Part shown: piece after piece, positions 1-64,000 of the stretch
Layout of the letters: every line of letters begins with the position of its first letter
Position numbering within the stretch: position 1 is the stretch's first letter
Notes under the pieces: model-generated
Databases searched by the model: none
Seen by the model: only the letters and a program-made list of their open reading frames with translations
Told to the model about the DNA's origin: nothing
Program-made: the position numbers and the translations under genes
Assembly (NCBI RefSeq): GCF_000964005.1
Contig: NZ_JXYP01000014.1
Coordinates: 186,001-250,000 of the forward strand
DNA: 64,000 bases
Reading direction: 5' to 3'
DNA from: Williamsia herbipolensis
GTDB taxonomy: Bacteria > Actinomycetota > Actinomycetes > Mycobacteriales > Mycobacteriaceae

Positions 1-828
<828 letters not shown>

Positions 829-903
829 TCGCCCTGACCACAGGGTGTCGCCGGTTCTCGGCGGCACCGGCGGGGGCGCGGCTCACAACGGAAAGGTGCA
901 CCG

Positions 904-2046
904 GTGCGTGACCTGGTGGACATCGGCATGGGCAGAACGGCCCGGCAGACCTTCGAACTCGACGACATCAACATCGTCCCGTCGCGGCGGACCCGCTCGT
1001 CGAGTGAGGTGTCAACGGCGTGGCAGCTCGACGCCTACCGCTTCGACACCCCGATCCTGACCCACCCGACCGACGCGTTGGTCTCACCGGAGTCGGCGAT
1101 CGAACTCGGTCGACAGGGGGCGCTCGGCGTCCTCAACGGTGAGGGACTGTGGGCGCGACACCGCGACGTCGAGGCGAAGATCGCCGAGGTGATCGCGATC
1201 GCGATCGAGGAGGTCGATCCGTCGGCGGCCATCCGACGCCTGCAGGAACTCCACGCCGCCCCGCTCGACACGGGACTGCTGGGGGAGAACGTCGCCCGCG
1301 TCCGCGAGGCCGGGGTGACGACCGCGGTGCGCGTCAGCCCGCAGCACGCGCAGGAGATCACGCCGACACTCGTCGCCGCCGGGGTCGACCTGCTGGTCAT
1401 CCACGGCACGATCATCTCCGCCGAGCACGTCTCGCACGACGGCCGTGAACCGCTGAACCTCAAGACTTTCATCAGCGAGCTCGACATCCCGGTGGTCGCC
1501 GGCGGCGTCCACGACCACCGCACCGCGCTGCACCTGATGCGGACCGGCGCGGCGGGCGTGATCGTCGGATACGGCTCGGCCGAGGGGTCGACCACCACCG
1601 GTGAGGTGCTGGGGATCGGTGTGCCGATGGCGACGGCGATCGCCGACGCCGCGGCCGCGCGCCGCGAGTACCTCGACGAGACCGGTGGCCGCTACGTGCA
1701 CGTGATCGCCGACGGCGACATCCACACCTCGGGTCACCTCGCCAAGGCGATCGCGTGTGGCGCCGACGCCGCGATGCTGGGTACCCCGCTCGCCGCCGCC
1801 GCGCAGGCGCCGGGCCAGGGCTGGTTCTGGACCGCAGCGGCCGCTCACCCCTCGCTTCCCCGCGGCGCCCTGCTGCAGGTGGCCCTCGGCGACGACCGTC
1901 CCGGCCTCGATGTGGTGCTGCACGGTCCGTCCTCGGAGCCGTTCGGGCAGCTCAACGTCGTCGGAGGTCTGCGCCGGTCGATGGCGAAGGCGGGCTACTC
2001 CGATCTGAAGGAGTTCCAGAAGGTCGGGCTCACCGCGCACTCCTGA
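904..2046 (+). CDS. guaB3: GuaB3-family IMP dehydrogenase-like protein
   Basis: This 380-residue protein belongs to the GuaB3 (IMP dehydrogenase-related 2) family found beside guaB in mycolic-acid actinobacteria. The start is GTG at 904, with GGAAAGG at 890-896. The N-terminus carries the family stretch MGRTARQTFELDD and PSRRTRSS. It has the (beta/alpha)8 fold with ADGDIHTSGHLAKAIACGADA but no CBS domains. The loop that aligns with the IMPDH catalytic cysteine reads YGSAEGSTTTGEV and contains no cysteine, so ordinary IMP dehydrogenase activity is doubtful. GuaB3 proteins elsewhere have been discussed as GMP-reductase-like or regulatory; the reaction here is not decidable from sequence. Family assignment is secure, function is not. 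Confidence 0.93.
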   Translation: MRDLVDIGMGRTARQTFELDDINIVPSRRTRSSSEVSTAWQLDAYRFDTPILTHPTDALVSPESAIELGRQGALGVLNGEGLWARHRDVEAKIAEVIAIAIEEVDPSAAIRRLQELHAAPLDTGLLGENVARVREAGVTTAVRVSPQHAQEITPTLVAAGVDLLVIHGTIISAEHVSHDGREPLNLKTFISELDIPVVAGGVHDHRTALHLMRTGAAGVIVGYGSAEGSTTTGEVLGIGVPMATAIADAAAARREYLDETGGRYVHVIADGDIHTSGHLAKAIACGADAAMLGTPLAAAAQAPGQGWFWTAAAAHPSLPRGALLQVALGDDRPGLDVVLHGPSSEPFGQLNVVGGLRRSMAKAGYSDLKEFQKVGLTAHS

Positions 2047-2183
2047 CCGGTGTGACGAGGGCTGTGCGGGAACGTGGACAGTTCGTCGAATCCGACAATG
2101 GGTGTTGTACGATGAGGTCTGCGTCATAGCGGTTCAGTCCGTCTCCGGTGACGCGATCACACGATCTGTCGCGAGGTGACCCG

Positions 2184-3992
2184 ATGCCCACTCCCGGTAC
2201 GCACGACTACGACGTCCTGATCATCGGATCGGGTTTCGGCGGCAGCGTGAGCGCGTTACGGCTGGTCGAGAAGGGCTATCGCGTCGGTGTCATCGAGGCC
2301 GGCCGTCGGTTCGAGGACCCGGATTTCGCCAAGACCAGCTGGCGTCTCAACAAGTTCGTGTGGGCGCCCAAGCTAGGGCTGTTCGGGATCCAGCGGATCC
2401 ACATGCTGCGCGACGTGATGGTGCTCGCGGGCGCCGGCGTGGGCGGCGGTTCGCTGAACTACGCCAACACCCTCTACAAGCCCCCGACGCCGTTCTTCAC
2501 CGATCCGCAGTGGGGACACATCACCGACTGGGACGACGAGCTCGAATCGCACTACGACCAGGCGCGTCGCATGCTCGGCGTGGTCACCAACCCCACCTTC
2601 ACCAATTCCGACCGTGTCATGAAGGAACTCGCCGAGGAGATGGGTGTCGCCGACACCTTCGGCCCCACCCCGGTCGGTGTGTTCTTCGGCGAGAAGACCG
2701 GTGGCGAGGGCAAGCCCGGGCAGACGGTGCCCGACCCCTACTTCGGGGGCGCCGGACCGGAACGCACCGCCTGCACCGAGTGCGGGTCGTGCATGACCGG
2801 CTGCCGGGTGGGCGCCAAGAACACCCTGCTGAAGAACTACCTGGGTCTCGCCGAGCGGAACGGCGCGCAGATCCTCGACCGCACCACCGTCACCGGGTTG
2901 CACCCGCACGCCGACGGTTCGTGGTCGGTCGACACCGAGCGTACCGGCACCTGGACCCGTCTCGGCGCGCGTCGGCGCACGCTGACCGCCGGCCAGGTGA
3001 TCGTGGCCGCGGGCACGTACAACACCCAGAAACTGCTCCACCTCGCCAAGGACGACGGGTCGCTGCCCGCCCTGTCCGACGCCCTCGGTCAGCTGACCCG
3101 CACCAACTCCGAATCGATCCTGGGGGCCATGCGCAGCAAGGTCGACCCGACCGACGACTTCTCCGAGGGCGTCGCCATCACCTCGTCGATCCACCCGGCG
3201 TCGGACACCCACATCGAGCCGTGCCGATACGGCAAGGGCTCCAACGCGATGGGGCTGCTGCAGACGATGCTCACCGACGGTGAGCCCGGACGGAACCGCT
3301 TCCTCAAGTTCCTCGACGAGGTACGCAAAAACCCGTTCGCGTTGCTGCAGCTCATCAACGTGCGCAACTGGTCGCAGCGCACGGTGATCCTGCTGGTGAT
3401 GCAGAACAAGAACAACTCGCTGTCGACGTTCGTCCAGCGGTTCGGGCCGTTCCGGTTCGTCAACAGCCGCCAGGGCCACGGCGAACCCAACCCGACGTGG
3501 ATCCCCAAGGGCAACGAGGCGGCACAGCGCGTCGCGGCGAAGCTCGAGGGACTGGCCGGCGGGACCTGGGGCGACGTGTTCAACATGCCGATGACCGCGC
3601 ACTACCTCGGCGGGTGCGTCATCTCGGACTCGCCGTCGAACGGCGTGATCGACCCGTACCACCGGGTGTGGAACTACCCGACGCTCCACATCACCGACGG
3701 TGCGTCGATCAGCGCGAACCTCGGCGTGAACCCGTCGCTGTCGATCAGCGCGCAGGCCGAACGTGCGATGTCGTTCTGGCCCAACAAGAACGAGGCCGAC
3801 ACGCGGCCGTCGCAGGCTCAGCCGTACCGTCGCCTCGAGGCCGTCGCCCCGCAGGCGCCGGTGGTCCCCGACAGTGCACCGGGTGCCCTGCGTCTGCCGA
3901 TCGTGGCGATCACCTCGGGTGGCACGGCGCCGCGATCCGATGACGCCCTGCTGCCCACCGCGCAGGTCAGCCGCGACGGGGTCAGCGCCTAG
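2184..3992 (+). CDS. choD: GMC-family oxidoreductase, cholesterol oxidase type
   Basis: This 602-residue flavoprotein of the glucose-methanol-choline family resembles mycobacterial ChoD, annotated as cholesterol oxidase (3-beta-hydroxysterol to 3-keto sterol). The FAD-binding Rossmann motif [10 protein letters not shown] is near residue 15. A cysteine-rich segment, [17 protein letters not shown], lies near residues 195-215. The C-terminal GMC segment [12 protein letters not shown] and [22 protein letters not shown] contains the catalytic His/Asn-type region. I chose ATG 2184 because GAGGTGA lies 4 nt upstream (2173-2179); a GTG at 2148 is also in frame. guaA begins 10 bp downstream. No twin-arginine signal is visible, so it is probably cytoplasmic. 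The true substrate could be another sterol or alcohol. Confidence 0.88.
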
Positions 3993-4002
3993 ACTGAGCG
4001 GC

Positions 4003-5610
4003 GTGACCGCACCCGAACAGTCGAGCCCGGCCGCTTCGTCGCCTGCCGAATCGGCCGCCCCCCGCCCCGTCCTCGTCGTCGATTTCGGCGCGCAGTACGC
4101 GCAGCTCATCGCACGGCGGGTCCGCGAGGCGCGTGTCTACTCCGAGGTGATCGCCCACTCGGCCTCCATCGAGGAGATCAAGGCCAAAAACCCGGTGGCG
4201 CTGGTCCTCTCGGGCGGCCCGGCGTCGGTCTACGCCGAGGACGCACCGGGTCTCGACCCCGCCGTCCTCGACCTCGACATCCCCGTGTTCGGCATCTGCT
4301 ACGGCTACCAGGCCATGGCCAACGAGCTCGGCGGGGTGGTGGCCAACACCGGCGGCCGCGAGTTCGGCCGCACCACCCTGTCGCTGACGGGGGAGTCGGT
4401 CCTGCACTCCGGTCTGCCCGAGAGCCAGCCGGTGTGGATGAGCCACAACGACGCCGTGCAGGAGCCCCCCGCCGGGTTCACCGTCACCGCGTCGACCCCG
4501 GGTGCGCCGGTCGCGGCGTTCGAGAACCTGGAACGCCGGATGGCCGGAGTGCAGTACCACCCGGAGGTCATGCACACCCCACACGGCCAGCAGGTGCTCA
4601 CGCGCTTCCTCTACGAGGTCGCCGGGCTCGAACCGAGCTGGACGGCGGCCAACATCGCCGACGCCCTCGTCGAGCAGGTGCGCGCCCAGGTCGGCGAGAC
4701 CGGTCTCGCGCTGTGCGGTCTGTCGGGCGGCGTCGACTCCGCGGTCGCCGCGGCGCTGGTGCAGAAGGCGATCGGGGATCGGCTCACGTGCGTCTTCGTC
4801 GACCACGGTCTGCTGCGTGCCGGCGAGCGCGAACAGGTCCAGAAGGACTTCGTCGCCGCGACCGGGGCCCGCCTGATCACCGTCGACGCCGAGGAGACCT
4901 TCCTCCGTGAGCTCGCCGGGCACAGCGATCCCGAGACCAAACGCAAGATCATCGGTCGCGAGTTTATCCGGTCGTTCGAGGGTGCGGTCTCCGACGTGAT
5001 CGGCGATGCCGACTCGAGTGTCGATTTCCTGGTGCAGGGGACGTTGTATCCCGACGTCGTCGAGTCCGGCGGGGGCAGCGGCACCGCGAACATCAAGAGC
5101 CACCACAACGTCGGCGGACTGCCCGAGGATCTCGAGTTCGCCCTCGTCGAACCCCTGCGCCTGCTGTTCAAGGACGAGGTGCGGGCGGTCGGTCGCGAGC
5201 TGGGTCTGCCCGAGGAGATCGTTGCGCGCCAACCGTTCCCGGGTCCCGGCCTGGCGATCCGCATCGTCGGTGAGGTCACCGCGCAACGGCTCGACATCCT
5301 GCGCGCCGCCGACCTGATCGCCCGTGAGGAACTCACCGCGGCCGGACTCGACGACACCATCTGGCAGTGCCCCGTGGTGCTGCTCGCCGACGTCCGCAGT
5401 GTCGGGGTGCAGGGTGACGGGCGGACCTACGGACACCCGATCGTCCTGCGGCCGGTGTCGAGCGAGGACGCCATGACCGCCGACTGGACCCGCGTTCCCT
5501 ACGAGACCCTCGAGCTCATCTCGACCCGCATCACCAACGAGGTCGCCGAGGTCAACCGCGTGGTCCTCGACGTCACCAGCAAGCCCCCGGGCACGATCGA
5601 GTGGGAATAG
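4003..5610 (+). CDS. guaA: GMP synthase (glutamine-hydrolysing)
   Basis: This 535-residue enzyme aminates XMP to GMP using glutamine and ATP, completing the guaB route. The N-terminal class I glutamine amidotransferase domain has the nucleophile elbow GICYGYQ and the HPE of YHPEVMH. The central ATP-pyrophosphatase domain has the P-loop [12 protein letters not shown]. The C-terminal dimerisation domain has GPGLAIRI and ends GTIEWE. GTG 4003 is preceded by TAGACT (3990-3995) at 7 nt with no Shine-Dalgarno, suggesting a leaderless transcript. Starting there gives the usual family length; the open frame extends further upstream inside choD but without homology. An inverted repeat array follows the stop. 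Confidence 0.97.
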
Positions 5611-5618
5611 CCCCCCAG

Positions 5619-5763
5619 TTGGGCACGTAACGACGCCGGTTGGGCACGTAATGCCGTCGGTTGGGCACGTAATGCCGTCGGTTGGGCGGGTAGTGCAGCC
5701 CCCGTGCAGTGTGGTGCCCAACTGCGGTATCTACGTGCCCAACTGCGGTATTTGCGTGCCCAA
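5619..5763. repeat. Inverted array of 21-bp units after guaA
   Basis: Seven 21-bp units run without gaps. Four point forward (5619-5639, 5640-5660, 5661-5681 and the degenerate 5682-5702), each starting TTGGGCACG or TTGGGCGGG. Three are reverse-complemented (5701-5721, 5722-5742, 5743-5763), each ending GTGCCCAA. Units 2 and 3 are identical. The two half-arrays face each other around 5702, so the transcript from either strand can form a long imperfect hairpin. The array sits between the convergent guaA and the PspC operon and may act as a two-way terminator. No spacers or cas genes are present, so it is not a CRISPR. Confidence 0.85.
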
Positions 5764-5774
5764 CTGGGGTGGGG

Positions 5775-5969
5775 TCAGGGTTTGCGGCGACTGACGCCAC
5801 CGGCGACGATCAGCGCGACCCCGAGGATCACGGCCACCCCGACCGCGGCCCATCGCAGGACAGCGGTGTCGGCGACCTCCGGTGATCCGGCGAGTCCCCA
5901 GAGGGCGATCGCCAGACCGGCGACCCCGACGAGTGCCTGGGCGGGCCGCAGGCCCCGTTCGTCATCCAC
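5775..5969 (-). CDS. Small two-helix membrane protein
   Basis: This 64-residue protein has two predicted membrane segments (about residues 12-27 and 39-57), a charged N-terminus MDDERGLR and a basic C-terminus SRRKP. Its ATG overlaps the 3' end of the upstream PspC/LiaF-like gene by 8 bp, so the two are probably translationally coupled. The family is not recognised. Position and topology suggest an accessory membrane component of the envelope-stress module, but this is inference only. Confidence 0.6.
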   Translation of the reverse strand: MDDERGLRPAQALVGVAGLAIALWGLAGSPEVADTAVLRWAAVGVAVILGVALIVAGGVSRRKP

Positions 5970-7347
5970 GATCCACCGTCACCTGTCCGAGGACGTTCGA
6001 GATGTCCACGCGCAGAACCGGACCCGCGGTACCGTCGTCACCGCTCGGGCACGTCTGGTCACCCACGATCACCCTGCACCGGGTGTCGAGGTTCATCCCC
6101 TTCGGAGCGATGACCCGGATCTCGCCGACGCCGCCGCGTACCCGCACCGACCGGTCGGCGGTGAGCGTCACCGATCGTAGGTCGAGTGTCGCCTGCCCCA
6201 CCGAGTGGTCGTATTGCGCGGCGATGTCGGCCTCGGTCAGCGGTCGCCATTCACGTTGTCCCACGCCGCCTCCGGGCAGCAGATCGCTACCCGCCAGCAG
6301 TGACCCGCCGACGACGCCGACCGCGAGGATCACCGCGAGCCCGACGAGGCCCGAACCGCGCCGCGACACCACCCCGACGAGCAGACCGACACACACGACG
6401 GCCAGCGACAAGGCCATGATGCGGACCGGTGTGAGGGCGGAGACGCCGGCGAATGCCGCGGTCGTCGCTGCGGCCGCGACCAGTAGGGCGACACCCAGGG
6501 TGATCGGGGTGAGAGCCGAGCGTGGCCTCCGTGTGGCGGGCGGATAGGTCGGGGCGGGATCGGAGGGTTCGGGCAGATCCCAGGCGAACGGGGCGACACC
6601 CAGGGGATCCCACGCCGGTGGTGTGCTCGGCATCTCGGTCGTCGGCCCGGTGTCGGAGTCCGTGTCGGCGGTTGCCGAGCGCTCCTTCGTCAGGTCGACG
6701 GGTCCGGAGGCCGTGGTGCCGGCAGCTGACGGGTCGGTCCAGGCGCGGGGAGTCCAGCGGGTGAAGGTCTCGGTGGCCGCCAGGGTGGCCGCGCCGACGG
6801 TGTCGGCGGAGGTGCCGGCCACGGGATCGGGGCACCGTTGATACAGCAGCCACCACGCGAGGAGCATCAGCGCTGCTCCGAGGAGGCCACCCGATCCCCA
6901 GGCCACGTTCGGGCCGAACGAGGTGACGGCGACGACGAGGATCACCAGCACCACGACCGGCGGCGACAGGTGCGGCCCCCGCCCGTCGTGTCCGTGAACG
7001 TGCCGCCGGCGCCCGCGACGACCACGCGCGGCCCGGAACCGGTCGCGCTGATCGCGTCGCGACACGCCGTCGGAGACGCCGTCGGAAGGGAAGGTGACCC
7101 ATGCGGCGATGTAGAGCACGATGCCGCTGCCGCCGAACAACGTGGCGACGACGAACGCGACCTTCACGAGCGTCGGATCGATGCGGTATCGCTGTGCGAC
7201 ACCGCCGCACACACCGGCGACGGTGCGGTCGCCGCCGGTGCGGACGGGCCGCGTGTCCCACATCCGGTGCAGCGTCTCGGAATTGATCGCGCCGGGATTC
7301 GGCGTGCCCGGGTTCCGGTTCGGTGTCTCCGTGTCCATGCCGACCAT
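5962..7347 (-). CDS. PspC / LiaF-type envelope-stress membrane protein
   Basis: This 461-residue protein has an N-terminal PspC domain (about residues 35-95, with GGDRTVAGVCGGVAQRY and YIAAWVTFP), then an Arg-rich linker and several membrane helices in the middle third. The extracellular C-terminal region resembles the LiaF cell-wall-active antibiotic response domain, with beta-strand repeats such as GGVGEIRVIAPKGM and VDISNVLGQVTVDRG. It is divergent from a histidine kinase that also begins with PspC, with a LuxR-type regulator behind it. That arrangement resembles LiaFSR/VraTSR modules, in which LiaF restrains the kinase until envelope damage occurs. The start could be ATG 7347 or 7338. Domain calls are fairly secure; the inhibitory role is inferred. 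Confidence 0.82.
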   Translation of the reverse strand: MVGMDTETPNRNPGTPNPGAINSETLHRMWDTRPVRTGGDRTVAGVCGGVAQRYRIDPTLVKVAFVVATLFGGSGIVLYIAAWVTFPSDGVSDGVSRRDQRDRFRAARGRRGRRRHVHGHDGRGPHLSPPVVVLVILVVAVTSFGPNVAWGSGGLLGAALMLLAWWLLYQRCPDPVAGTSADTVGAATLAATETFTRWTPRAWTDPSAAGTTASGPVDLTKERSATADTDSDTGPTTEMPSTPPAWDPLGVAPFAWDLPEPSDPAPTYPPATRRPRSALTPITLGVALLVAAAATTAAFAGVSALTPVRIMALSLAVVCVGLLVGVVSRRGSGLVGLAVILAVGVVGGSLLAGSDLLPGGGVGQREWRPLTEADIAAQYDHSVGQATLDLRSVTLTADRSVRVRGGVGEIRVIAPKGMNLDTRCRVIVGDQTCPSGDDGTAGPVLRVDISNVLGQVTVDRG

Positions 7348-7468
7348 CCTGGTGCGCCGACGGGCCGCGCACCATCGGTGTTCACCCTGAATCGGTGCGC
7401 CGATTCCGCGCGCCCGGTCAGGGTCGTCCCTGATGTGCGGTGCGGGGTGTGCGTGTCACCATCTAGGC

Positions 7469-8758
7469 GTGAACGGGCAGGACGAGGGGCGCGCGCACGA
7501 CGCCGCGGTGCGCGCGGGGGTGCCCGGCCGTGTCCTGCGTCGCGACGGCGGCCGGATCATCGGTGGCGTCGCCGGCGGTGTCGCCGACCATCTCGGCGTC
7601 GACGTGGTGGTCGTGCGGATCGTGTTCGTGGTGCTCAGCGCCCTCGCCGGCGCCGGGGTGTGCGCGTACGGCCTGCTGTGGTTCTTCTGCCCACCGGGTA
7701 CCGACACGCGACCACCGCCGCGCGGCGAACGTGCCCAGGCCTACGGTCTGGCGCTCGTCGGTCTCGCCGCGGTGGTGGTCGTCGGCTTCGCGGCATCGGG
7801 GACGCCGGCGGAGTACCTGGTGCCGCTGGTGGTGGTCGCGGTCGGCGCGAGCCTCGTGTGGCGCGAGTTCGACACCGGCCACGGCGGTACCCGCAGCCGG
7901 GTGATGACCTGGACCCGCGTCGCCGGCGGAGGCGTCCTGGTGATCGGTGGACTCGTCGTCGCGGTCCTCGCCACCGACCGATCGTTCGGCGGTCTCGGGA
8001 CCACCCTGCTCGCCGTGGTCGCGACCCTGCTCGGCGTGGTGCTGCTGACCGTCCCGCTGTGGATGCGGATGCTGCGCACCGTGAACGCCGAACGCGCCGC
8101 GCGGATCCGCGCCGCCGAGCGCGACGAGATCGCCACCCACCTCCACGATTCGGTGCTGCAGACACTCGCGTTGATCCAGAAGCAGGCCCATCGCCCCGAG
8201 GAGGTCACCCGACTCGCGCGCGGACAGGAACGCGAGTTGCGGCGATGGTTGTTCGGCGAGACCGACCGGGCGGGCAGTTCACTCGCCGCGGCGGTGAAGC
8301 TGATGGCCGGCGACGTCGAGGACGCGTACGGCATCGAGGTCGACGTGGTGACCGTCGGCGACCTCACGTGGCCGCACGGATCGCCGCGGTCCGACGTGCC
8401 CGACACCAAGCGGTGGGCCGCGCTCGTCGCAGCCATACGCGAGGCATTGATCAACGCGGCCAAGCACTCCGGTGAGCACAAGGTCGATGTGTTCGCCGAG
8501 GTCACCGCAGACGGCGTCGAGGCCTTCGTGCGCGACCGCGGGCGGGGTTTCGATCCCGACGCGGTGCCCCACGACCGACAGGGTCTGGCGAAGTCGATCC
8601 GCGGGCGCGTCGAACGCCACGGGGGCTCGGTGGTCGTGAAGACCGCGATCGGCCGCGGCACCGAGATCGTCTTGTCGATGCCGCGTGAGCATCACGCATC
8701 CGAGAACGCGACCGACGGCGTGCACACCGTGCCCGCCGAGAGCGGGGAGAACCGATGA
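7469..8758 (+). CDS. PspC-domain sensor histidine kinase (LiaS-like)
   Basis: This 429-residue membrane histidine kinase has an N-terminal PspC domain (GGRIIGGVAGGVADHL, then GLLWFFCPPGT). About four further membrane helices follow to residue 200. The HisKA_3 dimerisation box is EIATHLHDSVLQTLAL, with phosphoacceptor His226, and a C-terminal HATPase_c domain has the N box EALINAAKHSGEHK and G box DRGRGFDPDAV. GTG 7469 gives a sensible N-terminus; the frame extends upstream to 7433 without homology. The response regulator gene overlaps its stop codon by 4 bp (ATGA), so kinase and regulator form a pair. The divergent PspC/LiaF-like gene is the likely signalling partner. Confidence 0.9.
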   Translation: MNGQDEGRAHDAAVRAGVPGRVLRRDGGRIIGGVAGGVADHLGVDVVVVRIVFVVLSALAGAGVCAYGLLWFFCPPGTDTRPPPRGERAQAYGLALVGLAAVVVVGFAASGTPAEYLVPLVVVAVGASLVWREFDTGHGGTRSRVMTWTRVAGGGVLVIGGLVVAVLATDRSFGGLGTTLLAVVATLLGVVLLTVPLWMRMLRTVNAERAARIRAAERDEIATHLHDSVLQTLALIQKQAHRPEEVTRLARGQERELRRWLFGETDRAGSSLAAAVKLMAGDVEDAYGIEVDVVTVGDLTWPHGSPRSDVPDTKRWAALVAAIREALINAAKHSGEHKVDVFAEVTADGVEAFVRDRGRGFDPDAVPHDRQGLAKSIRGRVERHGGSVVVKTAIGRGTEIVLSMPREHHASENATDGVHTVPAESGENR

Positions 8759-9426
8759 CCGATGTCACCACGACGTGCCGGGTGTTCCTGGTCGACGACC
8801 ACGCCGTGTTCCGCTCCGGGGTGCGCGCCGAACTCGCGACGGCGAGCGGCATCAGCATCGTGGGGGAGGCGGGGACGGTGGCCGACGCGGTGGCCGGGAT
8901 CGTCGAGGCCACACCGGATGTCGTGCTCCTCGACGTCCACATGCCCGACGGGGGCGGCGTCGCCGTCGTCCGCGGTGTCGCCGATTCGCGTATCGCGCAA
9001 CCGCCGGTGTTCCTGGCGCTCAGCGTGTCCGACGCCGCCGAGGACGTCATCGCCACCATCCGCGCCGGTGCCCGCGGGTACGTCACGAAGACCATCGCCG
9101 GCACCGAACTCGCCGACGCCGTGCGCCGGGTCGCCGACGGTGACGCGGTGTTCAGCCCTCGCCTGGCCGGGTTCGTCCTCGACTCGTTCACCGGACGCTC
9201 ACCGATGCCCGAACCGCACCTCGACCCCGAGCTGGACTCCCTCACCCCGCGGGAACTCGAGGTGCTGCGCCTGCTGGCCCGCGGCTACACCTATCGCGAG
9301 ATCGCCGAGGACCTCTTCATCTCGGTCAAGACGGTGGAGACCCACGCCTCCAACGTGTTGCGCAAGACCCAGCAGTCCAACCGCAACGCACTGACGCGAT
9401 GGGCGGCGAACCGCCACATCCGTTGA
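8755..9426 (+). CDS. LuxR/NarL-family response regulator (LiaR-like)
   Basis: This 223-residue regulator has an N-terminal receiver domain with the acidic pair in FLVDDHAVFR, phosphoacceptor Asp60 (VVLLDVHMP) and the conserved Lys in GYVTKTIAG. A C-terminal LuxR-type helix-turn-helix (about residues 160-215) contains LTPRELEVLRLLARG and KTVETHASNVLRK. The start overlaps the kinase stop codon, so the two proteins are made together. The likely targets are the divergent PspC operon and possibly the small peptide gene 130 bp downstream, but I see no validated binding site. Confidence 0.93.
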   Translation: MTDVTTTCRVFLVDDHAVFRSGVRAELATASGISIVGEAGTVADAVAGIVEATPDVVLLDVHMPDGGGVAVVRGVADSRIAQPPVFLALSVSDAAEDVIATIRAGARGYVTKTIAGTELADAVRRVADGDAVFSPRLAGFVLDSFTGRSPMPEPHLDPELDSLTPRELEVLRLLARGYTYREIAEDLFISVKTVETHASNVLRKTQQSNRNALTRWAANRHIR

Positions 9427-9516
9427 CACGGAACAGACGTGGTGTGACGGCAGGCACGTAGCGACCCCACAGCAATCGTCGCGGTGACCACACAGATTCG
9501 GTTCCTACCTTCACGG

Positions 9517-9539
9517 GTGTCGGCAAGAGATGCCGACAC
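9517..9539 (+). promoter_or_regulatory. Hairpin or operator before the small peptide gene
   Basis: A perfect 9-bp inverted repeat, GTGTCGGCA (9517-9525) and TGCCGACAC (9531-9539), is separated by AGAGA. It lies directly before the ribosome site of the 34-residue peptide gene. A plausible -10 box, TACCTT, is at 9505-9510, so the repeat would sit in the 5' leader as an RNA hairpin, or serve as a DNA site for a dimeric regulator such as the upstream LuxR-type protein. Which of the two is not decidable from sequence. Confidence 0.55.
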
Positions 9540-9556
9540 GAGAGAAGGAGTCCGAC

Positions 9557-9661
9557 ATGGCATTCGCACAGCAGAACCCCACCCCCAACCGCACCGCCCC
9601 GAAGCGTCGTCAGCGCACGTGGGATCCGCGCACCCGTCGGTGGACCTGGATCTGGCGCTGA
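9557..9661 (+). CDS. 34-residue Trp/Arg-rich small peptide
   Basis: This short gene is preceded by GAAGGAG (9544-9550) at 6 nt, one of the best ribosome sites in the window. The product is polar and proline-rich at first (QQNPTPNRTAPKRRQR) and ends in WDPRTRRWTWIWR, with four tryptophans and many arginines in the last 13 residues. It has no membrane helix, cysteine or known family. It lies behind the envelope-stress regulator and ahead of an ABC exporter, with a 16-bp perfect hairpin between it and the exporter gene. It could be a stress-induced cationic peptide, a peptide product exported by the neighbour, or a regulatory leader peptide. Codon choice matches coding DNA. Function is unknown. 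Confidence 0.7.
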   Translation: MAFAQQNPTPNRTAPKRRQRTWDPRTRRWTWIWR

Positions 9662-9694
9662 CCCGGTCCCTCGCCACGCCGGTGTCACACCGTT

Positions 9695-9727
9695 CTCTGG
9701 GGCCCGCGATCATCGCGGGCCCCAGAG
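9695..9727 (+). terminator. Perfect 16-bp hairpin after the small peptide gene
   Basis: CTCTGGGGCCCGCGAT (9695-9710) and its exact reverse complement (9712-9727) flank a single C, followed by CTGTTGTG. This is a strong U-poor actinobacterial-type terminator, 33 bp after the peptide stop and 49 bp before the ABC transporter ATG. It either ends the peptide mRNA or attenuates read-through into the exporter gene. Confidence 0.75.
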
Positions 9728-9776
9728 CTGTTGTGCGCCCGGATCACAGCCGTCACCTCGACAACCGGAGAACCCC

Positions 9777-11708
9777 ATGACCTTCACCGCCGCCCTACGC
9801 CGCTTCGGGCCCCTGTTGCGTCCCGATCGCGCCACGATCGGACTGGCCGCACTCCTCCTGTCGGTGGCCGCCGCGTGCGAGATCGCCGCGGTGTTCTTCC
9901 TCTCCGACCTGATCGACTCCGCGCTGAGCGCGGAGTCCACCGCCGACTTCGTCGAGTCGGCCGTCATCTGGTTGATCGTCACCGCTGTCGCCGCCGCAGC
10001 CGGCTACCTCGGTCTGCTCACCGCGGTGGGTACATCGGAACGCTTCGTGCTGGCACTGCGCACGAAGCTCTATGCGCACGTGCAACGGCTGAGTCCCCGC
10101 ACGCATCGCCGCATCGGGATCGGTGATCTCGTCGCCCGCCACACCGGCGACATCGAGGCCGTCGAACACATGACCGCGTCGGGGCTGTTGCAACTCGCGA
10201 TCGGGCTCGCCCATGTCGTGGGCCTGCTGGTGGTCGCGATCGTCATGAGCTGGCAGGTGTCGACCGTCGCCGTGGCGGCCATCGTTGTCCTGGCGGCGTC
10301 GTCGGCGCTGTTCGGTCGGTCCCAGACCGCGGCCACGCGCGCCGAACGGGTCGCGACCGCCGACATCGGTGTCGCGGTCCACGAGAGCCTCGCCGGCCTC
10401 GAGACGACCGTGGCGTACAACCAGCAGGACCGCGAGCAGCACGTCCTGTCCCGTCACGGTCGGTCGTGGCTGGCGGCCCGGATGTCGCAGACCCGCGTGG
10501 AGGCGGGCTTCGGTGCCGTCATGAACGTCGGCCAGGTGCTCACGATGTTGGCCGTCGCCGTCGTCGGTGCCTGGCAGATCCGTGCGGGCGCACTGAGTCT
10601 CGGTGGTCTCGTCGCTCTCACCGGTTACCTCGGGTACCTCTATCCGAAGGTCCAGGAGATCGCCGAGATCCGCCTCGCGATCGCCTCGTCGGTGGTCAGT
10701 GCCGACCGCGTCGCCGAGATCCTGGACATGCCGGCGTCGACCGTCGACGAACCCACCGCCCATGCGCTGCCCACCGTCCGTCCGCGCCTGGAGCTGTCGG
10801 GCGTCGCCTTCGGCTTCGATCGGCCGCTGCTCACCGATGCGACGCTGTCGGTGCGTCCCGGAGCGATCGTCGCGCTCGTCGGGGCCAGCGGATCCGGGAA
10901 ATCCACTCTGGCGGCGCTGATCACGCGCCTCGAACGCCCCCACCGCGGGACGATCCGAGTCGACGGGAACGACATCACTAGCGCCACAGCGCAATCGGTC
11001 CGCGAGGCCATCACGCTGCTACCGCAGCAGGTCGTGATCCGCAGTGGCACCATCGCCGACAACATCGCTTTCGGGCGACCGGATGCGACCCCCGAGCAGA
11101 TCGCCGACGCCGCGCGCGCGGCCGACGCCCACCGGTTCATCTCAGCCATGCCGCAGGCCTATCAGACGGTGGTGACCGACGGCGGTTTGTCGTTGTCCGG
11201 TGGTCAACGTCAGCGGATCGCCATGGCTCGCGCCCTCATCCGCGACACACCGGTCCTCGTCCTCGACGAGCCGACGACCGGCCTCGACGCCGAGTCGGTG
11301 CACAGGGTCATCGCTCCGATCCGGCGACAGGCGGCCGGGCGGGCCACCCTCGTCATCACCCACGACCGTCGCCTCGCGGCGATGGCCGACGAGGTGATCG
11401 AGCTGCGCGACGGGGTCACGCGACGCATCGATCAGAAGGCGACGACGACGATGACGAGCAACACCACGAGGAGAACCACCACGGCCACGCCGATCAGGGC
11501 GGGTGAGATCGGGCTGACCGGTTCGGGAGTCGGCGGCGAGGGCGCCACCGGTGGTCGGGGTGCGACCGGCGGCTGGGATGCGACCGGTGTCGGGGGTGCC
11601 ACCGGCGGCGGTGGCGTCACCGGAGGAGGTGTGGCCGCCGGTGGTGCGGGGGAGACGGTCGCGCCGGTGATCTCACTGCGGGGACGGATCGGTGCACCGG
11701 TGGGCTGA
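9777..11708 (+). CDS. ABC exporter, fused membrane and ATPase domains
   Basis: This protein of up to 643 residues has a type I ABC exporter membrane domain (six helices in about the first 290 residues). The ATPase domain has Walker A GASGSGKST near residue 370, signature LSLSGGQRQR near 470 and Walker B VLVLDEPTTGLD, ending near residue 550. It is a half-transporter, so it presumably works as a homodimer or with a partner elsewhere. The last 90 residues (Thr-rich, then Gly-rich) are unlike ABC proteins and are the complement of the opposite-strand kinase gene, because no stop occurs until 11706-11708. The two genes therefore overlap tail to tail by 277 bp. The substrate is unknown; the upstream 34-residue peptide is one candidate. 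Confidence 0.88.
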   Translation: MTFTAALRRFGPLLRPDRATIGLAALLLSVAAACEIAAVFFLSDLIDSALSAESTADFVESAVIWLIVTAVAAAAGYLGLLTAVGTSERFVLALRTKLYAHVQRLSPRTHRRIGIGDLVARHTGDIEAVEHMTASGLLQLAIGLAHVVGLLVVAIVMSWQVSTVAVAAIVVLAASSALFGRSQTAATRAERVATADIGVAVHESLAGLETTVAYNQQDREQHVLSRHGRSWLAARMSQTRVEAGFGAVMNVGQVLTMLAVAVVGAWQIRAGALSLGGLVALTGYLGYLYPKVQEIAEIRLAIASSVVSADRVAEILDMPASTVDEPTAHALPTVRPRLELSGVAFGFDRPLLTDATLSVRPGAIVALVGASGSGKSTLAALITRLERPHRGTIRVDGNDITSATAQSVREAITLLPQQVVIRSGTIADNIAFGRPDATPEQIADAARAADAHRFISAMPQAYQTVVTDGGLSLSGGQRQRIAMARALIRDTPVLVLDEPTTGLDAESVHRVIAPIRRQAAGRATLVITHDRRLAAMADEVIELRDGVTRRIDQKATTTMTSNTTRRTTTATPIRAGEIGLTGSGVGGEGATGGRGATGGWDATGVGGATGGGGVTGGGVAAGGAGETVAPVISLRGRIGAPVG

Positions 11709-12763
11709 CCGGTCGGACGCGGACCCGTCGATGACGGTGCATGCGACGTCGTCGGGTGTACGCGCGCCGCGGGCAGTCCCGTCTCGGTGCGGGGCGCGCT
11801 TCGTGAACCCCGTGTCGTCGAACGTCCTCCGAGACCCCAGATCGGGATGGCGCTGTCGGTGCGCGGCAGTGGAGAGGCGAGCACCGCCGCCGGGTTGCCG
11901 CCCGGTCCGGCCGCCACGGCGGCGAGCAGATCGCGAGCCCGGGCCATCGTCGGTCGGTTGCCCGGGCTCGGCTCGAGCATCGCCAGCAGTGCCGGCGTCA
12001 GATCACCGGCGCGCACAGGCGGATTGATCTCTCCGCGCGCGACGCGGTGCAGCAGTTTCAGGGAGTCCTCGTCGACACCGAACGGCGGTTCGCCCTCCAC
12101 CATGGTGAAGACTGTCGCACCCAGCGAGTACACATCGGAGGCCTCGGTGGGCTCCGCCCCGCGGGCCACCTCGGGCGCGAAATAGGCCGGGGTACCGGTG
12201 ATCACGCCGGTGTCGGGTCCGGCCGCCTCGTCCTTGGCGCGGGAGATGCCGAAGTCGGAGATCTTCACCGTCCCGGCGTCGCGGCCGGTGTTGGCGATCA
12301 GGATGTTGCCGGGCTTGATGTCGCGGTGGACGATGCCTTCGCGGTGCGCGGTCGCCATCGCCGACGCGACCTGGGCGCCGATCTGCGCCGCGTGGCGCAT
12401 CGACAACGTGCCGGTGGTGTGCAGGATCTGCGCGACGCTGCGCGAGGGGAGGTACTCCATCACCAGCCAGGGCTCGCCGCCGTCGACGGCGATGTCGTGC
12501 ATGGCGATCGCGTTGCGGTGGGCCAGACGCGCCGCCATCCGTCCCTCCCGCAGGGCGCGGGTACGCACGTCGTCCGCGGACTCCTCGGTGAGCCCCTCGG
12601 TCGACACCACCTGCTTGACGGCCACCTCGCGGTCGAGCAGCTGATCACGCGCCAGCCACACCGCACCCATGCCGCCGCCACCCAGCTTCGACCGCAGTCG
12701 GTACCGGCCGGCGACGAGCGAGCCGGGGCCCCGGATCTCGCGGGGTGTACGTGGAGCGGTCAC
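11432..12763 (-). CDS. PknB-type Ser/Thr protein kinase, C-terminally anchored
   Basis: This 443-residue kinase has a Gly-rich loop LGGGGMGAVWLA, ATP-site Lys50 (VAVKQ), catalytic loop HRDIKPGN with Asp148, DFG 170-172 and the activation segment ending GTPAYFAPE. A Pro-rich linker (about residues 290-420) then leads to one C-terminal membrane helix near residues 425-441 with almost nothing outside, so there is no PASTA or other sensor domain. Such kinases phosphorylate cytoplasmic partners at the membrane. Its 3' quarter overlaps the convergent ABC exporter gene. The ECF41 sigma gene ends 73 bp upstream on the same strand. Confidence 0.93.
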   Translation of the reverse strand: MTAPRTPREIRGPGSLVAGRYRLRSKLGGGGMGAVWLARDQLLDREVAVKQVVSTEGLTEESADDVRTRALREGRMAARLAHRNAIAMHDIAVDGGEPWLVMEYLPSRSVAQILHTTGTLSMRHAAQIGAQVASAMATAHREGIVHRDIKPGNILIANTGRDAGTVKISDFGISRAKDEAAGPDTGVITGTPAYFAPEVARGAEPTEASDVYSLGATVFTMVEGEPPFGVDEDSLKLLHRVARGEINPPVRAGDLTPALLAMLEPSPGNRPTMARARDLLAAVAAGPGGNPAAVLASPLPRTDSAIPIWGLGGRSTTRGSRSAPRTETGLPAARVHPTTSHAPSSTGPRPTGQPTGAPIRPRSEITGATVSPAPPAATPPPVTPPPPVAPPTPVASQPPVAPRPPVAPSPPTPEPVSPISPALIGVAVVVLLVVLLVIVVVAF

Positions 12764-12814
12764 GGGAATCGAGGTTAGTGGACGAACTGTGTGCTCGTGC
12801 GGATGTACACCTCA

Positions 12815-12833
12815 ACCGACCCGCGGCGTCGGT
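12815..12833 (-). terminator. Short hairpin after the ECF41 gene
   Basis: ACCGAC (12815-12820) and GTCGGT (12828-12833) pair around a 7-nt GC-rich loop just past the sigma-factor stop codon. It is a modest candidate terminator between the sigma operon and the kinase gene. Confidence 0.4.
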
Positions 12834-12835
12834 CC

Positions 12836-13726
12836 TCAGCGGGCGATCACGTGGGAGGCGGTGACCTCGGCGAGTTTGTCGGGGTTGCGGACGACGTACA
12901 CCCCGGAGATGGTCGTACCCCTGCTCTCGAGGACGAACACCGAGTCGACGGCGCCGGCGGAGGTGATGATCACCGCGGGTGACCCGTTGTAGCGCGCGGG
13001 TTCGAAACCGGGTTCCGGGATCCCCCGCCGGGCGATGCCGACGAGGAAGCGGCTGACGGCATCGGCGCCGTGGATCGGTCGACGGGCCGCGTTGACCTTG
13101 CCGCCACCGTCGGAGATCAACACCGCATCGGGCGCCAACATGTCCATCAGCCCCTGGACGTCCCCGGTCATCGCCGCGGTGAGGAAGGCGGTGGTGACCT
13201 CGGCGACATCACCGTCGGCGTCGAACCGTCGCCGGCGCGACTGCACGTGCGACCGTGCACGATGCGACATCTGACGGACCGCGGCGACCGAACGTCCCAC
13301 GGCGGCGGCGATCTCGGCGTGGGAGAACCCGAAGACCTCCCGCAGCACGAACACCGCCCGCTCGTCGGGACCGAGGGTCTCGAGGACGACCATCATCGCC
13401 ATCGACACCGACTCGCTCAGCACGACATCGGCCTCGGGGTCACTGTCGTCGAGACGCAGCGGCTCCGGAAGCCACGGCCCGACGTAGTCCTCGCGTCGAC
13501 GGGATGCCGAACGCAGTGCGTTCAACGACTGGCGCGTGACGATCGCCGCGAGATACGAGCGGTCGGCGTCGACCGTGTCGAGATCGACGTCGGCCCACCG
13601 CAGGTAACTCTCCTGCAGGACGTCGTCGGCGTCGGTGGTCGAACCGGTGATCTCGTAGGCGATCGTGAACAGCAGCGGTCGCAGCGCGGTGAAGACCTGC
13701 GCGTGATCCCGGACCGGACCGGTCAC
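12836..13726 (-). CDS. ECF41-type sigma factor with SnoaL-like tail
   Basis: This 296-residue sigma factor has sigma-2 in about residues 5-75 (LLFTIAYEITGSTTDADDVLQ), sigma-4 in about 108-165 and a C-terminal SnoaL-like domain. It carries both ECF41 signature motifs: DGGGK (residues 206-210) and NPDKL (281-285). In ECF41 proteins this tail replaces a separate anti-sigma factor. GTG 13726 overlaps the stop codon of the upstream oxidoreductase as GTGA, which fixes the start and implies translational coupling. ECF41 genes typically sit beside carboxymuconolactone decarboxylases, oxidoreductases or epimerases, and the coupled oxidoreductase fits that rule. It is sometimes called SigJ in mycobacteria. 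Confidence 0.93.
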   Translation of the reverse strand: MTGPVRDHAQVFTALRPLLFTIAYEITGSTTDADDVLQESYLRWADVDLDTVDADRSYLAAIVTRQSLNALRSASRRREDYVGPWLPEPLRLDDSDPEADVVLSESVSMAMMVVLETLGPDERAVFVLREVFGFSHAEIAAAVGRSVAAVRQMSHRARSHVQSRRRRFDADGDVAEVTTAFLTAAMTGDVQGLMDMLAPDAVLISDGGGKVNAARRPIHGADAVSRFLVGIARRGIPEPGFEPARYNGSPAVIITSAGAVDSVFVLESRGTTISGVYVVRNPDKLAEVTASHVIAR

Positions 13727-14871
13727 CGCCGGGGTCCGCGTGTCCAGGAGTACGAGCCGCCCTTGCGGCCCTCGCCGGCGATCCACCGCACCGTCATACG
13801 GCACACCTGTTCCTTCACGAGCCCACCGGCGCGCCCACCGATGTGCACTCGCCGAGGTCGGTCGGATCGATCGGTGAGCACGACGGTGCCGCCGTCGCGG
13901 CCCAGACCGATGCACTGCGCCGCGAAGCCCTGGTCGACGCGGCGGGGTGGCGTGCCGTCGAGCAGCGCGGTCACCGTGCCCGCGGCCTGCGCCCCCAGCG
14001 GCAACGCCGCCTGGCAGCTCATCCGCAGGTCGATGCCGTCGACCACCACGGCGTCCCCGGCCCCGACGATCCGCGGATCGGACACGCTCACCAGGTGGTC
14101 GTCGACACGCAGTCGACCGGAGTCGTCGGTTGCCAACCCGCTGTCGCGGGCGAGTGGGGGAACACCGAATCCCGTTGTCCAGACGGTGATGTCGGCGGCC
14201 AGCGTGCGACCGTCGGCGAGAGTGACCTTGCTGTCGGAGACCTCGCTCGCCGTGGTGCCGTCGATGACGTCGACCCCGAGACGTCGCAGGCGCCGCGCGA
14301 CCGATCGTGCCCCGCTCGCCCCGGCCGTGGGCACCAGACCGCCACCGGCCACCAGCGTCACCGACCCGTGCGGTCGGACCTGTGCCATCTCGGCGGCCAC
14401 CTCCACACCGGTCAGGCCGCCGCCGACCACCACGATCGCGGCGTCGCGGGGTGCGCCGGCCAGTCGGTCGGCGAGCCGCTGCGCCTCGTCGGCGTCACCC
14501 AACCGGTCCGCGAACTCCGCGACGCCGGGAACCGACGACGAGCCGGTCCCGCTGCCGACGGCGTAGATCATCGCGTCGTAGGTCAGTGATCGTTCGCCAT
14601 CGCCATTGCCATCGAGGACGACGCGGCGGGCGGGTCCGTCGATCCGCGTGACGGCGGCCTGGACACGGGTGATCTCCGGATGCAGCAGGGTCGCGAAGTC
14701 GAGGGTCGCGGCGCCGGTGCCCGCGGCGAGCTGGTGGAGCCGGATGCGTTCGACGAACCGCGGATGCGGATCGATCAGGGTCACCCGCGCGGCACCGGTC
14801 GCCTGCAGTCGGTTGGCGGCCATGCATCCCGCATAGCCGGCCCCGATGACGATCACGTGATGGTCGGTCAT
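13723..14871 (-). CDS. FAD-dependent pyridine-nucleotide oxidoreductase (NDH-2-like)
   Basis: This 382-residue flavoprotein has an N-terminal FAD motif, VIVIGAGYAGCMAANRL, and a second dinucleotide motif, VVVGGGLTGVEVAAEMA, for NAD(P)H. The FAD-proximal GAGDAVV follows near the C-terminal third. It resembles type II NADH dehydrogenases and related quinone or small-molecule reductases, but no C-terminal membrane anchor is visible. ATG 14871 follows AGAGGAAG, a good ribosome site; longer frames run into unrelated sequence. It is the first gene of the ECF41 operon and probably the main target of that sigma factor. The substrate is unknown. Confidence 0.87.
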   Translation of the reverse strand: MTDHHVIVIGAGYAGCMAANRLQATGAARVTLIDPHPRFVERIRLHQLAAGTGAATLDFATLLHPEITRVQAAVTRIDGPARRVVLDGNGDGERSLTYDAMIYAVGSGTGSSSVPGVAEFADRLGDADEAQRLADRLAGAPRDAAIVVVGGGLTGVEVAAEMAQVRPHGSVTLVAGGGLVPTAGASGARSVARRLRRLGVDVIDGTTASEVSDSKVTLADGRTLAADITVWTTGFGVPPLARDSGLATDDSGRLRVDDHLVSVSDPRIVGAGDAVVVDGIDLRMSCQAALPLGAQAAGTVTALLDGTPPRRVDQGFAAQCIGLGRDGGTVVLTDRSDRPRRVHIGGRAGGLVKEQVCRMTVRWIAGEGRKGGSYSWTRGPRR

Positions 14872-14926
14872 GGTCTTCCTCTCGCCGGGTCGGTGGCGAC
14901 ACTTGTCGGCGTCGTCACCCCCTTCA

Positions 14927-14953
14927 GACACCGGTCGGACCGAGAACGTGACA
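14927..14953 (-). promoter_or_regulatory. ECF41-type promoter
   Basis: Read on the minus strand, TGTCACG (14953-14947) is followed after exactly 16 nt by TGTC (14930-14927). The reported ECF41 promoter is TGTCACA, about 16 nt, then CGTC, so both elements match with one change each. It lies about 55 bp before the oxidoreductase start, consistent with the sigma factor driving its own operon. Confidence 0.65.
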
Positions 14954-14962
14954 GGCGCCGGT

Positions 14963-15787
14963 CTACGGGGTGTTGTCGAATCGGCTGCGCGCGGCCACCC
15001 AGCGGTGGAGCACGTCGTCGGTGGGCACCACGTCCCCGTCGGGGGAGCGGGTGTCGGAGCCGCGGATCTCCTCGTGCAGGTGTTCCATCGTGGCGTCGAG
15101 TCGGTGTGCGGTCTCGGCCGCCTCGGCCAGTTCGTCGAGCAGACCGGCGGGCACCACCGTGTCGTACTTGTAATAGATCTTGTGCTCGAGGCTGGCCCAG
15201 AAATCCATGGCAATGGTGCGGATCTGGAGTTCCACGGTCACGGTGACCACCCGGTCGCTCATGTTGACCGGGATCGCCAGCAGCGCATGAAGGCTGCGGT
15301 AGCCGTTGGGTTTGGGACGGGCGATGTAGTCGCGGATCTCGATCACCGTCACGTCGTCCTGGCGGGTCAACATGTCGAGCACGCGGTAGACATCGGACAC
15401 GAACGAGGTGGTGACGCGGACCCCGGCGATGTCGGTGATGGCCGCGCGGATGCCGTCGAAGGTCGGCGGGCACTTCTTGCGACCGATCTTGTCAAGGATG
15501 CTGTCGGGTGACTTCAGTCGCGACGACAGGTTCTCGATCGGGTTGTAGTCGTGCAGGTGGGTGAGCTCGTCGCGCAGGATGGCGATCTTCGTGTGCACGG
15601 TGTCGATGCCGAACTTGTACTCCATCATGAAGCGCGCGAAGTCATCTCGCAGCTGCCGCATGTCGGCGTGTCCCACACCGTCGGGGAACATCTCGGTGGG
15701 GATCAGGTCGGGCAGCCGTGGGTTCGAGACTGTGATGTCCGATTCGGTCACGCCACGACTGTACGTATCGCCGGGGGAGTCAGTCAT
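14963..15787 (-). CDS. Small alarmone synthetase, RelA/SpoT domain
   Basis: This 274-residue protein has a single (p)ppGpp synthetase domain. The core includes the ATP-site region DIAGVRVTTSF, the G-loop RPKPNGYRSLH and the catalytic stretch VELQIRTIAMDFWASLEHK. There is no HD hydrolase, TGS or ACT domain, so it belongs to the small alarmone synthetases that transfer pyrophosphate from ATP to GDP, GTP or GMP. The N-terminal 60 residues and the acidic tail are predicted helical and may aid oligomerisation. ATG 15787 overlaps the XRE regulator gene end by 8 bp, implying one transcript. The main bifunctional Rel is not in this window. Confidence 0.88.
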   Translation of the reverse strand: MTDSPGDTYSRGVTESDITVSNPRLPDLIPTEMFPDGVGHADMRQLRDDFARFMMEYKFGIDTVHTKIAILRDELTHLHDYNPIENLSSRLKSPDSILDKIGRKKCPPTFDGIRAAITDIAGVRVTTSFVSDVYRVLDMLTRQDDVTVIEIRDYIARPKPNGYRSLHALLAIPVNMSDRVVTVTVELQIRTIAMDFWASLEHKIYYKYDTVVPAGLLDELAEAAETAHRLDATMEHLHEEIRGSDTRSPDGDVVPTDDVLHRWVAARSRFDNTP

Positions 15788-16364
15788 CGGTGCGCACGTG
15801 CGCGCGCTCGCCCTGCTTGCCGAACAGCATCAGCACCTCGGCCGGGCCCCGATCGGTGGTACCGATCCAGTGCGGCAGGTGGGTGTCGAACTCGGCGGCC
15901 TCACCGGGAGCGAGTTCGAGGTCGCGGTCGCCGAGGACGAGGCGTACACGGCCGTCGAGCACATAGAGCCACTCGTAGCCCTCGTGCGATCCGGTGGTCA
16001 CGCGGTCGCCGGGGCTTGCGGTCGGGATCACCACCTTGTATGCCTGCAGTCCGCCGGCGCGACGGGTCAGCGGGAGGTAGGTCCGGCCGTGTCGGTCGAT
16101 GGGCCGCAGCGTGATCCGCGGATCCCCGGTCTCGGGTGCACCCACCAGATCGTCGAGGGCGACGCGGTACTCGCGAGCGAGGGGGAGCAGTTGCTCGAGC
16201 GTCGGCTTGCGCTGGCCGGATTCCAGTCGCGAGAGGGTGCTGACCGAGATGCCGGTCGCGTCGGAGACCTCGGTGAGGGTGGCCTCGCGGCGGGTGCGGA
16301 GCGTGCGCAGCCGCGGTCCGACGGCGGCGAGCACGGAGTCGGTGTCGGTGAGTGGGTCGGCCAT
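15780..16364 (-). CDS. XRE-family regulator with cupin domain
   Basis: This 194-residue regulator has an N-terminal helix-turn-helix (about residues 15-70: LRTLRTRREATLTEVSDATGISVSTLSRLESGQRKPT). A C-terminal cupin sensor domain (about 115-185) contains SHEGYEWLYVLDGRVRLVLGDRDLELAPGEAAEF. Proteins of this build bind small metabolites and regulate an adjacent enzyme. The start ATG 16364 follows GGGCCC only, so translation initiation is weak or leaderless. It is divergent from a thioredoxin-reductase-like gene, with a shared 93-bp promoter holding inverted repeats, and it precedes the alarmone synthetase gene. Confidence 0.9.
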   Translation of the reverse strand: MADPLTDTDSVLAAVGPRLRTLRTRREATLTEVSDATGISVSTLSRLESGQRKPTLEQLLPLAREYRVALDDLVGAPETGDPRITLRPIDRHGRTYLPLTRRAGGLQAYKVVIPTASPGDRVTTGSHEGYEWLYVLDGRVRLVLGDRDLELAPGEAAEFDTHLPHWIGTTDRGPAEVLMLFGKQGERAHVRTDD

Positions 16365-16373
16365 GGGCCCATT

Positions 16374-16399
16374 TTGCCATATCGGCAAGAATGTTTGCC
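16374..16399. promoter_or_regulatory. Probable XRE operator in a divergent promoter
   Basis: TTGCC (16374-16378) and GGCAA (16384-16388) form an inverted repeat, TTGCCATATCGGCAA, followed at one helical turn by a further TTTGCC half-site (16394-16399). The site starts 10 bp before the XRE regulator start and lies about 60 bp from the divergent reductase start, a classic place for autoregulation plus control of the neighbour. Confidence 0.6.
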
Positions 16400-16457
16400 A
16401 GCATCTGCGGTGGGGTTGCAGTGTGGTTCTCACGACCGATGACCGGAGGAGAACGTG

Positions 16458-17426
16458 ATGGACGAGATGATGGACGTGGCCGTGATCGGAGGCGGCGCGG
16501 CAGGTTTGGCGACGGGGGTGACCGCGAGTCGGTCACGTCGATCGGTGGTGGTGATCGACGCGGGGTCGCCGCGCAACGCCACCGCCGCCGGGGCGCACAA
16601 CGTCCTCACCCGCGAGGGGATCTCACCCGCCGAGTTGGGGTCGCTCGGCCGTGCCGAGGTGGAGCACTACGGCGGTGTGGTCGTCAGCGGGACCGCGGTG
16701 CGCGTCGACGGCGGCATCGGGGACTTCACGGTGGTCCTCGACGGCGGACGCACGGTGCGCGCTCGGCGGATCGTGATCGCCGCCGGCGTCACCGACGATC
16801 TGCCCGACATCCCGGGCCTGCGCGAGCGGTGGGGGCGCGACGTCCTGCACTGCCCGTTCTGTCACGGGTGGGAGGTGCGTGATCAGGCCATCGTCATCAT
16901 CGCGACCGGGTCGACGTCGGCGCATCAGGCGCAGATGTTCCGTCAGTTGAGCGAGAACGTGACGATCGCCCGCAACACCGCGCCCGAGTTCGACGCGGAG
17001 ACCCTCGAGCAGCTCACGGCCCGCGGCATCGGCGTCGTCGACGGGGCCGTGGCGGAGGTGGTGGTGGTCGACGACCGGCTGGTCGGGGTGCGACTGGCGT
17101 CGGGTGAGGTGATCGGCTGCGACGCTGCGGTCGTCGCGACCACGGGTCGCGTGTTCGGTGCGGTGGTGGAGTCGCTCGGTCTCGCGGTGTCGGAGGTCCG
17201 CTTCGGCGACCATCTGATGGCCACGGTGATCGACGTCAATCCGATGGGCGCGACCACCGTTCCCGGCGTCTTCGCCGCGGGCAACGTCGCCGACGCCCGC
17301 GCGACGGTGATCGCCTCGGCCGCGGCTGGGGTCAACGTCGCGATGGGCGTGCACGCGAGCCTCATGGCCGACGACATCGCCGGCGCGCTGGCCGCGCATC
17401 GGGAACGGTCCGGCGCGGCCGTCTGA
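16458..17426 (+). CDS. Thioredoxin-reductase-like FAD oxidoreductase
   Basis: This 322-residue flavoprotein resembles thioredoxin reductase. It has FAD motif VAVIGGGAAGLATGV, a redox CxxC in HCPFCHGWEV and a C-terminal GVFAAGNVADA motif. The segment expected to carry the NADPH GxGxxA/G motif reads VIIATGSTSAHQAQMF and is altered, so NADPH use and true thioredoxin reduction are uncertain. ATG 16458 lies 7 nt after GGAGGA (16445-16450); GTG 16455 is also possible. This enzyme type commonly pairs with a divergent XRE-cupin regulator in actinobacteria, as here. Confidence 0.87.
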   Translation: MDEMMDVAVIGGGAAGLATGVTASRSRRSVVVIDAGSPRNATAAGAHNVLTREGISPAELGSLGRAEVEHYGGVVVSGTAVRVDGGIGDFTVVLDGGRTVRARRIVIAAGVTDDLPDIPGLRERWGRDVLHCPFCHGWEVRDQAIVIIATGSTSAHQAQMFRQLSENVTIARNTAPEFDAETLEQLTARGIGVVDGAVAEVVVVDDRLVGVRLASGEVIGCDAAVVATTGRVFGAVVESLGLAVSEVRFGDHLMATVIDVNPMGATTVPGVFAAGNVADARATVIASAAAGVNVAMGVHASLMADDIAGALAAHRERSGAAV

Positions 17427-17490
17427 GAGGTCGTACCCGATCGGCGCACTGCCGATTGACGGTTGTCGGACCCCGCACCTACGATCGGAA

Positions 17491-17506
17491 TCGAAAACCT
17501 GTTCGA
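17491..17506. promoter_or_regulatory. LexA (SOS) box for imuA'-imuB
   Basis: TCGAAAACCTGTTCGA matches the actinobacterial LexA consensus TCGAAC-N4-GTTCGA with one change. It is 90 bp before the imuA' start and is the expected control site for this DNA-damage operon. Confidence 0.85.
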
Positions 17507-17595
17507 ACGGTCGTGAGTGTTCGCACCTTCCCTGCGCACACCTTCCCCGCGACTCCCATGAGGTGTTGAGGCTCGAGGTGTTGAGGAATGGTGCG

Positions 17596-18450
17596 ATGAC
17601 GTCTGTAGACGTGAGGGAAGCCGACAAGCGGGTCGCGGACACGCTGGCGGAATTGCGCAAGAAGCTCGCCACGGTCTCGTCGACCAAGGCGAAACCCGTT
17701 GTCCCGCAGAACCAGAGAACGGTCACGGTCGCCGCCTCGGAGCAGGTCGACAAAGAGATGCTGCCGATCCCGGCCCCACTCGCGCAGATCATGCCCGGTG
17801 GGGGCCTCGCGCGGGGATCGGTGGTCGCGGTCGACGGCGCGCGGTCGGTGCTGGTCTCGATCATCGCCGAGATCACCGCCTCGGGCGGATACGTGGCGGT
17901 GATCGGCCTGCCCCACCTGAGTCTGCACGCGGTGGAGGAGATGGGTGGCGACCTGGCGCACGTGGCGGTGGTGTCCGGACAGGGCGATCCGGGGGTCTTT
18001 GATCCCGGGCGGAGCCCGGTCCGGTTCGACCCCGTGGAGGTGGCCGCGGTGTTGCTCGACGGGCTCGATCTGGTGGTGGTCGGTCTGGGCGGGGTGTCGG
18101 TGCCGCCGTCGCGGGCGCGGGCGGTGATGGCCCGGGCGCGGGCCAAGGGGTCGACGCTGATGGTGACCGACGGACGGTGGTCGGGTGTGCAGGCGACGCT
18201 CAGCGCCCAGGTCGCCGATTATCGGCACCTGCCGTTCCGGGCGGCCGGGCACGGTCGGATCTCCGGGTTGTCGTTGTCGGTGCAGGCGCGTGGTCGCGGT
18301 ACACGGGTGACCGAGACCCGGATCGATGTGGTGCACGCCGACGATCGGGTCCGGTTGGTCGCCGCGCGCGGTCGGTGCCGTCGCCGCCCCGGTCACCGCC
18401 ACCGGTGGACTCACGATCGCCCATGCGAACTGATGTCAGGGGCGAACTGA
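17596..18450 (+). CDS. imuA': ImuA' SOS mutasome accessory protein
   Basis: This 284-residue protein is the RecA-like accessory factor of the actinobacterial ImuA'-ImuB-DnaE2 mutasome, which allows mutagenic bypass of DNA lesions. The RecA-fold core begins with MPGGGLARGSVVAVDG. The P-loop Gly-Lys-Ser/Thr is absent (ARSVLVSII), so ATP binding is doubtful, as is usual in ImuA'. The C-terminus is basic. ATG 17596 follows GAGGA at 8 nt. The stop codon overlaps the imuB start (TGATG), giving a coupled operon. The LexA box upstream supports SOS induction. Confidence 0.88.
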   Translation: MTSVDVREADKRVADTLAELRKKLATVSSTKAKPVVPQNQRTVTVAASEQVDKEMLPIPAPLAQIMPGGGLARGSVVAVDGARSVLVSIIAEITASGGYVAVIGLPHLSLHAVEEMGGDLAHVAVVSGQGDPGVFDPGRSPVRFDPVEVAAVLLDGLDLVVVGLGGVSVPPSRARAVMARARAKGSTLMVTDGRWSGVQATLSAQVADYRHLPFRAAGHGRISGLSLSVQARGRGTRVTETRIDVVHADDRVRLVAARGRCRRRPGHRHRWTHDRPCELMSGAN

Positions 18451-20045
18451 TGACGTCCGCACCCGCGGGGAAGCCCCGACGCACCCTGGCGCTGTGGTGT
18501 CCGGACTGGCCCGCGGTGGCCGCCGCGGCCGACGCCGACATCTCCCCGGACGAACCGGTCGCGGTGATCTCGGCCAACCGCGTGGTCACCTGTTCGGCGA
18601 CCGCGCGGGCGGCCGGGGTGCGCCGCGGGATGCGCAAGAGGGAATCGCAGGCACGCTGTCCCTCCCTGCACGTGATGACCGCCGATCCCGGGCGTGACGG
18701 CCGACTCTTCGAGCCGCTGGTGGCTGCGGTGGCCGAGGTGATCCCCATCGTGGAGGTGTTGCGACCGGGTCTCATGCTGCTCCCCGCCGCGGGCGCCGCA
18801 CGGTACTTCGGGGGCGAGGAGGTGGCGGCGGAGAAACTCATCGACGTCGTATCCGTCTGCGGTACGGAGTCGTTCACCGGGATCGCCGACGAGCTGTTCA
18901 CCGCCGTGGTGGCCGCGCGGCACGGTCAGATCGTGCCCGCCGGCGGTGACGTCGATTTCCTCGCACCGCTGTCGATCGCCGAGCTCGGAGCCGAGCCCAG
19001 CCTGTGCGGCGACGACCGGGACCACCTGATCGATCTGCTGTGGCGGTTGGGTGTGCGCACGATGGGCGCCTTCGCGGCGTTGTCGGTGACCGACGTCGCG
19101 ACGCGCTTCGGTGCCGACGCCGTCGTCGCGCACCGGGCCACCCGTGCCGAGGCCGGCCGGCCGGCGTCGGGTCGCCTGCCCAGCACCGACGTCGTCATCG
19201 ACCACGAGTGCGATCCGCCGATCGACCGGGTCGACGCCGCGGCGTTCGTCGGTCGCCGACTGGCCGATGAACTGCACCGTGCGCTGATGGCGGCGTCGGT
19301 GGCCTGCACCCGACTCACCGTCCACGCCTCCACCACCGGTGGACAGCACTCGTCACGCACCTGGCGATGCGCCGAGCCGTTGACCCCGGAGGCCACCGCC
19401 GACCGCATCCGATGGCAGCTCGACGGATGGCTCAGCGGGAAGGATTCCGGCAACCGACCGGACTCACCGATCTCCCGTCTGCGGCTGGAGCCGGTGGAAC
19501 TCGTCGACTCCGGTGCCCTGCAGTTCGGCTTCCGTGGGGCGGGGATCCCCGGCGGCGACGGCGAGGTGGCCGATCGGGCCCGTCGGGCACTGGTGCGCGT
19601 GCAGGGTCTCCTCGGTGGTGAGGCCGTCCGTGTCCCGGTGCGCAGCGGCGGACGCGGTGTGGCCGAACGGATCACGCTCATCCCGCTGGGGGACGAGCTG
19701 ACACCGGCGTCCGACCCCGACGCCCCCTGGCCGGGGCGGATCCCCGAACCGGCGCCGGCGGTGGTGCTCAGCGCGCCGGTGACGGTGCGCGACTGCAACG
19801 ACGACCCCGTGCAGGTCACCCGCCGCGGGATGTTCAGCGCCGAACCGACCACGGTCACCTGGGGATCGCGGAGCTGGGATCTGCTCTGGTGGGCCGGTCC
19901 GTGGCCGGCCGACGAACGCTGGTGGGCCGCCCCCGGTGAACAGGTGGGCACCCACGCGAGAGCGCAGGTGCTGCTGAACGATTCGCGCGCCCTGCTGCTG
20001 CGATACCAGCAGCAGGGATGGACGGTCGAAGGCGTCTACGAGTGA
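18450..20045 (+). CDS. imuB: ImuB, catalytically inactive Y-family polymerase
   Basis: This 531-residue Y-family DNA polymerase homologue serves as the hub of the mutasome, linking DnaE2, ImuA' and the beta clamp. The N-terminal position that holds the metal-binding acidic motif in active polymerases reads LALWCPDWPAVAAAA, so the catalytic carboxylates are missing, as is typical of ImuB. The stretch GALQFGFRG near residue 355 corresponds to the clamp-binding motif region. The C-terminus, rich in Trp (SWDLLWWAGPWPADERWW), matches the ImuB tail. ATG 18450 overlaps the imuA' stop, with AGGGG 7 nt upstream. An in-frame ATG at 18423 exists but lacks a ribosome site. Confidence 0.93.
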   Translation: MTSAPAGKPRRTLALWCPDWPAVAAAADADISPDEPVAVISANRVVTCSATARAAGVRRGMRKRESQARCPSLHVMTADPGRDGRLFEPLVAAVAEVIPIVEVLRPGLMLLPAAGAARYFGGEEVAAEKLIDVVSVCGTESFTGIADELFTAVVAARHGQIVPAGGDVDFLAPLSIAELGAEPSLCGDDRDHLIDLLWRLGVRTMGAFAALSVTDVATRFGADAVVAHRATRAEAGRPASGRLPSTDVVIDHECDPPIDRVDAAAFVGRRLADELHRALMAASVACTRLTVHASTTGGQHSSRTWRCAEPLTPEATADRIRWQLDGWLSGKDSGNRPDSPISRLRLEPVELVDSGALQFGFRGAGIPGGDGEVADRARRALVRVQGLLGGEAVRVPVRSGGRGVAERITLIPLGDELTPASDPDAPWPGRIPEPAPAVVLSAPVTVRDCNDDPVQVTRRGMFSAEPTTVTWGSRSWDLLWWAGPWPADERWWAAPGEQVGTHARAQVLLNDSRALLLRYQQQGWTVEGVYE

Positions 20046-20061
20046 GCCGCGGTGTGCACTT

Positions 20062-21357
20062 CTACGAGGCGGACGGGTCGTTCATGGTGCCGAGGAACAC
20101 CGGCAGACCCGTTGCGGTGTCGACGATCTGGTAGACGAACGCCCGATCAGCGGTGAAGGTGACCGTCGGAGGTTGCGGAACACCGGTGACGATCGGCACG
20201 CCGGTGGCCGCCGCGGCGACGGTGCCCCGTTCGCCGACGGTGATGACGCCGGCCTGCGCGGCGCCGCTGACCACCGCACCGGGTGCGATGCCGTCGAGCG
20301 ACCCCGGTGCGAAGATCCGCCCCATCCCGAGCGCGCGCAACACCGGGCCGAGATCGATCGACGCCTCGGTCTTCCAGCGCGGCACCGTCACCTCCACACC
20401 CGGTGTCGGTGTCGCCGCGCGCAGGGCCCCCGACACCGACGCCAACACGGTGTCGGACAACACCGATCGCGTCGTGGCACCGGACGCCGGCATGATCACC
20501 TGCATCGCCAGACCGGCACCGGCATAAGGGAGTTCGGCGGCAGTCCACCCGGGCCCGTTCGCCAGACGGGTCGAGAAGGTCCCACCCATCAGCGGCGCCG
20601 ACACGGTACGACCCGTCGCCGTGGTGAACGGCTCGTCACGCGTCGCATCCGGACTGAACGGCGACGCCCAGGCGGCCGCCAGATAGACGGTGGTCAGCAG
20701 CGCGAGGTCGGTGTCGGAGCCGATCGGCACCGGTGCACGGGTGATCTGCCCGCCGGTGTTGACCGCCACCCACTCGTTCACCGCCTCCCGTGCCTGCGGT
20801 GTCGCGAAGTCCAGTGGATAGACACCGGAGTCGAAATACCGTGCGAGAGCAGTGAGATAGTCGCGACGAGGCGGATGCGAGTACGCGATGAACGCGCCCG
20901 CACCCTGCTGATACACCGGGGGACTGGGCGGGTTGTCCACATCCACCGTGCCGGGATCGCCACCGATCGCACCGAGCTGACCCAACAGCGCCGCGATCGC
21001 CTCCGGACGGCTCGTGCCGAGCACACGGTCGATCTCCGCGGCCGCGGTGTCGTCGGCACCGGCCCGCACCATCCCGATCGCCGTCACCGCGCTCCACGGG
21101 GAGACGACGGTGTTCGGCGACCCCGTCGACGACGATGCCGACGCCATCGCGACGCCGACGCGCCGGACCCCGTCGACCAACGCCTCGGTGGCCGCGCGCT
21201 CGGTGTCGATGCCGATCTGTGCGAATGTCACGCTCGGTGCCTTACTCAGTTGTGCCGTGTCGGGTGGCACCGCATCGGTGGCACACCCGCTGAACAGCAG
21301 GACCGTAGCCACGGCCACCGACACGGCCGTCCGTCGTCGAGAGGCGATGGAGCTCAC
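20062..21357 (-). CDS. Serpin-family lipoprotein protease inhibitor
   Basis: This 431-residue protein has an N-terminal signal (SSIASRRRTAVSVAVATVLLFSGC) with a lipobox-like LFSGC and lipidation at Cys25, followed by a full serpin fold. The hinge of the reactive loop reads ERGTVAAAATGV (from Glu376), the small-residue pattern required for inhibitory serpins. The C-terminal serpin signature appears as FTADRAFVYQI and GLPVFLGTMNDP. The scissile bond falls near VTGVP by counting from the hinge, but the exact P1 is uncertain. GTG 21357 is chosen because GGAG lies 7 nt upstream and it begins the signal peptide; longer starts read into a repeat. Serpins are uncommon in this group. Target proteases are unknown. 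Confidence 0.88.
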   Translation of the reverse strand: MSSIASRRRTAVSVAVATVLLFSGCATDAVPPDTAQLSKAPSVTFAQIGIDTERAATEALVDGVRRVGVAMASASSSTGSPNTVVSPWSAVTAIGMVRAGADDTAAAEIDRVLGTSRPEAIAALLGQLGAIGGDPGTVDVDNPPSPPVYQQGAGAFIAYSHPPRRDYLTALARYFDSGVYPLDFATPQAREAVNEWVAVNTGGQITRAPVPIGSDTDLALLTTVYLAAAWASPFSPDATRDEPFTTATGRTVSAPLMGGTFSTRLANGPGWTAAELPYAGAGLAMQVIMPASGATTRSVLSDTVLASVSGALRAATPTPGVEVTVPRWKTEASIDLGPVLRALGMGRIFAPGSLDGIAPGAVVSGAAQAGVITVGERGTVAAAATGVPIVTGVPQPPTVTFTADRAFVYQIVDTATGLPVFLGTMNDPSAS

Positions 21358-21399
21358 GAGTTCGCTCCGGCATCCTGGGGAGCTCACGAGTTCGCTCCG
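21349..21399. repeat. 21-bp direct repeat across a gene end
   Basis: Two identical 21-bp copies (21349-21369 and 21379-21399), each reading GAGCTCACGAGTTCGCTCC in its core, lie 30 bp apart. One contains the stop codon of the dehydratase-like gene and the other the ribosome site and GTG of the serpin gene. The distal copy continues into CGCGAGCGAG, so TCGCTC and GAGCGA can form a hairpin. Confidence 0.8.
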
Positions 21400-22460
21400 C
21401 GAGCGAGGAGGGGCCATCGCCCGACCTCGCCCGCATCGGTCACCGCGACGAGGTCGTCGACGAGATTGACCGTGATGCACACGTGGTTAGGCACCACCCG
21501 GACCACCGATCCGGCGTCGGGGAGCCGACCCTCGCTCACCACGGTCGCGTGGTGCTCGGACAGCGCGACGATGCGTGCGTCGGGAAGGTCGGGGAGCAGT
21601 CCGAAACCCGGTACCCAGTCGGGCTTCTCGGAACCCAGGATCTTGCTCCCGCAGTCGAGAACGGCGCGCCCCGGCTCACGACGGATGACCGTGGCGGCCA
21701 CCGACAACGACACGTCGTCGAGTCCCGCGCGCCCCAACGCCACCTGCTGGGCGTCGTTGAACGGGTACACACCCGGACGGACCTCCGTCAGGACATCGGG
21801 ATGGGCGAACTCGACCGTCGGCGTGGAACCGCCGCTGCGGACGATCGGATCGACCCCCACCGACGCCAACGCATCGGCGGCGTCGGAGATGGCCCGGGCC
21901 TCCTGATGCGCAGCGGACTCGCGCCCGGCGGGGGAGTAGCCGTGGCCCGGGAACGTGAACACACCCACCACCCTCAGACCGTGCGCAACAGCCTGTGCGG
22001 CAACGATTCCGGCGTCGGCCGGGGCGGTACCCGTGCGATGCTGACCACTGTCGACCTCGACGAGCACCTCGACCGATTCGCGGGCGTCGCCGAGTGCCTG
22101 CGCCATCGCGATCGCACCGGCCACCGAGTCGACCGCCACCCGCAACGAGGCGTCGTGTGCCACCGACCGCAACCGCTCGGCCTTCGACGCGGTGAGCCAC
22201 AGGGGATAGGCGATGAAGAGGTCGTCGAAGCCCGCAGCGGCGAACGCCTGCGCCTCACCGATCGTCGCGACGGTCAACCCGACGGCGCCGGAGGCGATCT
22301 GGCGCCGTGCGATGTCGGCGCACTTGTGGGTCTTGGCGTGGGGCCGGAGCGCGAGTCCCTGCGCGGCGACCCGCGTCGCCATGGTCGCGATGTTCGCCTC
22401 GAGCACGCCGGTGTCGACGCGGACGTACGGGGTGTCGGCGAGAGGGGGTCGGGTCGGCAT
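21384..22460 (-). CDS. D-serine dehydratase-like PLP enzyme (DSD1 family)
   Basis: This 358-residue enzyme has an alanine-racemase-type barrel with the PLP-lysine motif RPHAKTHK (Lys43). The C-terminal zinc-site motif, PNHVC, is typical of metal-dependent D-serine dehydratases and D-threonine aldolases. The SGGSTPT segment lies near the phosphate site. The reaction is probably elimination or retro-aldol cleavage of a D-hydroxy amino acid, but the exact substrate is unresolved. ATG 22460 follows TAGAGT (22474-22469) at 8 nt, suggesting a leaderless message. The serpin gene follows 26 bp downstream. Confidence 0.87.
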   Translation of the reverse strand: MPTRPPLADTPYVRVDTGVLEANIATMATRVAAQGLALRPHAKTHKCADIARRQIASGAVGLTVATIGEAQAFAAAGFDDLFIAYPLWLTASKAERLRSVAHDASLRVAVDSVAGAIAMAQALGDARESVEVLVEVDSGQHRTGTAPADAGIVAAQAVAHGLRVVGVFTFPGHGYSPAGRESAAHQEARAISDAADALASVGVDPIVRSGGSTPTVEFAHPDVLTEVRPGVYPFNDAQQVALGRAGLDDVSLSVAATVIRREPGRAVLDCGSKILGSEKPDWVPGFGLLPDLPDARIVALSEHHATVVSEGRLPDAGSVVRVVPNHVCITVNLVDDLVAVTDAGEVGRWPLLARGANS

Positions 22461-22554
22461 CACCGAGGACTCTACGACCCGATCCTGCCGCCGAGCGGAC
22501 ACCTGACCAGTTGTTTCTGATCGGTAACGATTGCCGTACGCCTGTTCTCGTGTT

Positions 22555-22572
22555 CGGTACGTGTGCGTACCG
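22555..22572. promoter_or_regulatory. Palindrome before a secreted-protein gene
   Basis: CGGTACG and CGTACCG pair around TGTG, 50 bp before the start of the secreted 181-residue protein. It has operator geometry for a dimeric regulator, or could form a hairpin in the leader. No regulator is assigned. Confidence 0.45.
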
Positions 22573-22621
22573 TAAAGGTTTCAGGCCGCGCACAGGGCGC
22601 GGCCCACCACGGAGGTCTGAC

Positions 22622-23167
22622 ATGCGTCTGCCCCGCGTTCTCGGCACGATGGTCGCCGCTCTGCTGGTCGCCGCCCTGGGCTCGGCCGCCGCGGTCGGCT
22701 CAGCCCACGCAGATCCGGTGGAACCCGTCTCACGACTCATCGCCGCAGGCGTCCCGGTCGATGTCGCGGTGCTGGCCCGGTTCGCGGCTCCCGCCGCGGC
22801 AACCGCAACCGTTCCGTTGTCTTCGGGTGGGTTCCCCGGAGTCGGGCTCGACGCGGTCATCGATCGCCGGGCCGGCACCGTCACCGTCATCCAGCGCTGG
22901 CTCGACTACCAGCCGTCGCGGCTCACCGTGGGGTGGGTCAACCTCGCCAACGGTCGGTCGGGCGTCTCGACGTTCTCCCGCACGCTGCCGGGGAAGGTGC
23001 CCTGGACCTCGTACCCGACGCTCGATCGGGCGGCCCTGCTGCGGACGGGAACCGGTCCGGTGGCGATCGTCGTCTACGGCAAGGTCCCGGGAACCGTGGC
23101 CCTCATCGGACTGTCCTCGGAGGCATACGGATACCTCACCCCGATCGTGCGGCTGCTCCAGGTGTGA
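22622..23167 (+). CDS. Secreted protein of unknown function
   Basis: This 181-residue protein has a clear Sec signal peptide (MRLPRVLGTMVAALLVAAL, cleavage probably after AHA near residue 30). The mature domain of about 150 residues has no cysteine and is rich in beta-forming residues (TVTVIQRWLDYQ, RLTVGWVNLANG, GPVAIVVYGKVPG). No known family is recognised. ATG 22622 follows GGAGG (22611-22615) at 6 nt. A leaderless cutinase gene starts 74 bp downstream, so the pair could act together outside the cell, but that is only a positional hint. Confidence 0.8.
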   Translation: MRLPRVLGTMVAALLVAALGSAAAVGSAHADPVEPVSRLIAAGVPVDVAVLARFAAPAAATATVPLSSGGFPGVGLDAVIDRRAGTVTVIQRWLDYQPSRLTVGWVNLANGRSGVSTFSRTLPGKVPWTSYPTLDRAALLRTGTGPVAIVVYGKVPGTVALIGLSSEAYGYLTPIVRLLQV

Positions 23168-23241
23168 GGCGGTGCAAGCGACGAACCGGACTTCGGGCAA
23201 GCGCATCACCCGGGACGGGTCGCGGCGGTTACGCTGTGCGC

Positions 23242-23949
23242 ATGCTCAAACGATCCTTCATGGCCATCCTGTGCGGCGTGATCGCCGCGGTCGGCCTGTC
23301 GGCGACCACCACCGTCACCGCTGCCTCCGCCGCGCCGTCGTGCGCGAACGTCGAGGTGCTCTTCGCCCGCGGTACCGCCGAGCCCGCGCCCCCGGTCGGA
23401 CTGACCGGTCTGTCGTTCGGGCAGGCCCTTCGCGGTGCGTTGCCCGGTAAGTCGGTCGTGGTGCGCGGGGTGAACTACCCGGCGAGCGCGAACTTCCGCG
23501 ACCGGATCGGCCTCGCGCAGACGGTGATCAACGGCGTGAAGGACACCCAGAACCGCATCACGTTCCTCGCCCGCACCTGCCCGCAGACCCGCATCGTCCT
23601 CGGCGGGTACTCCCAGGGCGCGGTCGTGGCGGGCTATGCGATCGCTCCTCGCGTCACGCTGCCCGCCCAGTACCGCGGCTCTGCGCCGACTCCGCTGCCG
23701 GCGTCGGTGGCCCGCAACGTCGCCGCGGTCGTGCTGTTCGCGCCGCCGAGTGCCCGTTTCCTCCGCGACGCCCAGGCGCCTGCGATCGAGGTCGGCCCGC
23801 TCTACCGGGGCAAGACGATCCGCTACTGCATCGCCGGCGACACCATCTGCAACGGCGCGCCCCTGGGTCAGCCGAACGGTCTGCACGTGCTCTACGCGGT
23901 CAACGGCGACACGGTGAACGCCGCCGGTCGCGTCGCCGCACGCATCTGA
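23242..23949 (+). CDS. Secreted cutinase-family esterase
   Basis: This 235-residue serine esterase has a signal peptide ending near Ala-Ser-Ala-Ala (about residue 31). Cutinase nucleophile motif GYSQG carries Ser124, with probable Asp200 (AGDTIC) and His215 (NGLHVLY) completing the triad, and four cysteines fit the two family disulfides. Actinobacterial relatives (culp proteins) act on esters and lipids, and some hydrolyse phospholipids or mycolyl lipids. TACGCT (23230-23235) lies 6 nt before ATG 23242, suggesting leaderless translation. The acetyltransferase gene starts one base after its stop. Confidence 0.93.
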   Translation: MLKRSFMAILCGVIAAVGLSATTTVTAASAAPSCANVEVLFARGTAEPAPPVGLTGLSFGQALRGALPGKSVVVRGVNYPASANFRDRIGLAQTVINGVKDTQNRITFLARTCPQTRIVLGGYSQGAVVAGYAIAPRVTLPAQYRGSAPTPLPASVARNVAAVVLFAPPSARFLRDAQAPAIEVGPLYRGKTIRYCIAGDTICNGAPLGQPNGLHVLYAVNGDTVNAAGRVAARI

Positions 23950-23950
23950 C

Positions 23951-24460
23951 GTGGAACCGGTGCACCCGCGGGTTCTCTCCGACGGGTCGGTGATCCGCGC
24001 CGCGCAGCCCGGTGACGAGGCGGGCCTGCTGGCCGCGATCACCGCGCTCGCGGAGTACGAGCGCGAGCCCGACGCGGTCGACAACTCCGTCGCCGCGCTG
24101 ACCGCGGCACTGTTCGGCGACGACCCCGCGGTGTTCGCCCATGTCGCCGAACGCGACGGCGCCGTGGTGGGGATCGCGATCTGGTTCGTCACCTACTCCA
24201 CGTGGACCGGGCGTCACGGCATCTGGCTCGAGGACCTGTTCGTGTACGAATCCGAGCGGGGACGCGGGTACGGCGTGGCCCTGCTGGCGTCGCTCGCCGC
24301 GGTGTGTGTGAACCGCGGATACGCGCGGCTGGAGTGGACGGTCCTCGACTGGAACGCGCCGAGCATCGCGTTCTACCGCTCGCTCGGTGCGCGCCCGATG
24401 GACGAGTGGACCACGCAGCGGCTGGTCGGGGACGACCTCGCCGCCCTCGCCGACCGCTGA
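23951..24460 (+). CDS. GNAT-family N-acetyltransferase
   Basis: This 169-residue acetyltransferase has the acetyl-CoA binding motif A region EDLFVYESERGRGYGVALLA and the C-terminal segment WTVLDWNAPSIAFYRSLGARPMDEW. The layout resembles the spermidine/diamine acetyltransferase branch (EDLFV, NxxAIxFYxSLGA), so small amines are a reasonable guess as substrates. GTG 23951 follows the cutinase stop by one base, so expression depends on that transcript. Confidence 0.85.
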   Translation: MEPVHPRVLSDGSVIRAAQPGDEAGLLAAITALAEYEREPDAVDNSVAALTAALFGDDPAVFAHVAERDGAVVGIAIWFVTYSTWTGRHGIWLEDLFVYESERGRGYGVALLASLAAVCVNRGYARLEWTVLDWNAPSIAFYRSLGARPMDEWTTQRLVGDDLAALADR

Positions 24461-24480
24461 GGCCGGCACGCGCATTCGAC

Positions 24481-24496
24481 TCGAATACGTGTTCGA
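24481..24496. promoter_or_regulatory. LexA (SOS) box for dnaE2
   Basis: TCGAATACGTGTTCGA matches the LexA consensus with one change. It ends 18 bp before the dnaE2 start and overlaps the expected -35 region of a promoter whose -10 is TACAGT (24504-24509). Confidence 0.88.
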
Positions 24497-24514
24497 TTCT
24501 CGGTACAGTCGGGT

Positions 24515-27500
24515 GTGGGTTGGAACGAGGGCCCGCCCACCTGGGCGGAGATGGAGCGGGTGCTGTCCGGGCGCCCGAACCAGGGCGGTCGACCGGGTGA
24601 GACGTTCCCCGGCGACGGCAGCGACAGCCCCGCGTGGTCACGCAAGCGCGAACCGTTCCGGGCCGACGACATCGAGCGCGGGCGCACCAGCACCCCGTAC
24701 GCCGAGTTGCACGCCCACACCTCCTACAGCTTCCTCGACGGCGCGAGTTCTCCCGAGGAGATGGTCACCGAGGCCCACCGCCTCGGACTGTCGGCGCTCG
24801 CGGTCACCGATCACGACGGGTTCTACGGGGTCGTCCGATTCGCCGAGGCCGCCCGCGAGTGGCGCATGCCGACGGTCTTCGGCGCGGAGCTGTCGCTGCA
24901 GCACGACGCCGCGCGCACCGGCGTCGCCGATCCCGGTGGCGCACATCTGTTGGTTCTCGCGCGCGGGCAGGACGGATACCGCCGGTTGTCGCGTCAGATG
25001 GCGGCCGCGCACATGGCCGCGGGTGAGAAGGGGTTGCTGCGCCACGATCTCGACACCCTCGCCGCGGCGGCCGATGATTCCTGGCTGATCCTCACCGGGT
25101 GTCGTAAAGGCGCGGTGCGACAGGCGTTGTCGACCGGTGGTCCCGATGCCGCCGCGACCGAGCTACGGACTCTGATCGACCGGTTCGGCCGCGACAACGT
25201 CGTCGTCGAACTGTCCACCGCCGGGTTGCCCACCGACGACGAACGCAACGCGGCGCTCGCCACGCTCGCCGCCGCCCACGGCCTGCACGCGGTGGCGACC
25301 ACCGGAGCCCACTTCGCCGCCCCGAACCGGCGGCGTCTGGCGATGGCACTCGCCGCGGTGCGCGCACGGTCGAGTCTCGACGAGATCGCCGGGTGGCTCG
25401 GCCCGCTCGGGGGAGCGCACCTGCGCAGCGGCGACGAGATGGCGACACTGCTCGCCGCACACCCCGAGGCCATCGACAACTCCGCACAGTTCGGCATCGA
25501 CTGTGCCTTCGAACTCCGTCTGATCGCACCGGAACTGCCGCCGTTCGACGTGCCGGCCGGGCACACCGAGAAAACCTGGCTGCGGGAGCTGACCATGCGA
25601 GGTGCCGCCGACCGCTACGGCACACCCGCGACACACCCCAAGGCCTATCGACAGATCGAACACGAACTGGCGGTGATCGATTCGCTGAACTTCCCGGGGT
25701 ACTTCCTGGTGGTGCACGACATCGTCGACTTCTGCAAACGGTCCGACATCCTCTGTCAGGGTCGCGGCAGCGCCGCCAACTCCGCGGTGTGTTTCGCCCT
25801 CGGTGTCACCAACGTCGACCCGGTGCGCAACAGCCTGCTGTTCGAACGGTTCCTATCGCCCGAGCGGGACGGTCCGCCCGACATCGACGTCGACATCGAA
25901 TCCGATCGACGCGAGGAGGCCATCCAGCACGTCTACTCGAAGTACGGCCGCGAGTACAGCGCACAGGTCGCCAACGTCATCACCTACCGCGGGCGGTCGT
26001 CGGTGCGGGACATGGCTCGCGCACTGGGGTATTCGATCGGGCAGCAGGACGCGTGGAGCAAACAGGTCAGCCGATGGGGACGCACGGTCGACCAAGATGA
26101 GAACCCAGGCGACGAGAACCCAGAAGCAGATATCCCCGCCGATGTCCTCGATCTCGCCGGTCAGGTGTCGGGGATGCCGCGACATCTCGGCATCCACTCC
26201 GGCGGCATGGTGATCTGCGACCGCCCCATCGCCGACGTCTGCCCCACCGAGTGGGCGCGGATGCCCGGCCGCAGCGTGCTGCAGTGGGACAAAGATGACT
26301 GTGCGGCCATCGGTCTGGTCAAGTTCGACCTGCTCGGCCTCGGCATGCTCTCCGCGCTGCACTACGCGATCGATCTCGTCGCCGAGCACAAGGAGCTGCA
26401 CGTCGATCTCGCGCGGATCGACCTGGGGGAGAAGGCCGTCTACGACATGCTCTGTGCCGCCGACTCGGTCGGCGTGTTCCAGGTGGAGTCGCGCGCGCAG
26501 ATGGCCACCCTGCCCCGGCTGAAACCCCGCGAGTTCTACGACCTCGTGGTCGAGGTGGCGCTCATCCGTCCCGGCCCCATCCAGGGCGGGTCCGTCCACC
26601 CCTACATCCGGCGACGCAACGGACTCGAGGTGACCGGATACGAGCACCCGTCCATGCGGGCGGCGCTCGAACGGACCCTCGGGGTCCCGCTGTTCCAGGA
26701 GCAGCTGATGCAGCTCGCCGTCGACGTCGCCGGATTCGACGCCGCCGAGGCCGATCAGCTGCGACGCGCGATGGGATCGAAGCGGTCGCCGGAGAAGATG
26801 CAGAAGCTCAAGGAACGCTTCTACACCGGTATGGAACAGACCCACGGGATCACCGGCGAGATCGCCGACCGAGTGTTCGAGAAGATGGCCGCGTTCGCCA
26901 ACTTCGGCTTCCCCGAGAGTCATTCGCAGAGTTTCGCGGCGCTGGTGTTCTACTCCTCGTGGTTCAAGTACCACCATCCGGCGGCGTTCTGCGCCGCGCT
27001 GCTGCGGGCGCAACCGATGGGGTTCTACTCGCCGCAGTCACTGGTGGCCGATGCGCGCAGGCACGGTGTCGCCGTCCACGGCCCCGACATCAACATCTCA
27101 CTGGCCCACGCGAATCTCGAGAACAGTGGTCTCGACGTGCGGATGGGGTTGGGATCGGTGCGTCACATCGGCGACGAGGTGGCGCAGGTCATCGTCGACC
27201 GCCGTGTCGCCGACGGCCCCTACCGCACCCCCGCCGACCTGGCCCGTCGCGCCGAACTCGGCGAGAGGCAACTCGAGGCGCTGGCGACCGCGGGTGCGTT
27301 CGACTGTTTCGGCGGCAGTCGGCGGCAGGCGCTGTGGGATGCCGGGGCGGCCGCGTTCGAGCGAGCCGATCAGCTCGCGCTCGAGGCGTCGCTGACCGCG
27401 CCGACACTGCCCGGTCTCACCGATGTGGAGACCGCGGCCGCCGATGCGTGGGCCACCGGGGTCACGCCGAACGTCTATCCCACCCAGTTCCTGCGGCCCC

Positions 27501-27829
27501 GCCTGACCGCGATGGGTGTCGTCGCGGCCGACGGTCTGCTCGCCGTGCCCGACGGGTCACGGGTCGTCGTCGCCGGGGCGGTCACCCATCGGCAACGCCC
27601 GGCCACCGCGTCCGGCGTCACCTTCATCAACCTCGAGGACGAGACCGGCATGGTGAACGTCGTCTGTTCGGTGGGTTTGTGGAAGCGCTACCGCCGCCTC
27701 GCCCAGAACGCCACCGCGCTGGTCATCCGCGGCACGGTGCAGAACGCCGAGGGCGCGGTCACCGTGGTCGCCGAACACCTGGAGAAGATGGACCTCAAGG
27801 TCGGCACCCGATCCCGCGACTGGCGATAG
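24515..27829 (+). CDS. dnaE2: Error-prone DNA polymerase DnaE2
   Basis: This 1104-residue C-family polymerase performs damage-induced mutagenic synthesis with ImuA' and ImuB. The N-terminus MGWNEGPPTWAEMERVLSG is characteristic of DnaE2. A PHP domain follows (ELHAHTSYSFLDG, near residue 65). The catalytic palm carries CQGRGSAANS and PDIDVDIESDRREE with the metal-binding aspartates, and the C-terminal OB fold (GVTFINLEDETGMVNVV) is present. GTG 24515 lies 5 nt after TACAGT, giving a leaderless SOS-controlled mRNA. A short Asp/Glu/Pro insert near residues 527-540 (DENPGDENPEADIP) is unusual. The retron ncRNA candidate begins 18 bp after its stop. Confidence 0.97.
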   Translation: MGWNEGPPTWAEMERVLSGRPNQGGRPGETFPGDGSDSPAWSRKREPFRADDIERGRTSTPYAELHAHTSYSFLDGASSPEEMVTEAHRLGLSALAVTDHDGFYGVVRFAEAAREWRMPTVFGAELSLQHDAARTGVADPGGAHLLVLARGQDGYRRLSRQMAAAHMAAGEKGLLRHDLDTLAAAADDSWLILTGCRKGAVRQALSTGGPDAAATELRTLIDRFGRDNVVVELSTAGLPTDDERNAALATLAAAHGLHAVATTGAHFAAPNRRRLAMALAAVRARSSLDEIAGWLGPLGGAHLRSGDEMATLLAAHPEAIDNSAQFGIDCAFELRLIAPELPPFDVPAGHTEKTWLRELTMRGAADRYGTPATHPKAYRQIEHELAVIDSLNFPGYFLVVHDIVDFCKRSDILCQGRGSAANSAVCFALGVTNVDPVRNSLLFERFLSPERDGPPDIDVDIESDRREEAIQHVYSKYGREYSAQVANVITYRGRSSVRDMARALGYSIGQQDAWSKQVSRWGRTVDQDENPGDENPEADIPADVLDLAGQVSGMPRHLGIHSGGMVICDRPIADVCPTEWARMPGRSVLQWDKDDCAAIGLVKFDLLGLGMLSALHYAIDLVAEHKELHVDLARIDLGEKAVYDMLCAADSVGVFQVESRAQMATLPRLKPREFYDLVVEVALIRPGPIQGGSVHPYIRRRNGLEVTGYEHPSMRAALERTLGVPLFQEQLMQLAVDVAGFDAAEADQLRRAMGSKRSPEKMQKLKERFYTGMEQTHGITGEIADRVFEKMAAFANFGFPESHSQSFAALVFYSSWFKYHHPAAFCAALLRAQPMGFYSPQSLVADARRHGVAVHGPDINISLAHANLENSGLDVRMGLGSVRHIGDEVAQVIVDRRVADGPYRTPADLARRAELGERQLEALATAGAFDCFGGSRRQALWDAGAAAFERADQLALEASLTAPTLPGLTDVETAAADAWATGVTPNVYPTQFLRPRLTAMGVVAADGLLAVPDGSRVVVAGAVTHRQRPATASGVTFINLEDETGMVNVVCSVGLWKRYRRLAQNATALVIRGTVQNAEGAVTVVAEHLEKMDLKVGTRSRDWR

Positions 27830-27846
27830 TGAGCCATGGCAACATG

Positions 27847-27871
27847 ATCGGATGCGTGGTGGGCGAGACGA
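27847..27871 (+). repeat. Retron a1 arm
   Basis: This 5' arm (core GGATGCGTGG then TGGGCGAGACGA) pairs with the a2 arm. In retrons, a1/a2 pairing positions the 2'-OH of the branching guanosine and the reverse transcription start. Confidence 0.75.
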
Positions 27872-27992
27872 GAACGGGGTGACACACCCGTCTCAGGGGC
27901 AACCCCTGGGTACACCACACAGCGAGACCCTGCGTCCGACGCCGGACCGCACGCTGCGCGTGCATCGCGGCGCCGAGGACAGGAGAATTCGG

Positions 27993-28017
27993 TCGACTCG
28001 CCCGCCACGCATCCGGT
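27993..28017 (+). repeat. Retron a2 arm
   Basis: This 3' arm (TCGACTCGCCCG then CCACGCATCC) is complementary to a1. Its last two bases are the first two of the RT start codon, so pairing could also limit RT translation. An AGGAG at 27981-27985 lies just inside it. Confidence 0.75.
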
Positions 28018-29284
28018 GACGATCGAGGCCGTGCGACGGTATCCGCGCTCGACGGCCGAGATGCTCGCCGCCATCGTCGATGCGGCCGATCCCGAATGGA
28101 CGCGAGAGGGTCTCGCCGACGCGCTCTCGGCACACCGCCGCGGTCTCGACGACGCGCAGGCGGACGCCGTCGCAGGTCACCTCCTCGTCGCGTTTCCCCG
28201 CCAACCTCCGGATCGGCGTGACGCGATCGCCGGGCGCATCGTCGAACTGGCGATGCCGCCCATGCGTGAGCGCCCGGCGCTGCGCGAGTTGTGGGACGGT
28301 CTGCCGCGCTACACCGACTACTACGCCCTCGCGGCGGCCTACGACATGACCGTGCCCGAGCTCGACTGGCTGGCCGACCGCGGAACCTGGTTGCGGTCGA
28401 GAACCGGTCCGCTGCAGCACTATCGCGTGACCCCCATCCCCAAACGGCGAGGTGCCCGCGTCCTCGAGATCCCGAAACCGCGACTCCGTGAGACACAGCG
28501 ACGCATCCTGCGCCGTGTCCTCGACCGGCTGCCGCCTCACCCTGCCGCACAGGGATTCGTCGCCGGGACGTCGCCGGCGACGTTCTCGAGCCCCCACGCC
28601 GGTCGGCCGGTGGTCATCCGCATCGACCTCCGCCGGTGCTTCGAGACGATCACCGTCGCCCGCGTCCGTGCGGTGTTCGCCGCGGTCGGATACCCACCCG
28701 CCGTAGCCCGCGCGCTGGCCGACCTGTGCACCACGACAACACCGGCGGAACGCCTCGTCGGCGTGGACCCCGTGCACGCGGCGATCCTGCGATCCCGCCA
28801 CCTGCCGCAGGGGGCGCCGACCTCGCCCGCTCTGGCCAACCTCGTGATGCGCACTCTCGACCGCCGCATCACCGGCTATGCCCACCGACACGGACTCGTC
28901 TACACGCGCTACGGCGACGACATGGCCCTGAGCGGAACCATCGACGACCCGTCGGCAGTCGTGTGGGTGGTGCGGCAGATCGTCGCCGACGAGGGTTTCA
29001 CCGTCCACGGCGACAAGACGCGCATCATGTACGCCCACCAGCAGCAGCGCCTCACCGGATTGGTGATCAACGATCGTCCGCGCGTGTGCCGATCCGAATA
29101 CGACGATCTGCGGGCGTTGTTGCACAACGCGATTCGGACCGGGGCCCGGGCCCAGAATCGCGACGACGTCGGGGACTTCGAGGCCCACGTCCGCGGACGG
29201 ATCGCGTGGGTCGGGGCGACGAGCCCCGCCCGGCGGCAGAAGCTTCTCGAGATGGCGTCCCGGGTGGACTGGAGCAGTGACTGA
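28016..29284 (+). CDS. Retron-type reverse transcriptase
   Basis: This 422-residue RNA-directed DNA polymerase has a helical N-terminal extension of about 130 residues. The RT fold follows with IPKRRGARVLEIPKP, catalytic Asp204 in RIDLRRCFE, LPQGAPTSP (263-271), the catalytic YGDD box at 299-302 and HGDK (331-334). The LTGLVIN motif (346-352) matches the VTG region of retron RTs. The style (long N-terminus, PPHPAAQGFVAG) recalls the Mx162-type myxobacterial retron RTs rather than Ec86. There is no maturase or endonuclease domain and no cas gene nearby, so a group II intron or CRISPR RT is unlikely. GTG 28016 is the first available start and no proper ribosome site is seen. No partner effector gene follows. 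Confidence 0.9.
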   Translation: MTIEAVRRYPRSTAEMLAAIVDAADPEWTREGLADALSAHRRGLDDAQADAVAGHLLVAFPRQPPDRRDAIAGRIVELAMPPMRERPALRELWDGLPRYTDYYALAAAYDMTVPELDWLADRGTWLRSRTGPLQHYRVTPIPKRRGARVLEIPKPRLRETQRRILRRVLDRLPPHPAAQGFVAGTSPATFSSPHAGRPVVIRIDLRRCFETITVARVRAVFAAVGYPPAVARALADLCTTTTPAERLVGVDPVHAAILRSRHLPQGAPTSPALANLVMRTLDRRITGYAHRHGLVYTRYGDDMALSGTIDDPSAVVWVVRQIVADEGFTVHGDKTRIMYAHQQQRLTGLVINDRPRVCRSEYDDLRALLHNAIRTGARAQNRDDVGDFEAHVRGRIAWVGATSPARRQKLLEMASRVDWSSD

Positions 29285-29324
29285 TCCCGCTGTCATGGGC
29301 TCGATCTCGCGTGTCGGGGGTGAC

Positions 29325-29367
29325 TCGCACGCTTGCGTGTCGTTCGCATGCCGTCGGGGGCGTGCGA
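29325..29367 (+). terminator. Inverted repeat after the RT gene
   Basis: TCGCACGC (29325-29332) and GCGTGCGA (29360-29367) form an 8-bp stem around 27 nt, 40 bp past the RT stop and before the convergent trmL end. It is a plausible terminator; there is no T-tract. The rest of the 131-bp gap shows no gene. Confidence 0.4.
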
Positions 29368-29415
29368 CCAGTGAGCAGGCGTGCAAACGGTGAGAGAGCG
29401 CGCGAACGCGATCCG

Positions 29416-29880
29416 CTAGACCGCGCCCTCGAAGCCGTTCTGACGCCAGGCCTCGTACATCACGATGCTCGCGGCGTTGGCGAGGTTGAGCGATCGACGA
29501 CCGGCGAGCATCGGGATGCGCAGTCGTTCGGTGACGTGCGGGTCGGCGAGGACCTCGTCGGACAGGCCGGTCGGCTCGGGCCCGAACAGCAGCACGTCAC
29601 CCGGCCGGTAGTCGACCGCGGTGTGGAACTTCTCGGCGTGCGCGGTGAACGCGTAGACGCGTTCGGGGGCGAGCGCCTCCCAGGCGGCGTCGAGATCGCG
29701 GTGCACCGTCACCGACGCCATCTCGTGGTAGTCCAATCCCGCCCGCTTCACCTTCGCCGCATCGAGATCGAAGCCGAGCGGTTCCACGAGATGCAGCTCA
29801 CACCCCGTGTTGGCCGCCAGACGGATGGCGTTGCCGGTATTGGGGGGTATGCGAGGTTCATGGAACAAAATGCGGAACAC
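29416..29880 (-). CDS. trmL: tRNA (cytidine/uridine-34 2'-O)-methyltransferase
   Basis: This 154-residue SPOUT methyltransferase (TrmL/YibK type) methylates the ribose at the wobble position 34 of leucine tRNAs using SAM. The N-terminal PRIPPNTGNAIRLAANTG is family-defining. The C-terminal trefoil knot carries LLFGPEPTGLSDE, RIPM and SLNLANAASIVMYEAWRQ. GTG 29880 gives the expected MFRILFHEP start. It is convergent with the RT gene and divergent from the rhomboid-like gene. Confidence 0.93.
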   Translation of the reverse strand: MFRILFHEPRIPPNTGNAIRLAANTGCELHLVEPLGFDLDAAKVKRAGLDYHEMASVTVHRDLDAAWEALAPERVYAFTAHAEKFHTAVDYRPGDVLLFGPEPTGLSDEVLADPHVTERLRIPMLAGRRSLNLANAASIVMYEAWRQNGFEGAV

Positions 29881-29970
29881 AAGCGTCTACTGTGCCTGAG
29901 CACCTGTCGAGCACGACGGGGCAGGGCAGACCCGGCGCAGGCGGTGGTCACGGAACGAACTGGGTGGGAC

Positions 29971-30831
29971 ATGCGGGACACGGTGCGCACCACGTCCGGG
30001 GTCGTCTGGCGCTACGTGCGGTCGGCGCCGGGAACCTATCTCTGGCTCGTCGTCCTGTTCGTCACCACCGTGATCGCCCATCGCGTCGCGCCCGACCAGC
30101 TGACGCACATCCTCCAGAACCGCTCCACCAACCTCCGCCACCTGCTGCACAACCCGCTCCCGAGCCTGTTCCGCAGCGCCTTCTGGATCGACGGCAACGG
30201 TTGGTTCCTCTACGCGATCGTGTTCTCCCTCATCCACGCACCGGTCGAACGCTGGCTCGGGACGGCGCGCTGGGTGGCGGTCGTGGTCATCGCCCACGTC
30301 ACAGCCACCTACATCAGCCAGGGCATCCTGCTGTGGGCCATCGACAGCGGTCGTGCACCGCAGAGCGATCTCGCGGTGATCGACATCGGCGTCAGCTACG
30401 GGCTGGCCGGTGTGGCGGGGATCCTCGTCTACCGGATCGCGCGCCGATGGCGCTGGCTCTACGGCGGTGCCCTGGCCGTCGTCTGTCTCACCCCGATCGT
30501 GTGGCCTCTGGTGCACGGCACACACTTCACGTTCACCGACATCGGCCACCTCTGCGCCGCGATCGTCGGGCTCGCCTGCTACCCGATCACCCGGATCGGT
30601 CGACGACGGACACGGGTCGTCGGCGACCTCCCGCCTGTGTCGCCGCTTCTGGTCGAGCACATGACCACCGAGCCCGCACTGCCCCCGGTGTCGCCCCACC
30701 TGCTCGAACGCATGCCGGCACCCGCGGTCACGTCCCCGGCCCGGCGACGGCGCATCATGGGCATCCATGACCGCCTACGACGACCACACCTTCGACGAGG
30801 AGGACCTGTCGGGCCAGACGTGGTCGGGTGA
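29971..30831 (+). CDS. Rhomboid-like membrane protein
   Basis: This protein of about 286 residues has six predicted membrane helices. The segment DIGVSYGLAGVAGILVY, with a serine in the GxS position, and a later DIGHLCAAIVGL, with a histidine, resemble the Ser-His dyad regions of rhomboid proteases. It matches the divergent actinobacterial rhomboid-like family, for which proteolysis is unproven. The C-terminal tail (about residue 215 on) is proline-rich and basic. ATG 29971 precedes the first hydrophobic segment; GTG 29944 is an alternative. Its 3' end overlaps the pentapeptide gene by 65 bp in another frame, so the last 20 residues are unusual. Confidence 0.72.
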   Translation: MRDTVRTTSGVVWRYVRSAPGTYLWLVVLFVTTVIAHRVAPDQLTHILQNRSTNLRHLLHNPLPSLFRSAFWIDGNGWFLYAIVFSLIHAPVERWLGTARWVAVVVIAHVTATYISQGILLWAIDSGRAPQSDLAVIDIGVSYGLAGVAGILVYRIARRWRWLYGGALAVVCLTPIVWPLVHGTHFTFTDIGHLCAAIVGLACYPITRIGRRRTRVVGDLPPVSPLLVEHMTTEPALPPVSPHLLERMPAPAVTSPARRRRIMGIHDRLRRPHLRRGGPVGPDVVG

Positions 30832-31357
30832 CACGTTCGACGACTGCACCTTCCTCGACTGCGACCTCTCCGAACTGACCACCGAGGCGGTCGTGTTCAC
30901 CCGGTGCTCGTTCGTCGGCTGTCGTCTCGCCGACTCCGAGCACCGCCGGACCGCGTTCCGTACGTGCACCCTCGACCGTTGCCCGATGCCGGGCGCCACC
31001 TTCACCGACTGCAGCCTCCTGGGGTCGACCATCACGCAGTCGCTGATGCGTCGGGTGTCGCTGACCGACTGCGACATGTCCCTGACGTCGCTGGGCGGTC
31101 TCACCCTGCACCGAGTCGATCTGACCGGCTCGCGTCTGCGCGAGGCCAATCTGGCGTCGACGACCGTCACCTCGTCGACTCTGGCGGGCGTCGACCTGAC
31201 CGGGTCGCGTGCCGTCGGTGCGACGGTCACCGACTCCGACCTGCGTGGGGCGCGGATCGACCCGGCGTTCTGGGTCGCGGCGAGGGTCACCGCCACCGTC
31301 GTCGACCACGACCACGCCGTCGACTACGCGCTGGCCCACGGATTGCGGTTGGCCTGA
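30767..31357 (+). CDS. Pentapeptide repeat protein
   Basis: This 196-residue protein is made almost entirely of A(D/N)LXX-type five-residue repeats (for example [28 protein letters not shown]), which fold as a right-handed quadrilateral beta-helix. Size and repeat count resemble MfpA/Qnr proteins that mimic DNA and bind gyrase, but the central loop arrangement cannot be judged here. Other pentapeptide proteins have unrelated roles. The start lies inside the end of the rhomboid-like gene; folD follows 37 bp downstream. Confidence 0.85.
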
Positions 31358-31394
31358 ACGCAGGCCCACGGCCCCGATCGGGGACACTGGTGGC

Positions 31395-32258
31395 GTGACG
31401 GCGACAGCACTCGACGGCAAGGCCACCCGCGACGAGATCTTCGTCGACCTCGCGGCACGCGTGGCGACGCTTCGTGAGGCCGGGGTCACCCCGGGCCTCG
31501 GCACGGTCCTCGTGGGTGACGACCCCGGATCGCAGGCCTATGTCCGCGGCAAACACGCCGACTGCGCGAAGGTAGGCATCGCGTCACTGCGCCGCGATCT
31601 GCCCGCCGACACCACCACCGAACAACTCAACGCCGTCATCGACGAGCTGAACGCCGATCCGGCCTGCACCGGCTACATCGTGCAGTTGCCGCTGCCCCCG
31701 CAGCTCGACGACAACGCCGCCCTCGAACGCATCGATCCCGGCAAGGACGCCGACGGCCTGCATCCGATCAACCTCGGCCGCCTCGTGCTGGGCACCGACG
31801 CGGCGCTGCCCTGCACCCCCCGCGGTGTCGTGCACCTGCTGCGCCGCTACGACATCCCCATCGCCGGCGTGCGCGTCGTGGTGGTCGGTCGCGGCGTCAC
31901 GATCGGTCGCCCGATCGGGCTGCTGCTCACCCGCCGCAGCGAGAACGCCACGGTCACGCTGTGCCACACCGGTACCACCGATCTCGCCGCCGAGGTCTCG
32001 CGCGCCGACATCGTCGTCGCGGCGGCGGGAGTACCCCACCTCATCACCGCCGACATGGTCAAGCCCGGTGCGGCCGTGCTCGATGTCGGGGTGAGTCGCA
32101 CCGACGCCGGTCTCGTCGGTGACGTCGCCCCCGAGGTGTGGGACGTCGCCGGTCACGTCTCGCCGAATCCCGGCGGTGTGGGCCCGCTGACCCGCGCGTT
32201 CCTGCTCGTCAACGTCGTCGAGCGGGCCGAGGCCCTGCTGCGGCAACGCACGTCGTGA
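31395..32258 (+). CDS. folD: Methylenetetrahydrofolate dehydrogenase/cyclohydrolase
   Basis: This 287-residue bifunctional enzyme interconverts 5,10-methylene-, methenyl- and 10-formyl-tetrahydrofolate with NADP. Signatures include [18 protein letters not shown] with the catalytic Lys, [21 protein letters not shown] and [20 protein letters not shown] 31395 fits the family length. A GACACT box 6 nt before it suggests leaderless translation. A DUF3017 membrane protein follows, a standard actinobacterial neighbour. Confidence 0.96.
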
Positions 32259-32271
32259 GCGGTCGCCGGCG

Positions 32272-32607
32272 ATGAGCAACCGCGGCCCCGGCCGCTCGGT
32301 CGACGATGTCCGTCGTGCGCGCCGTCGACGCTCGGTCCTGGTGCAGATCCCGTTCGTGATCGTGCTGGCGTTCGTGGCCGTGGCGCTGATCTTCCTCATC
32401 TTGGATCGCTGGCGACGGGGAGCGTTCGTGTTCGGCGGCGGAGCGCTGATGGCGGCCCTCCTGCGCGCGGTGCTACCGAGTTCGCGCGTGGGATTGCTGC
32501 AGGTGAGGGGCCGTTTCGTGGATGTGGTGGCCATGGCGATCGCCGGTGGCGCGATCATCTGGTTGGCCGCCTCGATCGACGCCCTGGGCACCGGTATCGA
32601 TCAATAG
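32272..32607 (+). CDS. DUF3017 membrane protein
   Basis: This 111-residue protein has a basic N-terminus (RRARRRRS) and three hydrophobic segments (about 24-45, 50-67 and 82-102). It matches the DUF3017 family that follows folD in many actinobacteria. The function is unknown. It starts 13 bp after folD and is probably cotranscribed. Confidence 0.85.
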   Translation: MSNRGPGRSVDDVRRARRRRSVLVQIPFVIVLAFVAVALIFLILDRWRRGAFVFGGGALMAALLRAVLPSSRVGLLQVRGRFVDVVAMAIAGGAIIWLAASIDALGTGIDQ

Positions 32608-32649
32608 TCGGTCGCTTTCGCATCGGCCCACCGACTATTCTGGGTCGCG

Positions 32650-34200
32650 ATGACGGCCACTTCTTCGACCGATCCGCGGCCGCCGATCACCACTCTGGGG
32701 GTGTCGGCGGGCGGGGGCATGACGCACTTCGCCCTGGTCACCGTCGATGACCACGAGCGCCTCGTGGTCGATTCGCGGGTCATCGAGGTCGACGACACCG
32801 ACCGGCTCGACCGTGCGGGCAGGGTGAACGCGGGCATCGATCTGATGCTCGGCAGCGCCGCGTCGGCGGGTCTGTCGGTTGCCGCGATCGGCGTCGCCTC
32901 CCGTGACTCGGGTCGCCGTGGGGGGTTCTCCTCGCCCGGCTCGGGTCCCCGACGGCAGATCCACCTCCTCGGCGACGCCGAATCGGTCGCCCACGCGCTG
33001 GCCGAGTCCGGCGAGATCGCCGCACACGACGAGACGATCCTGCTCGACTGCGGCGACACCGGTGTGACGATCTCGCGGCTGAACCCGGCGACGGGAAAGC
33101 TCACCGCCACAACGCGTTCGACCGTGATGTCGGGACACGCCATCGACGGAGCACTCGCCGATCTGGTCGGCGACGCCCTGCCCTCGACCACACGCGCCTC
33201 GCGCCGGGCGCTGATCGGCGCCTGCCGTACGGCGAAAGAAGAACTCGCCGAACAGGATGCGACGACCGTTCTCGTGCGGGGACGATCGGTACAGCTCACC
33301 GCGGACATGGTCTCGGCGGTGAGCGAGCCGATGGCCGAGCTCCTCGCCGACGAGGTCACGGACTACGTTCGTGCCCAGTCGATCCCGGAGGGCACGCCTC
33401 TGGTGGTGGTCGGTGGTGTCGCGAACATCGCCGCGGTGCGGCGGGTTCTCGAGCGCGCGACGGAGCGCGCGGTCGTCGTCGCGTCGACGCCCGATCTCCT
33501 CGGCGCGGTCGGGGCCGCGCTGCTCGCGCGCCCCAACCGGTCCTCGGCGCTGCGCCTGGCGTTCATCGGTGGCCGCGGACACCGTGACTGGTGGTCGGCG
33601 GTACCGCTGGCGATCGTGGGATGTTTCCTCGCGGTCGCGATGCTCGCGGTCTACGCCTTCACCGCCGCCCTCGACGGATCGTCCTCACCGGTGCGCGACG
33701 TCGAGATCACCGCGTCGACGGCAGCGCCGTCCGACGTGCCCACCGGAGGCCGGCCCGACACCGCCACGCCGGTCGTCCGGACGACCTCCGCCGGGGTCGG
33801 GGTGCCGAACGACCGGGTGCCCCCGCGGTCGACCGTCGTACCGCCGGCCGGGACGGCCGAGCTGCCCACCACCACGACATCGCCGACGCTGGGCTATCCG
33901 AACGGTGGGATGGACCGACGCGAGGAACGTCCCTGGGCGACAACCGAACTGGCGACCCCCGAGGACACCTCCGGTCCGACGTCGACCATCGCTCCCACCA
34001 GTCCGCCGCTGACCCCGGATGTGCCGGGGACCCCCGGACCATCGTCGGGGTCGGGTCCGCAGACCTCGCCACCGCTGGTGTCGCCGGTGGTGCCGTCGGA
34101 TCCCCTCTCGCTCACGCCGTACCCGTTCGTCGCGATACCTGCACCGCGGTCGACGCCGGCGCCGGCGTCGGTCACGCCGACGGTGACACCCGCACCCTGA
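32650..34200 (+). CDS. Hsp70-like ATPase-fold membrane protein
   Basis: This 516-residue protein has an N-terminal actin/Hsp70-like fold of about 300 residues (ILLDCGDTGVTISRL as phosphate-2-type motif; TPLVVVGGVANIAAVRRVLE as adenosine motif). One membrane helix (about 315-338) follows, then a 180-residue extracytoplasmic tail rich in Pro, Thr and Ser. There is no Hsp70 substrate-binding domain. Single-pass Hsp70-like proteins of this kind occur widely in mycolic-acid actinobacteria, with unknown roles. TATTCT (32636-32641) lies 8 nt before ATG 32650. It is convergent with metX. Confidence 0.78.
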   Translation: MTATSSTDPRPPITTLGVSAGGGMTHFALVTVDDHERLVVDSRVIEVDDTDRLDRAGRVNAGIDLMLGSAASAGLSVAAIGVASRDSGRRGGFSSPGSGPRRQIHLLGDAESVAHALAESGEIAAHDETILLDCGDTGVTISRLNPATGKLTATTRSTVMSGHAIDGALADLVGDALPSTTRASRRALIGACRTAKEELAEQDATTVLVRGRSVQLTADMVSAVSEPMAELLADEVTDYVRAQSIPEGTPLVVVGGVANIAAVRRVLERATERAVVVASTPDLLGAVGAALLARPNRSSALRLAFIGGRGHRDWWSAVPLAIVGCFLAVAMLAVYAFTAALDGSSSPVRDVEITASTAAPSDVPTGGRPDTATPVVRTTSAGVGVPNDRVPPRSTVVPPAGTAELPTTTTSPTLGYPNGGMDRREERPWATTELATPEDTSGPTSTIAPTSPPLTPDVPGTPGPSSGSGPQTSPPLVSPVVPSDPLSLTPYPFVAIPAPRSTPAPASVTPTVTPAP

Positions 34201-34228
34201 CGCGCCGGGAACCCCGCTGTCCGACGGG

Positions 34229-35386
34229 TCAGCGGCGGGCGAGTTCCATCGTCCGCTTCAGCAGGTCGGCGATCGCGTCGAACTCGGTGAGGAAGCCGTC
34301 GTGTCCGCTGTCGGACTGGATGACGTGCAGTCCACCGACGCAGCCGGGCATGAGGTCGGCCAGCTCGGCCTGGGTTCGCAAGGGATACAACCGATCCGAC
34401 GAGATCCCGCCGACGATCACCGGGACGTCGCAGCTGCGCAGCGCGGCTTCGGTGCCCCCGCGGTTGCGTCCGACATCGTGGTGGTTGAGCACCTCGCTGA
34501 GGACCACATAGCTGCTGGGATCGAAGCGACCGGCGAGCTTGTCGGCCTGGTGTTCGAGGTAGCTCTGCACGGCGTAGCGGCCGCCGGCGAGCGGGACCTC
34601 TTCTCCCTGAGCATCATTGGCGAACCGCTGGTCGAGTTCGATCTCCGAGCGATAGGTCAGGTGGGCGATGCGACGGGCGATGCCCAGGCCGGCGACGGGG
34701 CGCACATCGGTGCCGTGGTAGTCGCCGCCCCGCCAATCCGGGTCGGAGGTGATGGCGGCGATCTGCGTGGTCTGGGTGCCGATCTGATCGGCTGTGGCCC
34801 GCGGTCCCACGGCCAGCACGAGCCCGCTGCGGACCCGCTCGGGGTAGCCGATGAGCCACTCGAGTGACCGGGCGCCACCCATCGAACCGCCGAGAACCGC
34901 TGCGACCGCGCCGATGTCGAGCGCGTCCATGAGGGCGACCTCGGCGCGCACCTGGTCGAGCACGGTGATGTGGGGGAAGCGGGAACCCCAGGCCCGGCCG
35001 TCGGGACCCGGCGACGCCGGTCCCGTCGACCCTCCGCAGCCACCCAGGACGTTCGCCGAGATCACGCACCACTCGTCGGTGTCGACCGCGCAGCCGGGTC
35101 CGATGAGCCCTTCCCACCATCCGGGGAGCGGGTGACCGGGCCCCGGGGCGCCGACGACGTGTGAGTCACCGGTGAGCGCATGGAGCGTCAGCACGACGTT
35201 GTCGCGGGCCGGCGACAACGTGCCCCAGCGCTGGAACGCCAGGGTCACGTCGTCGATCCGGCCACCGTTGTCGAGTTCCACCGAACCCACGGACGCGTAC
35301 GTCAACTCACCGTCGGGGAGACTCTCCCATTCGGGCGGCGTGGAGGCGCCACCGGCGACGGTGGACGTTCGGGATTCGGTGGTCAC
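34229..35386 (-). CDS. metX: Homoserine O-acetyltransferase
   Basis: This 385-residue alpha/beta hydrolase-fold enzyme transfers acetyl from acetyl-CoA to L-homoserine, the entry to methionine synthesis. The nucleophile elbow LGGSMGG carries Ser168. Family motifs [26 protein letters not shown] and the C-terminal [13 protein letters not shown] with the catalytic His are present. GTG 35386 lies 2 bp after the metY stop, so the two are coupled and share the upstream riboswitch. Longer frames read into metY. Confidence 0.96.
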
Positions 35387-35388
35387 GA

Positions 35389-36720
35389 TCAGTTCGCCGC
35401 CCGGAATCCCGTCTCGAGGTCGGCGATGATGTCGTCGATCCCCTCGATGCCGACCGCGAGACGCACCAATCCCGGTGTGACGCCTGCGGAGACCTGCTCC
35501 TCGGGCGTCAGCTGCGAGTGGGTGGTGGAGGCCGGGTGGATCACCAGCGACCGCACATCTCCGATGTTGGCGACGTGGCTGTGCAGGGTGAGCGCGTCGA
35601 CGAAACGCTTGCCGGCGTCGACGCCGCCGACGATCTCGAAGGCGACGATCGCGCCCTGGCCACGCGGTGCGAGCTGCTGTCCGCGCTCGTACCACGGCGA
35701 CGACGGCAGGCCCGCGTAGGCGACCGACTCGACCTGGGCGTGACCCTCGAGGAACTCGGCCACCTTGCGGGCGTTGGCGACGTGGCGCTCGATGCGCAGG
35801 CTCAGGGTCTCGAGGCCCTGCGCGATGAGGAACGCGTTGAACGGAGCGATCGCCGCACCGGTGTCACGCAGCCACTGCACGCGCGCCTTGAGTGCGAACG
35901 CCGGTGCGCCGAGATCGGCGAACACCGCACCGTGGTAGCTCGCATCGGGGGTGGTGAAACCGGGGAAGAGGTCCTGTCCGTCGCGCTGTACCCGCCAGTC
36001 GAAGGTGCCGCCGTCGACGATCACGCCGCCGACCGCGGTGCCGTGGCCACCGATGTACTTGGTCGCCGAGTGCACCACGATGTCCGCACCATGGGCCAGC
36101 GGCTGGATGAGGTACGGCGTCGCCACCGTGTTGTCGACGATCAGCGGCACACCGGTCTCGTGCGCGAGCGCCGAGACGGCCGGGATGTCGAGGATCTCGT
36201 TGTTCGGGTTGGCGATGGTCTCGCCGTAGAACGCGCGGGTGTTCGGGCGGATGGCCGCGCGCCACGACTCGATGTCGTCGGGCTGCTCGACGAACGACAC
36301 CTCGATACCCAGCTTCGGCAGGGTGTAGTGGAAGAGGTTGTACGTGCCGCCGTAGAGACGGGGGCTCGACACCACGTGACCGCCGGTCTCGACCGCGTTG
36401 AGGATCGCGTAGGTCTCGGCGGCCTGACCCGACGACACCAGCAACGCGGCGACGCCACCTTCGAGGGCGGCGAGACGCTGTTCGACGGTGTCCTGTGTCG
36501 GGTTCATGATGCGCGTGTAGATGTTGCCGGGCTCGGCGAGTCCGAACAGGTCGGCGGCGTGCTGGGTGTCGCGGAAGGTGTACGAGGTGGTCTGGTAGAT
36601 CGGCAGTGCACGGGCCGAGGTCGCCGCGTCGGCGGTCTGCCCGGCATGGACCTGCTTGGTCTCGAAGGCCCAGTGGGAGGTGGGGTCGACCTCGACGGCG
36701 TCGACGGTTGCTTCAGACAT
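35389..36720 (-). CDS. metY: O-acetylhomoserine sulfhydrylase
   Basis: This 443-residue PLP enzyme of the Cys/Met metabolism family makes homocysteine from O-acetylhomoserine and sulfide. The PLP lysine is Lys221 in [11 protein letters not shown]. Other signatures are [17 protein letters not shown] and [15 protein letters not shown] 36720 is preceded by a 5' leader of about 190 nt holding a SAM-IV-like riboswitch and two hairpins. metX follows, so the pair completes homoserine to homocysteine conversion under SAM control. Confidence 0.96.
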
Positions 36721-36748
36721 CTTCGGAAACAGCTCTCTTTCGGTCGGT

Positions 36749-36785
36749 GGGGCGACAGTGCCCCGTGGGTCCGACCATCGGACCC
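36749..36785 (-). terminator. Expression-platform hairpins of the metY leader
   Basis: Two stems lie between the riboswitch core and the metY start: GGGTCCGA/TCGGACCC (36767-36774 and 36778-36785, loop of 3) and GGGGC/GCCCC (36749-36753 and 36760-36764). No T-tract follows. They could be an intrinsic terminator or control access to the ribosome site. The remainder of the gap to 37115 holds the divergent promoter area and no gene. Confidence 0.55.
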
Positions 36786-36821
36786 GCGCTTGCTGCGGAG
36801 CGTCGCCTTCGGCGAACGCCC

Positions 36822-36912
36822 ACAACCTGGTCTTTCACCCGGAGCACCCCACCGCGGTTGGAGGGTTGCCGATCAGCGAGCCGGGGCTTGGCGCTGATGC
36901 TCATGACCTGGC
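36822..36912 (-). promoter_or_regulatory. SAM-IV-like riboswitch before metY
   Basis: On the minus strand the leader reads GGTCATGAGC, then CAGCGCCAAGCCCCGGCT, CGGCAACCCTCC, AACCGCGGTGGGGTGC and GACCAGG. These are the conserved blocks of the actinobacterial SAM-I/SAM-IV riboswitch superfamily, in the SAM-IV form. The first and last blocks pair as P1 (GGTC/GACC). SAM binding should lower expression of metY and metX. Confidence 0.85.
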
Positions 36913-37115
36913 GTCAAGGATATAACATCGCCGATTTCGTCCCGAAAGGATCCCGCGCAGCCGGATTCGAAAGAATCGACCTCGCGTACCGTGTGCGCGG
37001 AATCTTTTCTCGACCTCATGACGTTGAGGTTCTCTGTGCGCGGCGACCGATCGCCGTCGATGCCCTGGCGCCCACCGGTGTGCGCCTCCCGAGTTCTGTC
37101 GCGAGAGGTTGCCGC

Positions 37116-38375
37116 ATGCCCGTGTCCACCACCGCCCGCCGCAACGCCATCCTCGCGCTGGCCCTGGGTGGCTTCGGTATCGGCACGACAGAGTTCGTGT
37201 CGATGGGACTCCTGCCGAGCATCGCCGACTCGCTGCGGATCTCCGAGCCCACCGCCGGCCACGTCATCTCCGCCTACGCGCTCGGCGTCGTCGTCGGGGC
37301 ACCCCTGATCGCCGCGGCCACCGCGCGGATGTCGCGACGTGCGCTGCTGATCACCCTGATGGTGGCGTTCACCGTCGGCAACGCCGCGACCGTCGTCGCC
37401 CCGACCTACGGCACCCTCATGGCCGCACGCTTCGTCGCGGGCCTCCCGCACGGCGCCTACTTCGGCGTGGCGGCCCTGGTGGCGGCGCACCTCGCCGGGC
37501 CGGGCAGCCGCGCCAAGGCGGTCGGTCAGGTGATGCTGGGACTCAGCGTCGCCAACGTCGTCGGTGTCCCGGCCGCCACGTGGCTCGGTGAGGCGTTCGG
37601 CTGGCGCACCGCGTTCGGCGTGGTCGTCGTCATCGGTCTCGCCACCATCGCGTCACTGCTGCGGCACCTCCCGTCGCTGACGGGCATGACCGCGAGCAAC
37701 CCGGTCACCGAGCTCGGCGCCCTCGCGCGCCCGCAGGTGTGGTTCACGCTGCTCATCGGCGTGGTCGGATTCGGTGGCATGTTCGCCTTCTACACCTACA
37801 TCCACACCACTCTGACCGACGTCTCCGGTCTGCCCGGCGGTCTCGTCCCGTTCGCGCTGATGCTGTTCGGCATCGGCATGGTGGTCGGCAACATCGTCGG
37901 CGGTGCGCTCGCCGATCGATCGGTGATCGGCACCATGGTGGCGGGACTCGTGGCCATCCTGGTCAGTCTGGTGGTGTTCGCCGTGGTGGCGGGGACCGTG
38001 TGGGCCGCGCTGCCGTTGGTGTTCGCGGTCGGGGTGACCGGCTCGGCGCTCGTCCCGGCGTTGCAGACGCGTCTGATGGATGTGGCCGACGACGCACAGA
38101 CACTGGCGGCCGCACTGAACCACTCGGCGCTCAACATCGCCAACGCCGCCGGTGCGTGGCTCGGTGGCCTGGTGATCAGCGCCGGGTACGGCTACCGCGC
38201 CCCGTCGCTGCTCGGTGCGGCGCTCGCCGCGGCCGGGCTGGTGGTCCTCGGGGTGACGCTGCTGGCGCACCGTCGCTCCGACGAGGTGGTGGCCCACGAC
38301 ACCCACGCCGATCGCGGGAGCGCCCTCGGCGAGACGAAGGCGGTTGCGGCGCAGGAGATCACCGCCGTCCACTGA
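37116..38375 (+). CDS. MFS (DHA1) efflux transporter
   Basis: This 419-residue protein has 12 predicted membrane helices. The start, LALGGFGIGTTEFVSMGLLPSIADSL, is typical of AraJ/YdhP-type drug:H+ antiporters (the TEF and GLLP motifs of helix 1). An A-like motif between helices 2 and 3 (ATARMSRRALL) is present. ATG 37116 follows GAGAGG at about 7 nt. It is divergent from the metY leader. The substrate is unknown (sugar, arabinose-like or drug). Confidence 0.88.
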   Translation: MPVSTTARRNAILALALGGFGIGTTEFVSMGLLPSIADSLRISEPTAGHVISAYALGVVVGAPLIAAATARMSRRALLITLMVAFTVGNAATVVAPTYGTLMAARFVAGLPHGAYFGVAALVAAHLAGPGSRAKAVGQVMLGLSVANVVGVPAATWLGEAFGWRTAFGVVVVIGLATIASLLRHLPSLTGMTASNPVTELGALARPQVWFTLLIGVVGFGGMFAFYTYIHTTLTDVSGLPGGLVPFALMLFGIGMVVGNIVGGALADRSVIGTMVAGLVAILVSLVVFAVVAGTVWAALPLVFAVGVTGSALVPALQTRLMDVADDAQTLAAALNHSALNIANAAGAWLGGLVISAGYGYRAPSLLGAALAAAGLVVLGVTLLAHRRSDEVVAHDTHADRGSALGETKAVAAQEITAVH

Positions 38376-38403
38376 TGTCGGGACCCCTCGCTACACTCGC
38401 CGC

Positions 38404-40262
<1,859 letters not shown>

Positions 40263-40298
40263 CGCGCGTATGAGGAGGAGTCGACGAGCGGAGTGACC

Positions 40299-41348
40299 AT
40301 GGCCGACACCGACGAGACATCGACCGAGAAGGGACCGTCGCGCCTCGAACAGCTGCGGGCGCGGTATCCCTGGCTCGACCACCTGGTGCGGGCCGGCGGC
40401 CGCTACCAGGATTCCAAGGGCGACTTCTTCGCCGCCGGTGCCACCTACTTCAGCATCCTGGCGCTGTTCCCGCTCCTCATGATCGGTTTCGCCGCAGCGG
40501 GATTCGTCTTCGCCGCCAGCCCCGGCCTCCTCGACGACGCGAAGAACAAGATCGCCGACTCGGTCCAGGGCGACATGGGCAATCAGCTCCAGGACCTCAT
40601 GGACCAGGCAATCAGTTCCCGTGCGTCGATCGGCGTGATCGGTCTGGTGCTCGCGCTCTACTCCGGGCTGGGGTGGATGGCCAACCTGCGCAACGCCCTG
40701 ACCGTGCAGTGGGGAGCCGAGCCCCCGGCGTCGACGTTCGTCAAGACCAAGATCGGTGACCTGGGTGCCCTGCTGGGGCTGTTCCTCGCGCTGGTGGTGT
40801 CGTTCGGACTGTCGGCGATCGCGGGGAGCGGACTGACCACGACGATCCTCGAGTTCGTCGGGCTCGATCACGTGCCCGGTGTGTTCATCGTCGTCCGCGT
40901 GCTGTCGATCGTGGTGTCGTTGGTCGCCTCGACGCTGCTGTTCACCTGGGTCATCGCCCGGCTGCCGCGGATCCCGCTGCCGTATCGCAACGCCGCGAAG
41001 GCCGGTCTGCTCACCGCGGTGGTCTTCGAGATCTTCAAGTTCATCGCGACCTTCTACCTGAAGGGCGTCACCAGCGGTCCCGCCGGAGCCACCTTCGGCC
41101 CCATCATCGGCATCATGGTGTTCGCCTTCTTCACCACGCGGATCATCCTTTTCGCGACCGCATGGGCGGCGACCGATCCGATGAACGCGCAATACCAGGC
41201 CGCTGCGGTGCCCGATCCGGTGACGATCGCACCCGTGGTCGCGATCCGGCCCGAGCCGTCGGCGGTCATCCTCGCGGCGACCGCGCTCACGGGCGCGGCG
41301 GCCGCACTCGGGTACTCACGACTGCGCGCGCGCCGTCACCGACGCTGA
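40299..41348 (+). CDS. YihY/BrkB-family inner membrane protein
   Basis: This 349-residue protein has six to seven membrane helices and the YihY (formerly RNase BN) family pattern: FAAGATYFSILALFPLLM, GWMANLRNALTVQW and a C-terminal GATFGPIIGIMVFAFFTTRIIL. ATG 40299 follows GGAG (40290-40293) at 5 nt; GTG 40293 is in frame too. The function is not established. A distant paralogue occurs at 56517-57509. The stop is 5 bp from the convergent carboxypeptidase stop. Confidence 0.88.
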   Translation: MADTDETSTEKGPSRLEQLRARYPWLDHLVRAGGRYQDSKGDFFAAGATYFSILALFPLLMIGFAAAGFVFAASPGLLDDAKNKIADSVQGDMGNQLQDLMDQAISSRASIGVIGLVLALYSGLGWMANLRNALTVQWGAEPPASTFVKTKIGDLGALLGLFLALVVSFGLSAIAGSGLTTTILEFVGLDHVPGVFIVVRVLSIVVSLVASTLLFTWVIARLPRIPLPYRNAAKAGLLTAVVFEIFKFIATFYLKGVTSGPAGATFGPIIGIMVFAFFTTRIILFATAWAATDPMNAQYQAAAVPDPVTIAPVVAIRPEPSAVILAATALTGAAAALGYSRLRARRHRR

Positions 41349-41353
41349 ACGCG

Positions 41354-42679
41354 TCAGCGTGATCGGCGGTTGACCCGCAACGCCGCGTAGACCAGCCCGA
41401 GGATGACGACGAGCCCGATGCCGCCGAACAGCAGTCGGTCGGTCCACGGCGAGCCGGAGGCGCCGTCCTCGGACGAGGGGTAGGCGACCGCACCGCTGTG
41501 GCCGTCGCCCGACGACGCCCGGCCGGCCGACGGGTCCGACGCCGACGAGTCGGAGGTCGTCTCGTCGACCAGCCGCCCCACCGACTCGCCCGTCGGGATG
41601 CCGAATCCGAGTTCGAGGAGCCCTTTCGCCTGGTCCCAGTAGGAGTCGTCGACCTCGTTGAGGCCATACATCTGCACCACGATCAGCGTGCGTCCGGACC
41701 GCTCGACCGCGCCGACGAACGTCTTGCGGGCGTCGTCGGTGTACCCCGTCTTCCCGCCGATGATGCCGGGGTAGTCGTCGAGGAGCAGTCGGTTCTGGGT
41801 CTGCATCATGTAGCCTGGGTGCGGTTTGTCGTTCGGCACGTCGGCGAGCGGCGGGTAGCCCGGGAACGGCGCGTTCACGTGTGAGATGAGGTCGCGGAAC
41901 GTCGAGTCCTTCAGGGCCGCGCGGAAGATCAGCGCCAGGTCGTAGGGGGAGGTGCTCATCCCGGGGGCGTCGAGGCCCGAGGGTGACGCCGCGCGGGTGT
42001 CCTCGGCGCCCAGTCGGTGGGCCATCTCGTTCATCTTCCGGACCGCGACCTCGTAGCCGCCGAGTTCCCGGGCCAGTGCGTTGGCGCAGTCGTTGCCCGA
42101 CACCATCAGCAGACCCTGCAGCAGTTGTCGCACGGTGTAGCGGCCGTCGGGACCGATCCCGGCCGAGTCGCCCTCCATGCTGTAGTCGGCGCGGGTACCG
42201 GTGACGGTGGTGTCGAGATCGAGTTCGTCGAGGGCGACCAGTGCCAGCAGCGTCTTGATGGTGCTGGCGGGACGGTAGCGGCCGTGCGGGTCCTTCGCGG
42301 CGAGGACGGCGCCGGTTCCCGCGTCGGCGACCAGCCAGCCGGCCGAGGTGATGCCGCGGGGGATCGACGCGGCGTTGCCGGCGGTGACGACGCCACATGC
42401 GCCGAGCTTCTCGCCGCCGACCGGCGGGTCGGGCACCGGTAGCGGAGCCGGGGCCGTCTGCCCCGAGGGCGGTACCTCCGAGGTGTCCACGGCCGCCGCA
42501 GGGGATGTGCGGTAGGGGCACCTCTCGGTGTCGGGTGTGCTCGGCGGCCCTGCCGTCGGCGTCGGGACGACGGGGTCCGCCGACACCGCGGCGGCGCCGA
42601 ACGTCGCGCACGCGACGACCACGGCGACGGCCGACACCGACGCGGCGAGGATTCGGGACGATCGGCGCAGGGCTGGCAT
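41354..42679 (-). CDS. dacB: D-alanyl-D-alanine carboxypeptidase, membrane anchored
   Basis: This 441-residue low-molecular-weight penicillin-binding protein trims the terminal D-Ala of peptidoglycan stem peptides. It has a signal peptide (about residues 1-34), a Pro-rich spacer and the active site Ser139-Thr-Ile-Lys142 (ASTIK). The SGN motif at 194-196 and GGKTGYT complete the catalytic set. A Ser/Asp-rich linker leads to a C-terminal membrane helix (LLFGGIGLVVILGLVYAAL) with a basic tail. ATG 42679 opens the signal peptide. The gene is close to mycobacterial dacB1 in layout. Confidence 0.92.
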   Translation of the reverse strand: MPALRRSSRILAASVSAVAVVVACATFGAAAVSADPVVPTPTAGPPSTPDTERCPYRTSPAAAVDTSEVPPSGQTAPAPLPVPDPPVGGEKLGACGVVTAGNAASIPRGITSAGWLVADAGTGAVLAAKDPHGRYRPASTIKTLLALVALDELDLDTTVTGTRADYSMEGDSAGIGPDGRYTVRQLLQGLLMVSGNDCANALARELGGYEVAVRKMNEMAHRLGAEDTRAASPSGLDAPGMSTSPYDLALIFRAALKDSTFRDLISHVNAPFPGYPPLADVPNDKPHPGYMMQTQNRLLLDDYPGIIGGKTGYTDDARKTFVGAVERSGRTLIVVQMYGLNEVDDSYWDQAKGLLELGFGIPTGESVGRLVDETTSDSSASDPSAGRASSGDGHSGAVAYPSSEDGASGSPWTDRLLFGGIGLVVILGLVYAALRVNRRSR

Positions 42680-42705
42680 CGAGGTCGAAAGTACCCCGAC
42701 GAACC

Positions 42706-43503
42706 TCAGGCCCCGAGGAACCGCGCGGCGCGTGCTCCCCACTGTCGGACGTGGTCGGGTTCGGTGGCGATCTCGAGCGTCGCGTCGGGGAGGAGTTCGG
42801 CGAGCCGTTGTGCGGTGCTGACCGGGTGTCCGGCGTCGGTGTCCCAGGGCAGCAGCAGCGTGGGGTGGGTGATCTGCGTGACGCTCTCGACGTCGGGGAG
42901 GTCGGACTGCGCCGCGCCTCTCATCACCGAGGGCAACAGACCGACGTCGACGGCGGGAGGACGCGGCTCGGTCGACCATCCGCCCGCGGTGATGATCGGC
43001 GGCGGAGGCATGGCGGACACCATCGCGAACAGGGCATCGAGACCCTCGTTCTCGAGGAGGGCCGCGGTGCTCAGGTACCCGCTCGAGTGGCCCGCGCGTG
43101 TCTCCCAGGCGGTGGGAGTGAGCGACAGGACGAGTCGTCGGAAGCGGTGGGGAGCGCGCAGGACGGCCCAGAGGATGGCCGCCGAGCCCATCGATGCGCC
43201 GATGGCGTCGACGGGTTCCTCGGGCGACACCGCGTCGATCACGGCCAACAGGTCGTCGGCGAGCGCGGTCCAGATGTAATCCGCCGGGACCGGCCGTCCG
43301 GTCGACTCGCCGTGGCCGCGCGCGTCGAACCGCACGAGCTCGCGGTCGTCGCCGTCGACGGGCGTCCAGTCGAAGATGCCGCTCTCGTCGTCGAACCGGC
43401 GGCTGGAGGACATGCCGTGGGCGTAGACGGCGATCGGTCGCGCCCCCGACGGGCGGTCGACAGCGAGATCAGCACCGTCGCGGGGGATTCGGAGGTCGGT
43501 CAC
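42706..43503 (-). CDS. Alpha/beta hydrolase
   Basis: This 265-residue alpha/beta hydrolase has oxyanion-region AHGMSSS, nucleophile elbow GASMGSA, a probable acid in LLPWDTDAGHPVS and the catalytic His in EPDHVRQW. It has no signal peptide. A loop with PPPPIITAGGW may form the lid. The substrate is unknown; an ester or lactone is likely. It precedes the carboxypeptidase gene by 26 bp on the same strand. Confidence 0.83.
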   Translation of the reverse strand: MTDLRIPRDGADLAVDRPSGARPIAVYAHGMSSSRRFDDESGIFDWTPVDGDDRELVRFDARGHGESTGRPVPADYIWTALADDLLAVIDAVSPEEPVDAIGASMGSAAILWAVLRAPHRFRRLVLSLTPTAWETRAGHSSGYLSTAALLENEGLDALFAMVSAMPPPPIITAGGWSTEPRPPAVDVGLLPSVMRGAAQSDLPDVESVTQITHPTLLLPWDTDAGHPVSTAQRLAELLPDATLEIATEPDHVRQWGARAARFLGA

Positions 43504-43698
43504 CGGGCAGACGATAGGCGTAGGCCGAAACTGTACGGATGTCGGGAACCGTTTTCGGGCTCGGGAACAATCCTCGGCCCGGATGGCGTTACATCACCCG
43601 ACGGGCCCGATTCACTGCCCCGGGTACCACCCCATTTGCCGCCACGAGCGGCCTTCTGCCGAGAGGCGCAATGGCGGGTCCGTCCTCCGCGTGGCCGT

Positions 43699-43717
43699 CC
43701 ACCCCCGATCGGGGTGG
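43699..43717 (-). terminator. Hairpin after the aminotransferase gene
   Basis: CCACCCC and GGGGTGG pair around CGATC, about 70 bp past the aminotransferase stop. The 284-bp gap 43504-43787 also holds the 22-bp repeats described next; I see no convincing gene in it. Confidence 0.6.
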
Positions 43718-43740
43718 GCGGCCCGCTGTGCGTCGGCACC

Positions 43741-43797
43741 CGGTCAGATCCCCCCGGTGAGTCGGTCAGATCTTCCCGGTGAACCGGTCAGATCTTG
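43741..43797. repeat. 22-bp tandem repeat at an aminotransferase gene end
   Basis: Two full 22-bp units (43741-43762, 43763-43784) and 13 bp of a third (43785-43797) share CGGTCAGATC and CCCGGTGA. The third contains the stop codon of the aminotransferase gene (43788-43790), so coding sequence has been copied into the 3' flank. Confidence 0.8.
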
Positions 43798-45185
43798 CTG
43801 TAGGCCTCGGTGAGGACGCCACGCAGGATCGATTCGATCTCGTCGAACTCGCGCTGCCCGCAGATGAGCGGCGGCGCGAGCTGCACGACGGGATCGCCGC
43901 GATCGTCGGCGCGGCAGTACAGCCCGGCCTCGAACAGCGCGTGCGACAGGAACCCGCGCAGGACCCGTTCGGACTCGTCGGCGGTGAACGTCTCCTTCGT
44001 GGCCTGGTCCTTGACCAGTTCGATCCCGTAGAAGTAGCCCTCTCCGCGGACGTCGCCGACGATCGGCAGATCCTTGAGTCGCTCCAGGGTCGAGCGGAAC
44101 GCGCCGGCGTTGTTCTTGACGTTGTCGGTGATGCCCTCGCGCTCGAAGATGTCGAGGTTGGCCAGCGCGACGGCCGCCGAGACCGGGTGCCCGCCGAAGG
44201 TGTAGCCGTGGGCGAACGAGGTCACGCCGTCGTCGAACGGCTCGAAGAGCCGGTCGCTGGCGATCATCGCGCCGATGGGCGAGTACCCCGAGGTCATGCC
44301 CTTGGCGCACGTGATGATGTCGGGCACGTAGCCGAAGTCGTCGCAGGCGAACATCGAGCCGATGCGCCCGAAGGCGCAGATGACCTCGTCGGAGACCAGC
44401 AGCACGTCGTACTCATCGCAGATCTCGCGCACCCGCTCGAAGTACCCGGGCGGCGGCGGGAAGCAGCCGCCCGCGTTCTGTACGGGTTCGAGGAACACCG
44501 CGGCGACGGTGTCGGGGCCCTCGAACTCGATGGCCTCGGCGATGCGGTCGGCGGCCCAGCGCCCGAACGCCTTCGGGTCGTCGGCGTGTTCGGTGGCGCG
44601 GTAGAAGTTGGTGTTGGGCACGCGGAACGCCCCGGGTGTCAGCGGCTCGAAGTCCTGCTTCATCGCCGGGATGCCGGTGATGGCGAGCGCTCCCTGCGGC
44701 GTGCCGTGATAGGCGACGGCACGGGAGATCACCTTGTGCTTGTACGGCTTCCCCGTCAGCTTGAAGTATTTCTTGGCCAGCTTCCACGCACTCTCGACCG
44801 CCTCGCCACCGCCGGTGGTGAAGAAGACGCGGTTGAGGTCGCCGGGGGCGTGGTGGGCGAGTCGTTCGGCGAGCTCGATCGCCGGCGGTGTCGCGTAGGA
44901 CCAGAGCGGGAAGAAGCCGAGCGTCTGAGCCTGATTCGCGGCGGCGCGCGCGAGCTCTTCACGACCGTGGCCGACCTGCACGACGAACAGCCCCGACAGT
45001 CCGTCGATGTAGCTGCGACCGCGGTCGTCGAAGATGCGATGCCCCTCGCCGCGCGTGATCACCGGCGGGGTGATGTGTTCGCCGTGACGGGCGAAGTGGC
45101 CCCAGAGGTGTCGGGCGCTGCGGGCGCCGAGGTCGGAACCCGCGGCATCGGAGGAGGAGCTCACGGGCATTGCTGTGGTGGTCAT
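43788..45185 (-). CDS. Class III aminotransferase, probable diamine/pyruvate type
   Basis: This 465-residue PLP enzyme of the omega-aminotransferase group has PLP-site Asp266 (LLVSDEVICAFGR) and Lys295 (ITCAKGMTSGYSPIGA). It resembles Mycobacterium Rv3329 and putrescine- or beta-alanine-pyruvate aminotransferases. The next genes encode a Lrp regulator, an aminobutyraldehyde-type dehydrogenase and an amine-type FAD oxidoreductase, so putrescine or a related amine is the likely substrate. Its ATG overlaps the Lrp gene end (4 bp). Confidence 0.9.
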   Translation of the reverse strand: MTTTAMPVSSSSDAAGSDLGARSARHLWGHFARHGEHITPPVITRGEGHRIFDDRGRSYIDGLSGLFVVQVGHGREELARAAANQAQTLGFFPLWSYATPPAIELAERLAHHAPGDLNRVFFTTGGGEAVESAWKLAKKYFKLTGKPYKHKVISRAVAYHGTPQGALAITGIPAMKQDFEPLTPGAFRVPNTNFYRATEHADDPKAFGRWAADRIAEAIEFEGPDTVAAVFLEPVQNAGGCFPPPPGYFERVREICDEYDVLLVSDEVICAFGRIGSMFACDDFGYVPDIITCAKGMTSGYSPIGAMIASDRLFEPFDDGVTSFAHGYTFGGHPVSAAVALANLDIFEREGITDNVKNNAGAFRSTLERLKDLPIVGDVRGEGYFYGIELVKDQATKETFTADESERVLRGFLSHALFEAGLYCRADDRGDPVVQLAPPLICGQREFDEIESILRGVLTEAYSKI

Positions 45186-45634
45186 CGGGTTCCCCAGTTG
45201 TATTGCTGTTTGACGAGTTTCAGGTAGACGAGCGTCTCGGTCGCGGTGACACCGGGCTGGGTGCGGACCGTGCGGTTGAGCAGGTCCAGCAGGCCGTCGT
45301 CGTCCTCGCAGACGACCTCGATCATGATGTCGAAGCTCCCCGCGGTGAGGACGACGTAGTCGATCTCGGGGATCTCGGCGAGATTCTTGGCCAGTGCAAC
45401 CGAGTCGCCCGTGCAGCGGATGCCGATCATGGCCTGCCGGGCGAATCCCACCTGCAACGGGTCGGTCACCGCGACGATCTGCAGAACGCCACTGTCGCTG
45501 AGCTTTTGAACGCGATTGCGCACCGCGGCCTCCGACAACCCGATCGACTTGCCCACCGAGGCGTAGGACCGACGGCCGTCGGTCTGCAACGCTTCGATGA
45601 TCTGTTTGGAGACGTGATCGAGGTCTTTGGCCAC
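45182..45634 (-). CDS. Lrp/AsnC-family regulator
   Basis: This 150-residue regulator has an N-terminal winged helix (IIEALQTDGRRSYASVGKSIGLSEAAVRNRVQKL) and a C-terminal RAM ligand-binding domain (DYVVLTAGSFDIMIEVVCEDDD). GTG 45634 is chosen because it matches the family N-terminus. It is divergent from the aldehyde dehydrogenase gene, overlaps the aminotransferase start and lies next to an AAACCAC inverted repeat, so it probably senses an amine or amino acid and controls both directions. Confidence 0.92.
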   Translation of the reverse strand: MAKDLDHVSKQIIEALQTDGRRSYASVGKSIGLSEAAVRNRVQKLSDSGVLQIVAVTDPLQVGFARQAMIGIRCTGDSVALAKNLAEIPEIDYVVLTAGSFDIMIEVVCEDDDGLLDLLNRTVRTQPGVTATETLVYLKLVKQQYNWGTR

Positions 45635-45672
45635 AGCGCCATCGTGACGGATTCCGCAGATTCGTGCAACAA

Positions 45673-45693
45673 AAACCACCGATCCAGTGGTTT
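45673..45693. promoter_or_regulatory. Inverted repeat in the Lrp/dehydrogenase promoter
   Basis: AAACCAC (45673-45679) and GTGGTTT (45687-45693) form a perfect 7-bp inverted repeat with a 7-nt spacer, between the divergent starts at 45634 and 45745. It is a likely operator for the Lrp-type regulator. Confidence 0.6.
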
Positions 45694-45744
45694 GCGACCA
45701 GATTTGATGGTGCATTTCGTCGTCATTCCCCTACGATCGAACGC

Positions 45745-47235
45745 ATGCCGTCAACTCTGCCCGCCGGATGGATGTCCGGGAGGGACTTCGTCGCCGCGGG
45801 CCCCGTACACACCGTCGTCGACCCCTCGACCGACCTACCCGTCGCGCAGATGGCTTTGGCGACCGCCGCCGACGTCGACACCGCTGTCACCGTGGCGCGC
45901 GCCGCTCTACCCGGCTGGTCGGGTGCCACGCCGGCGACGCGCAGTGCCGTGTTGCGGCGTCTCGCCGCCATCCTCGAGCGCGAGTCCGCTGCCCTGGCCG
46001 CGCAGGAGGTGAGCCAGACGGGCAAACCGATCCGTCTGGCCACCGAGTTCGATCTCCCGGGCGCGGTCGACAACACCGACTTCTTCGCCGGCCTCGCCCG
46101 CGCACTCGAGGGAAAGGCCGCCGCCGAGTACTCCGGTGACCACACCTCCTCGATCCGCCGGGAGGCCGTCGGCGTCGTCGCGTCGATCACGCCGTGGAAC
46201 TACCCGCTGGGCATGGCGGTCTGGAAGGTGATGCCCGCGTTGGCCGCCGGGTGCACCGTCGTCCTCAAACCGGCCGAGCTCACGCCACTCACCACGCTCA
46301 CCCTCGCGCGCCTGGCCACCGAGGCCGGCGTCCCCGACGGAGTCCTGAACGTCCTCACCGGTACCGGCGCCGAGGTGGGCGCCGCACTCGCCGGTCACCG
46401 CGGCGTCGACGTGGTGACCTTCACCGGCTCGACCGGTGTGGGACGGCGTGTGATGGCGGCCGCCGCCACACGGGGTACCCGCGTACAGCTCGAGCTCGGC
46501 GGCAAGGCGCCGTTCCTCGTGTTCGACGACGCCGACCTCACCGCCGCCGTCCACGGAGCGGTCGCCGGGGCGCTCATCAACTCCGGTCAGGACTGCACCG
46601 CGGCCACCCGCGCCATCGTCGCGCGGCCCCTCTACGACGACTTCGTCGACGGCGTCGCCGAGGTGATGTCGCAGGTGAAAATGGGCGACCCCACCGATCC
46701 CGCCACCGACATGGGCCCGCTCATCTCCCGCACCCATCGCGACAAGGTGGCCGGGATGGTCTCGCGCGCAGCCGCTTCGGGCATCCGCGTGGTGACCGGC
46801 GGGACCGTCCCGTCGGGTCCGGGCGCGTACTATCCGCCGACCCTGCTCGCCGAGGTCGACGAGGACGCGGAGGTGTACCGCGACGAGGTGTTCGGTCCGG
46901 TGCTCACCGTGAGCACCTTCGACGACGATGACGACGGCATCCGGCGCGCCAACGACACCGACTACGGGCTGGCGGCCTCGGCGTGGACACGTGATGTCTA
47001 CCGCGCGCAGCGGGCTGCACGCGACATCCGTGCCGGATGCGTGTGGATCAACGACCACATCCCGATCGTCAGCGAGATGCCGCACGGTGGTTTCGGGGCA
47101 TCGGGATTCGGCAAGGACATGTCGGCCTACTCCCTCGACGAGTACCTCTCGATCAAGCACGTGATGAGCGACATCACCGGGGTGGCCCGCAAGCCCTGGC
47201 ATCGAACGGTGTTCGCGGCAGCGGAGGAGGCGTGA
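45745..47235 (+). CDS. Gamma-aminobutyraldehyde-type dehydrogenase
   Basis: This 496-residue NAD(P)-dependent aldehyde dehydrogenase has general base Glu250 (LELGGKAP) and catalytic Cys284 (INSGQDCTAATR). SITPWNYPL and the nucleotide-fold GSTGVGRRVM are present. It matches the aminobutyraldehyde/betaine aldehyde dehydrogenase branch and would oxidise the aldehyde made by the adjacent aminotransferase to 4-aminobutyrate. TACGAT (45732-45737) lies 7 nt before ATG 45745, suggesting leaderless translation. The stop overlaps the next start (GTGA). Confidence 0.9.
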   Translation: MPSTLPAGWMSGRDFVAAGPVHTVVDPSTDLPVAQMALATAADVDTAVTVARAALPGWSGATPATRSAVLRRLAAILERESAALAAQEVSQTGKPIRLATEFDLPGAVDNTDFFAGLARALEGKAAAEYSGDHTSSIRREAVGVVASITPWNYPLGMAVWKVMPALAAGCTVVLKPAELTPLTTLTLARLATEAGVPDGVLNVLTGTGAEVGAALAGHRGVDVVTFTGSTGVGRRVMAAAATRGTRVQLELGGKAPFLVFDDADLTAAVHGAVAGALINSGQDCTAATRAIVARPLYDDFVDGVAEVMSQVKMGDPTDPATDMGPLISRTHRDKVAGMVSRAAASGIRVVTGGTVPSGPGAYYPPTLLAEVDEDAEVYRDEVFGPVLTVSTFDDDDDGIRRANDTDYGLAASAWTRDVYRAQRAARDIRAGCVWINDHIPIVSEMPHGGFGASGFGKDMSAYSLDEYLSIKHVMSDITGVARKPWHRTVFAAAEEA

Positions 47236-48656
47236 CCGTCTCCGCCTGGGCCGAGGAACCGACCGAACGTGGCCGTCGGATGATCGCCGACGCCGCGCGC
47301 CGACCGTTCTGGCTCGACCGTCCCGAACGCCCCGAGGCCCGTCCGGCGCTGCGCGGGGACCGTCGATGCGATCTGCTGGTGATCGGCGCCGGCTTCACCG
47401 GACTGTGGGCCGCGGTGCAGGCAATCGAGGCCGACCCCGACCGCCAGGTGATCCTCGTCGATCGCGACCGGGTGGCCGAGCAGGCGTCGGGACGCAACGG
47501 AGGATTCTGTTCGGCGAGCATCACCCACGGGCTGTCGAACGGGATGTCGCGCTTCGCCGACGAGCTGCCGACGTTGCTACGCATGGGGGACGAGACACTC
47601 GACGAGATCGAGAAGGCGGTACACCGCCTCGGTGTCGACGCCGACCTCGAACGGACCGGTGAACTCGACATCGCCAACTTCGACTGGCAGGTCGATGCGG
47701 TCCGCGACGGGGTGGAGGAGGCCGTCGCCCTGGAACGCGACACCACCTTCCACGACAAGGAAGAAGCCCGATCGAAGGTGCGCTCGCCGATGGTGGCGGC
47801 CGCCGCCCACGACCCGGCGGTCATCATGCTCGACCCGGCCAAGCTCGCGTGGGGGCTCGCCGCCGCCGCGGAGCGCCTCGGCGTCGTGATCTGTGAGAAC
47901 ACCGAGATCACCGGCCTCCGTCGCCGTGGCCGAGGTGTCCACGCCGAGTCGCCGCGGGGGTCGGTGACCGCGAACAAGGTCATCGTGGCCACGGCCGCGG
48001 CGCGGCCCCTGCGGCGATGGAACCGGTGGGGGACGGTCCCGGTGTGGGACTACGTGCTGATGACCGCGCCGCTCACCGACGCCCTACGGGCATCGATCGG
48101 CTGGGACGGCCGCGAGGGGCTGGCCGACGGCGGCAACCGCTTCCACTACTTCCGGCTCACCACCGACAACCGGATCCTCTTCGGGGGATGGGATGCGGTG
48201 TACCGCTACGGATCCGACCGCGACGACCGCCACAGCAGCGACGACCACGAGTTCGCCGTCCTCGCCGAACATCTGCTGCAGATGTTCCCGCAGCTCGAGG
48301 GCATCGAGATCACCCACGCATGGGGCGGGGCCATCGACACCAGTTCGCGGTTCTGCGCCTACTGGCACACCAGCATGCGCGGACGGGTCGTGTCGGTGCT
48401 CGGATTCACCGGGCTGGGCGTCGGCGCATCGCATTTCGGCGCCCGCACCGCGCTCGACCTCGTCGACGGTCACGACACCGAACGCACCCGCCTGCAGATG
48501 GTGCGCACCCGGCCCATCCCGTTCCCACCCGAACCGCTGCGCTGGATCGGCATCACCATCACCCGCCGACAGTTCGCCCGCGCCGACCGCTCACAGGGTC
48601 GCCGCGGGATCTGGCTGCGCACCATGGACAAGGTCGGGCTGGGCTTCGACAGCTGA
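47232..48656 (+). CDS. FAD-dependent amine oxidoreductase (PuuB/DAO family)
   Basis: This 474-residue flavoprotein of the D-amino-acid/glycine oxidase family has dinucleotide motif LLVIGAGFTGLWAAVQA, the region RNGGFCSASITHG typical of gamma-glutamylputrescine-oxidase-like proteins and the C-terminal GFTGLGVGASHFGARTALDLV. It is translationally coupled to the aldehyde dehydrogenase, consistent with oxidative deamination of an amine. The exact substrate is not certain. A 28-bp-period duplication spans its stop codon. Confidence 0.87.
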   Translation: MTVSAWAEEPTERGRRMIADAARRPFWLDRPERPEARPALRGDRRCDLLVIGAGFTGLWAAVQAIEADPDRQVILVDRDRVAEQASGRNGGFCSASITHGLSNGMSRFADELPTLLRMGDETLDEIEKAVHRLGVDADLERTGELDIANFDWQVDAVRDGVEEAVALERDTTFHDKEEARSKVRSPMVAAAAHDPAVIMLDPAKLAWGLAAAAERLGVVICENTEITGLRRRGRGVHAESPRGSVTANKVIVATAAARPLRRWNRWGTVPVWDYVLMTAPLTDALRASIGWDGREGLADGGNRFHYFRLTTDNRILFGGWDAVYRYGSDRDDRHSSDDHEFAVLAEHLLQMFPQLEGIEITHAWGGAIDTSSRFCAYWHTSMRGRVVSVLGFTGLGVGASHFGARTALDLVDGHDTERTRLQMVRTRPIPFPPEPLRWIGITITRRQFARADRSQGRRGIWLRTMDKVGLGFDS

Positions 48657-48699
48657 TCGCTCCGCGATCGGTTTCGACAGTTGATCGCTCCGCGATCGG
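48645..48699. repeat. Tandem duplication across an oxidoreductase stop codon
   Basis: Two 27-bp copies (48645-48671 and 48673-48699) are identical except for one base. Each contains TTCGACAG then TGATCGCTCCGCGATCGG, and the first carries the stop codon. GATCGC/GCGATC in each copy forms a hairpin. The core TCGCTCCGCGA is shared with the repeat at 21379-21399. Confidence 0.82.
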
Positions 48700-48764
48700 A
48701 TGTACGGCGAACGACCTCGCGTACGTTTGGTGGGGTACGTCACCGTCGACCGGAGGATCCCCTC

Positions 48765-49229
48765 ATGACCGATCAGACCAGCGTCACCGTCGAGCGTCTC
48801 ATCGACGCATCCGCCAAGGACGTCTTCGACATCCTGTCCAACCCCAAGCGCCACGTCGAACTCGACGGCTCCGGTTTCGTTCGTGGCGACGAGAACGGCG
48901 AGCGGATCAGTGCCGTGGGCGATGTGTTCACGATGAACATGGACGGCCCGCACATGGGTGGCGAGTACAAGACCGACAACCACGTCAGCGGTTTCGCGAA
49001 GGACAAGTTGATCGCGTGGAAGACCGCGCCCGCCGGCACCGAGCCGCCCGGATGGGAATGGCTGTGGGAGCTCGATTCCCAGGGCCCCGACTCCACCCTC
49101 GTTCATCTCACCTACGACTGGTCGAAGGTGACCGACAAGAAGCTGCTCGAGCAGATCAAGTTCCCGCTCGTCAGCGAGGGTGAACTCGAGGACAGCCTCG
49201 GCCGCCTCGCGGCCGCGACGACCGGCTAG
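48765..49229 (+). CDS. SRPBCC (START-like) family protein
   Basis: This 154-residue protein has the helix-grip fold of the polyketide-cyclase/dehydrase family (VERLIDASAKDVFDILSNPKRHVELDGSG, WEWLWELDSQGPDSTLVHLTYDWS). These proteins bind small hydrophobic molecules in a central cavity and have varied roles. ATG 48765 follows GGAGGA at 7 nt. No catalytic assignment is possible. Confidence 0.85.
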   Translation: MTDQTSVTVERLIDASAKDVFDILSNPKRHVELDGSGFVRGDENGERISAVGDVFTMNMDGPHMGGEYKTDNHVSGFAKDKLIAWKTAPAGTEPPGWEWLWELDSQGPDSTLVHLTYDWSKVTDKKLLEQIKFPLVSEGELEDSLGRLAAATTG

Positions 49230-49257
49230 TCGCCCGGCCACCGAGGACGCCGACGCC

Positions 49258-50169
49258 TCAGTCGGCGGCCTTGGGCACCACGATCATCGGCGCGGTGGTG
49301 TTCCGCAGGATGCGAGCCGCCGTCGATCCGAGGAACGCGCGACTCGGCGGGCCCAGGCGCGCCGAACCGACCGCGACGAGATCACCCTCACCCCAGCGCA
49401 GGCTGTCGAGTGCCTCGGAGAGGGTGTCGCCGTCGGCGACCACCGATTCCACCGACAGCGTCGACGGCGCGCGCCGTGTCGCCTCGTCGAGGATGTCGGT
49501 CGCCGCGGAGATGTGGCGAGCACGGGTCTGCGCCGACGTCTCGGTGTCGAGATCGCCTGCGTCGTCGAGAGACACCAACGACACCAGGCGCAGCGCGAGA
49601 TGTGCCTCCTCGGCGAGGGCCACCGCGAACGGCAGTGGGTTGTCGCTGCGACCGGTCGTCGGTACCGCGACGGTGAGGGAGTCGAGGACGACTTCGTCAC
49701 GCTCGGCGTACCCCCGGGGTGCCAACGCCACCGGCAGCGGTGACCAGTGCACGAGTTCGGAGCTGATGGAGCCCAGCGTGTGGCGGCCGAGCAGTCCGTC
49801 GCGCGTCCCGCCGACCACGATCAGGCGCGCACCGGAGGCGTCCGCGAAGTCGATCAACCCCTCTGTGAACGACTCCGCGACCGGTGTGTGGACCTCGACG
49901 GTGACGTCGTCGGGCACGAGATCGGCACCCGCCGCGACCCACTCGCGGGCGCGACGGATCAACATGTCCTGGTACGAGGCGCGGCCCGGCGTCCCGTCGG
50001 GCTCCTCCGACCGCACCACGCACACGAGATCGATGCAGGCCCCGGTGGCGCGGGCCAGGGCGACGGCGAGTGCGACACCGTCGTCGCCGGATGCGGTGGC
50101 CAGATAGCCGACGGTGATGCGCGCGGGCGTCGCGGGGGAGTCGACGGAGTTCGTCGTGTCAGTAGACAT
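49258..50169 (-). CDS. Universal stress protein, tandem UspA domains
   Basis: This 303-residue protein has two UspA folds. The second ends in the ATP-binding pattern VGSARLGPPSRAFLGSTAARIL with VPKAAD after it; the first has VVGGTRDGLLGRHTLGSISSELV. The match to G-2X-G-9X-G(S/T) suggests nucleotide binding in both. Its ATG overlaps the end of the APC permease gene by 11 bp, so the two are expressed together, a known pairing in amino-acid or amine uptake operons. Confidence 0.9.
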   Translation of the reverse strand: MSTDTTNSVDSPATPARITVGYLATASGDDGVALAVALARATGACIDLVCVVRSEEPDGTPGRASYQDMLIRRAREWVAAGADLVPDDVTVEVHTPVAESFTEGLIDFADASGARLIVVGGTRDGLLGRHTLGSISSELVHWSPLPVALAPRGYAERDEVVLDSLTVAVPTTGRSDNPLPFAVALAEEAHLALRLVSLVSLDDAGDLDTETSAQTRARHISAATDILDEATRRAPSTLSVESVVADGDTLSEALDSLRWGEGDLVAVGSARLGPPSRAFLGSTAARILRNTTAPMIVVPKAAD

Positions 50170-51673
50170 CGGGGACCTTCACCTCGGTGCCGGCGTTGAG
50201 AGAGCGGCCGCTGAAGAACTCCCGGCCGCCGGCCACGCACAGCAACATCAGGGGGATACCGAGCACCAGCATCCCGACGCCGAGGATGAACACCCCGCCG
50301 ATGCCGCCGAACGACGTCGACCCGTAGTCGGGCTTGATCATGTCGATGGAGCTCTGCACGAACGCCCACGTCATCGCGAGTGCTCCGAGCAGCGGGAACA
50401 GCCCGCGCATCAGGAAGTTCCGCACCGAGGCGAACAGGGTGCGACGGAAATACCAGACGCAGGCGTAGGCGGTGATGCCGTAGTAGAAGGCGACCGCCAG
50501 CCCCAGCGACGACACCGAGTCGCCGAGCGTGTCCTCGCTGGCGAGGGCGAGCACCAGGTAGAAGAACAGGGCGGCTCCACCCATGACCGCGGTACCGAAC
50601 GCGGGCGTCATGTACTTCGGGTGGATGCGGGCAAAACGTTGCGGTAGAGCCTGATAGACCGCCATCGACAGAGTGCCACGCGCCGTGGGCAGGATCGTCG
50701 ACTGTGTGGACGACAACGCCGAGATCGACACCGTCAGCAGCAGCAGGGACGACATGACCACTCCGGCAACGGGATCACCGAGGATGGTCAGCACGTCGTC
50801 GGCGTTGTCGGGGTTGTTGAGGCCGATACCCGTCTCGCCGAATCCGGCGAACGACTGCACCGCGTAGGCGACCAGCACATAGGTGCACACGAGGATCAGT
50901 GTCGTCAGGACGGCCGCACGACCGGGGGTCTTCGTCGAGTCCTTCGTCTCCTCGCCGACGGCGAGACAGGCATCCCAGCCCCAGTAGATGAAGATGCACA
51001 GGATGATCGCCGCCGCGAGTTGCGAGGAGGTCACCCCGCTCGGCCACAGCCAGTCCCAGCTCGGTGAGATCGCCTGCGGTCCGGCCTTGTCGAAGCCGAT
51101 CTTCACCAGCGCGATGACGCTGGCGACGATCAGGACCCCGAACTGCACCGCGATGAGGACGTTCTGCATCCGCTCGCTGATGAGGATCCCGCGGATGCTG
51201 ACCCAGGTCATCGCGATGATGAAGAAGCACCCGACGCCGACCTTCACGAGGAGGTTGTCGGCCAGCGACTCCAGTCCGAGGAACTTGAAGAGGTAGATCG
51301 CGGCGATCTCGGCCACGTTGGCCAGCACGATGATCGCCGACACGGCCAGGCCCCAGCCGCCCATCCACCCGATCCAGGGACCGAAAGCCTTCGTCGCCCA
51401 GGTGAAGGTGGTGCCGCAGTCGGGGGTGTCCTCGCCGAGTTCTCGGTACGCGAAGGCGATGAGCAGCATCGGGATGAACGCGAGGACGAACATGGCCGGC
51501 GCTTTCGTGCCGACCTCGGCCACGACGTAGCCCAGCGTCGCGGCGAGGCTGTAGGCCGGTGCCACGGCGGAGAGTCCGATGACGACGTTGCCGACGAGCC
51601 CCAGGGAACCGGCGCGCAGACCCTTGTCGGACGCGGGGGCCGGGAGCATGGGCGACGGCTTCGATACTGCCAT
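50159..51673 (-). CDS. APC-family amino acid/amine permease
   Basis: This 504-residue transporter has 12 or more membrane helices. The APC start is GLVGNVVIGLSAVAPAYSLAATLGYVV, then TPDCGTTFTWATKAFGPWIGWMGGW and IYWGWDACLAVGEETKDS. With the neighbouring diamine catabolism genes, putrescine or an amino acid is a plausible substrate. TACTGT lies 6 nt before ATG 51673 on the minus strand, so the mRNA may be leaderless. It is coupled to the universal stress protein gene. Confidence 0.9.
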   Translation of the reverse strand: MAVSKPSPMLPAPASDKGLRAGSLGLVGNVVIGLSAVAPAYSLAATLGYVVAEVGTKAPAMFVLAFIPMLLIAFAYRELGEDTPDCGTTFTWATKAFGPWIGWMGGWGLAVSAIIVLANVAEIAAIYLFKFLGLESLADNLLVKVGVGCFFIIAMTWVSIRGILISERMQNVLIAVQFGVLIVASVIALVKIGFDKAGPQAISPSWDWLWPSGVTSSQLAAAIILCIFIYWGWDACLAVGEETKDSTKTPGRAAVLTTLILVCTYVLVAYAVQSFAGFGETGIGLNNPDNADDVLTILGDPVAGVVMSSLLLLTVSISALSSTQSTILPTARGTLSMAVYQALPQRFARIHPKYMTPAFGTAVMGGAALFFYLVLALASEDTLGDSVSSLGLAVAFYYGITAYACVWYFRRTLFASVRNFLMRGLFPLLGALAMTWAFVQSSIDMIKPDYGSTSFGGIGGVFILGVGMLVLGIPLMLLCVAGGREFFSGRSLNAGTEVKVPDVY

Positions 51674-51742
51674 GTGGGAACAGTACGGTTTCGGTCGTGA
51701 TCACGCGTGACAACGACGGATTTGTTTTCTGTGCGGTAACAC

Positions 51743-51761
51743 GACGACTGATTCAGTCGTC
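51743..51761. promoter_or_regulatory. Perfect palindrome between permease and DedA genes
   Basis: GACGACTGA and TCAGTCGTC flank a single T, a 19-bp perfect palindrome, about 70 bp from each divergent start. It is a strong operator candidate; the regulator is not identified. A 10-bp palindrome, CGTGATCACG, also lies in this gap. Confidence 0.6.
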
Positions 51762-51819
51762 TCACGACCTGTGGCGGTAGTTTTCGTCGACCGCGTTCCG
51801 GCGCGGCTACTGTCTATGG

Positions 51820-52479
51820 GTGATCGATGCACTCGTCGAATGGTTGCTCGACCTGCCCCCATGGGTGGCGTTGGGTATGGCGTTTCTGTTCCCGGCCCTC
51901 GAGGCCTCGATCTTCATCGGCGTGGTGGTGCCCGGCGAGATCGCGGTTCTCATCGCCGGCGTCATCGCCAACGGCGGCCGACTCGAGCTGTGGGAAGTCC
52001 TCGTCGCCGCCGTCGCCGGAGCGATCATCGGCGACTTCATCGGGTTCGAGGTGGGTCGCCGGTGGGGCACCACCCTGCTCGAGAAGCTGCCCGAACGCCT
52101 CGTGAAACCCGAGCACGTCGATCGCGGCCGGGAGGCGTTGCGCAAGCGCGGTGCCGTCGCGGTGCTGTTCGGCCGATGGATCGCGGCCCTGCGAGCGCTG
52201 ATCCCGGGGCTCGCGGGGATGAGTGAGGTCCGGTTACGGACCTTCGTGATCGCCAACGCCATCGGTGGCACCATCTGGGCGTGCGTGGTCGGATCACTCG
52301 GCTACATCGCCGGCAAGTCCTACAAGACCGTCGAGAAGGATCTCGGGTACACCTCGTACGTCTTCATCGCACTGTTCGTCGTCGTCGCACTCGGCCTCTA
52401 CATCCGGCACCGCGTGCGGGCCCGCCGTGCACCGCAGTCGAATCCGCAGGCCGCCGATCAGTCGAAGAGTATGACCTGA
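51820..52479 (+). CDS. DedA-family membrane protein
   Basis: This 219-residue protein of the DedA/VTT superfamily is implicated in undecaprenyl-phosphate or phospholipid transport across the membrane. The conserved F/Y-x-E-x-x-x-x-P-x-P-x-E block appears as FLFPALEASIFIGVVVPGE, and the second block as FGRWIAALRALIPGLAGMSEV. TACTGT (51808-51813) lies 6 nt before GTG 51820, suggesting leaderless translation. Its 3' end overlaps the convergent alcohol dehydrogenase by 22 bp. Confidence 0.92.
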   Translation: MIDALVEWLLDLPPWVALGMAFLFPALEASIFIGVVVPGEIAVLIAGVIANGGRLELWEVLVAAVAGAIIGDFIGFEVGRRWGTTLLEKLPERLVKPEHVDRGREALRKRGAVAVLFGRWIAALRALIPGLAGMSEVRLRTFVIANAIGGTIWACVVGSLGYIAGKSYKTVEKDLGYTSYVFIALFVVVALGLYIRHRVRARRAPQSNPQAADQSKSMT

Positions 52480-53572
52480 CGGATCGCCGTCCCATCGGCG
52501 AGAGCATCCATCGCCGAGTTGATGTCGCTCAGGCGGATCCGCGACGAGATCAGCCTCTCCACCGGTAGCCGCCCCTCGCGCCACAGCTGCTCGTACACCG
52601 GGATGTCGCGGGCCGGGACCGCCGAGCCGAGGTAGCTGCCGACGATGGTGCGCGCACCGGCGACCAGTCCGAGCGGGGCGATCGACGACCGCGCATCCGG
52701 TGAGGGCAGGCCCACGGTGACGGTGATCCCGCCGGGTGCGGTCGCGGCGACGGCCGTCTCGAACGCCTTCGCGTTGCCCGCGGCCTCGATGACGATCGGT
52801 GCGGTGATGCCCTGTTCGGCGACCTCGGCGGGGGAGTAGACCGCAGCGGCGCCGGCATCGGTGGCGGCGGCGAGTTTCTCGGGCAGGGAGTCGACGGCGA
52901 TCACGTCACCGGTCTCCAAGGAGAGAGCGGTCAACACCGCGGCCATGCCGACGCCGCCGAGTCCGACCACCATCACCGACTGCCCGGGCTCGGGTTTGCC
53001 GGCGTTGATGACGGCGCCGCCTCCGGTGAGCACGGCGCATCCGAGGACCGCGGCGATCTCGGCGGGTACGTCGGCGCCCACGACCACCGCCGACCGACGG
53101 TCGACCACCGCGTGGGTGGCGAAACCGGAGACCCCGAGGTGGTGGTGCACGGTCGCCTCGGGATCGGCGGGGTCGTGCAGGCGACGGTCGCCCTCGAGGA
53201 GGGTGCCGGCGTTGTTGGCCGCCGATCCCGGCGCGCACGGCAGCCGTCCGTCGGTGGCGCACTCGGCGCACTCGCCGCAGCGGGGCAGGAACGCCATGAC
53301 CACGCGGTCGCCGATCGCGATGTCGTCGACGCCCTCGCCGAGGGATTCCACGATGCCCGCGGCCTCGTGTCCGAGGGCCATGGGCAGGGGGCGCAGGCGG
53401 TTTCCTCGACGACCGACAGATCCGAGTGGCAGACGCCTGCCGCTTCGATGCGGACGCCGATCTCCCCGGGGCCGGGCTCGTCGAGGTCGAGCTCGCGGAT
53501 CACCATCGGGGTCGAGTCGGTGTAGGGCCGCGATCGGCCCGATTCCACCAGAACTGCTGCGTCGATCTTCAT
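52458..53572 (-). pseudogene. Zinc-dependent alcohol dehydrogenase, single-base frameshift
   Basis: The N-terminal part starts at ATG 53572 and reads VLVESGR through GVCHSDLSVVE, with the catalytic zinc Cys. The rest (MALGHEAAGIVE, structural-zinc CGECAECATDGRLPC, cofactor motif VVGLGGVGMAAVL) continues in another frame to 52458. One missing C in the run at 53404-53407 (a G on the coding strand) would restore a continuous 371-residue enzyme linked by a normal E-G-N-R-L-R-P-L-P-M-A stretch. Everything else is intact, so this is a very recent mutation or a sequencing error. ATG 53572 overlaps the thioesterase stop (ATGA). The class III-like family oxidises alcohols with NAD+. Confidence 0.85.
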
Positions 53573-54075
53573 CGGTCGTCCCTGTCTCGTGTGTCGGTCT
53601 CGTCGGACGCCGTCGTAGGTCCGCTGATGTCGGCGGTGGTCAGGAGTGCGCGGATCTCGTCGGGGATCGGGACGGGTCGGCGCGTGGTGGTGTCGACGTA
53701 GACGTGCACCCACCGCCCCCGTGCGGCGATGGTGGGTGGTGCGGCCTCGGAGTCGGTCGGCCCGGCGAAGAGCCCGAGGTCGTAGGTGACGCTCGACGAA
53801 CCGAGACGGGCCACGGCGATGGCGACGGTCACCGGTTCGGGGAACTGCACCGACGAGAAGTAGCGGCAGCCGGACTCGACCACCACGCCCTGCGCGGCAG
53901 ATCGCGTCGGGTCGACCCCCGTCGCCTCGATGATCCAGGCGTTGATGGCGGTGTCGAACAGTTGGTAGTAGACGGCGTTGTTGAGATGGCCGTACATGTC
54001 GTTGTCGGCCCAGCGCGTCGTCATCGGCCGTGCGACCGGGAAGTGGCCGAGTGCGGGCCTGTCGTCGTTCGTCAC
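53569..54075 (-). CDS. Acyl-CoA thioesterase, hotdog fold
   Basis: This 168-residue thioesterase of the 4-hydroxybenzoyl-CoA type has the active-site motif TTRWADNDMYGHLNNAVYYQLFD, with catalytic Asp in WADND and His in GHLNN. GTG 54075 follows GAGGAGCG at about 7 nt; longer frames lie in the opposite-strand lyase gene. It is coupled to the alcohol dehydrogenase gene and divergent from the CoA-ester lyase, suggesting a small acyl-CoA degradation locus. Confidence 0.9.
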   Translation of the reverse strand: MTNDDRPALGHFPVARPMTTRWADNDMYGHLNNAVYYQLFDTAINAWIIEATGVDPTRSAAQGVVVESGCRYFSSVQFPEPVTVAIAVARLGSSSVTYDLGLFAGPTDSEAAPPTIAARGRWVHVYVDTTTRRPVPIPDEIRALLTTADISGPTTASDETDTRDRDDR

Positions 54076-54169
54076 CTGTGGCGCTCCTCGTCCCCGCTCC
54101 GGTCTGTCCCGTCGGCACACGTCGAACCCGATTTCCGCCCGGTCGGTACCGGTGGGACGATATGCCGTG

Positions 54170-55096
54170 ATGAACCCGCCACCGACACCCGCCGCCGATC
54201 TCGAACCCGAGGATATCGGTTCCCGCATCGACCCCGTGCTCGCCCGTAGCTGGCTCCTGGTCAACGGGATCGCCTTCGATCGCTTCCAGGCCGCGGCACA
54301 TTCCCGCGCCGACATCGTGGTGCTCGACATCGAGGACGCCGTCGCCCCGAAGGACAAGGTCGCCGCGCGGGAGAACGTCGTCCGATGGCTCGAGGCGGGC
54401 AATCGCGACTGGGTGCGCGTCAACGGGTTCGGCACCCAGTGGTGGGAGGCCGATCTCGCGGCGCTCCACGACGTCGGTGACAACCTGGGCGGCGTGATGC
54501 TCGCGATGGTCGAATCGGTCGACCACGTCACCGAGACCGCGAAGAAGCTGCCCGGCATCCCGATCGTGGCGTTGGTGGAGACCGCGCGCGGCCTCGAGCG
54601 GATCAGTGAGATCGCCTCGGCGAAGGGCACATTCCGTCTCGCCTTCGGCATCGGTGACTTCCGCCGCGACACCGGCTTCGGGGAGCATCCCGCCACTCTC
54701 GCCTACGCCCGTTCGCGTTTCACGATCGCGGCGAAGGCAGCGCACCTGCCGAGCGCCATCGACGGCCCCACGGTGGGGTCGTCGGCGTTGAAGCTCAGCG
54801 AGGCCACCGCGGTCAGCCGCGAGTTCGGGATGACCGGCAAGATCTGCCTGAGCCCCGACCAGTGCTCCTCGGTCAACGAGGGACTCTCGCCCTCGCAGGA
54901 GGAGATCGCCTGGGCGCGTGAGTTCTTCGGTGAGTTCGAACGCGACGGAGGTGAGATCCGCAACGGCTCGGATCTTCCCCGCATCGCTCGTGCGACCAAG
55001 ATCGTCGACCTGGCGCGGTCCTACGGCACCGAGGTGCACGCCGAGTACGACGACCCCGATCACGCCCCGGCGCCCTCGGACACCTACCACTACTGA
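54170..55096 (+). CDS. HpcH/HpaI-type CoA-ester lyase (CitE-like)
   Basis: This 308-residue protein has the citrate-lyase-beta fold: NGIAFDRFQAAAHSRADIVVLDIEDAVAPKDK with metal-binding Glu/Asp, WVRVNGFGT, VALVETARGLERI and FGIGDFRRDTG. Relatives cleave beta-hydroxy-acyl-CoA such as malyl-CoA or citramalyl-CoA, or hydrolyse malyl-CoA. ATG 54170 is chosen; GTG 54167 precedes it in frame. It is divergent from the thioesterase. Confidence 0.87.
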   Translation: MNPPPTPAADLEPEDIGSRIDPVLARSWLLVNGIAFDRFQAAAHSRADIVVLDIEDAVAPKDKVAARENVVRWLEAGNRDWVRVNGFGTQWWEADLAALHDVGDNLGGVMLAMVESVDHVTETAKKLPGIPIVALVETARGLERISEIASAKGTFRLAFGIGDFRRDTGFGEHPATLAYARSRFTIAAKAAHLPSAIDGPTVGSSALKLSEATAVSREFGMTGKICLSPDQCSSVNEGLSPSQEEIAWAREFFGEFERDGGEIRNGSDLPRIARATKIVDLARSYGTEVHAEYDDPDHAPAPSDTYHY

Positions 55097-55143
55097 GGCT
55101 GCGCATTCGTTCCCGCGCAACGGCATCCGGTGGGCGGCGAACC

Positions 55144-56406
55144 TCAGCCGATCCGCAGCATGGCGGTGTCGCCGCCGGCGACGGTGATGCGGATCGGTGC
55201 ACCCGCGGCGACGATCTGACGTCCGGTCCAGAGGTCGGTCACCGCTCCCTGCGCACCGACGGCAGAGCGATCGACCGTCACAGTCCGGGCGTCGGCGGAC
55301 GAATTCGTGACCGACACAGTCGTCGTCCCGTCGGCCATCCGCTTGGTCCGTGTCAAGCCGTCGGCAGACACCGACCGCGCCGGGGCGGTCGTGTCCTGAT
55401 CGATCGCGAGGATGCCGGGCGAGGAGAGCAGCGTTCGCGTCGCGGGGTCCATGCGGGTGAGGTCGTTGCCGGCGATGAGCGGTGACCCCGCCATCGCCCA
55501 CAGCCCGAGATGCGACCGCTGTTGAGCCTCGGTGAGCGCGGTGCCGACACCGATCTCGAGCATGTCGAGATCGAGCCACCGTCCGGCGCGGGTATCGGCC
55601 GATGCGCTCGCCGACGCCGCGGCGATGTCGAGAACCCCCTGATACCCCGAGACACCCGCCGACGTACTCCACTGCGCGGTGATGTCGTTGGTGAGGCGCG
55701 TCATCGTCGCGACACCGCCCCAGTCGTGGGCCGAGCCGGGGACCGCGGCGGTGTCGGCATCGGCGGGGAGCGCGATCCCGCTGTTGGGGTTGATGCTGTA
55801 GACCATCGGCCGTCCGGTCGCGCGGATCGCGTCACGCATGGCCACGAAGGCGTCGCGCTGGTCGCCGACATCGGACTCCGACGAACACCAGTCGTATTTC
55901 ACGTAGTCGACGCCCCAGGAGGCGAAGGTCGCGGCGTCGGTGGCCTCGTGGCCGCGGCTGCCCGTGGCCCGGGGATAGGTCCCCGACAACTGTGCACAGG
56001 TGCGATCGCTCGCGCCGGCGTAGATGCCGAATCGAAGACCCCGGGCGTGCAGGTAGGCGCCGAGTGCGGCCATCCCCGACGGGAACCGTGACGACGACGC
56101 GGTCAGTCGGCCTGCGGCGTCACGGGCCGGGGTGTACCAACAGTCGTCGACGACCACGTAGCGGTAGCCGGCCGCGGCGAGTCCGGACGAGACGAGGGCA
56201 TCGGCCTGCGCCCGGATCGTCGTCTCGTCGATGTCGCAGCCGAAGGTGTTCCAGCTGTTCCACCCCATCGGTGGTGTGGCCGCGACGCCCGCGATGGCGG
56301 GGGCGGAGCCGCCGAGGTCGTGGGGGAGTGCGGTGGCGCATCCGGACAGGACCGCGGCCGACACCACGAGCGCAGACGCGGCGCGACGCAGGCGGTGGGT
56401 GGTCAT
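55144..56406 (-). CDS. GH27 alpha-galactosidase, lipoprotein
   Basis: This 420-residue glycoside hydrolase has signal peptide and lipobox VLSGC (Cys23). The GH27 domain starts TPPMGWNSWNTFGCDIDE. The nucleophile Asp is in YVKYDWCSS and the acid/base Asp in the WLDLDMLEIG segment. The C-terminal beta-sandwich (about 345-420) is present. It probably releases terminal alpha-galactose (or alpha-N-acetylgalactosamine) outside the membrane. No sugar transporter or regulator lies nearby. Confidence 0.93.
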   Translation of the reverse strand: MTTHRLRRAASALVVSAAVLSGCATALPHDLGGSAPAIAGVAATPPMGWNSWNTFGCDIDETTIRAQADALVSSGLAAAGYRYVVVDDCWYTPARDAAGRLTASSSRFPSGMAALGAYLHARGLRFGIYAGASDRTCAQLSGTYPRATGSRGHEATDAATFASWGVDYVKYDWCSSESDVGDQRDAFVAMRDAIRATGRPMVYSINPNSGIALPADADTAAVPGSAHDWGGVATMTRLTNDITAQWSTSAGVSGYQGVLDIAAASASASADTRAGRWLDLDMLEIGVGTALTEAQQRSHLGLWAMAGSPLIAGNDLTRMDPATRTLLSSPGILAIDQDTTAPARSVSADGLTRTKRMADGTTTVSVTNSSADARTVTVDRSAVGAQGAVTDLWTGRQIVAAGAPIRITVAGGDTAMLRIG

Positions 56407-56470
56407 CGACGGCGAGTGTAGGGAGCCGACCTGGCAACCGACTGCGGGGCGACTGTGCGGCCTCTTATAG

Positions 56471-56486
56471 CGTGGACATGTCCACG
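56471..56486. promoter_or_regulatory. Perfect 16-bp palindrome before yihY paralogue
   Basis: CGTGGACATGTCCACG follows directly after a TTATAG box (56465-56470) and ends 30 bp before the YihY start. A palindrome overlapping the likely transcription start is typical of a repressor site. Confidence 0.55.
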
Positions 56487-56516
56487 GTGGATGGGCACTG
56501 CTGACGAGGGGTGGGA

Positions 56517-57509
56517 GTGTTCAAACGGCTCGACGCCCTGCAGCGGCGCAACCGCGGTGTGGGTTTCGTCTTCGCGGTGATCTACAAGTTCGTCGACGAC
56601 CAGGGTGGCTACCTCGCGGCGCTGGTCACCTATTACGCCTTCCTGTCGCTGTTCCCGCTGCTGTTGTTGTCGACGACCATTCTCGGGTTCGTCCTCGCCG
56701 GCGATCCCGGGCTGCAGGAGCGGCTTCTCAACTCGGCGCTGGGTGAATTCCCGATCATCGGCGACCAGCTCGGCGAACCGCGTCGGCTCGGTGGCGGGTC
56801 GACCGGCGTCATCATCGGTGTGATCGGTGCCCTGTACGGCGCGTCGGGTATCGGGCAGGCCACGCAGAACGCCATGAACACGGTGTGGGCGGTCCCGCGC
56901 AACAGCCGCCCCAACCCGTTCCTCGCGCGCATCCGCAGTGTGCGGTTGCTGCTGGTGTTGGTCGTCGCGCTCGCCGGGACGACGACGTTGTCGTTGCTGG
57001 GCAACATCTTCGATTCATTGGGATCGGTGTGGACCGCCGTCTCCGTGGTCGGCGCCGTCGTCATCAACGCCGTCGTGTTCGCCTACGGATATCGCATCGG
57101 GACGTCACGCGACCTCGCGATGCGTCAGGTGCTCCCGGGTGCGGCGGTGATGGCGGTCGTGTGGCAACTCCTGCAGACCTTCGGCGCCTACTACGTCGAA
57201 CGGGTGGTCCGGAACGCCAGCGCCACCAACAGCGTCTTCGCCGTGGTGCTGGGCCTCATGGCGTTCCTCTACCTCACGGCCATCTCGGTGGTGTTCACCG
57301 CCGAGATCAACAGCGTGCGCGTCGACAAGCTCTATCCCCGCGCCCTTCTCACCCCGTTCACCGACGACGTCGTGCTCACCCGTGGCGACCGTCGCGCCTA
57401 CACCAATCAGGCCAAGGCGCAGCGCGCGAAGGGTTTCGAACAGATCGACGTCACCTTCGACAAACGCCCACCGCCCGAGGATCCCGACGACGACAGCCCT
57501 CGCGGCTGA
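56517..57509 (+). CDS. YihY/BrkB-family inner membrane protein (second copy)
   Basis: This 330-residue protein has about six membrane helices and YihY motifs DQGGYLAALVTYYAFLSLFPLLLL, GASGIGQATQNAMNTVW and AFLYLTAISVVFTAEINSV. The C-terminus is charged (PPPEDPDDDSPRG). GTG 56517 is preferred because GAGGG (56506-56510) lies 6 nt upstream; GTG 56511 touches the ribosome site. It differs clearly from the copy near trpS. The function is not established. Confidence 0.88.
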   Translation: MFKRLDALQRRNRGVGFVFAVIYKFVDDQGGYLAALVTYYAFLSLFPLLLLSTTILGFVLAGDPGLQERLLNSALGEFPIIGDQLGEPRRLGGGSTGVIIGVIGALYGASGIGQATQNAMNTVWAVPRNSRPNPFLARIRSVRLLLVLVVALAGTTTLSLLGNIFDSLGSVWTAVSVVGAVVINAVVFAYGYRIGTSRDLAMRQVLPGAAVMAVVWQLLQTFGAYYVERVVRNASATNSVFAVVLGLMAFLYLTAISVVFTAEINSVRVDKLYPRALLTPFTDDVVLTRGDRRAYTNQAKAQRAKGFEQIDVTFDKRPPPEDPDDDSPRG

Positions 57510-57540
57510 TCGCACGGACCCGGTTGTGTCCCGGAACGCA

Positions 57541-57573
57541 CGATCCCGGCGACCTGTTCGGTCGCCGGGATCG
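57541..57573. terminator. 14-bp perfect hairpin between yihY and sdhB
   Basis: CGATCCCGGCGACC and its exact reverse complement flank TGTTC between two convergent genes. It can serve as a bidirectional terminator. No T-tract is present. Confidence 0.8.
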
Positions 57574-57593
57574 GGTGGGGATTCGCGGGTCGT

Positions 57594-58403
57594 CTAGCGC
57601 GAGAACATCAGCGCGCGCTTGACCTCTTGGATCGCCTGGGTGACCTGGATGCCGCGGGGGCATGCGTCGGTGCAGTTGAAGGTGGTGCGGCAGCGCCAGA
57701 CGCCGTCGACGTCGTTGAGGATGTCGAGACGCTCGGCGGCACCTTCGTCGCGGCTGTCGAAGATGAACCGGTGCGCGTTGACGATGGCAGCGGGACCGAA
57801 GTAGCTGCCCTCGTTCCAGAACACCGGGCAGCTCGTGGTGCAGCAGGCACACAGGATGCACTTGGTGGTGTCGTCGAACCGCGCGCGATCGGTCTGGCTC
57901 TGGATGCGCTCGCGAGTCGGCTCGTTGCCGCTGGTCATCAAGAACGGCTTCACGGCGCGGTACGCGTCGAAGAACGGCTCCATGTCGACGATCAGGTCCT
58001 TCTCGACCGGCAGGCCACGAATGGGCTCGATGGTGATGGTGACCTCTTTGCCCTCTTTGAAGGCGCCGTCTTTGTCGGTCGGCAGCATGTCCTTCATCAA
58101 CAGCTTGCAGGCGAGGCGGTTCACGCCGTTGATGCGCATCGCGTCGCTGCCGCAGACGCCGTGTGCACAGCTGCGACGGAAGGTGAGGGTGCCGTCGAGG
58201 TAGCCCTTCACGTACAGCAGCAGGTTGAGCATGCGGTCGGTCGGCAGAGCCGGAACACGGAAGCTCTCCCAGCCGTGGGCGTCCGGGTTCTCCGGATCGA
58301 AACGGGCGATCTTCAAGGTCACCATCGTCGCCTCGTCGGGGACGGGCGGCAACGGCGGATCGTCGGACGCGGGGGTCTTCGAGACCTCGGGTGCGATGGT
58401 CAT
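57594..58403 (-). CDS. sdhB: Succinate dehydrogenase iron-sulfur subunit
   Basis: This 269-residue electron-transfer subunit of complex II has the [2Fe-2S] cysteines in RRSCAHGVCGSDAM with the later CKLL. The C-terminal ferredoxin domain has CILCACCTTSCPVFW and CTDACPRGI for the [4Fe-4S] and [3Fe-4S] centres. ATG 58403 overlaps the sdhA stop by one base (TGATG). Last gene of the sdhCDAB operon. Confidence 0.97.
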   Translation of the reverse strand: MTIAPEVSKTPASDDPPLPPVPDEATMVTLKIARFDPENPDAHGWESFRVPALPTDRMLNLLLYVKGYLDGTLTFRRSCAHGVCGSDAMRINGVNRLACKLLMKDMLPTDKDGAFKEGKEVTITIEPIRGLPVEKDLIVDMEPFFDAYRAVKPFLMTSGNEPTRERIQSQTDRARFDDTTKCILCACCTTSCPVFWNEGSYFGPAAIVNAHRFIFDSRDEGAAERLDILNDVDGVWRCRTTFNCTDACPRGIQVTQAIQEVKRALMFSR

Positions 58404-60157
58404 CAGTACTTGCGCTCCATCGGTTCGTAGCGGGTCTGCACCACGGGCTTCCAGCCCAGTTCGATGTCCGAGAGCAGCTCACTGCCCTTCTTGTAGGCCA
58501 TCGTGTGGCGCATGTAGTTGGTGTCGTCGCGATCGGGGTAGTCCTCACGGGCGTGTCCGCCGCGCGACTCCTTGCGGTTGAGCGCACCGACGACGGTGAC
58601 CTCTGCCATCTCCAACAGGAACCCGAGCTCGATGGCCTCGAGCAGATCGCTGTTGTACCGGGTTCCCTTGTCGTGCACCCGGATGTGGTTGTACCGCTCC
58701 TTGAGGCCGTGGATGTCGGTCAACGCCTGCTTGAGCGTCTCCTCGGTGCGGAACACCGACGCGTTGGCGTCCATCGAGGCCTGCAGCTCGGTGCGGATGT
58801 CGGCGACACGCTCGTGACCGTGCTCGGACAGCACCAGCTCGAGCCAGCTGTCGACCATCGAGGTCGGGTTCTCGGGCAGCGCGACGAACTCGGCCTTCTC
58901 GGCGTACTCCGAGGCGTAGATGCCGGCGCGACGACCGAACACGTTGATGTCGAGCAGCGAGTTGGTGCCCAGACGGTTGGCGCCGTGCACCGAGACGCAC
59001 GCACACTCGCCGGCGGCGTAGAGACCCTTGACCACGGTGTCGGCGTCGGAGAGGACCTCGCCGCGGATGTTGGTCGGGATACCACCCATGGCGTAGTGAC
59101 ACGTCGGGAAGACGGGCACGTACTCGGTCACCGGGTCGACACCGAGGTAGGTACGGGCGAACTCGGTGATGTCGGGGAGCTTCTCCTCGAGCACCTCGGC
59201 ACCCAGGTGGGTCACGTCGATGTAGACGTAGTCCTTGTTCGGTCCGGCACCGCGGCCCTCGAGGACCTCCAGGACCATCGATCGCGCGACGATGTCGCGA
59301 GGCGCGAGGTCCTTGATGGTGGGGGCGTAGCGCTCCATGAACCGCTCGCCGTCGGCGTTGCGGAGGATGCCGCCCTCACCGCGCACCGCCTCGGAGATGA
59401 GGATGCCGAGACCCGCGAGGCCTGTCGGATGGAACTGGTGGAACTCCATGTCCTCGAGGGGGAGTCCCTTGCGGAAGACGATGCCCATGCCGTCACCGGT
59501 GAGGGTGTGGGCGTTCGACGTCGTCTTGAACATGCGGCCCGAACCACCGGTGGCGAGGATGACCGACTTCGCGTGGAAGACGTGGATCTCTCCGGTGGCC
59601 AGCTCGTAGGCGACGACGCCGGTGGCGACCTGTTCGCCGGCCTCGTTCTCCGAGAGGCAGAGGTCGAGCGCGTAGAACTCGTTGAAGAACTCGACGTCGT
59701 TCTTCACACAGTTCTGGTAGAGCGTCTGCAGGATCATGTGGCCGGTGCGGTCGGCGGCGTAGCAGGACCGGCGGACGGGGCTCTTGCCGTGGTCACGGGT
59801 GTGGCCGCCGAAGCGACGCTGGTCGATCTTGCCCTCGGGGGTGCGGTTGAACGGCAGCCCCATCTTCTCGAGGTCGAGGACGGCGTCGATCGCCTCCTTG
59901 CACATGATCTCGACCGCGTCCTGATCGGCGATGTAGTCGCCGCCCTTCACGGTGTCGAACGTGTGCCACTCCCAGTTGTCCTCTTCGACGTTCGCCAGCG
60001 CGGCACACATGCCGCCCTGGGCCGCGCCGGTGTGGCTGCGCGTGGGATAAAGCTTGGTGAGCACGGCGGTCCGCGCTCGGGGGCCGGCCTCGATGGCTGC
60101 GCGCATACCCGCGCCACCGGCACCGACTATGAGGACGTCGTAGCGATGTTCTTGCAT
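58403..60157 (-). CDS. sdhA: Succinate dehydrogenase flavoprotein subunit
   Basis: This 584-residue catalytic subunit oxidises succinate to fumarate. It has FAD motif VLIVGAGGAGMRAAIEA, covalent-flavin His in SHTGAAQGG, active-site region GRGAGPNKDYVYID and the C-terminal ESRGGHAREDYP(D) segment. It starts 51 bp after sdhD. With sdhC and sdhD encoding two small anchors, the layout matches mycobacterial Sdh2 (sdhCDAB). Confidence 0.97.
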   Translation of the reverse strand: MQEHRYDVLIVGAGGAGMRAAIEAGPRARTAVLTKLYPTRSHTGAAQGGMCAALANVEEDNWEWHTFDTVKGGDYIADQDAVEIMCKEAIDAVLDLEKMGLPFNRTPEGKIDQRRFGGHTRDHGKSPVRRSCYAADRTGHMILQTLYQNCVKNDVEFFNEFYALDLCLSENEAGEQVATGVVAYELATGEIHVFHAKSVILATGGSGRMFKTTSNAHTLTGDGMGIVFRKGLPLEDMEFHQFHPTGLAGLGILISEAVRGEGGILRNADGERFMERYAPTIKDLAPRDIVARSMVLEVLEGRGAGPNKDYVYIDVTHLGAEVLEEKLPDITEFARTYLGVDPVTEYVPVFPTCHYAMGGIPTNIRGEVLSDADTVVKGLYAAGECACVSVHGANRLGTNSLLDINVFGRRAGIYASEYAEKAEFVALPENPTSMVDSWLELVLSEHGHERVADIRTELQASMDANASVFRTEETLKQALTDIHGLKERYNHIRVHDKGTRYNSDLLEAIELGFLLEMAEVTVVGALNRKESRGGHAREDYPDRDDTNYMRHTMAYKKGSELLSDIELGWKPVVQTRYEPMERKY

Positions 60158-60208
60158 CTGTGGTTCCCCTCTGGAGCCTGTGGCTGATGGCTGGATGTCA
60201 GACGGATG

Positions 60209-60664
60209 TCAGCTGACCGAGTTCACGTCGAAGGTGAGGATCGCGTAGGTGCCGAGTCCGACGGTCAGGATCATCGACAGCGCGAGGACCACGTTGAGCC
60301 AGAAGCGGGTCGAGTCCTTGCGCGAGTAGTCGGCGATCACCGTGCGGACGCCGTTGCCGCCGTGCAGCTGTGCGAGCCACAACATGCTGAGGTCCCAGAT
60401 CTGCCAGAAGGGCTGGCTCCACCGCTGGGCGACGAACGATGCGTCGATGCGATGCACGCCACTGTCGAGCGTCAGCATGATCGTCATGTGGCCGAGCGTG
60501 AGGAAGATCAGCGCGATGCCGGAGAAGCGCATGAACAGCCATGCGTTCTTCTCGAAGTTGCCGCTCTTCGGACGCCGCGGCGACCGCGGGTTGTCGAGAC
60601 TGGCGGGGCGGTCGTGGGCGGTGCCGACCGTCTTGGCGAGCTTGGGTGCTTCTGAGGTGGTCAT
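60209..60664 (-). CDS. sdhD: Succinate dehydrogenase membrane anchor subunit
   Basis: This 151-residue hydrophobic subunit has three membrane helices. FMRFSGIALIFLTLGHMTIML, with the potential haem-ligand His, is the first. LHGGNGVRTVIADYSRK is the family loop before the last helix. The N-terminal 40 residues are polar and cytoplasmic. It starts 15 bp after sdhC. Confidence 0.92.
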   Translation of the reverse strand: MTTSEAPKLAKTVGTAHDRPASLDNPRSPRRPKSGNFEKNAWLFMRFSGIALIFLTLGHMTIMLTLDSGVHRIDASFVAQRWSQPFWQIWDLSMLWLAQLHGGNGVRTVIADYSRKDSTRFWLNVVLALSMILTVGLGTYAILTFDVNSVS

Positions 60665-60679
60665 CGTTGTCCTCCCCTC

Positions 60680-61084
60680 CTAGACGTGATCGATCAGGAT
60701 CGCGAGCAGCCGGACTGCGGCTGCGGCGAAGACGACGAAGAAGATGCCGAGGATCGTCCAGAGCATCTGACGCTGGTACTTCGGGCCCTTCGACCAGAAG
60801 TCGACCAGGATGATCCGCACGCCGTTGAGCGCGTGGTAGAGCACGCAGGCGACCAGACCGATCTCCATGAGACCGATGATCGGCGACTTGTAGGTGTCGA
60901 TGATCTGCGTGTACGTGTCCGGGTTCACGCGGATCATCGCGGTGTCCAGGACGTGGACGAACAGGAAGAAGAAGATCGACACGCCGGTGATGCGGTGCAG
61001 GACCCAGGACCACATGCCTGGATCACCGCGGTACAGGGAGCGGCGGCGGATCGGCTCCGGCGCAACCTCGGTCTGAGTACTCAT
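60680..61084 (-). CDS. sdhC: Succinate dehydrogenase cytochrome b subunit
   Basis: This 134-residue anchor has three helices. The motif MWSWVLHRITGVSIFFFLFVHVLD carries the quinone-site Ser/Arg and a haem-ligand His, and YHALNGVRIILVDFW follows. ATG 61084 is the start; an upstream in-frame ATG adds an unlikely extension. It heads the sdhCDAB operon, 225 bp from the divergent cdd gene. Confidence 0.94.
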   Translation of the reverse strand: MSTQTEVAPEPIRRRSLYRGDPGMWSWVLHRITGVSIFFFLFVHVLDTAMIRVNPDTYTQIIDTYKSPIIGLMEIGLVACVLYHALNGVRIILVDFWSKGPKYQRQMLWTILGIFFVVFAAAAVRLLAILIDHV

Positions 61085-61231
61085 CGAGAAAATGGCCTCC
61101 AACATCGGCGGTGGATGCGATGAACCCGGCGTGCTCCGGCTCAATCGTCGACCTACCTCACCGACTTTAAACCTAAGCTGACGGCGGTAAGAATCGGTAT
61201 GAGTCGAAGCGCGAACAGCGGTGTTTGCGAA

Positions 61232-61245
61232 TAAGGCTTGCCTTA
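61232..61245. promoter_or_regulatory. Palindrome with partial iron-box similarity, sdh/cdd gap
   Basis: TAAGGC and GCCTTA flank TT. The site matches about 12 of 19 positions of a DtxR/IdeR box when centred on AAGGCTT. A further AACCTAA half-site lies at 61170-61176, nearer to sdhC. Iron control of succinate dehydrogenase is known in related bacteria, but the match here is weak. Confidence 0.35.
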
Positions 61246-61309
61246 CTTGAGTTTCGGCGCCGGGAGTCGCCCCGGACGCCCCGCGACGGCCGGACGGGGA
61301 GGGCCCACG

Positions 61310-61731
61310 GTGACCGCAGAAATCGACTGGGATCTGTTGCGTGACAAGGCGACAGGGGTGATGCGCACGGCCTATGCGCCCTACTCGGACTATCCGGTCG
61401 GCGCGGCCGCACTCACCTCCGATGGACGTGTCGTCGTCGGATGCAATGTGGAGAATGTCTCATACGGTCTGGGGATCTGCGCGGAGTGTTCCCTGGCCGC
61501 GGACCTGCACCGGACCGGTGGAGGGCGTCTGAGAGCGGTCAGCGTGGCCGATCGGCGCGGTCAGATCCTCATGCCCTGCGGCCGGTGCCGACAGATCCTG
61601 TTCGAGCACGGCGGAGGCGAGCTCCTCGTCGACCACCGTGGGGGACCACGCCCGCTGGCGACGCTGCTGCCCGACGCGTTCGGCCCCGACGACCTGTCGG
61701 CCGGCCGCGCGACCGACCCGGCGACGGGGTC

Positions 61732-61735
<4 letters not shown>
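61310..61735 (+). CDS. cdd: Cytidine deaminase
   Basis: This 141-residue tetrameric-type enzyme deaminates cytidine and deoxycytidine to uridine. Zinc-site and catalytic residues are in NVENVSYGLGICAECSLA (Cys, Glu) and MPCGRCRQIL (two Cys). GTG 61310 follows GGGAGGG at a good distance. Its stop overlaps the deoA start (ATGA). First gene of a nucleoside salvage operon cdd-deoA-add. Confidence 0.95.
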
Positions 61736-63056
<1,321 letters not shown>

Positions 63057-63060
<4 letters not shown>

Positions 63061-64000
63061 CCGCCGCCGCTGATCCGTCGTTCTCACCCACCCCCGCCGC
63101 GATGGATCTGTCGTCGGTGGCGCTGGCCCCGAAAGTGTTGCTCCACGACCACCTCGACGGTGGTCTGCGTCCGGCGACCGTCCTCGATCTCGCGCACGAG
63201 GTCGGGTACTCCGAGCTGCCCGCCGACGACGCCGACGGTCTGGCCCGCTGGTTCCGCGAGTCGGCCGACAGCGGGTCGCTGGTGCGGTACCTCGAGACCT
63301 TCACCCACACCGTCGCGGTGATGCAGACCGCCCCCGCCCTGGCGCGGGTGGCCCGCGAGTGCGCGCTCGATCTCGCGAACGACGGTGTCGTCTACGCCGA
63401 GATCCGCTTCGCCCCCGAGCAACACCTGACGACCGGCCTGAGTCTCGACGAGGTCGTCGAGGCCGTTCTGCTGGGGTTCGACGAGGGCGCCGCCGAGGCC
63501 GCCGACGCAGGACGCCGCATCGAGGTCCGCTGCCTCGTCACCGCCATGCGCCACGCCGCGCGGTCCCGCGAGATCGCCGAGCTGGCGGTGCGGTTCCGTG
63601 ACCGGGGGGTCGTCGGCTTCGACATCGCCGGCGCCGAGGCGGGTTACCCGCCGAGTCGACACCTCGACGCCTTCGAGTACATGCGGGCCAACAACGCGCC
63701 GTTCACGATCCACGCCGGCGAGGCGTTCGGACTGCCCTCGATCCATGAGGCGATCAGCTTCTGCGGCACCGACCGGCTGGGCCACGGGGTGCGGGTCATC
63801 GACGACATCACGCTGCCCGCCGGGACCGATCTCGCCGCCCACCAGTTCGCTGGTGCGGAACTGGGCGTCATCGCGAACTATGTGCGCGACAAGCGCATCC
63901 CGCTGGAACTGTGCCCGAGTTCGAACGTGCAGACCGGCGCGGTCGCGAGTATTGCCGAGCACCCCTTCAACGTGCTGGCGCGTCTGCGTTTCCGTGTGAC
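63057..64000 (+). CDS. add: Adenosine deaminase, 3'-truncated by window edge
   Basis: The first 314 residues of adenosine deaminase (adenosine to inosine) are visible, and the frame stays open to base 64000. Zinc ligands are in [10 protein letters not shown], with further metal and catalytic motifs in TIHAGEAFG and DRLGHGVR. The final Asp-Asp motif lies beyond the window. ATG 63057 overlaps the deoA stop. Same order as in mycobacteria (cdd-deoA-add divergent from sdhC). Confidence 0.95.

Follow-up and report, generated by a model that had tools for sequence, protein, structure and literature searches.

The window, by which we mean the whole 64-kb stretch of Williamsia DNA analysed here, carries what is best explained as a retron composed of a structured ncRNA (27847-28017) and its cognate reverse transcriptase (RT, 28016-29284), with no linked effector gene; we estimate the probability of this reading at about 0.85. 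The first-pass annotation had proposed a probable new retron, and while the retron part of this proposal is borne out by covariation within the RNA and by the linkage of RNA and RT, its novelty has to be narrowed, as the RT family is already present in PADLOC as a retron RT. The accompanying opinion that such retrons are undescribed in this bacterial group was overstated, given that two retron RT models of PADLOC recognise this protein at E < 1e-159. These two, RT_other (PDLC02949) and RT_outgroup (PDLC03740), are models of the RT, and all 32 sampled relatives match them together with the window RT; PADLOC, as far as its accessible description goes, also includes retron ncRNA models in general. 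At most, therefore, the ncRNA family and its lone, inherited state are new, the novelty of the RNA being provisional. Rfam offered no family at the gathering score, only chance-level matches (E 0.28 and 1.2), and no msr-msd or msDNA of this actinobacterial group was recognised in the accessible parts of the literature matches listed, the surveys of Mestre 2020 and Khan 2024 lying outside that search. A published retron-type RT from a related genus is an annotation only, the available portion of the text containing neither “msdna” nor “msr”, and surveys mentioning putative retrons in Actinobacteria are referred to in the accessible part of Simon 2019 (PMC6868368). Coordinates of the element and its flanks are collected in Table 1.

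Table 1. Features of the retron locus and flanking genes, in window coordinates.
Feature	Position	Strand	Evidence or remark
dnaE2-like DNA polymerase III alpha, flanking (outside element)	24515..27829	+	Pfam DNA_pol3_alpha and others
ncRNA (msr-msd), 171 nt	27847..28017	+	R1 match 152.2 bits, 1.1e-24 (window copy is 1 of 48 training sequences); fold z -6.3
Arm a1	27847..27871	+	Partner 27993-28017; helices 1-2 with two-sided changes in 14/16 pairs (92 sequences)
Candidate priming guanosine, context GAGA	27872	+	Invariant in 91/91 family sequences; directly after a1
msr hairpin 1	27876..27889	+	Modelled stem; two-sided changes in 4/5 pairs
msr hairpin 2, 8-bp stem and 3-nt loop, likely RT recognition stem	27892..27910	+	100% of cells paired; two-sided changes in 5/8 pairs
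msd region, putative template of <=82 nt (probable limits)	27911..27992	+	Between hairpin 2 and a2; GG 27991-27992 invariant in 91/91
msd stem, apical hairpin 27949-27963	27940..27972	+	Helices 6 and 7; two-sided changes in 6/9 pairs
Arm a2	27993..28017	+	Partner a1; TC 27993-27994 invariant in 91/91
Retron-type reverse transcriptase, 422 aa	28016..29284	+	Pfam RVT_1 2.2e-19; PADLOC RT_other 9.5e-173, RT_outgroup 1.4e-160
N-terminal extension, about residues 1-94	28016..28297	+	Outside Pfam match; poorly conserved; helices in low-confidence model
YGDD active site	28910..28921	+	Y, D, D invariant in 32/32 relatives
LTG, counterpart of region-Y VTG triplet	29051..29059	+	G invariant in 32/32
SpoU-family (trmL-like) methyltransferase, flanking (outside element)	29416..29880	-	Pfam SpoU_methylase

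The two arms delimiting the RNA are, exactly as had been noticed initially, complementary across 25 positions; A27868/A27996 is the single mismatch, and T27848-G28016 and T27860-G28004 are the two G-U pairs, all of which can be read directly from the sequence. The segment 27840-28025 folds at -101.3 kcal/mol (z -6.3), none of 200 shuffles being equally stable. As an inverted repeat with loop in the range of 60-260 nt, the arms score 21.1 and rank third in the window, the two higher scores coming from one array of repeats at about 5.6-5.8 kb. In 12 window-length first-order Markov controls the top scores ranged from 16.1 to 19.3, these controls being somewhat lenient, as repeats scoring at least 14 number 44 in the real window versus 11-18 in the controls. 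A chance inverted repeat was ruled out by the fold shuffles, covariation and Markov controls taken together. The array itself (5612-5770) supplies the highest-scoring inverted repeat in the window (26.6); it consists of direct copies of a GTTGGGCACGTAATG-like unit, after which come inverted copies (TACGTGCCCAACTGCGG-like).

Between the arms, the two msr-like hairpins and the msd-like stem that had been proposed are backed by covariation. Two msr hairpins in the window element fall within the number of 1-3 given for retrons in the accessible part of Simon 2019 (PMC6868368). The conserved msd stem comprises 9 modelled pairs with an internal loop and becomes longer in the window's own fold, retron msd hairpins being expected to be long, about 10-50 bp. 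Invariance in all 91 family sequences is found for G27870 and A27871 at the end of a1, for G27872 and for GG-TC at 27991-27994, whereas msd bases 27934-27937 and 27954-27955 are conserved though unpaired in the model, so that the DNA sequence of the msd itself may matter. The same source, within its accessible part, states that the a1 stem contains the priming guanosine or ends right before it, and lists TAGC, CAGA, CAGC, GAGC and ACGC as motifs around this base; G27872 is placed right after a1, and its context GAGA is absent from these five motifs.

Covariation was assessed starting from an alignment of 48 non-identical RNAs of 9 genera, for which RNAalifold yielded a consensus of 40 pairs, 24 of them with two-sided changes, and from which the covariance model R1 was built. 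Run on 94 sources (92 host-family loci and 2 loci of other families), R1 matched 91 of the 92 family RT loci, including 43 outside the training set, and missed L111, bearing a truncated RT; of the two other-family loci, L117 gave a weak match (32.5 bits, E 0.0032) and L116 was missed. A simpler arm scan assigned to L116 arms scoring 15.6, a weak value since second-best repeats elsewhere reach 14.4, and in some loci (e.g. L033-L036 and L075) it chose a wrong repeat where R1 found the RNA. In the R1-based alignment of 92 sequences, which is fitted to the model, 96.8% of cells pair and two-sided changes occur in 30 of the 40 pairs (610 cells), versus means of 20.6 pairs and 171.6 cells in shuffled and 9-16 pairs and 26-186 cells in slid controls. 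The MAFFT alignment, tested with the structure derived from this same alignment, gave 96.0% of pairing cells and two-sided changes in 24 of 40 pairs (233 cells), with shuffle means of 17.0 pairs and 62.0 cells and 8-14 pairs and 18-61 cells on sliding. Compensatory changes, which had been suggested as a check on the first proposal, thus occur in the hairpins and, in abundance, in a1/a2. The spacing of the two arms is 119-126 nt in 76 of 92 sequences, 129-139 nt in 15 and 156 nt in one. Although the RT frame is open through the RNA in the window, many relatives have an RT frame opening only past a stop inside the RNA, and a coding origin of RNA conservation was therefore rejected.

Linkage of the RNA to the RT is nearly complete. 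Retention of the a1/a2 pairing in relatives keeping the RT had been the other check proposed, and the RNA is kept at 91 of 92 family RT loci; among 401 sampled host-family genomes it is found in 112 of the 113 bearing the RT and in none of the 288 lacking it, the lone exception being G286 with its truncated RT. Beyond the family, three Burkholderia replicons carry RTs of 41-45% identity, preceded by R1 matches of 31.0, 25.4 and 23.4 bits (E 0.0005, 0.005 and 0.012). Arms are present at these loci in a separate scan, the three look like close copies, and in the annotated record ordinary genes flank the RT on both sides; with scores this modest and loci this alike, the R1-like RNA before Burkholderia RTs is suggestive only. 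The weak matches are located directly before the RTs at 5729-5910 of L120 and at 5449-5630 of both L121 and L122, and the inner end of a1 there has CAAGC context, nearer to classical AGC than the GAGA of the window.

The RT motifs noticed at the outset (QGAPTSP, YGDD and LTGLVIN) are present in the translation. The frame begins with GTG at 28016, overlapping a2 by two bases, and in 88 of 91 loci the offset of the assigned start codon relative to the end of a2 is between -7 and +63 nt, the remaining three having short frames that start at a distance of 283-455 nt. Near end-to-end matches were obtained with PADLOC RT_other (573.8 bits) and RT_outgroup (533 bits), the best typed match being RT_XIII (5.5e-92, residues 94-417); all 32 sampled relatives match these three models at E <= 1e-40, their best matches being retron RTs. 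The closest solved structures are retron RTs as well, with Ec86 on the first place (1.6e-31 for a single sequence and 3e-51 for a profile). NCBIfam retron models match the window RT only below their cut-offs, Drt2 and Drt3a matches are weak, and a group II intron RT was ruled out by scores. Region Y contains LTG in the window RT and mostly LAG in relatives, the accessible literature giving VTG as the retron triplet with I or L in its first place in 26%; according to the same portion of the literature the NAXXH motif of region X occurs in 59% of retron RTs, being not universal, and it was not seen by eye in the window translation. The long N-terminus claimed for this RT exists and is better described as a fast-changing extension with no recognised domain: Pfam reported no second domain in the RT. 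A structure model built on three sequences proved uninformative (mean pLDDT 53, pTM 0.37). For the RT core, dN/dS is 0.04-0.20 in 17 of 17 close pairs; for the 70-residue stretch before the core, 15 pairs fall at 0.05-0.34, one pair of low dS reaches 1.17 and one is undefined. By these substitution rates the N-terminus is kept, evolving faster than the core. GC3 equals 0.846 for the RT and 0.867 for the dnaE2-like gene upstream.

Each of the 113 RT-bearing genomes has the RT at one locus (E <= 1e-40), and within the genus Williamsia 6 of 8 genomes, the source genome included, possess it. Across the phylum, matches to PADLOC RT_outgroup at E <= 1e-60 came from 5 genomes among 396, including two that belong to other families. 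On the RT tree (92 rows) genus labels change 15 times, with a minimum of 13 and a shuffled mean of 62.6; genera of other than single origin are g9 with 4 changes, g1 with 3, and g6, g23 and g16 with 2 each. From these tree data we read the inheritance of the retron as mainly vertical, with some moves and losses, the chromosomal sites it occupies being ordinary ones. Plasmid records with RT relatives number 11, including the copy on the Dietzia pII plasmid with a transposase and a recombinase nearby, and since such copies exist the element also moves, descent being the main and not the sole mode. In one record labelled as Tsukamurella “plasmid 5” (L118, NZ_LR134447.1) the retron is surrounded by polA and rpsA, so that this record looks chromosomal; by likeness to L118 and L119, genera g30 and g4 would correspond to Tsukamurella and Dietzia, respectively. 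A viral origin was rejected: a scan of IMG/VR, sensitive to close relatives alone, found no relative, and the RTs in phage records (10) were no more than 27-34% identical. On a Shigella sonnei plasmid (L124), a distant lone RT (33% identity) has as its neighbour a hypothetical gene of 434-aa scale, with macrolide-resistance genes in the vicinity; R1 detected no RNA at this locus at E <= 5. RT copies with internal stops, split or truncated were observed in G191, G268, G277 and G286, the RT being in two pieces in G268 and G277 and the assembly of G277 being fragmented; the RNA is retained in the first three and absent from G286. The damaged or truncated copies in G191, G268 and G286 imply that the element is dispensable.

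In the window the retron fills the gap between two facing genes, which we take to be dnaE2 (24515-27829) and trmL (29416-29880). An empty site is found in two congeners, G001 and G004, where the matches to dnaE2 and trmL are 19 and 10 nt apart, so that the insert missing there is 1.6 kb long and consists of RNA and RT only. With dnaE2 upstream and trmL downstream, the same setting recurs in all fetched loci of g1 (Williamsia, 6 genomes), in 8 of 8 loci of g11, in the sole g17 locus and in 4 of 19 loci of g9, nine of which have only about 1.5 kb of flank; some of the dnaE2-trmL loci carry other genes in between, and all 10 g30 loci occupy one other common site. The stop codon of dnaE2 is separated from a1 by 17 nt in the window, by 18-19 nt in other g1 loci and by 4 nt in g17, and a gap of 4-19 nt leaves no room there for an ordinary promoter. 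As dnaE2 is damage-inducible in some actinobacteria, the retron RNA lying 17 nt behind this gene might be co-expressed with it under DNA damage in Williamsia. Elsewhere in the window, a SAM-IV riboswitch (36781-36908, minus strand, 98 bits) is placed upstream of same-strand ORFs, which from the pathway are presumably metY and metX, and a bacterial serpin is encoded at 20062-21480 on the minus strand (Pfam Serpin 2.8e-61), serpins being unusual in Actinobacteria.

The flanking frames of 93 loci were clustered in the search for a linked effector, and across genera this revealed no dedicated partner gene, though the procedure may overlook distant homologues. Flank families represented in at least three genera are the genes of the dnaE2-trmL site and two other clusters, namely short-chain dehydrogenases (15 loci) and what are, by comparison with L118, probably ABC-transporter ATPases (19 loci); both occur at varied places and on varied strands and are therefore read as common superfamilies. 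PADLOC matched none of 10 window neighbours. When the gene closest downstream was sampled at 20 loci of 10 genera, PADLOC matched one, that match being mad1 at 31 bits for a gene which Pfam identifies as a MerR-type regulator. Three of these 20 genes have no counterpart in Pfam; the others serve metabolism, transport, the cell envelope or regulation, and one is a resolvase. An effector, if there is one, may be unlike the known ones or encoded elsewhere. The idea that this is a typed retron, whose adjacent effector varies by genus and escaped the searches, draws on the fact that retrons typically have effectors, on close co-directional downstream genes in several loci (e.g. L091, L056 and L085) and on gene calling so crude that the RT itself was missed in 25 of 93 loci; we nevertheless regard it as improbable, for the 20 downstream neighbours belong to unrelated families on both strands with the single PADLOC match mentioned, and the two congeners with the empty dnaE2-trmL site lack precisely RNA and RT.

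The remaining alternatives concern the nature of the element as such. DRT2 and DRT9, according to the accessible literature, likewise join an RT with an ncRNA, and combined with the weak Drt2 and Drt3a matches this allows one to imagine a non-retron defence system of DRT/UG type using its RNA as template or scaffold for other DNA synthesis; retron models, however, score far higher, and the layout is that of retrons, with an invariant base right after a1 and an msr stem of 8 bp with a 3-nt loop, making such a system very unlikely. A comparably slim chance is given to an inactive, decaying remnant of a former retron: the patchy presence (113/401) and the stops, splits and truncations in four genomes, one of them a fragmented assembly, would suit it, yet all 17 close pairs compared show purifying selection, the active-site residues do not vary among the 32 relatives and pairing is maintained despite sequence change, each of which speaks against decay. 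Finally, the inverted repeat could be a terminator or attenuator of the upstream gene and no part of a retron, given that a1 begins 17 nt past the dnaE2 stop in the window and that 66 of 88 loci have an upstream gene reading in the same direction (by the crude gene caller). This is scarcely credible, because the same RNA precedes the RT at loci with different upstream genes, the spacing of the arms is confined to 119-126 nt in 76 of 92 cases and the RNA is missing from all 288 genomes devoid of the RT.

If the element is a retron, its transcript would fold via a1/a2 and the RT would recognise msr hairpin 2; the 2'-OH of G27872, situated just inside a1/a2, would then prime copying from G27992 just before a2, and copying through at most 82 nt (27911-27992) would produce a branched msDNA not exceeding about 80 nt, presumably remaining bound to the RT. 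Among known systems, the matched chains of Retron-Eco1 (Ec86), a retron which has an effector, are 320-349 aa long, without an N-terminal extension of the length seen in the window RT. Type XIII retrons, whose partner genes encode ARM and WHSWIM proteins, provide the best typed PADLOC match, yet a much weaker one than RT_other, and their partner genes were not found next to the window RT. In the accessible account of Simon 2019 (PMC6868368), RT binding in Retron-Eco1 requires a stem of 8 bp closed by a loop of 3 bases, dimensions that hairpin 2 shares. From the same account, myxobacterial retrons (Mxa1/Mx162 and Sau1/Sa163) resemble the present one in vertical inheritance within a bacterial group and in host-like codon bias, but their msDNA is proven and their msd is 162 nt versus at most about 82 nt here. 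Similar in composition are the lone retrons Sda1 and Bth1, described in the accessible part of PMC12548924 as RT and ncRNA without a typical or obvious effector, as here; these are single cases in Sphingobacterium and Bacillus, and Bth1 is extrachromosomal.

As to its role, we lean weakly, at somewhat less than even odds, to a sensor of phage or nucleic acid with an output provided by the N-terminal extension of the RT or by a host protein encoded elsewhere. A rather doubtful suggestion going further is that of an effector-free resident lineage of mycolic-acid actinobacteria, with a sister layout in Burkholderia, transmitted mostly by descent at fixed chromosomal sites and forming an RT-msDNA particle which would not guard a linked toxin and might, for example, take part in a DNA function of the host; where the RNA is 4-19 nt behind dnaE2, as it is in Williamsia and another genus, it may be co-transcribed with this gene.

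The RNA family, well delimited and with strong covariation, is usable for annotation, and retrons of high-GC Gram-positive bacteria are candidate DNA-writing tools. Retrons are now mostly read as phage defences carrying their own effector, and a retron that is single-locus, purifying-selected, mainly inherited and without a linked effector found offers a test case for the RT-msDNA particle alone, whose small DNA-RNA product may fulfil a previously unrecognised function.
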